Shown here: piece by piece, positions 1 through 36,003 of the stretch
Layout: the number at the start of each line of letters is the position of its first letter
Numbering within the stretch: position 1 is the stretch's first letter
IMG/VR virus record: IMGVR_UViG_3300044302_000228
Coordinates: 1 to 36,003 of that record
From: a virus
Reading direction: 5' to 3' (one strand)
Length of the DNA: 36,003 nt
Translations under genes and position numbers: made by a program
Notes under the pieces: model-generated
What the model was told of the DNA's origin: nothing
Database searches by the model: none
The model's input: the letters and a program-made list of their open reading frames with translations, nothing else

Positions 1-63
1 ATTAATTTGATGATCATATTGTAGTTGTAATGCATTGATAGTATTTTGATATATAGTAGTCAT
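1..63 (-). CDS. N-terminal fragment (duplicate) of the first minus-strand gene
   Basis: This is the start of the 197-residue hypothetical protein described at 35407-36000, repeated because the two window ends overlap. Its ATG is at 63-61. It should not be counted as a second gene. Confidence 0.8.
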   Translation of the reverse strand, partial: MTTIYQNTINALQLQYDHQIN

Positions 64-64
64 T
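1..64. repeat. Left copy of 64-bp terminal direct repeat
   Basis: These 64 bases are identical to 35938-36001. On the minus strand they repeat the first 21 codons of the gene at 35407-36000, including its start codon at 63-61. The base after the repeat differs between the copies (g at 65, a at 36002). The left copy is followed by a good ribosome binding site for that gene, so the left copy shows its true upstream context. The simplest reading is an assembly overlap of a circular or circularly permuted genome. A short true terminal repeat is the alternative. Confidence 0.95.
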
Positions 65-70
65 GTGTAA

Positions 71-75
71 CTCCT
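71..75 (-). promoter_or_regulatory. Ribosome binding site of the gene that wraps round the ends
   Basis: The minus strand reads AGGAG at 75-71, seven bases before the ATG at 63-61. At the right end the same ATG is preceded only by two unmatched bases. This Shine-Dalgarno site decides the start of the 197-residue gene and supports joining the two ends. Confidence 0.75.
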
Positions 76-93
76 TTGTGTTACTATTTGTTT

Positions 94-125
94 GTGAGCT
101 TTTCTCACAGTCTTGCAAAGCAAGA
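94..125. repeat. Tandem-hairpin element, copy A
   Basis: GTGAG (94-98) pairs with CTCAC (104-108) around a 5-base loop. TCTTGC (111-116) then pairs with GCAAGA (120-125) around AAA. A related element lies in the same orientation at 1060-1092. Fifteen bases, AG(Y)CTTGCAA(R)GCAA, match at all but two positions, and the first hairpin keeps its 5-bp stem with one compensatory change (T-A here, A-T there). The copies flank terS. The role is unknown: it could be a DNA site or a processing or leader structure. Confidence 0.5.
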
Positions 126-173
126 GAGCAGCTTAGATAATCTTAGTCAACACCATCATATAAGGATAATCGT

Positions 174-202
174 TCGTGGACAGAGCGTGAAACGCTCGTG
201 GA
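174..202. repeat. Direct repeats TCGTGGA flanking a perfect inverted repeat
   Basis: TCGTGGA occurs at 174-180 and 196-202, 22 bp apart start to start, or about two helical turns. Between them, overlapping the second repeat, lies the perfect inverted repeat GAGCGT (183-188), GAA, ACGCTC (192-197). The site lies in the untranslated region between the divergent operons. It looks like a regulator-binding or replication site, but no binding partner can be named. Confidence 0.45.
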
Positions 203-212
203 TCCATGAACT

Positions 213-218
213 ATTATA
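213..218 (-). promoter_or_regulatory. Possible -10 element of the leftward (early) operon
   Basis: The minus strand reads a perfect TATAAT at 218-213. No convincing -35 box lies 16-18 bases upstream, so this is weak. If used, transcription would start near 206 and give a leader of about 140 nt that carries the hairpins at 197-183, 125-111 and 108-94 before the first start codon at 63. Confidence 0.25.
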
Positions 219-396
219 TTCAAGCAAATGCGTGTTTACTTGGATTAGCTTAGCTGTTATCATGTTTATTAGACATAAGAGATTTATTTATTTTTCTCAC
301 TATTACTAATATCCATATTAACATAATTATTATTATTATACTCATTCTTACCTCTATTCACTTAATTCATCTTTTATCCCCTATACACCTCTCACA

Positions 397-461
397 CTAG
401 CCCAGATCGAAGCCCGTTAGGGTGCAGACCTTGGCTGCACTTTAGCGAGAGCTGGAACTAG
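397..461 (+). ncRNA. GC-rich structured RNA candidate upstream of terS
   Basis: Read as plus-strand RNA, 415-427 pairs with 435-447 in 13 consecutive pairs. Three of these are G-U pairs that would be mismatches on the other strand. They close a 7-base loop. An outer helix pairs 397-400 with 458-461 and 402-405 with 452-455, with a small internal loop. By my count 37 of 65 bases are G or C (57%), far above this AT-rich genome. No open frame or U-run follows, so it is neither a coding nor a terminator signal. A TATACA at 382-387 would start a transcript near 394, close to the 5' edge, but its -35 is poor. Function unknown. It does not resemble a tRNA. Confidence 0.45.
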
Positions 462-491
462 CTACATAACATCACAGGTATACGAATATGC

Positions 492-519
492 TTGACATGA
501 TTTTATCAATGATTACAAT
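492..519 (+). promoter_or_regulatory. Sigma70-type promoter for the packaging/structural operon
   Basis: A perfect -35 TTGACA (492-497) is separated by 16 bases from TACAAT (514-519), five of six bases of the -10 consensus. The expected start is near 526, only about 11 bases before the terS ATG at 537. The leader would hold just GGAAG (528-532). No phage RNA polymerase gene is seen, so host polymerase recognition is expected. Confidence 0.65.
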
Positions 520-536
520 TATCCAACGGAAGCGTG

Positions 537-917
537 ATGACGGATAATAATGATTTAACAGATAAACAAAAGGCACTTGTCGATACCATCGTATCAACAG
601 GGTGCAGTATTGTAGAAGCAGCAGAAAAGGCTGGTTACTCAACGAAAATCAGTAGAGATAGTGCAAGAGTAAGTGCATCTCGTACACTACGACTTCCAAA
701 AGTACAAAAGTACATGATGGAATGTGTGTCAAGAACGATAGGTTTAGGTGCAGTAACAGCAAGTAATAAGTTAGTCGCCCTTAGTAATGGCGCTAAATCA
801 GAGTACGTACAACTAGAAGCTAGTAAAGATATACTAGATAGAGTTGGACTACGAACACCAGACAGAGTTAATCACCAAGTAGTCGGAGATATAAAGGTTA
901 GTATCGATCTTAGCTAG
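537..917 (+). CDS. terS: Terminase small subunit
   Basis: A protein of about 126 residues that should recognise the packaging site and recruit the large terminase to viral DNA. Its N-terminal part (LTDKQKALVDTIVSTGCS, then EAAEKAGYS) has the helix-turn-helix look of phage small terminases. A helical segment follows, and the C-terminal tail is basic to polar. It is the first gene after the promoter at 492-519 and is separated from terL by small genes, as in many marine podoviruses. A GTG at 534 is in frame. The ATG at 537 is preferred because GGAAG at 528-532 lies 4 bases upstream and the N-terminus then reads MTDNNDLTDKQ. The family call rests on pattern and position, not on a search. Confidence 0.75.
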   Translation: MTDNNDLTDKQKALVDTIVSTGCSIVEAAEKAGYSTKISRDSARVSASRTLRLPKVQKYMMECVSRTIGLGAVTASNKLVALSNGAKSEYVQLEASKDILDRVGLRTPDRVNHQVVGDIKVSIDLS

Positions 918-1059
918 ACGAGAGGGTGGGGGTTAAAAACTACAGGTGTGTAGTAGTGATATATGTCATACACACAACAGAGTTAAAAAAAGTAAATCAA
1001 ATGTGCGTAGACAAATATATTTCTTAGATTTAAGGTAAATAGTCTTAAGAATAAACTAC

Positions 1060-1092
1060 GAGAGGGTTACTCTCATAGCCTTGCAAGGCAAC
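1060..1092. repeat. Tandem-hairpin element, copy B, in the 918-1107 gap
   Basis: GAGAG (1060-1064) pairs with CTCTC (1070-1074) around a 5-base loop. It is followed by the perfect 12-bp palindrome GCCTTGCAAGGC (1078-1089). It matches copy A at 94-125. It lies in the 190-bp gap after terS, just before the small basic gene at 1108. The rest of the gap also has GTGTGTA/TACACAC arms and no convincing promoter. Confidence 0.5.
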
Positions 1093-1107
1093 ATAAAGAA
1101 AGATTAG

Positions 1108-1245
1108 ATGGCTAAAAGAGGATTGTACGCTAATATAAATGCTAGAAAGAAGGCTGGTACATCTAGACCTAAGTCTAAGAGTACGGTGTCAGCCAAATCT
1201 TATGCCAATATGAAAGCTGGATTTCCTAAAAAGAAGAAAAAGTAG
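1108..1245 (+). CDS. Small basic phage protein (45 aa)
   Basis: A 45-residue, very basic protein that starts MAKRGLYANINARKKAG and ends in a run of lysines. Short proteins with the MA(K/R)(K/R)GLYANI start are common next to terminase genes in marine podoviruses, and their function is not known. The stop TAG at 1243-1245 shares its last base with the GTG start of the next gene, so the two are probably translationally coupled. Upstream AAAGAAAGA is a weak ribosome binding site. Nucleic-acid binding is an inference from charge only. Confidence 0.7.
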   Translation: MAKRGLYANINARKKAGTSRPKSKSTVSAKSYANMKAGFPKKKKK

Positions 1246-1493
1246 TGTCTACTCCAGCATGGCAACGAAAAGAAGGAAAGAATCCTAAAGGTGGATTAAA
1301 TGCCAAAGGTAGAGCTAGTTATAATAGAGAAACTGGTGGCAATTTAAAAGCTCCTACCAAGAAAAAGGGGAGCAAAAGAAGAAAATCATTCTGTGCAAGA
1401 ATGAAAGGTATGAAAAAAAAGTTAACTTCTGCAAAAACAGCAAGAGATCCTGATTCTAGAATTAATAAATCATTAAGAGCATGGAATTGTTAG
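1245..1493 (+). CDS. Small basic hypothetical protein (DUF6321-like)
   Basis: An 82-residue basic protein that starts at GTG, overlapping the previous stop (TAGTG). It opens STPAWQRKEGKNPKGGLNAK and continues GRASYNRETGGNLKAP. It has an RRKSFCARMKGMK stretch and a C-terminal half rich in K and R. I recognise this pattern from a family of uncharacterised proteins in marine phages (DUF6321, from memory). There is no predicted membrane segment. It may bind DNA or RNA during packaging, but nothing in the sequence proves this. Confidence 0.7.
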   Translation: MSTPAWQRKEGKNPKGGLNAKGRASYNRETGGNLKAPTKKKGSKRRKSFCARMKGMKKKLTSAKTARDPDSRINKSLRAWNC

Positions 1494-1575
1494 TAAGTGA
1501 ATTGAAATAATTTTTTATTTCTAATATAGTTGTAGTTTACCCTAAAAAATTTTATAACAAGAAGGAATGAAAACT

Positions 1576-1755
1576 ATGACTATTGATGATTTGACGAATG
1601 ACATGAAGCTACTTCAAGAAGAAGTAAAAGATATTAAAGAAATAAATAAAGTATTGATGAATAAATTAGATAAGGCCTATGAAGATAGAATAATGTTGCG
1701 TAGTCAAGTTTTAAAGTCTAAAGTAAATACAGAAAGTGAGGTCAAAAATGCCTAA
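1576..1755 (+). CDS. Small coiled-coil hypothetical protein
   Basis: About 59 residues, strongly charged and probably one long helix or coiled coil (LQEEVKDIKEINKVLMNKL). An in-frame ATG lies at 1567, but AAGGA at 1562-1566 directly abuts it. The ATG at 1576 has that site 9 bases upstream and is preferred. The last codons overlap the start of the next gene at 1748. Function unknown. Short coiled-coil proteins of this kind often bridge other proteins. Confidence 0.6.
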   Translation: MTIDDLTNDMKLLQEEVKDIKEINKVLMNKLDKAYEDRIMLRSQVLKSKVNTESEVKNA

Positions 1756-1867
1756 AGTTGGTAAAATGAAATTTCCATATACTGCTGCTGGAAAGAAAAA
1801 AGCAAAAGAAACAGCAAAGAAAAAAGGAATGAAAGTTGTCAAGCAAAGCAAAAAGAAAGGGTACTAG
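1748..1867 (+). CDS. Lysine-rich micropeptide (39 aa)
   Basis: A 39-residue protein, MPKVGKMKFPYTAAGKKKAK followed by more Lys-rich sequence and ending KKKGY. Short proteins with the MPKVGKxKFPYT start are widespread near terminase and portal genes of small marine phages, with no known function. It overlaps the previous gene by 8 bases and the following nuclease by about 32, suggesting coupled translation. The charge points to a nucleic-acid partner, which is inference. Confidence 0.65.
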   Translation: MPKVGKMKFPYTAAGKKKAKETAKKKGMKVVKQSKKKGY

Positions 1868-2423
1868 AGTAGAAAACGAAATAGTAAAACTCTTCCAAGC
1901 TGAAGGGTTTAATGCTAGACGACAACCTCTTTCAGGTGCTATTCAAGCATTTCCTCATGATGTTCAAGTATCTGATCTATTTGAGGGAACTAATATAGAA
2001 GTTAAAGCTAGAAAAAATGGCGAAGGCTTTGCCCAATTAGATAAATGGAAAGGATCTGCTGATTTATTAGTATTAAAAAGAGACTTTTCTAGTCCAATGG
2101 TATATCTTGATTGGGATTTATTTAAGGAATTTTTGTATGAGTATAGACAAAACAGACGAAGTAGTGAATCTGGAGAACAGACAACTGTTCAACATTTCTC
2201 TAGCAGAAAGACGGAAGCTAAGACAGATCGTAAAAAAAGTACATCTAAGATACCTTCCAGAGGATTTGATAACGGACAAGGAAGCAGACAAATTAATCGA
2301 AAGCCTTGGCCCAAAGATCAGAGAAAATTTGCTAAAAGTAGCGATAGACAAGAATCTAGTATAAATGGCACAGCTAAGTTACAAACCAGATGGCAATACC
2401 TTAAAGAACTTTCTAAAAGGTGA
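1836..2423 (+). CDS. Holliday-junction-resolvase-like nuclease (Hjc/PD-(D/E)XK type)
   Basis: Start TTG at 1836 is the first possible one after an in-frame stop at 1830, with AAGGA (1824-1828) 7 bases upstream. Residues 1-100 match the archaeal Hjc-like nuclease pattern: KGTRVENEIVKLF (conserved Glu), then PHDV (Asp), then IEVKARK (E-X-K) and ADLLVLKRD. Such enzymes cut branched DNA and would clear replication or recombination junctions before packaging. From about residue 101 the frame runs through the next gene and into terL. This tail is a low-complexity R/S/K/Q/T stretch that looks like out-of-frame reading. The natural protein may end near 2140, with the stop lost by mutation or sequence error. 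Confidence 0.65.
   Translation: MSSKAKRKGTRVENEIVKLFQAEGFNARRQPLSGAIQAFPHDVQVSDLFEGTNIEVKARKNGEGFAQLDKWKGSADLLVLKRDFSSPMVYLDWDLFKEFLYEYRQNRRSSESGEQTTVQHFSSRKTEAKTDRKKSTSKIPSRGFDNGQGSRQINRKPWPKDQRKFAKSSDRQESSINGTAKLQTRWQYLKELSKR
2137..2364 (+). CDS. Hypothetical protein just upstream of terL
   Basis: A 75-residue protein starting MSIDKTDEVVNLENRQL, with a mixed helical body (RRKLRQIVKKVHLRYLPED). The frame is open from 2107, but the ATG at 2137 has AAGGA at 2124-2128 in front and gives a clean N-terminus. Its TAA (2362-2364) directly abuts the terL ATG at 2365, so coupling is likely. Small proteins in this place are common in related podoviruses and may assist terminase, which is inference. 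It lies wholly inside the open tail of the resolvase-like frame. Confidence 0.65.
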   Translation: MSIDKTDEVVNLENRQLFNISLAERRKLRQIVKKVHLRYLPEDLITDKEADKLIESLGPKIRENLLKVAIDKNLV

Positions 2424-3882
2424 TGAGTTTTTTAGAGGTTTACGAGGGCCTGTAGGAAGTGGCAAGTCTGTCGCTTGTTGTATTGAGGTACTTAGACGCG
2501 CTCTCCAACAAGAAAAAAACCATCAAGGGAAAAGAAAAAGTAGGTGGGCCGTTATTCGGAACACTAATCCGCAACTTAAAACGACTACTATCAAAACATG
2601 GTTAGACTGGTTTCCTGAAAACGAATGGGGTGTATTCTCATGGTCAGTACCTTATACGCATAGAATAAATGTAGGTGAACTAGAATTAGAGGTCATATTC
2701 TTAGCTTTAGATAGACCTGAAGATGTTAAAAAGCTTTTATCATTAGAACTAACAGGAGTATGGGTAAATGAAGCCAGAGAACTTCCTAAGAGCATTGTAG
2801 ACGCTTGTACTATGAGGGTAGGTAGATACCCAAGTATGCGTGATGGTGGTGCATCTTGGTATGGAGTTATTGCAGATACTAACGCACCAGAAGAAGATCA
2901 TTGGTGGCCTATTATGGCTGGTGATGTACCAGTACCAGATCATCTCTCAAGAGATGAAGCTCTAATGTTAGTTAAACCTGAGAACTGGAATTTCTATACG
3001 CAACCAGCAGCACTATTAGAAGATAAAAATAAAGATGGAACATTAAAAGGATATAAAGATAATAAAAAATGTGAGAACAAAAAAAATCTTACAGAAAAAT
3101 ATTACAACAATATTATTAAAGGTAAGATGAAAGGGTGGATAGATGTTTATGTAATGAACAAACTAGGATCTTTAGAAGAAGGTAAACCAGTATATCCTAA
3201 CTGGAATATGGAAATACATTTATCTAAAGAAGATTTAGAGCCAGCTCAAGTACCAGTATTTATTGGTATTGACTTTGGACTGACACCAGCCGCAGTCTTT
3301 GGTCAAAAGCTACCTAATGGTAGATGGTTAATACTACAGGAGTTAGTATGTTTTGATATGGGTATAGCAAGGTTTAGTGAATTACTTAAACATGAGATAG
3401 CAAAGAACTATAGAACGCAAGATATTGAAGTATATGGCGATCCGGCAGGAGATTTTAGAGCTCAAACTGATGAAACAACACCATTTCAAATACTGCGACA
3501 AAATGGCATAATGGGTAAACCTACTCATAGTAATGATGTAGCTTTAAGAATAGAAGCTGTTGAAACCTCATTAGCTAGATTAATAGAAGGATCTTCTGGT
3601 TTTTTAGTAGATCACAGATGTATAAATCTTAAAAAAGGTTTTAATGGTGGTTATTTCTATAGAAGAATGCAGACTTCAGGCGATAGATATGATGAAAAAC
3701 CTATGAAGAATAGATATTCCCATGTTCACGATGCACTACAGTATTTATTACTAGGTGCTGGTGAAGGTAAACAGTTAATAGCTGGAAAAGCTAAAAGTCC
3801 AACAGTTGTTAAAACTAGAGGTTGGAGTATATTTGGTGATAAAAAAAGAAGAAGTGTATGGCAAAACAGAATGAATGGTTAG
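2365..3882 (+). CDS. terL: Terminase large subunit
   Basis: A 505-residue packaging motor and nuclease. The N-terminal ATPase has Walker A GPVGSGKS (residues 28-35) and a Walker B region ending VWVNE (about 132-136). The C-terminal RNase H-like nuclease shows the acidic residues expected: D303 in IGIDFGLTP, D359 in VYGDPAGD and D456 in HVHDALQY. The length is normal for the T7-like and related families. It translocates DNA into the prohead and cuts the concatemer. The start follows the stop of the 75-residue gene directly, and the 3' end overlaps the next gene by 25 bases. Confidence 0.95.
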   Translation: MAQLSYKPDGNTLKNFLKGDEFFRGLRGPVGSGKSVACCIEVLRRALQQEKNHQGKRKSRWAVIRNTNPQLKTTTIKTWLDWFPENEWGVFSWSVPYTHRINVGELELEVIFLALDRPEDVKKLLSLELTGVWVNEARELPKSIVDACTMRVGRYPSMRDGGASWYGVIADTNAPEEDHWWPIMAGDVPVPDHLSRDEALMLVKPENWNFYTQPAALLEDKNKDGTLKGYKDNKKCENKKNLTEKYYNNIIKGKMKGWIDVYVMNKLGSLEEGKPVYPNWNMEIHLSKEDLEPAQVPVFIGIDFGLTPAAVFGQKLPNGRWLILQELVCFDMGIARFSELLKHEIAKNYRTQDIEVYGDPAGDFRAQTDETTPFQILRQNGIMGKPTHSNDVALRIEAVETSLARLIEGSSGFLVDHRCINLKKGFNGGYFYRRMQTSGDRYDEKPMKNRYSHVHDALQYLLLGAGEGKQLIAGKAKSPTVVKTRGWSIFGDKKRRSVWQNRMNG

Positions 3883-4271
3883 TATATTTCTACGAAAATA
3901 GAGATTATCATAGGCATACTAAATTTTTTAAAAAAGGTTTTAAACATTGTGGAGTAATGGGTTATGATCCTGAAAAAAAAATATGGATAATATCAGAATA
4001 CTTATTCGGTAAATTAAATATAGAAATACTAAATGAAGAAGAAGTAGATAAAATATTTAGATTAATACAAATGAAGAATGGACACATATTAAAAGTGCCA
4101 ATACAAGATAAAATATCTAAGTTTCCTGTTATTATGGGATCATGGATTAAAGAGCATAGCTGCGTTAGTTATGTTCAACGATTAATAGGCTGGTCTAGGT
4201 TTTGGATATTTACACCTAATCAGCTATATTGTGCGTTGAAAAAGAATGGAATGTGTGAAATAGAACTATAA
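3858..4271 (+). CDS. Hypothetical protein, possible permuted NlpC/P60-type fold
   Basis: A 137-residue protein between terL and portal. It carries FKHCGVMGYDP (His30) in the first quarter and EHSCVSYVQRLIGW (Cys102) in the last third, followed by FTPNQLY. His before Cys in this spacing is the order found in circularly permuted NlpC/P60-papain folds (LRAT/YiiX-like). A cysteine peptidase, amidase or thioesterase activity is therefore conceivable, but this is motif-level inference. Proteins of this look recur at this place in podoviruses. It overlaps terL by 25 bases in another frame. Confidence 0.55.
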   Translation: MAKQNEWLVYFYENRDYHRHTKFFKKGFKHCGVMGYDPEKKIWIISEYLFGKLNIEILNEEEVDKIFRLIQMKNGHILKVPIQDKISKFPVIMGSWIKEHSCVSYVQRLIGWSRFWIFTPNQLYCALKKNGMCEIEL

Positions 4272-4273
4272 TT

Positions 4274-4495
4274 ATGGGTGCATTTCAAAAGCCAAAGTAT
4301 AGAGAAACTGCTGCAGACAAAGCAGTTAGAGAAGATATTGAAAGAAGAAGGCAAGAAGAATTAAAAACTCAAGCTGAGCTTGAAGCAAAAGAAAAAAAAT
4401 TATCAAAAAGAAAAGCAAAAGGAATGGTTGGTATGCGATCATTATTCTCAAGAGCTGGTGGGAAAGGATTTTTTCATGAAGGTAAAGAAATCTAA
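4274..4495 (+). CDS. Small charged hypothetical protein
   Basis: 73 residues. The N-terminus MGAFQKPKYRETAADKAV is followed by a charged helix rich in E, R and K (residues about 18-50), then MRSLFSRAGGKGFF. Similar short proteins precede the portal gene in many marine podoviruses and are probably minor virion or assembly factors. The exact role is unknown. It starts two bases after the previous stop and overlaps the next gene by 20 bases. Confidence 0.65.
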   Translation: MGAFQKPKYRETAADKAVREDIERRRQEELKTQAELEAKEKKLSKRKAKGMVGMRSLFSRAGGKGFFHEGKEI

Positions 4496-4610
4496 AGAAA
4501 AAGAAAAAATAAAATTAAATAACTTAGGTTATCCAGTTAATGATCCTTATGGTTTAATAGCAGCTTTTGTAAATGTTATTCCACCTATGACAGTATTTGG
4601 TAAAAAATAA
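4476..4610 (+). CDS. Small hypothetical protein (44 aa)
   Basis: 44 residues starting MKVKKSKEKEK, then a conserved-looking NLGYPVNDPYGLIAAFVNVI segment and a PPMTVFGKK end. The frame is open from 4380, but the earlier part is a shadow of the previous gene. The ATG at 4476 gives a compact gene that ends TAATG onto the next start at 4610. The central hydrophobic patch is too short and proline-broken for a clear membrane helix. Function unknown. Confidence 0.6.
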   Translation: MKVKKSKEKEKIKLNNLGYPVNDPYGLIAAFVNVIPPMTVFGKK

Positions 4611-5464
4611 TGGGAGATACAACTTCAACAAATACTAATGCTAATTCTGGTGGTGGAGGTAATAATAATCAAGGTGGTGGTGCTGCTGGTATGTCAACTA
4701 ATGAAATGAATACTGCACTTAGTGAAGAAACTATAACAAATAATCAAACGACTGCTGGAACAGGAATAGTACAATATAATTTAGGTATAAAACCTTATAT
4801 TGCTAATCCAAATGAAAATGCAACAGGTGGTAATGTAACTGGTTATTATTCTACAACTGGTAATCAAATGTATGGTGGTGCTGCAAGTACAGCTACTAAT
4901 GAATATTTAGAATCTATAGGAGAAGCAACTAAAGGCTCGCAAAATCCTGATGGTAGTTACAATTATCTACTTACTGCTAAAGGTTGGGAAATGAAATATG
5001 GATCTTACACACCAGGTCAAACTCAAGAAGGTGGAGCAATGGGTGATGGATCAAGTGGTATAATGGGTGGAATACCTATTTCTGAAGAAATGTTTGATTC
5101 ACAAAAAAAATTACAAATGATAACAACAGGAGCTATGGCTTTAGCTGGAGTACCAGTAATGGGTGCTGCTTTTGCTGAATATAATGCAAATAAATATTCA
5201 GATTATGTAAATACTTTTAATAATACATTGCAAAGTTCTACTTCTATGGCATCTTCAGGAAAAAGTGACAGTGGATCTACAAACGCTACAAGTACATCAA
5301 TGGCTACAGGAACAACAACAATAAATGATACTGGAGTAGATGGTGGGCCTTCTGAAGCAGCAAGATTAAAAAAATTAGCATTAACTAAAAAAACAGCAGC
5401 TTTAGATGCTAAAAGAAAATTATTTAATACAACTAATCAAACAATTACAGGAGCAATGGTATAA
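4610..5464 (+). CDS. Gly/Asn/Thr-rich structural-type protein
   Basis: 284 residues. The N-terminus is very rich in Gly, Asn and Thr (SGGGGNNNQGGGAAG). The middle has repeated GGN/GTG stretches. A hydrophobic Ala/Met-rich segment lies near residues 165-190 (MITTGAMALAGVPVMGAAFA), and a Ser/Thr-rich stretch leads to a basic C-terminal helix. No family was recognised. Its place directly before portal, with a TAATG overlap, suggests a virion or head-assembly protein. The hydrophobic segment might contact membranes during DNA entry, which is speculation. Confidence 0.6.
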   Translation: MGDTTSTNTNANSGGGGNNNQGGGAAGMSTNEMNTALSEETITNNQTTAGTGIVQYNLGIKPYIANPNENATGGNVTGYYSTTGNQMYGGAASTATNEYLESIGEATKGSQNPDGSYNYLLTAKGWEMKYGSYTPGQTQEGGAMGDGSSGIMGGIPISEEMFDSQKKLQMITTGAMALAGVPVMGAAFAEYNANKYSDYVNTFNNTLQSSTSMASSGKSDSGSTNATSTSMATGTTTINDTGVDGGPSEAARLKKLALTKKTAALDAKRKLFNTTNQTITGAMV

Positions 5465-7065
5465 TGGCTTTCATTCCAACAGCAGAAAAAAATATTTCTT
5501 CAGGATATACTGATGAAAAATTTCAAAGTTTTTTAAAAAAATATCAAGATGCAGAAACAATCTTTGATCATTGGAAAGATAAATATGAAGAAGCATATGA
5601 GTACACAATGCCTTCAAGAGAATCATTCTATGAAGAAACTATAGGTGAAAGACGTACTGATAAAATATTTGATGAAACAGCAGTAGTAGGAATACAAGAA
5701 TTTGCTAGTAGATTACAAGCTGGTATAGTTCCTACATATGGAAGATGGGCAAATTTAGAAGCTGGATCAGAAATACCAGATGATCAAAAACCACAAATTA
5801 ATGAAGCATTAGATGAAATAACTAAATATGTTTTTGAAGTATTAAGTGGATCTAATTTTAATCAAGAAGTACATGAAGCATTTATGGATTGTGCTATTGG
5901 TACTGGTGTTATGTTAGTAGAAGAAGGTGATGCATTAAACCCAGTTAATTTTACAGCTATTCCTTTACCTAAAGTTATGTTGAATAATGGGCCAAATAAT
6001 AAAGTAGATACAGTATTTAGAAAAAGACAAATACCTTACAATCAACTTATGGCTGCATATCCAAAAGCAGAAATGTCTGAAAAAATGTTTCATGCTATAG
6101 AAAAAAATCAAGGTAAAAAAGCAACTATAGTAGAAGGTGTTTACAAAATTTATGAAGAAGCAAATACAGAAAAATTTAAATACTGTGTTGCTTGTATGAA
6201 TGAAGAAGAAATAATTTTTGAAAAAGAGTTAGATGGAATTGGTAGTAATCCATTTATTGTATTTAGATGGAATAAAGGATCAGGAGAAGTTTATGGTCGT
6301 GGGCCTGTCTTTAATAGTATGGCTGCAATTAAAACAACTAATCTTACAGTAGAATTAATATTACAAAATGCACAAATGAATATTAGTGGTATTTATACTT
6401 ATGAAGATGATGGTGTTGTTAATCCTGATAATATAAATCTTGTGCCAGGTGCTTTAATTCCAGTAGCTCCAAACAGTAGAGGTCTTACACCTTTAGCTGG
6501 AGCTGGTAGATTTGATGTAGCACAGTTAATATTATCTGACATGAGACAAAATATTAAAAAAGCTTTATACATGGAAACACTTGGTAGACCAGAAGGTACT
6601 CCAATGTCAGCAACAGAAGTAGCAGAAAGAATGGCAGATCTATCAAGACAGATTGGATCTTCTTTTGGTAGATTACAAGCTGAGTTTGTTACACCATTAC
6701 TTCGTAGAGTAATTAGAATATTATCTAAACAAGGTAGAATAAATATACCTAAAGTTGATAATAGAGAAGTTAAAATAATTGCTACATCACCATTATCACA
6801 ATCACAACATCAACAAGATGTGGCTGTAGTTAATAATTTTAATGCTATATTAGCTCAAACATTTGGCCCACAAATTCTTAATATGATTGTTAAACAAGAT
6901 GAAGTAGCTAGATATTTAGCAGAAAAATTAGGATTACCAGAAAAATTAATTAGAGATCCTCAAGAGCAACAAGCATTAATTCAGGAGTTGCAAAACATGG
7001 CACAACAGTCTAATGTAGCAGCAGATGAGTTGGGAATCCCTAGTCAACAGCCGCAAAGACAATAA
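5464..7065 (+). CDS. Portal (head-tail connector) protein, T7 gp8-like
   Basis: 533 residues, close to the usual length of podovirus connectors. It forms the dodecameric ring at the packaging vertex through which DNA enters and leaves. Recognisable stretches are the N-terminal YEEAYEYTMPSRESFYE, the TVFRKRQIPYNQL region, the WNKGSGEVYGRGPVFNSM segment and the C-terminal GRPEGTPMSATEVAERM helix region. These are typical of the Head-tail_con family. The C-terminus is Gln-rich. It overlaps the previous stop by one base and the next gene by 41. Confidence 0.92.
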   Translation: MAFIPTAEKNISSGYTDEKFQSFLKKYQDAETIFDHWKDKYEEAYEYTMPSRESFYEETIGERRTDKIFDETAVVGIQEFASRLQAGIVPTYGRWANLEAGSEIPDDQKPQINEALDEITKYVFEVLSGSNFNQEVHEAFMDCAIGTGVMLVEEGDALNPVNFTAIPLPKVMLNNGPNNKVDTVFRKRQIPYNQLMAAYPKAEMSEKMFHAIEKNQGKKATIVEGVYKIYEEANTEKFKYCVACMNEEEIIFEKELDGIGSNPFIVFRWNKGSGEVYGRGPVFNSMAAIKTTNLTVELILQNAQMNISGIYTYEDDGVVNPDNINLVPGALIPVAPNSRGLTPLAGAGRFDVAQLILSDMRQNIKKALYMETLGRPEGTPMSATEVAERMADLSRQIGSSFGRLQAEFVTPLLRRVIRILSKQGRINIPKVDNREVKIIATSPLSQSQHQQDVAVVNNFNAILAQTFGPQILNMIVKQDEVARYLAEKLGLPEKLIRDPQEQQALIQELQNMAQQSNVAADELGIPSQQPQRQ

Positions 7066-7285
7066 TTCACAAGATACAAGTGAAATAGATAGAATATTTG
7101 CGTCTGTATTTTCTGATCCTGATGGAAAAAAAATATTAGAATTTTTTGATATAACAATTAATAATATTACATTAAATCCTAATGCAGAAGATAGGGTATT
7201 GTGGCATTTAGAAGGTCAACGATTTATGCTGCAACAAATTAAACTTAGAATAAAGCGAGGTAAAGAATGGCAGAAGAAGAAGTAG
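7025..7285 (+). CDS. Bbp19-like small phage protein
   Basis: 86 residues. The core reads IDRIFASVFSDPDGKKILEF, then a WHLEGQRFMLQQIKLRIKRG end. Both blocks match the small Bbp19-like proteins found between portal and scaffold genes in many podoviruses. Its role there is unproven, probably in head assembly. The ATG at 7025 overlaps the portal end by 41 bases, and the C-terminus overlaps the scaffold start. The first 15 or so residues may be dispensable, and the true start could be later. Confidence 0.7.
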   Translation: MSWESLVNSRKDNNSQDTSEIDRIFASVFSDPDGKKILEFFDITINNITLNPNAEDRVLWHLEGQRFMLQQIKLRIKRGKEWQKKK

Positions 7286-8016
7286 TTACACAACCAACAG
7301 AACAAACTGAACAAACTGAGAATAGTAAACCAGATTATGTTCAAGATAAATTTTGGAATAAAGATTTAAATGAAATTAATATTGAAGAATTATCTAGTAG
7401 TTATAATTCTTTAGAAAAAAAATTAGGAGCAAGAACAGAAGATTTATCTAAACAAATTAGAGAAGATATATCTAATGAAGTTAAAGCTAATGTTCCTGAA
7501 AAATATGAATTAAAAATGCCTGAAATACCAGAAAACGTACAAATGGATATTAATGCTGAAATGCCTTTATTAAAATGGTGGGGAGAAACTGCAAGAGAAA
7601 AAGGTTTATCTCAAGAAGAATATAATAAAGGAATAGAAGCATTTGTTAATAATGAAATTTCAAATTTACCTGATGTAGATGGTGAAAAAGAATTATTAGG
7701 AGATAATGCTAATGCAAGAATAGAAGCTGCTGATTTATGGAGTAAAAAAAATTTAACAAAAGAATCTTATGAAGCTATAGCTAATTTTGCTACTACAGCT
7801 AATGGGGTTAAAGCATTAGAAGAAATAATAAAACTTAATAAAGATGCTCCTATGCCTACTGTTGAAACAGCTATTGAAGCTGCTCCTAGTTTAGATGATT
7901 TACGATCTATGATGAAAGATCCTAGATACTGGAAAGATGGAGATAGAGATCCAGCTTATATTGCAAAAGTAGGTAATTTGTATGAAAAGTATTACGGAAG
8001 TCAAAAGGCGAGTTAA
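7267..8016 (+). CDS. Capsid scaffolding (assembly) protein
   Basis: 249 residues, strongly acidic and mostly helical, directly upstream of the capsid gene as expected for a scaffold. The N-terminus is disordered with TEQTEQTE repeats, followed by KPDYVQDKFWNKD, a motif seen in T7-like scaffolds of marine phages. Long helices follow, and the end is YIAKVGNLYEKYYG. It guides capsid protein into proheads and then leaves. It overlaps the Bbp19-like gene by 19 bases and the next small gene by 35. Confidence 0.85.
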   Translation: MAEEEVVTQPTEQTEQTENSKPDYVQDKFWNKDLNEINIEELSSSYNSLEKKLGARTEDLSKQIREDISNEVKANVPEKYELKMPEIPENVQMDINAEMPLLKWWGETAREKGLSQEEYNKGIEAFVNNEISNLPDVDGEKELLGDNANARIEAADLWSKKNLTKESYEAIANFATTANGVKALEEIIKLNKDAPMPTVETAIEAAPSLDDLRSMMKDPRYWKDGDRDPAYIAKVGNLYEKYYGSQKAS

Positions 8017-8254
8017 AGCTACTTGGCGTGATGCTCAATCATTCGCTGAATGGCTTGATCCTTTAGAAGCAAAAAAACTTAAACCAGCTATTAATTATAG
8101 TGAAGGTTATGTTTTAAAAGATGATGATGATACTTTAATTTTATATATGACCTATAATGATACAGACATAGGTGATACTTGTGTAATTCCAAAAGAAAAT
8201 ATTGTTAATATTTGTGAGTTGAAAAATAGCAAAAAAAGTGTCAGTAAAGCTTAA
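7982..8254 (+). CDS. Hypothetical protein between scaffold and capsid
   Basis: 90 residues. It starts in another frame inside the scaffold end. The part after about residue 10 is coherent: TWRDAQSFAEWLDPLEAKKL, then alternating beta-type sequence with DDDDTLILYMTYND and IGDTCVIPKENI. No family was recognised. It may be a small accessory head protein or a regulatory protein. The A/T-rich codon use equals its neighbours. The start is uncertain because the first residues overlap the scaffold. Confidence 0.55.
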   Translation: MKSITEVKRRVKATWRDAQSFAEWLDPLEAKKLKPAINYSEGYVLKDDDDTLILYMTYNDTDIGDTCVIPKENIVNICELKNSKKSVSKA

Positions 8255-8255
8255 A

Positions 8256-8292
8256 TAGACCTTTAAAAAGACAATAGGCCTTTATAAGACAA
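8256..8292. repeat. Imperfect tandem repeat upstream of the capsid gene
   Basis: The two units TAGACCTTTAAAAAGACAA and TAGGCCTTTATAAGACAA lie head to tail. They sit in the 92-bp gap before the capsid gene, the longest gap in this part of the late operon. A TATAAG lies in the second unit, but no good -35 is seen. They could mark a capsid-specific promoter or an mRNA processing site. Confidence 0.4.
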
Positions 8293-8346
8293 CCTTATTT
8301 AGCTTTTTCAAGATAATCTACGAACAAAAGCAAACACGGAGGTAAA

Positions 8347-9192
8347 ATGTCTGCTACTATAACTAATGCTTTTATCACTCAGTTCGAAGCTGAAGTGCAT
8401 ATGGCATATCAAAGACAAGGTAGTAAGTTCAAAAACCTAGTGCGTACTGTAAATGGAGTAAGTGGAGAATCTGTCAAATTCCAAAAAGTTGGAACTGGCG
8501 AAGCATCTACAAAAGCTCGTCACTCAGAAGTTGTGGCAATGAACATTAGTCATACTAATGTAACTGCAACTCTAGCTGACTACTATGCTTCAGATTATGT
8601 TGACAAACTAGATGAGCTTAAAACCAATATTGACGAAAGAAGTGTAATTGCAAATAATGCAGCTTACGCTTTAGGTAGAAAAACAGATAGCATCATAACT
8701 GACGCTATGAGCTCAGCTACTACTCTAGCAAATAATGCTGGAGCAAGTGGTGGATCTCCAGCTACTGACATGAATATTGACAAGTTTAAAGAAATGCAAG
8801 AATTATTTGGTACTAATAGTGTGCCTGATGATAACCAAAGATATTGGGCAATCGGTCCAAGTCAATGGGCTGATCTTTTAGCTGACGATCAATGGACTAG
8901 AGCCGAGTATATCGGAACTGCAGAACTTCCTTTTTCTGGTATGAATTATACTGCAAAAAGATTCTTAGGTTTCTTAACATTCGTTCATTCTGGTTTAGAT
9001 ACTTCTGGCTCAACAGATAGACACACTATTTGTTGGCACAAAACATCTATGGGTTTAGGTGTGGGATCAGAAGTAAGAACAGAAGTAAACTATATACCTG
9101 AAAAAGTTGCTCATTTAATGACTTCATACTTAAGTATGGGATCAATTATGATTGACACTAATGGTATTAGAGTACAAAAGTGTGCTGAATAG
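8347..9192 (+). CDS. Major capsid protein
   Basis: 281 residues. It is recognised as the compact capsid protein of this podovirus group by its place after the scaffold and by a strong ribosome binding site (GGAGG, 6 bases before ATG), which fits a highly expressed gene. The N-terminal pattern is ITQFEAEVHMAYQRQGSKF, then TARHSEVVAMNISHTNVTA-type sequence (HSEVVAMN-S-T), with DYYASDYVDKLD and DERSVIANNAAYALGRKTD. The C-terminus carries HKTSMGLGVGSEVRTEV. It should adopt the HK97 fold and build the icosahedral head. Confidence 0.88.
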   Translation: MSATITNAFITQFEAEVHMAYQRQGSKFKNLVRTVNGVSGESVKFQKVGTGEASTKARHSEVVAMNISHTNVTATLADYYASDYVDKLDELKTNIDERSVIANNAAYALGRKTDSIITDAMSSATTLANNAGASGGSPATDMNIDKFKEMQELFGTNSVPDDNQRYWAIGPSQWADLLADDQWTRAEYIGTAELPFSGMNYTAKRFLGFLTFVHSGLDTSGSTDRHTICWHKTSMGLGVGSEVRTEVNYIPEKVAHLMTSYLSMGSIMIDTNGIRVQKCAE

Positions 9193-9210
9193 CAGAGAGG
9201 AGAATTAATT

Positions 9211-9462
9211 ATGGCTTATGAACTAGCAAATCCAATTAAAAAAATCTCTCAGATGGGTGATTCCAATTCAATGTGGTATTACACAGATGGCGATGCTATT
9301 GGTACTATTGATAATGATGATTACTTTATCTTATCACATAAAGAACTAAGTGCTGGAGATATTATTATTGTAAATAGTGGTGGATCAAACGCAGTTGTAG
9401 ATATATTAATTGTATCTGTAGATGATGGTGGATCTAACTTAAATACAGTAATACTAGCATAA
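9211..9462 (+). CDS. Small capsid-associated (decoration-type) protein
   Basis: 83 residues directly after the capsid gene, with a strong site GAGAGGAGAA before the ATG. The sequence is beta-rich and acidic: WYYTDGDAIGTIDNDDYF, then ELSAGDIIIVNSGG and a DILIVSVDDGG end. Small proteins with the WYYT-SxDA pattern follow capsid genes in many phages and may decorate the head surface. That role is inferred. A terminator follows. Confidence 0.65.
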   Translation: MAYELANPIKKISQMGDSNSMWYYTDGDAIGTIDNDDYFILSHKELSAGDIIIVNSGGSNAVVDILIVSVDDGGSNLNTVILA

Positions 9463-9473
9463 CTATATTATAT

Positions 9474-9508
9474 GGAGGGGGGAATTTTTCCCCTCTCTAT
9501 TTTTTATT
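9474..9508 (+). terminator. Rho-independent terminator after the capsid genes
   Basis: The stem pairs 74-83 with 87-96 of the 9400s (GGAGGGGGGA with TTTTCCCCTCT, including G-U pairs). The loop is tiny, and the stem is followed by TATTTTTTATT (9498-9508). T7-like phages often end high capsid transcription here. The next gene starts only 4 bases beyond the U-run. Confidence 0.75.
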
Positions 9509-9511
9509 AAA

Positions 9512-10120
9512 ATGGCAGTAACAAAAGTAGATATAGCTTCAAGAGCTTTAGTAATGATAGGAGCTAATCCTATTTCATCATTTACTGATGATACTACAGA
9601 AGCTTTAGTTACAAATACAATATATGAAGAAGTAGTTGAATCTACATTAACTAGACATAATTGGAGATTTGCAACAGGACAACAACAGTTATCTTTGTTA
9701 GCAGATGCTCCTACTGGTAGATTTGAATATGCTTATCAAATACCTTCTAATCCTGAATGTTTAAAAATATTATCAGTAACTTCTAATGATGCATTATTAC
9801 GATACCATAGATACGAAGATAAAATATATTTAGATGGTTTTGGATCATCAACAACAGTTATTATGGATTATGTATTTAGACAAAGCGAAGATCAGTTTCC
9901 CCCACATTTTAGATTAGCAGTAGAATATAAACTAGCTAGTATTTTTGGTGGATCAGTAGCAAGAGATGCAGCACTTGTTAGAGAGTTTGATCAATTAAGT
10001 GAAAGACAATTATTAATTGCAAAAAATACTGACTCCTCAGAAACTACAACTAAAACACTTTCTACTAATAGATTTATAACAGAAAGAAGAAGCAGTCGTA
10101 GTGGACTTGTAGTCAGTTAA
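9512..10120 (+). CDS. Tail tubular protein A (adaptor, T7 gp11-like)
   Basis: 202 residues, the usual length. It joins the portal to the nozzle of the short tail. The N-terminus VDIASRALVMIGANPISSF is the classic TTA opening, followed by NTIYEEVVESTLTRHNWRFA and, later, FPPHFRLAVEYKLASIFGG. No Shine-Dalgarno site is visible because the terminator U-run lies immediately upstream. Translation may rely on an unstructured start or on read-through transcripts. It overlaps the next gene by one base (TAATG). Confidence 0.9.
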   Translation: MAVTKVDIASRALVMIGANPISSFTDDTTEALVTNTIYEEVVESTLTRHNWRFATGQQQLSLLADAPTGRFEYAYQIPSNPECLKILSVTSNDALLRYHRYEDKIYLDGFGSSTTVIMDYVFRQSEDQFPPHFRLAVEYKLASIFGGSVARDAALVREFDQLSERQLLIAKNTDSSETTTKTLSTNRFITERRSSRSGLVVS

Positions 10121-12339
10121 TGCCTAGAAAAATTAGACAAGTATATACCAACTTTTCTTCAGGAGAAATTAACAATCTCCTTAATGCAAGAACTGACGCT
10201 AAAGCATATTTTGAAGGTGGTAAACAAGTACGCAACTGGTATTTATTAGATGAAGGTGGAGTAATGCGTAGACCAGCTACTGAGTATATGGCTACAATGC
10301 CTGCCGAATGTAGAATAATGCCATTTGTATTTTCTAATGATGAAGTCGCAATATTTGCACTATCCAACAATCGGTTGGACGTTTATTCTAGTGCTGGAGC
10401 TGTTATTCAAAGCAATATTACATCAAATTGTAATTGGACAACAGCTCAATTATTTGAAGTAAATTTTGCACAGTTTGGTGATACAGTTTTTTTATGTCAT
10501 AGAGATAATCCAATAAGAAAAATTACAAGAACTTCTGCAAGTACATTTAGTGTTGCAGCTTATGCTTTTGAAGAAGATGATAGTGTAACTGTAAATGGTA
10601 TTAATAAAACTACACAACCATTTTATAAATACGCTGATAGTACAATAACAATAACACCTGGCGCAACTACTGGAAACAGCGTAACTTTAACTGCTAGTGC
10701 AGATTCTTTTGTATCAGGACATAATGGAACATATTTAAAAATTGGTAGTAAACAAGCAAAAATTGTTGGTTATACAAATCCAACTACAGTTACTGCTACT
10801 ATATTAGAAGCATTACCTAACACAGATGCTAATGCAGATTGGCAAGAACAATTAATATCTGCTGTTAATGGTTATCCTCAAGCTGTATCTTTTCACGATA
10901 ATAGATTATGGTTTGCTGGTGTAAGAGATAATCCAGCTGCAGTTATTGCTAGTCAAATTGGAGGATATTTTAATTTTGATTTAGGTACTGGTTTAGCTAA
11001 TGAAGCTATTAATGTTGCTATTGCAAGTGATACTGTAAATGAAATTAGACATATGATTTCATCTCGTAACTTACAAATATTTACTGATAGTGGAGAATAT
11101 TATGTACCTGTATCATCACAGTCTGCTGCTATTACTCCTAGTAGTATAGCTTTTTTAAGACAAACACCTTATGGAATTAATAGAGCAGCACCAATTCCTT
11201 TTGATGGAGCTTCTATGTTTAGTCAAAAGAATGGTAAATCAGTAAGAGAATATGTATTTTCAGATATTGAACAAGCATATAGATCTACAAGTGTATCTGT
11301 ATTAGCTTCTCATTTAATTGATTCTCCTAAACAATTATCTATGATGACAGGTAATGAAACTAAACCAGAACAGTTTGCATTTTTTTTAAATAGTGGAACT
11401 GATGAAGATGGTAAACTTGCAGTTTTTCATTCTATTCGTGATGAAAAAATTGCTGGTTGGACTATGTGGGAAACACAAACAGGAGATAAGTTTCATAGCA
11501 TTACTGCATTAAATGATAAATTATTTGTAATAGTTAAAAGAGTTGTACCTAGTGGTACTAAATATTTATTAGAAAGATTTGCTAATGATGATTCAATTAC
11601 TCTTGATTGTTCTACTACTACAACAGTATTTCAAAAAGGAACACCATTAGTTAAAGGAGGAAGTCAAGCTACTGATCAAAACACTTTAGTTGTTGATGGT
11701 TTTAGTACTGCTCCACAAATACAAGAAACATTTACAATAGCTGGAAATGCAGCAGAATATACTATTACTGCTGTATCTGCTGGAGCTTCTCAACACACAT
11801 TAACATTAGATAAAAATCTTCAAGCTGTACCAGCCGATAATGCAGTTATTACAATAGTAGATGGATTTTTACATACAGTAAATGCTATTTACGAAAACAC
11901 AGATAAAGTATTTGCAGTATATGGTAATGGCTCTTTAGGTGAATTTACAGTTGATTCTAATAGTAGAATAACATTAACTTCTGCCCCATTTCCTACTGGA
12001 GTAAGAGTTGGATTTAACTATACACCTATTTTAGAAACAATGTCTGTAGATAAAGAAATAGATACTGGCCCATTAACAGGTCAACCAAGACGAGTTAATA
12101 AAGCTATTGTAGATATATCTGGTGGTTTAGATATTACATTAAAAGCACAAGATTTAAATTCTAAAGAATTAGTAATACAACAAGCTGGATTTACTTCTGG
12201 TACAGATATAACTCCAGTTACAGAAAAAAAAGAATTTAATTTTTTAGGTTATAGTAAAAATCCTACAATTACTATTAGCCAAAACGATCCATTACCATTA
12301 AAGGTATTAGGAATAGCTATGGAGATACAATTCGCATGA
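10120..12339 (+). CDS. Tail tubular protein B (nozzle, T7 gp12-like)
   Basis: 739 residues, near the normal size for the nozzle protein that forms the distal tail tube and binds the fibres. The start MPRKIRQVYTNFSSGEINNL and the GGKQVRNWYLLDEGGVMRRP segment are typical of the family, as are VSFHDNRLWFAGVRDNPAAV and REYVFSDIEQAYRSTSVS. The sequence is beta-rich throughout, as expected for a propeller with inserted domains. It overlaps tail protein A by one base and the next gene by 4 (ATGA). Confidence 0.92.
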   Translation: MPRKIRQVYTNFSSGEINNLLNARTDAKAYFEGGKQVRNWYLLDEGGVMRRPATEYMATMPAECRIMPFVFSNDEVAIFALSNNRLDVYSSAGAVIQSNITSNCNWTTAQLFEVNFAQFGDTVFLCHRDNPIRKITRTSASTFSVAAYAFEEDDSVTVNGINKTTQPFYKYADSTITITPGATTGNSVTLTASADSFVSGHNGTYLKIGSKQAKIVGYTNPTTVTATILEALPNTDANADWQEQLISAVNGYPQAVSFHDNRLWFAGVRDNPAAVIASQIGGYFNFDLGTGLANEAINVAIASDTVNEIRHMISSRNLQIFTDSGEYYVPVSSQSAAITPSSIAFLRQTPYGINRAAPIPFDGASMFSQKNGKSVREYVFSDIEQAYRSTSVSVLASHLIDSPKQLSMMTGNETKPEQFAFFLNSGTDEDGKLAVFHSIRDEKIAGWTMWETQTGDKFHSITALNDKLFVIVKRVVPSGTKYLLERFANDDSITLDCSTTTTVFQKGTPLVKGGSQATDQNTLVVDGFSTAPQIQETFTIAGNAAEYTITAVSAGASQHTLTLDKNLQAVPADNAVITIVDGFLHTVNAIYENTDKVFAVYGNGSLGEFTVDSNSRITLTSAPFPTGVRVGFNYTPILETMSVDKEIDTGPLTGQPRRVNKAIVDISGGLDITLKAQDLNSKELVIQQAGFTSGTDITPVTEKKEFNFLGYSKNPTITISQNDPLPLKVLGIAMEIQFA

Positions 12340-12791
12340 GTGGAATGGAAGCGTCAACATTATTTGCAATTAGCCAAGGCGTACAAACAGTTGGTCAAAT
12401 ACAAAGTATTCAAGCACAAAGAGCAGCTTTAGCTAGAGAAAATTATAGAATTGAAACAGAAAAAAGATTAGCAAGAATGCAAGCTCTTGAAGCAGAAAAT
12501 AGTAGAAAAGAAGAAGCAAATCGACAATTAGCACAAAATGCAGCATTTCAATCTACTGCTGGTTATTATGATGATAGTATGAGTTTTTTAAATATTAATA
12601 AACAAGTAGAAAAAAACATGAATAAAGATGTAGCTAATATTCGTTTAATGGGAAAACAAGTACAAAATAAATATGGAAGTATGTTATTTGAAAATCAATT
12701 AAAATCTAAAGATATAGTCTTTGGTGGTTATACAACTGTAATAGCAGAACTAACAAGTGGCTATAGAACATACAAAGACTTAAAGGGATAA
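12336..12791 (+). CDS. Internal virion protein (T7 gp14-like)
   Basis: 151 residues. An N-terminal apolar, Ala/Gln-rich segment (residues about 5-30, FAISQGVQTVGQIQSIQAQ) is followed by long charged helices rich in Ala, Glu, Gln and Arg. In the T7 group the small internal protein after the nozzle gene forms part of the ejected conduit in the outer membrane. Position and composition fit, although direct sequence motifs are weak. It overlaps tail protein B (ATGA) and the next gene by one base (TAATG). Confidence 0.7.
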   Translation: MSGMEASTLFAISQGVQTVGQIQSIQAQRAALARENYRIETEKRLARMQALEAENSRKEEANRQLAQNAAFQSTAGYYDDSMSFLNINKQVEKNMNKDVANIRLMGKQVQNKYGSMLFENQLKSKDIVFGGYTTVIAELTSGYRTYKDLKG

Positions 12792-14980
12792 TGGCTTTAA
12801 CAACAGGTAAAAGAACAACTACAGTTACTCCTAGTGCAACAGCTAGTAGAATGGGTATTGTACCAGCGTATGGTGGAGATCCAATAACTGCTGGAGCAAG
12901 TGCTTTAGGAGAAGCATTAAGTGAAGAAGTAAAAAGAGCTGCAGTTTTAGAAGAAGAAAAATGGAAAGCAAAATTTAGTATTGATACATATAAAGCTCTT
13001 AATGAATTTGCATTAAAAAATAAAAATAATCCAAATGGATTTACTACTAGCACTGATGCCTATGTAGATGAGTTAGTAGCTAATGCACCTAATAAATATA
13101 AAGGTTGGTCTAAACAATATGCTGGTATGATGGCTGCAAGATTAGGTCAAGGAATAATAAATAATCATTATATTAACAATCAACATGAAGCAATAAATCT
13201 TAATATGGAAGATGGAGCTATGTGGTTAAGTAATGCAGTTAATCATTTAGAAAATATTAATTATGCAGAATGGGATCAAAAAATGTTTGATAGTCATTTA
13301 GCAGAATTTTCAGAAAAATATGTTTCTTATGAAAATATGTATAATTCATTAGATCCTGAATTACGAAGATCATATAGTTTATTAGAGCCAGAAGTTTGGA
13401 AAAGAAAACATCAATTAGCTTTTGAACAAGCAAGATTAAATTCTAAACATAAAGCATTAATAGAATCTGCAGCATTAATAGATAAAGAAGCTCTTACAGG
13501 CAAAGATGAAAATGGTGATGGAGTTATATATAAATCTACTGGCGTAGAAGGTGAATTATCTAACGTACAAATTGCTTTAAATACAATTACTTCAAATATG
13601 GATAAATATATTAATAATCCTAAAGTAGATGATTTAGATGGTTTTAGTACATTAGGAGATACGCTTACTGAAGAAAGAGAATTATTAAAAAATAACAGTT
13701 TAGACTTTGCAAATAATTTAAAACAAAATTATGACATACAACAAAACAAATTAAAATCTATGAATGAAGTAGAATATAACAGAAATATAGATTTTTTATT
13801 TAATAGTGTAAGTCAACCCGGAACTAATTTAACAGATCAACAATTAAATAATCAATTAAATGCTTTAAATGCAACTACAGCAGATAGAGAAAAAATTACA
13901 AAACAAAATAAAGCTAAAAATATTATTGGTAAGTTTTCTACTTTAACATACAATTCTAATCCTGATGCACAAACATATTCATATAATGGTGAACAATTAA
14001 ATTTTAATGCTTTTAATTCTAATTTATTTCACGATTCAATAACACAAACATTAACAGTATTAGCTGCTGAAGGTATTACTGATTATACATATGATGATAT
14101 AAAATCACAAATTATTGATCATCATGTATTTAGTCTTACAGGAAAAAATCCACAAGAATTAACTTTTTCTTATGATTTTGCAAGTGGACAAGCAAGTGAA
14201 GATTTTAATTTATTAAAAAATTATGCAGTTAATATGGGAATAGTACCAAAACCTTTAACAACTTTTATTAATCAAAATTATTCAGAAGCTAGATTAAATT
14301 TAAATATAAAAGAAAATAGAGATGTATTAGTAGAAATGGCTGGTATGTTAAGTGTATTACAAGAAACACCTTATGCTAAAGCTCTTGGTATAGATGGAAT
14401 TACAGCAGAAGATCAAATATTGCTTACACAATTTTATAAAGATTATAAACGTAATTTTGATGTTAATGCAAAAAGAAGTGAAGGTATGCAAGGATCATCA
14501 TTTATACAAGAAAATGATTTTGTAAAAAATTGGTTTGAAATTAGAAATGAATATCAAGGTGATAAATCAGATAAAATTTTAACTTTATTTAATAATAGAA
14601 TAACTGAAATTGGAGATGATGTATTAGATAATATACTTACAGATACAATAGATAAATCTACATTATATATATTTGGTGTTAATTTTGGAAACATATCTAG
14701 TCCTTTAACTTCTGAAGAAACAGTTAAACCATTAATAGATGTACCTATACTTAGATGGTTTAAAGTAAATGATACAGAAAAAGCTGATTTAAATTTACAA
14801 TTAGGCGTACAAAGATTTAAAGAAGTATTACCAGATTATTTAGTTAATTATTATAAAGCAAATAATATAAGTGAAAGAGATTTAGCATTAAGAACAACAA
14901 GAGAAATAGAAAATGATATTGGTCAAATTATACAGTATGTGTTTAGTGATCTTAATAGTCTTGGGTATGGGTTTGAATAG
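12791..14980 (+). CDS. Internal virion protein (T7 gp15-like)
   Basis: 729 residues, mostly helical and Asn/Lys-rich. Its N-terminus starts ALTTGKRTTTVTPSATASRM and contains a YGGDPITAGASALGEALSEE segment seen in internal core proteins of podoviruses. It should be packed in the head core and ejected to build the channel through the cell envelope. No enzyme motif is visible. It ends one base before the start chosen for the next gene, so the two may have been a single long ejection protein in an ancestor. Confidence 0.75.
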   Translation: MALTTGKRTTTVTPSATASRMGIVPAYGGDPITAGASALGEALSEEVKRAAVLEEEKWKAKFSIDTYKALNEFALKNKNNPNGFTTSTDAYVDELVANAPNKYKGWSKQYAGMMAARLGQGIINNHYINNQHEAINLNMEDGAMWLSNAVNHLENINYAEWDQKMFDSHLAEFSEKYVSYENMYNSLDPELRRSYSLLEPEVWKRKHQLAFEQARLNSKHKALIESAALIDKEALTGKDENGDGVIYKSTGVEGELSNVQIALNTITSNMDKYINNPKVDDLDGFSTLGDTLTEERELLKNNSLDFANNLKQNYDIQQNKLKSMNEVEYNRNIDFLFNSVSQPGTNLTDQQLNNQLNALNATTADREKITKQNKAKNIIGKFSTLTYNSNPDAQTYSYNGEQLNFNAFNSNLFHDSITQTLTVLAAEGITDYTYDDIKSQIIDHHVFSLTGKNPQELTFSYDFASGQASEDFNLLKNYAVNMGIVPKPLTTFINQNYSEARLNLNIKENRDVLVEMAGMLSVLQETPYAKALGIDGITAEDQILLTQFYKDYKRNFDVNAKRSEGMQGSSFIQENDFVKNWFEIRNEYQGDKSDKILTLFNNRITEIGDDVLDNILTDTIDKSTLYIFGVNFGNISSPLTSEETVKPLIDVPILRWFKVNDTEKADLNLQLGVQRFKEVLPDYLVNYYKANNISERDLALRTTREIENDIGQIIQYVFSDLNSLGYGFE

Positions 14981-14981
14981 T

Positions 14982-16280
14982 ATGGCAGATTTAGTTTTAA
15001 AACCAATAATGCAAGAATACGGTGGTTACATGACAGAAGATGAAATTAAAACTGACATGGTAAAAACAATACAAAATCGTATTATGGGTATGGATGAAAT
15101 GACAAGAAATCAATTAGGTATTACAGAAAATTTTTTAGATGATACAAATTTATTTTCTTTAATAGATAATAAACAAATACGTTTTGTATATGATGATAGA
15201 TCAAGTGCTACACAACCTACATATTTTATTAAAGCAGATATAGATGGTAGTGGATTATATTATGATATACCAAATCCTAATGCTGATTCATCATATGCAC
15301 CTTATGATATGTCTGGTAGTAAACCAGATTATTTAGAATCATCACCAGATAAATTAAGAGAACAAGCATATTTAGATGAATGGAATAGTGGATTTGAAGA
15401 AAGAAAAAAAGGATATGATAGTAAAGGTTTAGGCAGCACAAGAAGAAAAATTGCAGAATTTACAAGATTTAATTTATTTAAATTAACAAATGACATACAT
15501 AATTTTGGTAAAGAACAAGCAGAAAATATCGCATCAGTAATACCTGGCTTAGAATATAATTATGATAATTGGGAAGAACAATCACAAAAAGTTTTAAAAA
15601 GAATAAATGAATCTGAAACTTCTAATAAAAAATTACAATTACAAGATACAGATACAATGTTTAATTATATTTTTGATCAAGAAGAAAGTGGATTATTTAA
15701 ACCTAATGCATATGAAACAATAACAGGTAATGGTGATTGGACTATAGGTATGGGATTATCTTTAAAAGATGAAACTGTAATAAATCAATTAAAAAGCAAA
15801 GGATATAGTATTGAAAAATTAATAAGTGGAGAAGATGTAATTAAATATGAAGATAGTAAAGAAATATTTAATATTAAAATAACTGAAGCTCAAACAATAG
15901 CATTACAAAAAATGAAAAATTTAGGTGTAGATATTACAGGCCCAAAAAATTCTTATTTACTTATGGCATTGACCGATATGCAATTTCAAGGATCTTATCT
16001 TGGCCCAGCATTTACAGAAGCATTAGCTAATTTTATTAAAACAGGAGACAAAAAATATTTAGGTAGTTTTTCTGCATATAGTAAAGATGGAACAGCTTTA
16101 AGAAAAGAAGATAAAGGTTATAGTACAAGAGAAGTTACTATATTAGGTGAATTATATAATGATGGCTTAGCAGCTAAAGAAGATGATAAAAGTGGAATAT
16201 TTATAAGAAATCAAAAAAGAGCTGATTTAATTTTAAGTTGGACAAATGGACAATACACAAATTTAGTTAAAGATAGATAA
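14982..16280 (+). CDS. Internal virion protein with phage-lysozyme (GH24-like) domain
   Basis: 432 residues from the ATG at 14982. The frame is open from 14913, but the early part is a shadow of the previous gene. Residues about 225-400 resemble T4-type lysozyme: FDQEESGLF supplies the catalytic Glu (E234 or E235), and NGDWTIGMG (about 250-258) matches the YTIGIG motif. Such a domain cuts peptidoglycan locally during DNA entry. The N-terminal 220 residues are helical, with no known motif. No separate endolysin was recognised elsewhere, so this may also be the only muramidase in the genome. Confidence 0.72.
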   Translation: MADLVLKPIMQEYGGYMTEDEIKTDMVKTIQNRIMGMDEMTRNQLGITENFLDDTNLFSLIDNKQIRFVYDDRSSATQPTYFIKADIDGSGLYYDIPNPNADSSYAPYDMSGSKPDYLESSPDKLREQAYLDEWNSGFEERKKGYDSKGLGSTRRKIAEFTRFNLFKLTNDIHNFGKEQAENIASVIPGLEYNYDNWEEQSQKVLKRINESETSNKKLQLQDTDTMFNYIFDQEESGLFKPNAYETITGNGDWTIGMGLSLKDETVINQLKSKGYSIEKLISGEDVIKYEDSKEIFNIKITEAQTIALQKMKNLGVDITGPKNSYLLMALTDMQFQGSYLGPAFTEALANFIKTGDKKYLGSFSAYSKDGTALRKEDKGYSTREVTILGELYNDGLAAKEDDKSGIFIRNQKRADLILSWTNGQYTNLVKDR

Positions 16281-19200
16281 TGCCTGAAATAAATATTGGT
16301 ACAGGTAGAACATTTCTTACACATAGAGAAATTAAACCAGTAGATGAAACATCATTTTTAGAAGGTTTTAAAGATGCTGCTATAAATATTGGTAGAGGTT
16401 GGTCAGATGAAAATACGTTAGGTCTTGCTACTTTGTTTGTTGCAAAAAATGTAATGAATGAAAATAAAGATTATGAATATAATTCTGAATATAATGTTTT
16501 AGCTGATCCACAATTAGAAGGTTTAACAGATTACTTAGGTAATTTTATGCACAGTAATAGTGCAGAACACACAAAACATTTAATAGAAAGATTTTATAAA
16601 AAACAAAAACAAATTAATGGATCACCTTCTTATATGATTGGAAGAATATTAGGAGGACTAACAGATCCTTCAAGTTTATTTGCTTTTACAAAAGGTGGTA
16701 GATATTTATTAACTGGTAGTAGATTAAAAAGAAGTGCTGGTTTTGGTGGTATAGTAGCTGCTGAAGAATCTTCTAAAAGATTATTAACAGATGAAAGACC
16801 ACTTGCAGACACATTATTAATAAGTGCTGGTGGTTTTATTATACCAGCTATGTTTCCTAGTTTACCTGTTACTGCTGGAAAAAAATTTGATAAACTAGCA
16901 GATACATTAGATGAAGCAGATGATATTATATTTAACAGTAAATATACTGCTGGAGCTGCAGCACCTAAAGGAAGTAAACTAAAAACTGAAACTGAATTAC
17001 AAGCAGAAAATAAAATACAACCTACTGGATTAGGTATATTTGGAGAGCAAGGCCCATACAATCCTTTGTTTAGAGTATTAAAAAATGGATCTAGTAATGC
17101 TCAAGAAATGATTGAAAGTATTTTAGAAGGAGCATTATATCAAGTTAAAAACTTTAAAGGTGGAGTTACAGGACAAAGTATAGAAAGAAATATTTATAAA
17201 AGATATGTGCCTACTGTTCTTGCAGCAACTAAAAAAGTAGAATCTGCATACAATAAATATTTACAACGTAGTGGTGTAAACCAACAAGGTTTTTTAGAAA
17301 AAAACTTTGATAAAAAATTTACTAATAATAAAAAAGTAATGTCACCAAAAGAATTTAGAGAATCTATATGGGATTATAGATTTGGAAAAACAGATGTAGA
17401 AGATGAAGTAATAGAAGCATCTAAAGGATTAGATGATTTTTATAAATCTATTGGTGGAGAATATGATGAACTAAAAATAGTACAAAGTTATATTAATAGT
17501 CAAATAGATGCTGTTAAGTTTTTTATTAAAAGAACTAAAAACAAAACAAAAAAACAAGATTTAAATATTAAATTAGAAAAATTACAATCTAGATTAGAAT
17601 ATGTAAATAAATACGGATCTCTTAAACAAGATAAATATACAAATATTATGTTTAAAAAAGATCAAATAACTGCAAGATTTGACGAATTTAGTGCTGTATT
17701 AACAAGAGCATTAAGAGAAAAAAATCCAGCAATAAGAGAAGATGAGATAGATGATATAATAAAAAGTTTTAAAGAATATCAACCATACATAGAGTTTGAA
17801 AATATAGCACAAAAAATAAGACTATTATCAAAACATAATGGGGCAAAGTTTGACAGAGAATTAGTTGAAACGCAATTAATGAATAAAGTAGATAGAGTGT
17901 CTGCTAGATTTATGAGTAGAAAATTAAATATTGATTATAGATTATTAGCTGATGCTGGTTTTATTGAAAAAGATATAAATATATTAAAACGAATTTATTA
18001 TAATCAAACAATACCTGATATTGAAATATCAAAAGTATTTGGTGATCCTATGGGATATGGTGCTAATTATCAAAAAGGTAATAAAGTAGGCATGAAACAA
18101 ATAGCTGATGAATATGATGATATGATTGATAATGCAGTTAGTGCAGCAGAAAAACAAAAATTAATTAAACAGCGAGATGAAATATTAGATGATCTTGATG
18201 CTTCTATTGGATTAGTAAGAGGTACTTATGGATTACCACAAGATCCAAATAGAACACTAAGTAGAGGTATTCGTATAGGTAAATTATATAATGCTATGAC
18301 TATGCTTACTGGTATAGCACAAACAGTAGATGTAGCTAGATTAGTAATGATTAATGGTATGGGTAAAACTTTTAAAATGTCTTGGGAAGTTATGACAGGT
18401 GGTTTTGCTAAAGAAACTATTAAGATGAGTAAAAATACAACACAACTAGGTGGAGAAGCTATTGATATGGCAACAAGTCAAAGAGCTATGTCTATGTATG
18501 GAATGGACGATGCATTTGGTGTTTTTAATAAATTTGAAAGAGGAGTAAGTGGAGTAGGTAATTTATATTTTACATTTTTAAATTTATCTAATCCTTGGAA
18601 CACAGGTGTTAAAACAGTAGCTGGTATGTTTAATGGAGCAAGAACATTAGAAGCAATAGAAGCATTAGTTACTGGAGGTAAAATAACAAAAGTAAATTTA
18701 GCAAGATTAAAAAATCTTGGAATAGATGATCAAACTGCTAAAATTATATATCAACAATATAAAAAACATGGATACGGTAAAAATGCTAATTCATGGAGTA
18801 GTGTTGGAGATCAATATAAATTAATGAGAGTAGCAAATACAGAATCATGGGATCAAACACCTGAAGCAATTAAAGCAGCAGATATATTTCATAGTGCTAT
18901 TGGTAAACAAGCTAGAATAGATATTGTTACCCCAACTAAAGGTGATGTACCATTATGGGCAAATACTGAACTTGGTGGAGTTTTATTACAATTTAAAAAA
19001 TTTGGTATAGCATCTACTCAAAGAATGTTAATGCGTGGTTTACAAGAAAAAGATATTAATTTTTTAAATGGTGTTATGTTATTAATGGCTGCTGGTGCTA
19101 TGGTAGATGCATTTAGACAAAAAGCATTTAATAGAGATTATTCTAAAAAACCTACTGGTCAAAAAATTGTAGATGCATTTGATAGATCAGGATTAGGTGG

Positions 19201-19501
19201 TATTTTTTCTGATATTAATAATGCTATTGAAAGATTAGGAAATAATGAAATAGGCTTAAGACCATTGTTAGGTGCAAAAAAACCCTATGGAACATATAGA
19301 GATTTGTTTAATAATCCTGTACCAGATGTATTAGGCCCTAGTGCTAGTCAATTAGCTAATATAGGAGATATAGCTTGGACATGGGGTACAGGTAAGTATA
19401 ATCATCATACAGCTAGGAATGTGCGTAGACTTTTACCGTTTCAAAATGTATGGTTTTTAGATTCATTATTTGATGAAGTAGAGAAAAAAGGGCTTAGATG
19501 A
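16280..19501 (+). CDS. Large internal virion (ejection core) protein, T7 gp16-like position
   Basis: 1073 residues, the longest gene. It is mostly helical, with weak hydrophobic patches near residues 100-190 (LTDPSSLFAFTKGGR, then a Gly/Ala-rich stretch) and near 930-945 (GVMLLMAAGAMV). The C-terminal region, with WANTELGGVLLQFKKFGIAS and RRLLPFQNVWFLDSLFDEVE, recurs in the last internal core protein of marine podoviruses. No lysozyme or transglycosylase motif is present. That domain sits in the previous gene. It is expected to be ejected into the cell envelope with the DNA. It overlaps its neighbours by 1 and 4 bases. Confidence 0.8.
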   Translation: MPEINIGTGRTFLTHREIKPVDETSFLEGFKDAAINIGRGWSDENTLGLATLFVAKNVMNENKDYEYNSEYNVLADPQLEGLTDYLGNFMHSNSAEHTKHLIERFYKKQKQINGSPSYMIGRILGGLTDPSSLFAFTKGGRYLLTGSRLKRSAGFGGIVAAEESSKRLLTDERPLADTLLISAGGFIIPAMFPSLPVTAGKKFDKLADTLDEADDIIFNSKYTAGAAAPKGSKLKTETELQAENKIQPTGLGIFGEQGPYNPLFRVLKNGSSNAQEMIESILEGALYQVKNFKGGVTGQSIERNIYKRYVPTVLAATKKVESAYNKYLQRSGVNQQGFLEKNFDKKFTNNKKVMSPKEFRESIWDYRFGKTDVEDEVIEASKGLDDFYKSIGGEYDELKIVQSYINSQIDAVKFFIKRTKNKTKKQDLNIKLEKLQSRLEYVNKYGSLKQDKYTNIMFKKDQITARFDEFSAVLTRALREKNPAIREDEIDDIIKSFKEYQPYIEFENIAQKIRLLSKHNGAKFDRELVETQLMNKVDRVSARFMSRKLNIDYRLLADAGFIEKDINILKRIYYNQTIPDIEISKVFGDPMGYGANYQKGNKVGMKQIADEYDDMIDNAVSAAEKQKLIKQRDEILDDLDASIGLVRGTYGLPQDPNRTLSRGIRIGKLYNAMTMLTGIAQTVDVARLVMINGMGKTFKMSWEVMTGGFAKETIKMSKNTTQLGGEAIDMATSQRAMSMYGMDDAFGVFNKFERGVSGVGNLYFTFLNLSNPWNTGVKTVAGMFNGARTLEAIEALVTGGKITKVNLARLKNLGIDDQTAKIIYQQYKKHGYGKNANSWSSVGDQYKLMRVANTESWDQTPEAIKAADIFHSAIGKQARIDIVTPTKGDVPLWANTELGGVLLQFKKFGIASTQRMLMRGLQEKDINFLNGVMLLMAAGAMVDAFRQKAFNRDYSKKPTGQKIVDAFDRSGLGGIFSDINNAIERLGNNEIGLRPLLGAKKPYGTYRDLFNNPVPDVLGPSASQLANIGDIAWTWGTGKYNHHTARNVRRLLPFQNVWFLDSLFDEVEKKGLR

Positions 19502-21036
19502 GTATTACAATATCAGCAACAGATCCTAGAGTACAATATACTGCTAGTGGTGGTCAAACAGCATTTAGTGTACCATTTGAATTTTTTGCTGATGCAGATT
19601 TAGTAGTAATAAAAACTTCTGGTGGAACAGATACTACATTAACTTTAGCTTCTAGTCCATCTAGTGCTGCACAATATTCGGTAACTGGTGCTGGAGCTAG
19701 TGGTGGTGGTAATATTACTTTAGGTGGTGGAGCTACTGTAAATGATAAATATACTATATTTAGAAATTTAAGTATTTCTAGATCAACTGATTTTCCAACA
19801 TCAGGTACATTCCCAATAGAAACATTAAATACAGAATTAGATAAACTTGTTGCAATGATACAACAAAAAGGAGTAGATATTAAACTATCTCCTAGAGCTT
19901 CTTCTTCATCATCAACTGCATACAATTTAATATTTCCTGAGTTAGTAGCTAACAAAGTATTGTCAGTTAATTCTTCTGGTAATGCTATTGAGTTTAGTCA
20001 ATCAATTACTGATGTTCAAGCTGTAGCTGCAATAGCTTCTGATGTATCGGCTGTGGCTGCAATAGCAAGTGATGTAGCAGCAGTAGAAAATATTGCGAGT
20101 GATGTATCAACTGTTGCCGCAGATGCTTCTGATATAGGTGCTGTAGCTGGAAAAGCTACCGAGATTGGAAGATTAGGTACTTCTGATGCAGTAGCAGATT
20201 TAGCAATACTAGGTACTTCAGCAATCGTAACTGATATGGATTTATTGGCAACTTCTGCCAATGTAACTGCTATGGGGCATTTAGGTACTTCGGCTAATGT
20301 TACAGCTATGGGATTACTTGGAACAAGTGCTGCTGTGGCTGATATGGCTTTATTAGGTGATTCAGATGTTATTGCTGATATGGCTCTCCTTGCTAATGCT
20401 GATGTAATATCAGATATGAATACTCTTGCTACAAGTGATATTGTAAGTGATCTTAATACTCTTGCAACAAGCGATATAGTTTCTGATTTAAATACCCTTG
20501 CTACTTCTGACATAGTTTCTGACATTAATACTTTAGCAACTTCAGATATTGTGTCAGACTTAAATACTTTAGCAACAAGCGACATAGTTACTGACCTAAA
20601 TATTCTTGGTACTTCTGCCAATGTTACAAATATGGCAACACTTGGAGCTTCTGGTGTTGTTGGAAATATTGCTACTGTTGCTGGATCAATTTCAAATGTT
20701 AATACTGTTGCGTCAAATGTTAGTGGCGTAAATAGTTTTGCTGATAGATATAGAGTAGATTCAAGTGATCCAAGTTCTAGTTTAGATGCTGGTGATCTTG
20801 CTTTTAATACTTCTTCAAATGTTTTAAAATATTATGATGGATCTGCTTGGCAGACTATAACTTCTGATACAGATGTTAAAACTAAGGTTAGTTCTAACGA
20901 TTCTACTGCTGGTTTTTTAAATGGTAAACTTGTTGCTGGTGACAATGTGACGTTTACAGAAAACAATAATGGTAGTAATGAAACATTAACTATTGCAGCA
21001 ACAGATCCAACTGCTCTTGCAATAGCTCTCGGATAG
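19498..21036 (+). CDS. Tail fibre with T7-type N-terminus and 12-residue repeat shaft
   Basis: 512 residues. The N-terminal 150 (DPRVQYTASGGQTAFSVPFE, then YTIFRNLSISRSTDFP) match the T7 gp17 tail-binding domain. Residues about 170-385 form some 18-20 tandem units of about 12 residues, ending in five near-identical LATSDIVSDLNT units. They probably make a trimeric coiled or helical shaft. The C-terminal 100 residues carry DRYRVDSSDPSSSLDAGDLA and a short beta region. No enzymatic domain is seen. Receptor-binding tips probably come from the following genes. Confidence 0.88.
   Translation: MSITISATDPRVQYTASGGQTAFSVPFEFFADADLVVIKTSGGTDTTLTLASSPSSAAQYSVTGAGASGGGNITLGGGATVNDKYTIFRNLSISRSTDFPTSGTFPIETLNTELDKLVAMIQQKGVDIKLSPRASSSSSTAYNLIFPELVANKVLSVNSSGNAIEFSQSITDVQAVAAIASDVSAVAAIASDVAAVENIASDVSTVAADASDIGAVAGKATEIGRLGTSDAVADLAILGTSAIVTDMDLLATSANVTAMGHLGTSANVTAMGLLGTSAAVADMALLGDSDVIADMALLANADVISDMNTLATSDIVSDLNTLATSDIVSDLNTLATSDIVSDINTLATSDIVSDLNTLATSDIVTDLNILGTSANVTNMATLGASGVVGNIATVAGSISNVNTVASNVSGVNSFADRYRVDSSDPSSSLDAGDLAFNTSSNVLKYYDGSAWQTITSDTDVKTKVSSNDSTAGFLNGKLVAGDNVTFTENNNGSNETLTIAATDPTALAIALG
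20425..20604 (+). repeat. Five tandem 36-bp coding repeats in the fibre shaft
   Basis: Five units encode LATSDIVSDLNT almost without change, but the DNA differs strongly by synonymous codons. Serine is written AGT, AGC, TCT and TCA. Leucine is CTT, TTA or CTA, and Asp is GAT or GAC. The protein repeat is kept while DNA identity is eroded. Confidence 0.85.
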
Positions 21037-21046
21037 AAAGGAGAAT

Positions 21047-21412
21047 ATGGCTAATACATTTAAAACTGTAACTTTTGCAGCTGAGCCAGCTTCGGCTGGA
21101 ACACCTTATACAATGTATACTGTAGCTGGTAGTACAACTACTGTTGTTCTCGGTTTGCGTTTAACTAATATCCATACTACTTCTGTATCTGTAGAAGTAG
21201 AATTAGTTAGTGATACTGCAAATCGTAATGGAGCAAACAATGTAGCTAATGGTACTGCGTTTCTAGCTAAAGATGTTGTTATTCCAGCAAAATCTAGTTT
21301 AGAAATTTTGGCTGGTAGCAAGATTGTAATGGAAACTACAGATGTACTAAAGATAGATTGTTCAGTAGCTGATAAAGTTTCTGGTGCATTATCAATAATG
21401 GAGATTACTTAA
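21047..21412 (+). CDS. Small virion-type protein downstream of the fibre
   Basis: 121 residues, beta-rich. A strong site GAAAGGAGA precedes the ATG. The pattern NTFKTVTFAAEPAS, then GLRLTNIHTTSVSVEVELV and VIPAKSSLEILAGSKIVMET, is that of small Ig- or jelly-roll-like structural proteins found after tail-fibre genes in marine phages. Similar proteins have been seen in virions, so a head or tail surface role is likely. This is recalled, not searched. Confidence 0.65.
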   Translation: MANTFKTVTFAAEPASAGTPYTMYTVAGSTTTVVLGLRLTNIHTTSVSVEVELVSDTANRNGANNVANGTAFLAKDVVIPAKSSLEILAGSKIVMETTDVLKIDCSVADKVSGALSIMEIT

Positions 21413-21414
21413 AA

Positions 21415-22275
21415 GTGACTTACATTGGGCAACAACCTAGCACTACTTTTGATAGTGGTATTCAAGACCGTTTTACTGGATTATCAAGTAACACAGTAAC
21501 TCTTACACATGACATATCTGCTGAAACAGATATTCTTGTTGTGTGGAATAATATCGTTCAAGATAGTGGTACTTATTCGGTAGGTGGTACTGGAAATAAG
21601 ACTTTAACTTTAGGAGGAACGCTAGTTTCGGCAGATGTCGTAACTGTGTATTATTTAAACAAAGTAATGCAATCAGTTAATCCTACTGCTGGAAGTGTTA
21701 CAACTACAACCATAAATGATACTGCTGTTACAGGAGCAAAACTTAATACTGATGTTATATCTGCACAAACTGCACTTAGTTCCGAACCAGCAGACACAGA
21801 CGAATTTTTAGTAAGTGATAACGGAGTTATAAAAAGAATAGATTATTCTTTAATTAAAGCTGGAAGTAATACTCCATTATGGAAAGTATGGAGATCAGGA
21901 AGTCAAAGTATGGGTACTGGTGCAGATACAAAAATACCATTTAATACTTGGAGTTTAGATGATGACAGTATTTTAAATACTAGCAATAATAGAGTAGTTC
22001 CTGGAGTTGCTGGAAAATATTTTATTATAGCTCAAATGAGAATGGACACTTCTACTGACTTTAATATGCTTTATTTAGATATTAGAATAAGTGGCTCTAA
22101 CAAATCAAATGCCCAAGTAGAACACGATCAAACTGGCTCAGTAACTATTTCTTTAATAGATAATTTAAGTGCTACTGATTATATTGAATGTTTTGGGATG
22201 CAAAATAGCGGTGGAGATTTAAATATGATGGGTGGAGTACAAAATACATGGATGCAAGGATTTAAATTAGTATGA
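21415..22275 (+). CDS. Receptor-binding-type fibre protein with C1q-like C-terminus
   Basis: 286 residues, start GTG two bases after the previous stop. The N-terminal module (TYIGQQPSTTFDSGIQDRFT, then IVQDSGTYSVGG) is an attachment domain seen in marine phage fibres. A similar MTYxGxxP start is found at 23301. Residues about 155-286 (FNTWSLDDDS, VPGVAGKYFIIAQMRM, NTWMQGFKLV) look like a C1q/TNF-type beta-sandwich that binds cell-surface targets. It overlaps the small gene behind it by 4 bases. This is the first unit of a repeated fibre-plus-small-gene layout. Confidence 0.7.
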   Translation: MTYIGQQPSTTFDSGIQDRFTGLSSNTVTLTHDISAETDILVVWNNIVQDSGTYSVGGTGNKTLTLGGTLVSADVVTVYYLNKVMQSVNPTAGSVTTTTINDTAVTGAKLNTDVISAQTALSSEPADTDEFLVSDNGVIKRIDYSLIKAGSNTPLWKVWRSGSQSMGTGADTKIPFNTWSLDDDSILNTSNNRVVPGVAGKYFIIAQMRMDTSTDFNMLYLDIRISGSNKSNAQVEHDQTGSVTISLIDNLSATDYIECFGMQNSGGDLNMMGGVQNTWMQGFKLV

Positions 22276-22601
22276 GTATTTATTATAAAATTAAAGCATA
22301 TTTAGAAAAAGATTTTAAACTTAGAGAAGAAGTAAGTTTTGAAGATGATAATGGAAATATAACTATTACTTATTGGAATGAAGAAAGTTTAGGAAAAGCA
22401 AAACCAACTTTAGAACAGTTAAACGCATTATCTTCCCAAGCAACAGCTTTAGAAAACAATGCAAAGATAGACGCAAAAAGAAAAACAGAATACTTACCCT
22501 TCGAGGATCAACTGGAAATGATTTACAAAGACCAAAAGAATGGCACATCAACTTACAAAGACCACTGCGATAAAGTTCGTAGTGATAACCCAAAGGATTA
22601 A
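22272..22601 (+). CDS. Tail-fibre assembly (chaperone-like) protein
   Basis: 109 residues, charged, soluble, no signal. It contains ITYWNEESLGKAKPTLEQLN and, at the C-terminus, LPFEDQLEMIYKDQKNGTST, patterns common in small genes that follow phage fibre genes. They are thought to help the fibre fold or trimerise. The start ATG overlaps the fibre stop (ATGA). It probably acts on the protein encoded just upstream. Confidence 0.65.
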   Translation: MSIYYKIKAYLEKDFKLREEVSFEDDNGNITITYWNEESLGKAKPTLEQLNALSSQATALENNAKIDAKRKTEYLPFEDQLEMIYKDQKNGTSTYKDHCDKVRSDNPKD

Positions 22602-22604
22602 CAT

Positions 22605-23069
22605 ATGGCATTTAGTAAAATAGCAAATTTAACAACATTAACTGAGATACCATTTAATTCTACTCAATCTGCAAGTGCTGATGTTAATACTTTAGACGAT
22701 TATCAAGAGGGTACTTTTACACCTACTGTTGGAAGTATAACTTTAGCTGGTAAACATGGTCATTATACTAAAATTGGAAAACAAGTATCTGTTCAAGGAT
22801 ATGTAAGTATGGGATCACAAAGTGGTGGCACAACAGTTGTTGTTGGTGGTTTACCTTTTACAGCAAGTGCATCAAATCCATCTGTTCAATTTTTTGCTGC
22901 ACAAACTAATTATGGAGATAGTGGTCCGATATCATTAAGAATTATTGGTAATTCAGCAACAGCCGTACCAGTTTCAACTGACCAACATTCAGATAATAAC
23001 AATTCAGATTTTAATTATAATGATTTGAATGGAAAATTTTTTTATTTTTGGGGTACTTATTATGTCTAA
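22605..23069 (+). CDS. Short receptor-binding-type protein
   Basis: 154 residues. The core LDDYQEGTFTPTVGSITLAG, then HYTKIGKQVSVQGYVSMG, is the EGTFTPT...Y.KIG..V module often found at tips of phage fibres and spikes. It lacks a long shaft, so it probably attaches to another fibre or works as a short trimeric tip. AAAGGA precedes the ATG. The last 8 bases overlap the next small gene. Confidence 0.65.
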   Translation: MAFSKIANLTTLTEIPFNSTQSASADVNTLDDYQEGTFTPTVGSITLAGKHGHYTKIGKQVSVQGYVSMGSQSGGTTVVVGGLPFTASASNPSVQFFAAQTNYGDSGPISLRIIGNSATAVPVSTDQHSDNNNSDFNYNDLNGKFFYFWGTYYV

Positions 23070-23301
23070 TATAAAAGTAGTAGGAGAATATAAAGCCATA
23101 GAAATTACAGAAATAATTAATGGTGTAAATCATTCAAGAGTTTTACACCCATCAAGAATAGAACAAGAAAAAGATGGAAGTAATCAACAAATAATTCAAA
23201 CAGATATTTCTAGTGAAACAACAGAAATACAAAATGTGTGTAATACTGAATGGACTAATTCAGTTAAAACAGCATGGGAAAATAAATTGAAAGGCATTTA
23301 A
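23062..23301 (+). CDS. Small accessory gene of the fibre cluster
   Basis: About 79 residues from the ATG at 23062. The frame is open from 23029, but that part is a shadow. It is charged and soluble, beginning SNIKVVGEYKAIEITEIING and ending WTNSVKTAWENKLKGI. Its place after a short fibre gene and directly before the next (TAATG) matches the chaperone position in the other units. No family was recognised. Confidence 0.55.
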   Translation: MSNIKVVGEYKAIEITEIINGVNHSRVLHPSRIEQEKDGSNQQIIQTDISSETTEIQNVCNTEWTNSVKTAWENKLKGI

Positions 23302-24347
23302 TGACATATGTAGGTGCTACTCCGACAACTGGCGACTTTAAGCTACTCGATTCAATTACAACTTCGAGTTCAACTACCTTTAACCTTAGACAAGGGGGTG
23401 TTGCTGTATATCCTCAATCAGCTAATCATTGTCTTGTAGTTTTAAATGGAGTTTTACAAACTGCTGGTAGTAGTTTTAATATCGTAAATGACACAATAGT
23501 TTTTGCAAGTTCATTATCTTCAAGTGATGTAATAAATCAAATCCTAGTATTAGGTAATGTTAATGATATTGGTGTACCAAGTGATGACACAGTATCTACT
23601 GCTAAACTTCAAAGTTCTGCTGTAACTGACGCAAAAATTTCTGCTATGGCATCTAGTAAATTAACTGGTACTGTTTCTCAAAGTCAAATTGCTGACCAAG
23701 CAATCAATGAAGCCAAGTTACAAATAAGTAACGCACCAACAAACGGATATATGCTTACAGCACAATCTGGTAATACTGGTGGACTTACTTGGGCTGAAGC
23801 TGGAGGTGGAACTTTAGAATTAATTTCTACTCATAGTCAAACTTCTGGTGTTAGTTCAATTACAATGAATAATTTGTTTTCAACTACTTACAATGTTTAT
23901 AGAGTATTTATAAGATATTTAAGACCACAAACGAATGATACGGAAGTCAGAATGCAAATGCTTGACACAAGTGGAGTAAGAACAAATACTGCTTATAGAT
24001 ATGCAGTTTTAAGAATTAGAGATGGAGGAGAAGATAATTACCATAATAGCGGTAACACTTCTTTTCTTTTAAACGCAGGTACTTATAATTCTGAACAGCA
24101 AGGTGGTGCAAACTTTGATATGACTATTCGTACTTTTAGAAGTGCAACAGGAGATCAGTACACTTTTAATATGGATTATAGAAGTGCTACTGCAAGAAAT
24201 AATAATCAAGCATCTACTTTTATTGGTAGTGGACATTACAACGAAAAAAATAGTGATCATCCAGCTAACGGATTAAAATTTTTTATGGATAGTGGAAATA
24301 TAGATAGAGTATTTATTTCTGTGTATGGTGTGAAAGGGGCAGTATAA
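23301..24347 (+). CDS. Receptor-binding-type fibre protein
   Basis: 348 residues. The N-terminus TYVGATPTTGDFKLLDSITT and VLNGVLQTAGSSFNIVNDTI match the attachment modules of marine phage fibres. A short helical neck follows (STAKLQSSAVTDAKISAM, SQIADQAINEAKLQ). The C-terminal 170 residues are beta-rich with many Asn, Arg and Tyr (RDGGEDNYHNSG), as in host-binding tips. It is embedded by one-base overlaps between two small accessory genes. Confidence 0.7.
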   Translation: MTYVGATPTTGDFKLLDSITTSSSTTFNLRQGGVAVYPQSANHCLVVLNGVLQTAGSSFNIVNDTIVFASSLSSSDVINQILVLGNVNDIGVPSDDTVSTAKLQSSAVTDAKISAMASSKLTGTVSQSQIADQAINEAKLQISNAPTNGYMLTAQSGNTGGLTWAEAGGGTLELISTHSQTSGVSSITMNNLFSTTYNVYRVFIRYLRPQTNDTEVRMQMLDTSGVRTNTAYRYAVLRIRDGGEDNYHNSGNTSFLLNAGTYNSEQQGGANFDMTIRTFRSATGDQYTFNMDYRSATARNNNQASTFIGSGHYNEKNSDHPANGLKFFMDSGNIDRVFISVYGVKGAV

Positions 24348-24676
24348 TGAGTAAGGTTGCTATAACAGATGCTAAAACAGGTCAAACAATAATTCGTGAT
24401 GCAACAGCAGAAGAACAAAATGAAATTGATGCAAGAAATGCAATAGATAAAAGACTAGATAAAATAAAACAATTAAGAAAAGAACATTTAGAAGCTACTG
24501 ATTGGTGGGTTTTGCGTGGTAATATGACAGATGCACAAACTCAATACAGACAAAAGCTAAGAGATATACCTTCCGATTACGACAGTTCTAAATATGATGC
24601 TTTACTTGCTAGAGAAACAGATGAAAGTAAAAATACTTTTGGACAATTAACACATTCAATTTGGAGTAAACCATGA
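24347..24676 (+). CDS. Tail assembly chaperone-like protein (Phage_tail_APC type)
   Basis: 109 residues. LRKEHLEATDWWVLRGNMTD, then YRQKLRDIPSDYD, is the signature of the phage tail/fibre assembly chaperone family (R..HL..TDW...YRQ.LRDIP). It should help fold or assemble the fibre encoded upstream. It begins on the last base of the previous stop (TAATG) and overlaps the next gene by 4 bases (ATGA). Confidence 0.75.
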   Translation: MSKVAITDAKTGQTIIRDATAEEQNEIDARNAIDKRLDKIKQLRKEHLEATDWWVLRGNMTDAQTQYRQKLRDIPSDYDSSKYDALLARETDESKNTFGQLTHSIWSKP

Positions 24677-25266
24677 GCTTAGTTAAATTAAATGCAAGAT
24701 CAGCAACAGCACTAGACGCAACAGTATTAACTGGTAATTTACCAGCTATTAGTGGAGCTAGTTTAACTGGGATTAGTGCAGAAACTAACTCACCATATTT
24801 TGATATTAAATTAGCTTCAAATGTAACTAGTAAAAATAATAATACTTGGTATTATCTTGGTTATTCTGCAGGGTTTGGTACTCAAGTAAATGAAAATGTT
24901 GGTAGTGGTTGGGATAATTCAACAGGATATTATCAAGCACCAAAAGCTGGTCGTTATTATTTCTTTATAAAACAAGGTTGTTCTGGAACTTCAACTCATT
25001 CTGGTTATGATATTGGATTTTCTAAATTACAAAAAGCAAGTGCTGGTAGTACAAGTTTTTCAGACATAACTAATTATCCTTCTTGTCGTAATGGTACTAG
25101 ACCTGGTAATGAAGGTCATTGTACAGGTACAGTTCAATTTATAATAAATCTTACAGTTGGAGAAAGAATAATTTTTGGTGTTCATGTTTACTCTGGTGGC
25201 AGTCAAACAAACTGGCAGTGGGCTAATAGTGACACTAGATGGGGTGGAATGTATTTAGGAGCATAA
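24673..25266 (+). CDS. Receptor-binding-type protein with C1q-like domain
   Basis: 197 residues. The N-terminal 40 (LVKLNARSATALDATVLTG, LPAISGASLTGI) form a common fibre-attachment motif. The rest is a beta-sandwich candidate: NNTWYYLGYSAGFGTQ, YQAPKAGRYYFFIKQG, NLTVGERIIFGVHVYSGG. The layout resembles C1q-like phage tips. It shares the ATGA overlap with the preceding chaperone-like gene. Confidence 0.7.
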   Translation: MSLVKLNARSATALDATVLTGNLPAISGASLTGISAETNSPYFDIKLASNVTSKNNNTWYYLGYSAGFGTQVNENVGSGWDNSTGYYQAPKAGRYYFFIKQGCSGTSTHSGYDIGFSKLQKASAGSTSFSDITNYPSCRNGTRPGNEGHCTGTVQFIINLTVGERIIFGVHVYSGGSQTNWQWANSDTRWGGMYLGA

Positions 25267-25267
25267 T

Positions 25268-25447
25268 ATGAGTGATAAAAGTATAAACGAAAAAGTAAAA
25301 TTATATTTAGGTAGAGAATACAATCCTGAAAATGGAGAAAGAGAAGTAGAGTTTGAACAGAAAAAAAATGACCCTACAGTAATTTCTTTTTGGTCAGATA
25401 AACTTGAAAAACCTAAACCAACACAAGAGGAGTTAGACGCATTATGA
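25268..25447 (+). CDS. Small accessory (chaperone-like) gene after the last fibre
   Basis: 59 residues, charged. Its end (VISFWSDKLEKPKPTQEELD) resembles TYWNEESLGKAKPTLEQLN of the gene at 22272, so it is probably a shorter relative of that fibre-assembly protein. It starts two bases after the fibre stop. Its TGA overlaps the ATG of the Cys-rich micropeptide (ATGA). Confidence 0.65.
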   Translation: MSDKSINEKVKLYLGREYNPENGEREVEFEQKKNDPTVISFWSDKLEKPKPTQEELDAL

Positions 25448-25491
25448 TTAATCCTTGTGGCTGTAATGGAAGCTGTGTTTGTGGTAAATGA
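25444..25491 (+). CDS. Cysteine-rich micropeptide (15 aa)
   Basis: The frame MINPCGCNGSCVCGK has four cysteines as C-x-C-x3-C-x-C, a spacing able to hold a metal ion. It overlaps both neighbours by ATGA (start at 25444 over the previous TGA, its TGA at 25489 over the next ATG at 25488). It fits exactly between two genes, which favours a real coupled gene over chance. There is no separate ribosome binding site. The role is unknown: metal binding or a purely coupling function are both possible. Confidence 0.5.
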   Translation: MINPCGCNGSCVCGK

Positions 25492-26036
25492 AAACATTAT
25501 TTATAGTTTTAATTGCAATAACTTTTGTTGCTGTATCAACTGACGTAAAATCTGCTGATACAAATACTGTATCATCTACTGTTGTAACTAATTCTACACC
25601 ACCAACAGCTAATGCTCCTAGTGTTGTAGTAAATAATTCTGATGTATGTAAAACAGCAGCTTCTGCTAGTATTCAAACACAGGTATTAGGATTTGCTTCA
25701 GGAATTACAATCACTGATGAAAATTGTGAGAAAATAAAATTATCTAGATCTCTATATGCTATGGGTATGAAAGTAGCTGCAGTAAGTTTATTGTGTAGTG
25801 ATCCTCGTACTTTTGATGCAATGTGGAACGCTGGTACTTACTGTCCTTATAGAGGAAGTATTGGTGAAGAAGCTAAACAAGGTTGGGAATCTAACCCAAC
25901 AGATGTACCACCTGGCAGTACTATTTTTAATACAAATATAGAACAAACTAAAGAGAAAGTAGAAAGTGATAAAGAGTTCGCAAAATTTATTATTGCTGCT
26001 ATGGCTATGTATATCGGTATTCCTATCCTTTTCTAG
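25488..26036 (+). CDS. Secreted or membrane-anchored hypothetical protein
   Basis: 182 residues. Residues 1-22 (KTLFIVLIAITFVAVSTDVK) look like a Sec signal peptide with a site near KSA. A Thr/Ser/Val-rich linker follows, then a domain with five cysteines (SDVCKTA, DENCEKI, LLCSDP, GTYCPYRG) and a C-terminal hydrophobic helix (FIIAAMAMYIGIPILF). The protein probably ends up in the periplasm or inner membrane late in infection. Its 3' end overlaps the next gene by 71 bases. A lysis-related or envelope function is possible but unproven. Confidence 0.6.
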   Translation: MKTLFIVLIAITFVAVSTDVKSADTNTVSSTVVTNSTPPTANAPSVVVNNSDVCKTAASASIQTQVLGFASGITITDENCEKIKLSRSLYAMGMKVAAVSLLCSDPRTFDAMWNAGTYCPYRGSIGEEAKQGWESNPTDVPPGSTIFNTNIEQTKEKVESDKEFAKFIIAAMAMYIGIPILF

Positions 26037-27444
26037 TAAAGCAGTAGATTGTTCTACTGATACTATTGGATTATGTACTCCTACCATAGAAGAAATTATT
26101 GATGAAGTAGTTACTGAAACTATTGAACATGAAGCTGATGGCATTACCATCACAACAACTACCGAAACTACAACTACTACTACTACAGTTACTAATGAAA
26201 ATTCTGGTGATATTTTAGATGGTAATAATGATTATGTTGTATCTTCTAAAGAAGGAGATATGGATATTGATTGGGGAGGTCAAGGCCCAGCTTCTATGCC
26301 AAGTGGTAATTCATGTGGTCAATTAGGCACAGATAAATGTGCTATGATTACTGGATCAGGTAATAGCACTTCTACTATGGGAGTATCTGGTATGGGTACT
26401 ACATTTATAAATACGGTAAATGTTTCTGATCTTAACATTAAGCACGGAGGTAGAACTAATTATTCTATTAAAGTAGATAAACAAGATGCTAGTGATTCTA
26501 TCTATATGCATATTACAGGTAAAGATGGCAGCACTAATGTATTTTCAGGAACTGATATTCTTTCTGCAAGTGGTACAGCTAGTGGTTATCAAACATATGA
26601 AAGTGGTTTTGATTTTAGTGGATCAATAACTACTGTTATAATTGAAATTGGTGGGCGTGATATCAATATGGCAATCGGACCAATGTTTGATGATGTGTCT
26701 ATTAATGTACTTTATAATGTAATTAATACTATTGTTACTGAAACAATTACTTCTGTAGAAATGTTTATTGCATTAAATGTAGATGTTAGTGATGAAATTA
26801 TTAATGTTGTTGAAGATGTATTTGAATCTAATGATATTGTAGAAACAGATATAGGAATAGATTTTCAACCCATAGAAATAGAAGATGTTAATTATAATAC
26901 TGTAGAAATTGAAATAGCTGAAATAGAAATTGAAATACAAGAATTAGAATTAGAGATTGAAGCTACTATAGAAGAAGCTATTGAAACCAATATACAAGAA
27001 ACAGAAGTAGAACCAGAGGTACAACTAGATGAGAAGCCAGTTGAAGAAGTAGAAGAAATAGAAGATACGACTGTAGAAAAAGTTGAGACAGTAGAAAAAA
27101 AACCAGAGCCGAAAGAAGAAACAAAACCACAAAAGGAAGAACAACCAAAAAAAGAAGTAGTTTCATCAAAAGAGAAAGCTGCTAAAAAGATTGTTAAATC
27201 TATGGGTGATAAAAAGAAATATGATTCTATTAATCAAATGAAAACCTTAATTGTTATGCAAGTATTAGGCAATACCAAGACTTTTTTTGATAGTCAAAAG
27301 GAATTGAATGATAGAGAAAATTTTTTTTCCAATGTGAGTATACCTGATGCAGTTATTAGTGATAATAACATTGCTGGTTATTTGCTTTTTGGTGGAAGTG
27401 ATGGTTTAATGCAAGAAATGATAGATAGTCAATGGCAGAAGTAG
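25966..27444 (+). CDS. Large secreted acidic protein with Thr-rich and Glu/Ile-rich repeats
   Basis: 492 residues from GTG 25966. The N-terminus (NLLLLLWLCISVFLSFSSKA) looks like a signal peptide encoded inside the previous gene's end. A Thr-rich stretch at about 60-75 is followed by a beta domain (about 100-245, IKHGGRTNYSIKVDKQD, GGRDINMAIGPMFDDVS) and then by acidic segments with EIEIAEIEIEIQELELEIE and proline-rich PKEETKPQKEEQPKK. The last 90 residues are basic and helical. It may be a surface or periplasmic structural protein that spans the envelope. No family was recognised. The start is uncertain. Confidence 0.6.
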   Translation: MIKSSQNLLLLLWLCISVFLSFSSKAVDCSTDTIGLCTPTIEEIIDEVVTETIEHEADGITITTTTETTTTTTTVTNENSGDILDGNNDYVVSSKEGDMDIDWGGQGPASMPSGNSCGQLGTDKCAMITGSGNSTSTMGVSGMGTTFINTVNVSDLNIKHGGRTNYSIKVDKQDASDSIYMHITGKDGSTNVFSGTDILSASGTASGYQTYESGFDFSGSITTVIIEIGGRDINMAIGPMFDDVSINVLYNVINTIVTETITSVEMFIALNVDVSDEIINVVEDVFESNDIVETDIGIDFQPIEIEDVNYNTVEIEIAEIEIEIQELELEIEATIEEAIETNIQETEVEPEVQLDEKPVEEVEEIEDTTVEKVETVEKKPEPKEETKPQKEEQPKKEVVSSKEKAAKKIVKSMGDKKKYDSINQMKTLIVMQVLGNTKTFFDSQKELNDRENFFSNVSIPDAVISDNNIAGYLLFGGSDGLMQEMIDSQWQK

Positions 27445-27980
27445 AACTAGGTGGAGTAAAATTTAGAGGTGGCAAAATTTTTGTTATCCTTACAGCACTA
27501 TCAACATTAGGTGGTGCATTGTGGGGAGGATTTGAGTTTTATAAAGATTATGAATCTATGCGTAAAAAAATTACGTCATACTCAGCTCCTGATTTATCAG
27601 GATTTGATAAACGTTTAGATTTAATACAACAAGAAGTTACTATGATGCAATCTGAAATGACAATGATACTTAATGAGGTAGCATTAGTTGCAGATGTAGC
27701 TAAAGAATTAAAGAACGATTTAAAATCTGATGTTCGTAGAATAGAAACTATTGTAGAAGATGTAGAGCAACGAGTTAAAGAAGATGCTCGTACTAATGAG
27801 AAAGAACTTAAAGAAACTATTAATAGTATTGATGATGATGCAGCTAAACTTGAAGAAGAATTAACTTCTGCTATGAGTAAGTTAGATAAGAAAGTTACTG
27901 ATAGCATTATTAAACTTGAAGAAGATGTTGATAAAAGAATTAAAATGACTTTAGACAATCCTCTTTCGCAGTTGAAATAA
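27432..27980 (+). CDS. Membrane-anchored coiled-coil protein
   Basis: 182 residues. One membrane helix at about 15-38 (KIFVILTALSTLGGALWGGF) is followed by about 130 residues of heptad-like helix (EDVEQRVKEDARTNEKELKE). This is the layout of an inner-membrane spanin or of a membrane-tethered structural protein. No outer-membrane lipoprotein partner is seen inside or after it. It overlaps the previous gene by 13 bases and the next by one base (TAATG). Confidence 0.6.
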   Translation: MAEVELGGVKFRGGKIFVILTALSTLGGALWGGFEFYKDYESMRKKITSYSAPDLSGFDKRLDLIQQEVTMMQSEMTMILNEVALVADVAKELKNDLKSDVRRIETIVEDVEQRVKEDARTNEKELKETINSIDDDAAKLEEELTSAMSKLDKKVTDSIIKLEEDVDKRIKMTLDNPLSQLK

Positions 27981-28189
27981 TGTTTAAAATATTTGCTATG
28001 ATCTGTATGCTTAATGTAGGTGAGCTAGATCAAACGCTTTGTTTTAAAGGTGAAGTACCTTTACATTTTAAAGATAATTTAGAATGTAATTTAGCAAAAA
28101 ATAATTTAGCAAATTATCTTGATTCTGATATGAAAGAAAGAAGATTAACTGTTATATTTAGATGTGGTAGTAGAGGATCTGATGTCTAA
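27980..28189 (+). CDS. Small hypothetical protein, possible signal sequence
   Basis: 69 residues. A short hydrophobic N-terminus (FKIFAMICMLNVG) may be an export signal. It is followed by a small domain with cysteines (TLCFKGE, LECNLAK, FRCGSRG). It lies in the membrane/lysis cluster, with one-base and 8-base overlaps to its neighbours. Function unknown. Confidence 0.55.
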   Translation: MFKIFAMICMLNVGELDQTLCFKGEVPLHFKDNLECNLAKNNLANYLDSDMKERRLTVIFRCGSRGSDV

Positions 28190-28385
28190 TTGGGAACAGC
28201 AATACATACAGATAACTAAAACTCTTGATGAGATTAAGTCTGATGTTCGTGCTAATAAAGAAGAAGTTTCCCAGTTAAAACAAGAAATGGCTACTGGTAG
28301 AGGAGCATTAAAAGCTGTAGCTTGGATAGGATCTATTCTTATTATTATCTTTACAACCTTGAAGTTATTTAATTATAACGGTTAA
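28182..28385 (+). CDS. XhlA-like membrane protein, holin candidate
   Basis: About 67 residues from the ATG at 28182. An upstream in-frame start at 28164 has a poorer context, and AGAGGA precedes 28182. An N-terminal coiled coil (LDEIKSDVRANKEEVSQLKQ) precedes one C-terminal membrane helix (VAWIGSILIIIFTTLKLF). This layout matches haemolysin XhlA-like phage proteins and small holins, which act at the inner membrane during lysis. It directly abuts the phosphoesterase gene. Confidence 0.6.
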   Translation: MSNWEQQYIQITKTLDEIKSDVRANKEEVSQLKQEMATGRGALKAVAWIGSILIIIFTTLKLFNYNG

Positions 28386-29144
28386 ATGAAATTTAAAGGA
28401 CACAAAGTCCTTGTCATTGGTGATACCCATGACAGTCCAAACATTCCTAAGAATAGGTTTCATTGGATTGGTAAGCACATTCGTAAATCAAAACCAGATT
28501 ATATTGTTCATATAGGAGATTTTTCTAGTTTAGATTCTCTTAGTTTTTTTCAAAAAAATAGTACACAACAAGGTAAATTAAAAGATGCTTTTATGGTAGA
28601 TATATCATCTATGCGTTCGGCTTTAAAAATTTTAGATAAATATATTAAAGATTATCCTAAACATTTTTGTATGGGAAACCATGAGCTGCGTATACATAGA
28701 TTTGAAGAAAATATACCTGAAATAGAAGGTATGATGAAACATCAATTATATTCTTCATTTGAGGAATACGGTTGGAATGTATCTGAATATGGTGAATTTA
28801 AATTTATAGCTGGTGTAGGCTTTGTTCATGCACCATTAAATATAATGGGCAAAGAATATGGTGGTAAAAACGCTGAAGTACAGATAGGAAATGACAGTAT
28901 ACATGACTTAGTATTCGGTCATACGCATAAAGCTAGGGATTGGAAGGCTATTAAGATAGGGTACGACAAATGGGTAAGGATCGTAAATGTCGGTTGCTCT
29001 TTGCCTTATGGTCATATAGAAGAATATGCTAAGTTAAATATGAATGGCTGGTCTTGGTGTATTACTGAGCTGGGCATTTGGGATAACCATGTCCAAGAAG
29101 TAAATTTTATTTCTATGGATAGATTAGAGAGGGAATATGATTAA
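28386..29144 (+). CDS. Calcineurin-like metallophosphoesterase
   Basis: 252 residues with the whole metal-binding motif set: GDTHD (D13, H15), GDF (D45), GNHE (N98, H99), a single His in FVHAP (H148) and GHTH (H179, H181). Enzymes of this fold hydrolyse phosphate mono- or diesters using two metal ions. Substrates range from nucleotides to nucleic acids and proteins, and cannot be read from this sequence. Its place among late membrane genes is unusual for DNA repair, but it is repeated in marine phages. There is no signal peptide, so it is cytosolic. Confidence 0.88.
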   Translation: MKFKGHKVLVIGDTHDSPNIPKNRFHWIGKHIRKSKPDYIVHIGDFSSLDSLSFFQKNSTQQGKLKDAFMVDISSMRSALKILDKYIKDYPKHFCMGNHELRIHRFEENIPEIEGMMKHQLYSSFEEYGWNVSEYGEFKFIAGVGFVHAPLNIMGKEYGGKNAEVQIGNDSIHDLVFGHTHKARDWKAIKIGYDKWVRIVNVGCSLPYGHIEEYAKLNMNGWSWCITELGIWDNHVQEVNFISMDRLEREYD

Positions 29145-29253
29145 AAATTTGTTGAATAAATTAAATCTTTATTCATTAAGTCGTAAAGGTAAAATTGCAG
29201 TAGGTGTACTAGTAATTATTATTTTAATGATTTTATATAATATGGTGTTTTAA
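29137..29253 (+). CDS. Single-span membrane micropeptide (38 aa)
   Basis: 38 residues: a basic amphipathic start (IKNLLNKLNLYSLSRKGK), then one membrane helix (AVGVLVIIILMILYNMVF) running to the C-terminus. It has GGGAATATG at the start, 8 bases of overlap with the phosphoesterase and a TAATG junction to the next gene. Small proteins of this form can be holins, antiholins or membrane modulators. Confidence 0.6.
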   Translation: MIKNLLNKLNLYSLSRKGKIAVGVLVIIILMILYNMVF

Positions 29254-29690
29254 TGTTAGGTGGTCTACCAGTAGAAATGATTACTATGCTTGGCAGTTCT
29301 TTGTTGGGTGGTTTTATGTCTATATGGTCGCAATCAATTAAAGCAAAACAAGACGAACAGAAAATGTTATTGGCAAGAGCTGATAACCAAATGAAACATA
29401 TTAGCGATGCTAGAAATTTTGATAACAAAGGTTTTCAATTTACTCGTAGGATCATAGCATTGACTGCTGTGTTTTTTATTATTGCCTGGCCGAAAATTGT
29501 TCCAGTATTTTTCGATACTTCAGTATGGTTAACATGGACAGAATTTTCTAGAGGATTTCTTTTTTTAATAGAAAAGAAAGAGATAGTTATGGATAAAGAA
29601 TTTTTTGGTGTGGTAATTACTCCATTAGACACTCATTTGATGTCAGCTATCATTGGACTATATTTTGGAGGAAGTTTAGTTAAAAAGTAG
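29253..29690 (+). CDS. Membrane protein, possible 3-TM holin-like
   Basis: 145 residues with an apolar N-terminus (MITMLGSSLLGGFMSIWSQ), a charged helical middle (IKAKQDEQKMLLARADNQ), a strong membrane helix at about 66-85 (RIIALTAVFFIIAWPKIV) and a C-terminal apolar segment (LMSAIIGLYFGGSLVKK). The pattern resembles holin-like proteins at the end of late operons in marine phages. It is the last gene on the plus strand before the convergent terminators. Confidence 0.6.
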   Translation: MLGGLPVEMITMLGSSLLGGFMSIWSQSIKAKQDEQKMLLARADNQMKHISDARNFDNKGFQFTRRIIALTAVFFIIAWPKIVPVFFDTSVWLTWTEFSRGFLFLIEKKEIVMDKEFFGVVITPLDTHLMSAIIGLYFGGSLVKK

Positions 29691-29773
29691 CTCATAATTG
29701 AGCATACAAAGGGTAATTGTACGGTTTAGGTACAATCACACACAAGAGTTTCATTATCCTCCCATTAATGAAA
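29690..29773. other. Three tandem hairpins at the convergent junction
   Basis: GCTCA (29690-29694) pairs with TGAGC (29699-29703). ATTGTAC (29716-29722) pairs with GTACAAT (29730-29736) around a 7-base loop. TTTCATTA (29749-29756) pairs with TAATGAAA (29766-29773). All are perfect stems, and they lead into the terminator at 29776. They may protect the 3' end of late mRNA or strengthen termination. Confidence 0.6.
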
Positions 29774-29816
29774 AAAGGGGGTTTATAGATATATCAGCTA
29801 TATTCCCCCTATTTTA
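29771..29816. terminator. Bidirectional rho-independent terminator
   Basis: AGGGGG (29776-29781) pairs with CCCCCT (29805-29810), with an inner ATAG/CTAT pairing. Six A's upstream form a U-run on the minus strand, and ATTTTAAT follows on the plus strand. It separates the rightward late operon from the leftward operon. Confidence 0.8.
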
Positions 29817-29840
29817 ATACTCGCGATATAATTATAGAGT

Positions 29841-29893
29841 AATTAAAAAATTAAAAACAACCTCTGGCATCATATCAGTATGAGAAAGGAGGC
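29841..29893 (-). terminator. Likely terminator of the leftward operon
   Basis: On the minus strand CCTC (29892-29889) pairs with GAGG (29864-29861), with an inner TCATA/TATGA stem. TTGTTTTTAATTTTTT follows. It lies just past the last minus-strand gene, which ends at 29906. The short outer stem makes it moderate. Confidence 0.5.
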
Positions 29894-29905
29894 TCCCTAC
29901 CATGT

Positions 29906-30112
29906 CTAAGTATTAAACTTTTTATTATAGCATCTAATACAATACCAATCACAGGATTCAGCTCTGTTTTGATTAGTAGGAATAAATGCTATAAGATTAT
30001 CTTGTATATATTTTTTATCACAAGAAGAACATTCATAAAAACTAGAACGGGATATCTTCTGTTGGATCTTCTGTTCTGCTGTTAGTTTGCGTTGAAACTT
30101 TAGAACTGCCAC
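29906..30112 (-). CDS. Small zinc-finger-like protein overlapping ssb
   Basis: 68 residues from GTG at 30112, chosen because GGAGG inside the ssb frame lies 5 bases upstream. A TTG at 30124 is the longer option. The C-terminal half has CSSC and CIRC pairs 28 residues apart, a possible zinc ribbon. The first 24 residues share DNA with the ssb tail in another frame. Last gene of the leftward operon. Role unknown. Confidence 0.55.
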   Translation of the reverse strand: MAVLKFQRKLTAEQKIQQKISRSSFYECSSCDKKYIQDNLIAFIPTNQNRAESCDWYCIRCYNKKFNT

Positions 30113-30449
30113 TTTGTCCTCCAATCATTTTAAGTACACCTTTATATCTAGGTATAATAATTTCGGTTACATATTTGGTTTCACCATTGTGGTCATACTG
30201 TCTAGTTTCTACTTGACCTTCTATGTATAACATAGTTCCTTTTTTAACATATTGCTCTATTGTTTTTGCAATGTTAGGATCCCAGCATACAAGTCTATGC
30301 CATTGTGTTTTTTCTTGCCACTCACCAGATTTATTTTTAAATCTTTCTGAAGTTGCTAATGAAAAACCAGCAAACTTTTCTTCTCTGGTAGATACTTTTA
30401 CTTCAGGATCGCTACCAACACGACCTAATAGGATTACTTTATTTATCAT
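30042..30449 (-). CDS. ssb: Single-stranded DNA-binding protein
   Basis: 135 residues. A bacterial-type OB fold at 1-105 (MINKVILLGRVGSDPEV, FSLATSER, WHRLVCW, KKGTMLYIEGQVETRQY) is followed by a flexible Ser/Thr linker and the acidic tip TEDIPF. That tip in host SSB docks partner enzymes. It binds exposed single strands in replication and recombination. AAGGAG stands 7 bases before the ATG. It overlaps its neighbours at both ends. The intact tip suggests that it can recruit host replication proteins. Confidence 0.95.
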   Translation of the reverse strand: MINKVILLGRVGSDPEVKVSTREEKFAGFSLATSERFKNKSGEWQEKTQWHRLVCWDPNIAKTIEQYVKKGTMLYIEGQVETRQYDHNGETKYVTEIIIPRYKGVLKMIGGQSGSSKVSTQTNSRTEDPTEDIPF

Positions 30450-30735
30450 CTAATACTCCTTCTATATTATTTAAAGCAGTGTAAGCACTTCTTACATGCC
30501 ATCTTATATCAGCTTTATTAATTGTTAAAGCTCTATCAGTATTTTCTTGGGTTTTTACATCACTGTCTACACCTTTTATAAAGGCAAATAACAAATGAAA
30601 TAAATCCATTTCACCTACTGTTTTATATTCTTTTTTACTATTAGAATAATATTCAGCTTCTATTGGTGGTATTAATTTAGTTGGTATTTTATGTCCTTGT
30701 AATACCAATGAATGTAATAAATCATTTACTGTCAT
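30439..30735 (-). CDS. Hypothetical protein upstream of ssb
   Basis: 98 residues, mixed helix/strand. It begins TVNDLLHSLVLQGHKIPTKL and contains GEMDLFHLLFAFIKGVD. ATAGGAGGA precedes the ATG at 30735. The 3' end overlaps the ssb start by 11 bases, so the two are coupled. No family was recognised. The place between a recombination protein and ssb suggests a DNA-metabolism helper. Confidence 0.6.
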   Translation of the reverse strand: MTVNDLLHSLVLQGHKIPTKLIPPIEAEYYSNSKKEYKTVGEMDLFHLLFAFIKGVDSDVKTQENTDRALTINKADIRWHVRSAYTALNNIEGVLDDK

Positions 30736-30743
30736 ACTTCCTC

Positions 30744-30908
30744 CTATATTTGATAGATGACTTCATCATCTTCTAGTTCTCTTGTAGTTACATTAAATTC
30801 TTTTAATATTTTATTTAATTCTTCTGCTGTTAAATCTTTATCACAAGAATAAATAACAAAAGATTTATCATAAACTATTGGATGTTTAAATTTATCTTTA
30901 TAATTCAT
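30744..30908 (-). CDS. Small acidic hypothetical protein (54 aa)
   Basis: 54 residues: NYKDKFKHPIVYDKSFVIYS, then a helical KDLTAEELNKILKEFN and an acidic end ELEDDEVIYQI. The strong site AAAAGGAG lies 5 bases before the ATG and 4 bases after the 3' arm of the pseudoknot at 30926-30985. Its translation is therefore a natural target of that structure. Function unknown. Confidence 0.65.
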   Translation of the reverse strand: MNYKDKFKHPIVYDKSFVIYSCDKDLTAEELNKILKEFNVTTRELEDDEVIYQI

Positions 30909-30925
30909 AGTTACTCCTTTTAGTT

Positions 30926-30985
30926 GCGTACAGGCAATGAGAACATCATGCCCAATAACTGACCTGTACGCTATCCCCAGTTATT
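30926..30985 (-). promoter_or_regulatory. H-type pseudoknot candidate in the leader before the ssb gene set
   Basis: Read on the minus strand, stem A pairs 30985-30978 (AATAACTG) with 30961-30954 (CAGTTATT). Stem B pairs 30971-30963 (GCGTACAGG) with 30934-30926 (CCTGTACGC). The arms alternate A-B-A-B, so the stems form a pseudoknot or are alternatives. Loop 3 holds a further small hairpin (30950-30946 with 30940-30935, one bulge). All 17 pairs are perfect. The structure fills the 84-bp gap, starts 7 bases after the Rad52-like stop and ends 4 bases before AAAAGGAG. It may be a translational operator, perhaps for SSB as in T4 gene 32, or a riboswitch. Confidence 0.6.
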
Positions 30986-30991
30986 AGGCGA

Positions 30992-31486
30992 CTATGTAGT
31001 TTTAGTAACTTTGGTTGGATCTGATTTGTTAGAATATTTTTCTTCTAACTTTTGAACATATTTTGAATCATCAAATTTGCCCATAAATATATCAGAACAA
31101 AGTCCTAAGTGACTGAACGCTTTTGTTAATGCATCTGTCATAGCTTTCTTTGGTGCTTCGTCATCTAATGCACCAGTTTTTCTATACATTTTTAAAGGTG
31201 AACAAACTGGCCCATAGAAATCCCAAAAACCTTCTTTGTTTTTATTAATTGCTACTGATACTTCAGCAGCTACAACAGCAGTTTGATTACTGTCCATACC
31301 ATGATAAGTATAATCAACTCGGTATGTCCAACCAGTACCTACTGGGCCAAACTGTTCTGTCATTTTCATAATCTGCCATTGTGGATCAATAGTAGTTATT
31401 TCACCAAAACCTTTATTGATGCGTTTAGTAAATCTAGGATCAGTTTCTTTTAAACTATCCCATACATTTCTTTTATCTGTTGTCAT
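30992..31486 (-). CDS. Rad52-like single-strand annealing protein
   Basis: 164 residues. The pattern GTGWTYRVDYTYHG, a beta-rich centre (AAEVSVAIN), then KKAMTDALTKAFSHLGLCSD and GKFDDSKYVQKLEEKY is that of phage Rad52/Sak-type annealing proteins. These form rings on single strands and anneal homologous ends made by an exonuclease. It lies just downstream of the YqaJ-type exonuclease, as such pairs usually do. GGAGGT precedes the ATG, and it overlaps the previous gene by 14 bases. Confidence 0.75.
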   Translation of the reverse strand: MTTDKRNVWDSLKETDPRFTKRINKGFGEITTIDPQWQIMKMTEQFGPVGTGWTYRVDYTYHGMDSNQTAVVAAEVSVAINKNKEGFWDFYGPVCSPLKMYRKTGALDDEAPKKAMTDALTKAFSHLGLCSDIFMGKFDDSKYVQKLEEKYSNKSDPTKVTKTT

Positions 31487-31799
31487 TGTACCTCCATACT
31501 TTAGTGTTACTACCGAAACTATTTTTTCTTCTATTACCAGAATCTATTATATATTCCAATAACTTAAGCTCGGTAAATCGTGGTCTAATTGATAGTATAC
31601 TTTCTGATAATAGTGCTGCTACTTCTTCTGGTGTAGCACCATAATTACCTGAATTTTTTACTATATCTAGACATTCTGTTCGCAGATTAGCTGCTCTAGA
31701 ATTTATTTTTTTGGCTGCCTCTTTGCTAGTTGAGTTTTCCTTGTAACCAGCCGTCAGAGGATATTTCTTCTCCAAAGTGATTCTCGATGTCTTGTTCAT
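31473..31799 (-). CDS. Winged-helix-type DNA-binding protein
   Basis: 108 residues. NSTSKEAAKKINSRAANLRT, then GATPEEVAALLSESILSIRP, RFTELKLL and SGNRRKNSFGSNTKVW match a small winged-helix family found in many phages. Helices with a conserved RPRxTEL are followed by a beta wing that ends VW. GGGGAG precedes the ATG. It overlaps the exonuclease gene by 74 bases in another frame. It may regulate transcription or assist the recombination set. Confidence 0.7.
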   Translation of the reverse strand: MNKTSRITLEKKYPLTAGYKENSTSKEAAKKINSRAANLRTECLDIVKNSGNYGATPEEVAALLSESILSIRPRFTELKLLEYIIDSGNRRKNSFGSNTKVWRYNDNR

Positions 31800-32376
31800 T
31801 ATTTATTCTCCCCATAAGATCGAAGTCAATATATTCTGGTGGCTGTATGTTATTCATCACATGAAACCAAAATAAATGACAAGCGATTTCTAATTTTTTC
31901 TGAAAAGGTTTATCCTTTTCAATAGTAAAAACATTATAACCTAAATTACCTCTTAACACAGATAGCACAGCTTTACTAAAACCTGTTACCATCATGTAGT
32001 GTTGTACTTGAGGATAATATTTATCTATAATATTTTGATCTTTAACAAATGCGTTTACATGTTTAGCTTCAAAGACTTTGCCTTTTGCTACTCCATCTAA
32101 ACTACCATAGATGTAATCATATTGTGGGTGTGTAAATATATTACCTATATTAACAACTCTTTCTCCACTAACCTCTTGATACCATCTTCTGTTAAATTCT
32201 TCTGTAAATATTCCAAGTTGAACTGGCAATACACTTGAAAGATCTTTCCTTTCGACTGCACCAGTTTTCTCAAGCCAAAGGTCTTTCCACTCTCCAGCAA
32301 CAAGACGGATTGCATCAGTACCTCCAATGCCTGTTGGTCTTTCGGGTGGTTTAAGTTTTCCATTTCCTTTTCCCAT
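31726..32376 (-). CDS. YqaJ-like exonuclease (viral recombinase family)
   Basis: 216 residues. The PD-(D/E)XK core is complete: GIGGTDAIRL (about 17-25), FTEEFNRRW (Glu59/60), YGSLDG (Asp94), FEAKHV (E103, K105) and YPQVQHYMMVTG (Gln/Tyr motif, 121-132). Such enzymes, like lambda exonuclease, digest one strand from double-strand ends and give tails to the annealing protein coded two genes further on. It starts directly at the stop of the preceding gene. Confidence 0.85.
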   Translation of the reverse strand: MGKGNGKLKPPERPTGIGGTDAIRLVAGEWKDLWLEKTGAVERKDLSSVLPVQLGIFTEEFNRRWYQEVSGERVVNIGNIFTHPQYDYIYGSLDGVAKGKVFEAKHVNAFVKDQNIIDKYYPQVQHYMMVTGFSKAVLSVLRGNLGYNVFTIEKDKPFQKKLEIACHLFWFHVMNNIQPPEYIDFDLMGRINNEQDIENHFGEEISSDGWLQGKLN

Positions 32377-32703
32377 CTAGTCAGAGCTCCTTTCTCTAAT
32401 TTGTTGTCGTCTGTATACATTTCGTTGATCTCTCTCCAAATCCCTAGTTGACTTCCCATGTTTGTATCTTCTCCATATATAATCTTCAATTGGTTTTACT
32501 TTACGATTATCAGCCACACGCTGACTCATATAATGTTTGGCAAAATATCTATACATATCTGATTCTAAATATTGTATAGCCAATACCATAACAAAATTTT
32601 GTAGACTACGCTTTCTATCTATATGGTCTTGATGTTTCGATGGTAGTCTGATGTTCAATTTCTGTAATTGCTTTCCTAATGCTTTCAGCAGAGTTATTCC
32701 CAT
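32377..32703 (-). CDS. Basic hypothetical protein
   Basis: 108 residues, strongly basic (KHQDHIDRKRSLQNFVMV, then IWRRYKHGKSTRDLERDQR). GGAG lies 7 bases before the ATG at 32703, supporting this start although 89 bases overlap the DUF3310 gene. Its stop directly abuts the exonuclease ATG. It is probably helical and may bind nucleic acid. No family was recognised. Confidence 0.6.
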   Translation of the reverse strand: MGITLLKALGKQLQKLNIRLPSKHQDHIDRKRSLQNFVMVLAIQYLESDMYRYFAKHYMSQRVADNRKVKPIEDYIWRRYKHGKSTRDLERDQRNVYRRQQIRERSSD

Positions 32704-32890
32704 ATTCTTTCTCCAGTATATTTGTTAAATACCAAATTGCTTTCAGTATATCTTGTTCTTTATTTTTTTTCCTATGTCTGCGAATATATTTTACAGCATT
32801 TCCTTCACAAAAATCTAAACCCCAAGCTCTTATCAATTCGGTTAGTTCTGGTTTATTGTTATGGTAATAACTAGGACTTGTTTTAGTCAT
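32615..32890 (-). CDS. DUF3310-type protein
   Basis: 91 residues. ELTELIRAWGLDFCEGNAVK, then YIRRHRKKNKEQDILKAIWY, is the signature of DUF3310, a small phage family related in pattern to nucleotide pyrophosphohydrolase-type helical bundles. Its biochemical activity is not settled. AAAGGA precedes the ATG. The start overlaps the previous stop (ATGA). The last 30 residues share DNA with the next gene. Confidence 0.8.
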   Translation of the reverse strand: MTKTSPSYYHNNKPELTELIRAWGLDFCEGNAVKYIRRHRKKNKEQDILKAIWYLTNILEKEYGNNSAESIRKAITEIEHQTTIETSRPYR

Positions 32891-33069
32891 TTAATTCCTT
32901 TCATTGTTAAATATTTAGGGTAATCATTTTCAAATGCTTCCATCATATCTTCATACTTTTTTATTAATTTATTTATTTTAACACCAGTATCTTCTACATT
33001 ATCATCTAAAGATATTACTACTGGTTTTAGTTCTTTTAATTCATCTATGAATGTTAGTATTTCAATCAT
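32887..33069 (-). CDS. Small helical hypothetical protein
   Basis: 60 residues, acidic and helical (IEILTFIDELKELKPVVISL, then KINKLIKKYEDMMEAF). GGGGGA lies four bases before the ATG. It overlaps the zinc-finger-like gene and the DUF3310 gene (ATGA). Function unknown. Confidence 0.6.
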   Translation of the reverse strand: MIEILTFIDELKELKPVVISLDDNVEDTGVKINKLIKKYEDMMEAFENDYPKYLTMKGIK

Positions 33070-33265
33070 TTTTCCCCCATTTATTCATATGACATTTGCC
33101 ACAATACCAATATATGCCATCGCCATATACTAAATCATCACCCTTGCAGCTACAGCCACTCGGTTGATTTTTTTCTTTATATATAAGTTTATTATGTGGC
33201 GTTAATGTGTCGAAGTGTGTTCCGACTTTAATTCGGTTTCTTTTGGTTTTATTTTTATATGACAT
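33062..33265 (-). CDS. Small zinc-ribbon-like protein
   Basis: About 67 residues from the ATG at 33265. The frame is open to a TTG at 33289. A basic N-terminus (SYKNKTKRNRIKVGTHFD) precedes four cysteines, CSC...CGKC, likely to hold zinc (SGCSCKGDDLVYG, YWYCGKCHMNKWG). It overlaps the end of the regulator gene, and no clear ribosome binding site is seen. Nucleic-acid binding is likely but unproven. Confidence 0.6.
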   Translation of the reverse strand: MSYKNKTKRNRIKVGTHFDTLTPHNKLIYKEKNQPSGCSCKGDDLVYGDGIYWYCGKCHMNKWGKND

Positions 33266-33459
33266 TCTAACGCATTGGCCCAACAACAAAATAGAAATCC
33301 ACTAGGTTTTCTTATACCTACTTCCCATTTAGATACTAGACCTCTAGCACAACCAATCATTTCATCAAGCCTTGATTGTGATAAACCTAGGTTTTTTCTG
33401 CGTTCTACAAATTGTGGTATAACTGTGTCAAAGAATATACCTAGTTCTTTATTAGACAT
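33202..33459 (-). CDS. Cro/CI-type (XRE) helix-turn-helix regulator
   Basis: 85 residues. Residues about 20-55 (RRKNLGLSQSRLDEMIGCAR, VSKWEVGIRKPS) form a clear XRE helix-turn-helix. It should bind operators, possibly the palindromes just upstream, and control the leftward operon. The start ATG lies at the position where transcription from the promoter at 33465-33494 is expected to begin, so the mRNA may be leaderless, as cI mRNA from lambda PRM is. The last 20 residues overlap the next gene. No dimerisation or peptidase domain follows. Confidence 0.8.
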   Translation of the reverse strand: MSNKELGIFFDTVIPQFVERRKNLGLSQSRLDEMIGCARGLVSKWEVGIRKPSGFLFCCWANALECHIKIKPKETELKSEHTSTH

Positions 33460-33464
33460 ATCTT

Positions 33465-33494
33465 TTAATATCTGAATATAGTTCGGTTTGTCAA
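33465..33494 (-). promoter_or_regulatory. Promoter of the regulator gene
   Basis: The minus strand has a perfect TTGACA at 33494-33489. Possible -10 boxes are GATATT (33472-33467, spacing 16) or TATTAA (33470-33465, spacing 18), each four of six. The expected start falls at or near the ATG (33459-33457), and no Shine-Dalgarno site is present. Confidence 0.5.
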
Positions 33495-33502
33495 GATACG
33501 CT

Positions 33503-33746
33503 GGGGAATATGTTAAGCTCTAACGCTTATTATATATTCCCCTATAAAGAAAAGAAGGCTTTAGGTATTCTTAGAAGTTTCCTCATTAACTTAAAGTTAA
33601 TGTTCACGACTTTTCTTTAACCATTGGGGGAGTAAAGTTTTCCATGGCTAACCATGTGAGATTATTACTCCCTAATTCTACTATATACTTTCTTTGTAGG
33701 CAGTATACTACCTGTGAGTAGCTAGCTCACTTGAGTTCTGTAGAAT
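33503..33746. ncRNA. Structured non-coding block of four adjacent stem-loop domains
   Basis: Four inverted-repeat domains tile almost the whole gap between two genes. (1) 33503-33511 with 33534-33542 (GGGGAATAT), inner stem TAAGC/GCTTA. (2) 33546-33554 with 33610-33618 (AAAGAAAAG), enclosing a 19-bp palindrome at 33584-33602. (3) 33628-33635 with 33665-33672 (GGGAGTAA), extended outward by ATT/AAT, inner CATGG/CCATG. (4) 33675-33681 with 33740-33746 (ATTCTAC), enclosing AGGcAGTATACTaCCT and GTGAG/CTCAC hairpins. No U-runs follow, so they are not ordinary terminators. It could be an RNA, an operator cluster or a replication origin. The strand is unknown. Confidence 0.5.
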
Positions 33747-33750
33747 GTTC

Positions 33751-34122
33751 TTAGTATTCACTAGCTTTCATTATAGTGAGTACTCTAACTGTTTTATTTG
33801 GATCAGTTTTATCAGGACTAAGATATTTCATATCATTATCATAATAATCTATTTTCCAATTATATCTTTCTTTCTTAAAGTTAAATGCACCAAAATCTTT
33901 TTCACCATAAGGGTTATTATCTTTAGTAAAGTTTCCAAAATATTTAACAGAGAAAAATACTTTTTCTTTATCTTTAAGATTTAAACCAGCAATGCCAGGT
34001 GTTAATACTATTTTGTTTTTTAGATTTTCTTTTTTAAGCATATTACCAGTAAACATATCTTTGCGTAATTGATCATTAAGATCAGCTACTTTTCTAGAAT
34101 ATTCTAATGTTTGTTTATTCAT
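33751..34122 (-). CDS. DUF3768-family protein
   Basis: 123 residues from the ATG at 34122, which has GGAGGA 8 bases upstream. A TTG at 34137 is the longer alternative. LNDQLRKDMFTG, VLTPGIAGL, NPYGEKDFGAF, WKIDYYD and TVRVLTIMKASEY together are the signature of DUF3768, found in alphaproteobacteria and their plasmids and phages. Its function is unknown. Its stop directly borders the structured block at 33746. A host link to alphaproteobacteria is consistent. Confidence 0.85.
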   Translation of the reverse strand: MNKQTLEYSRKVADLNDQLRKDMFTGNMLKKENLKNKIVLTPGIAGLNLKDKEKVFFSVKYFGNFTKDNNPYGEKDFGAFNFKKERYNWKIDYYDNDMKYLSPDKTDPNKTVRVLTIMKASEY

Positions 34123-34354
34123 CTGTTGTTCCTCCAATAGATTTCATTTCATGCTCATCTTCAAATTCTACTTTCTTTAATCTTTCTTCTAATTTTAAGA
34201 TAGCATTTTCACATGAAACAAGTCTTGTTTGTACTTCAATAACAACATCTGCTATTTTTTTAGTAAAAGAATAATGAATGTCTTGTACTTTTTCATTTAG
34301 TTCTTGTACTTTGTCAAAATGTTCTAATCCAGTATATGTAGATTTTTCAGTCAT
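34115..34354 (-). CDS. Small coiled-coil hypothetical protein
   Basis: 79 residues, mostly helical (EHFDKVQELNEKVQDIHYSF, AILKLEERLKKVEFEDEHE). GAGGAGGA precedes the ATG, which overlaps the previous stop (ATGA). The 3' end overlaps the DUF3768 gene by 8 bases. Function unknown. Confidence 0.6.
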   Translation of the reverse strand: MTEKSTYTGLEHFDKVQELNEKVQDIHYSFTKKIADVVIEVQTRLVSCENAILKLEERLKKVEFEDEHEMKSIGGTTDE

Positions 34355-34545
34355 CTGTCCTCCTCTTTGTTTAGTTCTTTTTGAACATCACTAACACTCG
34401 GTATTAATTCATGTTCTAAATCTTCTCTTTTAGCATTATCCCATATGTCTACATTAGATTCACCATACTTTTTGATAAATTCTTCTCTTGTAGATTCTGC
34501 TGCATATTCGGTCATTTCTAAAAACCATGTACCTGTTTTACTCAT
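34351..34545 (-). CDS. Small acidic hypothetical protein
   Basis: 64 residues, acidic: SKTGTWFLEMTEYAAESTRE, EFIKKYGESNVDIWDNAKRE, and an acidic tail. AAAGGA lies 8-9 bases before the ATG. Overlaps of 4 bases (ATGA) at both ends point to tight coupling. No family was recognised. Small acidic early proteins in phages often bind and inhibit host proteins, but this is only a general possibility. Confidence 0.55.
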   Translation of the reverse strand: MSKTGTWFLEMTEYAAESTREEFIKKYGESNVDIWDNAKREDLEHELIPSVSDVQKELNKEEDR

Positions 34546-34706
34546 GCTGCTTTTCCTTTCTTTGATTTACTATAATTTTCAATAGCATTATTAATCATTT
34601 CGGTTATTTTAGATATTGGTAGATGTTTATATATTTGGTCGTCAATCAATTCTAATAATTGACTGTTATCCATAGTTTTTATAGCTGGAATTTTCTTTTT
34701 AGCCAT
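34542..34706 (-). CDS. Small basic hypothetical protein (54 aa)
   Basis: 54 residues: AKKKIPAIKTMDNSQLLELI, a helical middle (ISKITEMINNAIENY) and a Lys-rich end (SKSKKGKAA). GAGGAAAT precedes the ATG at 34706, which shares a base with the stop of the membrane micropeptide (TAATG). Its own TGA overlaps the next ATG. Function unknown. Confidence 0.6.
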   Translation of the reverse strand: MAKKKIPAIKTMDNSQLLELIDDQIYKHLPISKITEMINNAIENYSKSKKGKAA

Positions 34707-34777
34707 TATTTCCTCGCTTGTATGTATACCATAGTAATACCCACTATTACTATTATGATTATGTCTATGATAGGCAT
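34706..34777 (-). CDS. Membrane micropeptide (23 aa)
   Basis: 23 residues: MPIIDIIIIVIVGITMVY then IQARK, one hydrophobic helix with a basic C-terminal end. Both borders are TAATG: the start shares a base with the stop of the gene at 34777-35283, and its stop with the start of the gene at 34706. A chance frame would rarely fill the gap so exactly. It could act on the host membrane early in infection, or serve only to pass ribosomes on. Confidence 0.5.
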   Translation of the reverse strand: MPIIDIIIIVIVGITMVYIQARK

Positions 34778-35283
34778 TATCTTAAACTCGCTGTATATTC
34801 GTTAATCATGTCAATAATCTGTTCTTCTTCTTCTTTTGAAGTGAAGTGATTAAATTTTTCTACTAAATCTTTATTAACAGCCATTGCAATAGCATTTACA
34901 TCTTCTTCACCATAATGTTTAATTACAAGTTCTGAAGCTGTTCTTTCAAACCATTCTTCATTTGTATCAGCTTTCGGCTCTGATTTAGGTGCAGCTTGTT
35001 TTGGTGTAAAAGCATGTAGATTGCCAAATATTTCACCAGTTGTTGGATCCCATATATTGCCATCATCATCTACATTAAATACTCTTTTCTTTAATTTAGA
35101 TAATCCTTTTAATTTGCGTTCCATAACATTTAAGTCATAGATATCGCCCATAGTTTTTGCAAAGTCATCTGATATAAATAGTCTGTAATACCAAACACCT
35201 TTACGCTTAGCAGCTCTATATAGTTTACTATTCAGTAATGTGCTGCCAATCCACATACCTGATTTCCATGTAGTTCTAATCAT
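34777..35283 (-). CDS. Hypothetical early protein
   Basis: 168 residues from the ATG at 35283 (AGAGG 6 bases upstream). An in-frame upstream start at 35310 is less likely. The N-terminal half is basic and aromatic (RTTWKSGMWIGSTLLNSKLY, RKGVWYYRLFIS). A short VFNVDDDGNIWDPTTGEIFG motif follows, then a Pro/Lys linker and an acidic helical C-terminus (KEEEEQIIDMINEY). No family was recognised. It is the second gene of the leftward operon. Confidence 0.6.
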   Translation of the reverse strand: MIRTTWKSGMWIGSTLLNSKLYRAAKRKGVWYYRLFISDDFAKTMGDIYDLNVMERKLKGLSKLKKRVFNVDDDGNIWDPTTGEIFGNLHAFTPKQAAPKSEPKADTNEEWFERTASELVIKHYGEEDVNAIAMAVNKDLVEKFNHFTSKEEEEQIIDMINEYTASLR

Positions 35284-35301
35284 ATTTACCTCTTTCGGTT
35301 C

Positions 35302-35340
35302 GGTTAACATAACCTGGCATTACCACCGGATTGTGGTTAT
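35302..35340 (-). promoter_or_regulatory. Competing stem-loops in the leader of the gene at 35283
   Basis: On the minus strand ATAACC (35340-35335) can pair with GGTTAT (35314-35309). ACCAC/GTGGT (35337-35333 with 35326-35322) and GGTTA/TAACC (35314-35310 with 35306-35302) use the same bases. The stems exclude each other just upstream of the ribosome binding site. An attenuator-like role is possible. The stems are short. Confidence 0.35.
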
Positions 35341-35366
35341 TTTAAGTTATTTTTTACCATAAGAAA

Positions 35367-35385
35367 CGCGAGCCGAAGGCTCGCG
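35367..35385. terminator. Strong GC hairpin between the first two leftward genes
   Basis: CGCGAGCC (35367-35374) and GGCTCGCG (35378-35385) form a perfect 8-bp stem with a 3-base loop. AAAATTTTT follows on the plus strand, and TTTCTTA on the minus strand. Together with the hairpin at 35397-35425 it should stop or weaken leftward transcription. Confidence 0.6.
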
Positions 35386-35396
35386 AAAATTTTTGT

Positions 35397-35425
35397 AAAA
35401 TCCCAGTTATGCGATAGCTGGGATT
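35397..35425 (-). terminator. Terminator hairpin over the end of the first leftward gene
   Basis: On the minus strand AATCCCAG (35425-35418) pairs with CTGGGATT (35406-35399), and the T-run TTTT (35400-35397) begins in the stem end. The stop codon TAA of the gene (35409-35407) lies in the loop, so ribosomes finishing the gene would open the hairpin. This could couple translation to termination. Confidence 0.55.
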
Positions 35426-36000
35426 AATTCAGAAGATATAGTACCATCTTCATTATCTAAAGGTCTTTCAAGTTTACCATGGTTTTTATTATACCAATCT
35501 TTAGTTTCTTGAAGTTTCTTATTATGTATTGATGCTCTTTTCTCATCTGACATATTATCTTGTTTAACTGGATTTTTAGCTTGGTATGGTTGCCAAACTT
35601 CGCCAGTTTTTTCAAGGTAATAATCTAAATGAGCTTTAAGTCTATTAAACAGTATATCAAATTGAAATTCTCTAGCTTTTAACTGAGTTTCTAATTGACC
35701 TAATTGTACAGCGTCAATTTCCTGAAACTGTGCTTTAAGACCTAATGAAGTCAAGCTTGAAGAACTACCTTTTTTAGATTTGAAATAGTTAATTCTATTA
35801 GTAGTTGCTGTAAGCATTTTCTCTACAATAGCTAATCTATCAGCCATTTTGCTGATTGTGCTATTCATAGTAATTGAAAAATCAAGTAAACCAACATCAT
35901 AGCTTTCACCAGCTTTGTTGATATCCATGACCTCACAATTAATTTGATGATCATATTGTAGTTGTAATGCATTGATAGTATTTTGATATATAGTAGTCAT
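35407..36000 (-). CDS. First gene of the leftward operon, hypothetical
   Basis: 197 residues, helical, no recognised family. It starts TTIYQNTINALQLQYDHQIN and has a central coiled segment (KMADRLAIVEKMLTATTNRI), QLGQLETQLKAREFQFDILF and a polar C-terminal part with WQPYQAKNPVKQ. The start ATG is the last complete codon of the window. Its ribosome binding site lies across the junction, at 75-71. As the gene nearest the divergent control region it is probably expressed first after infection. Confidence 0.65.
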   Translation of the reverse strand: MTTIYQNTINALQLQYDHQINCEVMDINKAGESYDVGLLDFSITMNSTISKMADRLAIVEKMLTATTNRINYFKSKKGSSSSLTSLGLKAQFQEIDAVQLGQLETQLKAREFQFDILFNRLKAHLDYYLEKTGEVWQPYQAKNPVKQDNMSDEKRASIHNKKLQETKDWYNKNHGKLERPLDNEDGTISSELIPAIA

Positions 36001-36001
36001 T
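35938..36001. repeat. Right copy of 64-bp terminal direct repeat
   Basis: Identical to bases 1-64. The two bases after it (36002-36003) do not match the left continuation and may be end errors of the assembly. Confidence 0.95.
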
Positions 36002-36003
36002 AC

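Follow-up and report, generated by a model that had tools for sequence, protein, structure and literature searches.

Messenger RNA pseudoknots that adjoin the ribosome-binding site are found in ribosomal-protein leaders, for example those of S15 and the alpha operon. In phages T4 and RB69, gene 32 carries a short pseudoknot that is bound by gp32, with UUAAA-rich RNA of more than 40 nt after it (PMC535899); this is the precedent for an autogenous operator of a single-strand DNA-binding protein (SSB; PMC535899, PMC3014915). Pseudoknots near ssb genes have also been described as the STAXI motif (RF01728), which occurs in tandem, two or three together, with frequent UUCG tetraloops (PMC2864571).

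Here we describe a pseudoknot, hereinafter designated the knot, in IMG/VR record IMGVR_UViG_3300044302_000228; the whole stretch of 36,003 nt that was analysed is referred to as the window. The knot resembles the gene 32 operator of T4, T2 and RB69 in that it is a pseudoknot of the H type, placed in the leader of a transcription unit that encodes a phage SSB, located just past a DNA-metabolism gene and with an open, A+U-rich ribosome-binding site downstream. Unlike that operator, the knot has much longer stems. In addition, it lies 14–24 nt from the next AUG (19 of 20 versions) with no UUAAA repeats seen, compared with more than 40 nt in T4; the SSB is of the bacterial type (PF00436), not of the gp32 type; and up to three genes, two in the window, separate the knot from ssb. 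Because the UUAAA tract is missing and the SSB is bacterial-type, the knot is not a T4 gene 32 operator, though it may work alike. The initial annotation had proposed a control similar to that of gene 32. What stands of this proposal is that a pseudoknot heads the ssb gene set; a close copy of the T4 operator does not, and autorepression by SSB is suggested by analogy.

The knot shares with STAXI its location near ssb genes, but it is single, with one copy per record in nine records according to a covariance model that includes the stem B pairs, and it has no UUCG loops. RF01728 gave no gathering match in the window or 14 related loci, and its model gave no match in 8 records and likewise none in 14 control genomes. 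As in the ribosomal-protein leaders, the knot lies by a ribosome-binding site and a product of its cassette may bind it. Other than that, there is no ribosomal-protein gene here, no sequence relation and no sign of ribosome entrapment.

Results

Structure of the knot in the window

The knot is a compact H-type fold of 64 nt, in which two stems are interleaved in A-B-A-B order (Table 1). Stem A has 12 pairs, including one U.G, and stem B has 9 perfect pairs. The initial annotation had the order and the 9 pairs of stem B right but read stem A as 8 pairs. As a consequence, it placed the start of the knot 7 bases past the stop codon; the actual distance from the TAG stop of the upstream recombination gene (30994–30992) is 2 nt. 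The small hairpin that it had drawn in loop 3 is not conserved: L002 and L011 are without it, and other versions keep a UUCUUC-like sequence that forms no hairpin. The first AUG after the knot is at 30908, 17 nt from stem B, and the ribosome-binding site just downstream of the knot is open, not sequestered, in the predicted fold.

When the 36-kb window was replicated 200 times with a first-order Markov model, 24 replicas contained a like-sized knot somewhere (G.U allowed). The window sequence by itself is thus modest evidence, and the proof comes from covariation.

Table 1. Coordinates of the knot, its parts and the neighbouring genes in the window
Feature	Position	Strand	Basis or remark
Upstream gene P0001, single-strand-annealing (ERF/RAD52-like) recombination protein	30992..31486	-	phrog_7838, E 2e-38
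Knot, 5' to 3': GCCUAAUAACUG-GGGAUA-GCGUACAGG-U-CAGUUAUUGGGC-AUGAUGUUCUCAUUG-CCUGUACGC	30926..30989	-	
Stem A, 5' arm GCCUAAUAACUG	30978..30989	-	sequence and covariation
Loop 1, GGGAUA, 6 nt (relatives 4–8 nt)	30972..30977	-	structure-anchored alignment
Stem B, 5' arm GCGUACAGG	30963..30971	-	sequence and covariation
Loop 2, U, 1 nt (relatives 0–2 nt)	30962..30962	-	structure-anchored alignment
Stem A, 3' arm CAGUUAUUGGGC	30950..30961	-	sequence and covariation
Loop 3, AUGAUGUUCUCAUUG, 15 nt	30935..30949	-	alignment of relatives
Stem B, 3' arm CCUGUACGC	30926..30934	-	sequence and covariation
Shine-Dalgarno sequence AAGGAG	30914..30919	-	sequence; predicted unpaired
First gene past the knot, 54 aa, no assigned function	30744..30908	-	replaced by other genes in relatives
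98-aa gene, no assigned function; overlaps ssb start	30439..30735	-	reading frames
ssb, bacterial-type single-strand DNA-binding protein, ends DIPF	30042..30449	-	PF00436, E 6e-29
72-aa zinc-ribbon protein (CxxC..CxxC); overlaps ssb end	29906..30124	-	family adjoins most knots

Covariation of the two stems

IMG/VR loci that encode proteins related to the upstream one were collected, and the sequence following the stop codon of that gene was then read. The selection of most loci thus rested on protein similarity and not on pairing. Within the clade of the window protein, the examined loci with a gap after the upstream gene carry an intact knot, and the knot-less ones have no gap.

Seventeen distinct knot sequences from IMG/VR phages were aligned with MAFFT on sequence only, blind to structure. 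In this alignment, 98.3% of 357 cells are standard pairs, compared with 83.0% after shuffling. Changes on both sides are found in 16 of 23 pairs (stem A, 9/12; stem B, 7/11), and the covariation score is 0.523 versus 0.239 (0/500 shuffles). When one arm is slid by 1 to 3 columns, pairing falls to 28–39%. In a structure-anchored alignment, 358 of 358 pairs are standard and 18 of 23 positions covary; because this set was built to pair, only the MAFFT alignment serves as a test. The true pseudoknot claimed in the initial annotation is borne out by this compensatory change in both helices.

The stems are long in all, about 20–23 pairs in total per knot. Wobbles across the knot versions comprise many G.U and no A.C, which points to the transcript of the knot's own strand as the functional molecule. 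Loop 2 measures 0–2 nt in every version, as a stacked pseudoknot requires and two independent hairpins would not; such a loop may leave room for coaxial stacking of stems A and B. From the comparison of sequences, it is near certain that the knot is a genuine, conserved structured RNA, selected to form both stems. A search of Rfam, which the initial annotation had suggested, returned no family that matches the knot: at gathering and low thresholds, there was nothing relevant in the window or 14 knot-bearing or related loci. The knot would represent a new family of RNA that Rfam does not contain.

Conserved unpaired parts and spacing

Loop 3 keeps a UUCUUC-like pyrimidine core in most versions, and GUC precedes stem A in most versions. 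In L042 and L044, the stop codon is shifted inside stem A, so that GUC is coding there, and GUC is still kept. Pairing of loop 3 with the Shine-Dalgarno sequence was considered and rejected, with native duplexes at −6.0 kcal/mol and swapped ones at −6.3 kcal/mol, no better than chance.

The distance from the upstream stop to the knot ranges from −6 to +3 nt. The distance from the knot to the next AUG is 14–18 nt in 16 of 20 versions, 22–24 nt in three and 84 nt in one, and this spacing is held across several unrelated first genes. After the knot of L042, at about 1948–2031, an extra 84-nt structured-looking stretch (AUGUAGC..GCUACAU) precedes the next gene.

Genes on the two sides of the knot

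The family of the upstream protein, phrog_7838, carries the name exonuclease, and a relative of the protein is annotated as a single strand-annealing protein in HTVC035P. The upstream gene shares its operon with a RecE-like exonuclease. On the other side, ssb is the third gene after the knot in the window, in agreement with the initial annotation, which had placed it two genes later.

In all 30 loci with at least 1.5 kb of sequence, ssb lies downstream of the knot, and the knot always lies between the upstream recombination gene and the ssb-containing cassette, whatever the first gene. Specifically, ssb is directly behind the knot in L043, L045–L049 and L064; elsewhere, one to three genes intervene, and these overlap or abut one another. 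The covariance model that finds single knots detected none in the searched records of knot-less or second-class relatives or in four cultured phages. A degenerate pattern was used to look for knots behind any upstream gene; among the matches listed, none has the expected knot geometry.

On the protein tree, the presence of the knot requires three changes. Five knot-less rows fall within the knot clade (L101, L126, L145, L147 and L150). They have lost the gap, and the start of the following gene falls on the upstream stop codon, as in TAATGG. A similar MAKKK-type gene stands behind the knot in L073, with its own Shine-Dalgarno sequence. In more distant knot-less relatives, ssb often starts within a few nucleotides of the upstream stop. 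Since gap-less relatives couple the next gene to the upstream stop in this way, the knot seems to take the place of translational coupling.

A zinc-ribbon gene adjoins most knots

A zinc-ribbon gene is found near 28 of 30 knots of the class described above (class I) and near 13 of 13 knots of a second class (class II), compared with 8 of 27 knot-less loci; the loci share ancestry, and these counts are not independent. The two versions of the protein have CxxCxxxY...CxxCxN in common. The 25-kb knot-bearing record L064 gave no match to the zinc-ribbon protein of the window, in a search that also missed the diverged class II copies. The gene is absent from L081, and some loci carry it without a knot. 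The usual zinc-ribbon site after ssb in L081 (3400–3550) holds other sequence with possible local structure.

A second knot class and other elements

Class II is a larger knot at the same operon junction, directly behind the stop of the diverged erf-like gene, in the diverged clade L210–L224 (branch length 1.5). It has stacked P1 and P1b with an internal loop, a loop 2 of 0–1 nt and a stem B of 10–13 pairs. Its loop 1 of 12–18 nt contains GUUCUUC in most versions, whereas class I has the motif in loop 3. All 213 of 213 pairs are standard in nine sequences with clearly different stems, which were structure-anchored by hand. The next AUG is about 9–12 nt past stem B in many versions, further off in L211 and L212, and mostly has no evident Shine-Dalgarno sequence before it. 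The first gene behind the class II knot encodes a small zinc ribbon.

In L161 (about 987–1037) and L162 (about 765–815), two near-identical copies of a putative knot-like element lie 10 nt before the start of a related zinc-ribbon gene. The upstream gene at these loci is a different one, of about 267 aa, and ssb is several genes away.

A third conserved element was noticed in pelagiphages, two cultured phages included: L087 (Lederberg EXVC029P) at about 4311–4380, L088 (HTVC035P) at about 4525–4600, and L461–L540. Its form is AAAGGG..AGCAGGGUGGGG-U6-8-CCCUUUC..CCCCACCUUGCU-A-rich, with a long hairpin, a possible AAAG/CUUU knot, and U and A tracts. The element follows a gene that encodes a protein with an SSB-like acidic tail at its end.

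Phages that carry the knot

The 36-kb window has a perfect direct terminal repeat of 64 nt (1–64 and 35938–36001), and the record is thus likely to be a complete genome, assembled as a circle. Its gene content is podovirus-like, with tail, connector and internal virion proteins, and its connector shares 57% identity with the connector of Pelagibacter phage EXVC031P Hodr. We infer a Pelagibacter-type host for this phage. The knot carriers are marine phages of the pelagiphage type, related to the window phage. EXVC031P Hodr and MEP301, cultured relatives by the capsid-connector gene, gave no knot at the threshold used. A scan of genome contigs for the knot gave four weak matches in MAGs and no host.

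Discussion

With moderate confidence, we take the knot to be an intercistronic mRNA element that sets the translation of the ssb-containing cassette behind it. Specifically, ribosomes that reach the end of the recombination gene would be kept by the knot from continuing into the gene behind it, and the ssb cassette, with its overlapping or abutting genes, would thereby be translated as a separate unit. A protein of the cassette, for which SSB and the small zinc-ribbon protein are candidates, would bind the knot and lower initiation on accumulating. Several points speak against translational control. With a variable first gene downstream, no one protein stands out as the target; knot-less relatives do without the knot, their ssb being coupled directly to the upstream gene; compact genomes place any intergenic structure close to both genes, and the spacing may therefore not matter; and most of the observations are also compatible with a role in RNA stability alone.

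After translational control, a passive barrier ranks next, a somewhat unlikely possibility in which the knot would bind nothing and would block exoribonucleases or ribosome run-through at the operon junction. The upstream gene and the spacing are constant while the downstream gene varies, and the stems are long, as such an element might be; but a plain hairpin would suffice as a barrier, and most versions retain the UUCUUC-like loop motif and the GUC 5' flank, which pairing would not require; this suggests recognition. If the knot is recognised, the partner could be the phage SSB, which would nucleate on the knot, spread over the ribosome-binding site like T4 gp32 and shut its own cassette. 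This is rather doubtful. It agrees with the presence of ssb in 30/30 knot loci and its place directly behind the knot in L043, L045–L049 and L064, with a single-stranded, pyrimidine-rich loop 3, with an open, A-rich ribosome-binding site, and with the precedent in T4 and RB69 (PMC535899, PMC3014915). However, up to three genes separate the knot from ssb elsewhere, merely 14–24 nt without visible UUAAA repeats lie between the knot and the AUG, the SSB is bacterial-type rather than gp32, and in L161 and L162 the knot-like element precedes a zinc-ribbon gene, ssb being several genes distant. Those two loci, together with the class II knots that the zinc-ribbon gene follows, the motif shared by both versions of the protein and the excess of the gene near knots, speak for the CxxC..CxxC cassette protein of 50–95 aa as the one that would bind the knot and regulate the cassette, including itself. 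Even so, this is unlikely: L064 gave no match, albeit in a search that missed diverged copies, L081 is without the gene, the gene is present without a knot at some loci, and the counts carry shared ancestry. The SSB and zinc-ribbon proposals are narrower forms of translational control, and their confidences overlap with it.

The remaining explanations are far less probable. The initial annotation had also considered a new metabolite riboswitch of the pseudoknot type, and a compact fold of the H type, with the next start codon 17 nt away, would suit one, but it is highly improbable given that Rfam has no match in the window or the 14 loci, that class I is found at one site in one phage group and with no other gene, that it is followed by first genes of several unrelated types, that the predicted fold leaves the ribosome-binding site free, and that no conserved ligand-pocket-like core is seen. 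A strong pseudoknot just past a stop codon recalls retroviral readthrough signals, and this likeness is what a stimulator of frameshifting or stop readthrough for the upstream gene has in its favour. The downstream gene is in frame 0, 1 or 2 with respect to the upstream one, following no pattern, extensions of the upstream frame past the stop end within 2–31 codons with no shared product, and no conserved open frame crosses the knot. Recoding is thus excluded as a shared function, and we consider it barely credible.

More tentatively than translational control as such, we suggest that the knot may represent another phage system, the second of its kind and of independent origin, whereby a product of the cassette, the bacterial-type SSB or its zinc-ribbon neighbour, autoregulates translation via an mRNA pseudoknot, in marine pelagiphage-type phages in which this operon junction carries at least two structural classes. 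As what would be a new RNA family in marine phages from many metagenomes, the knot covaries strongly enough for mutants to be designed directly from its covariation. Relatives with the knot, with a different knot or with direct coupling make the balance between recombinase and SSB levels testable by simple reporters.
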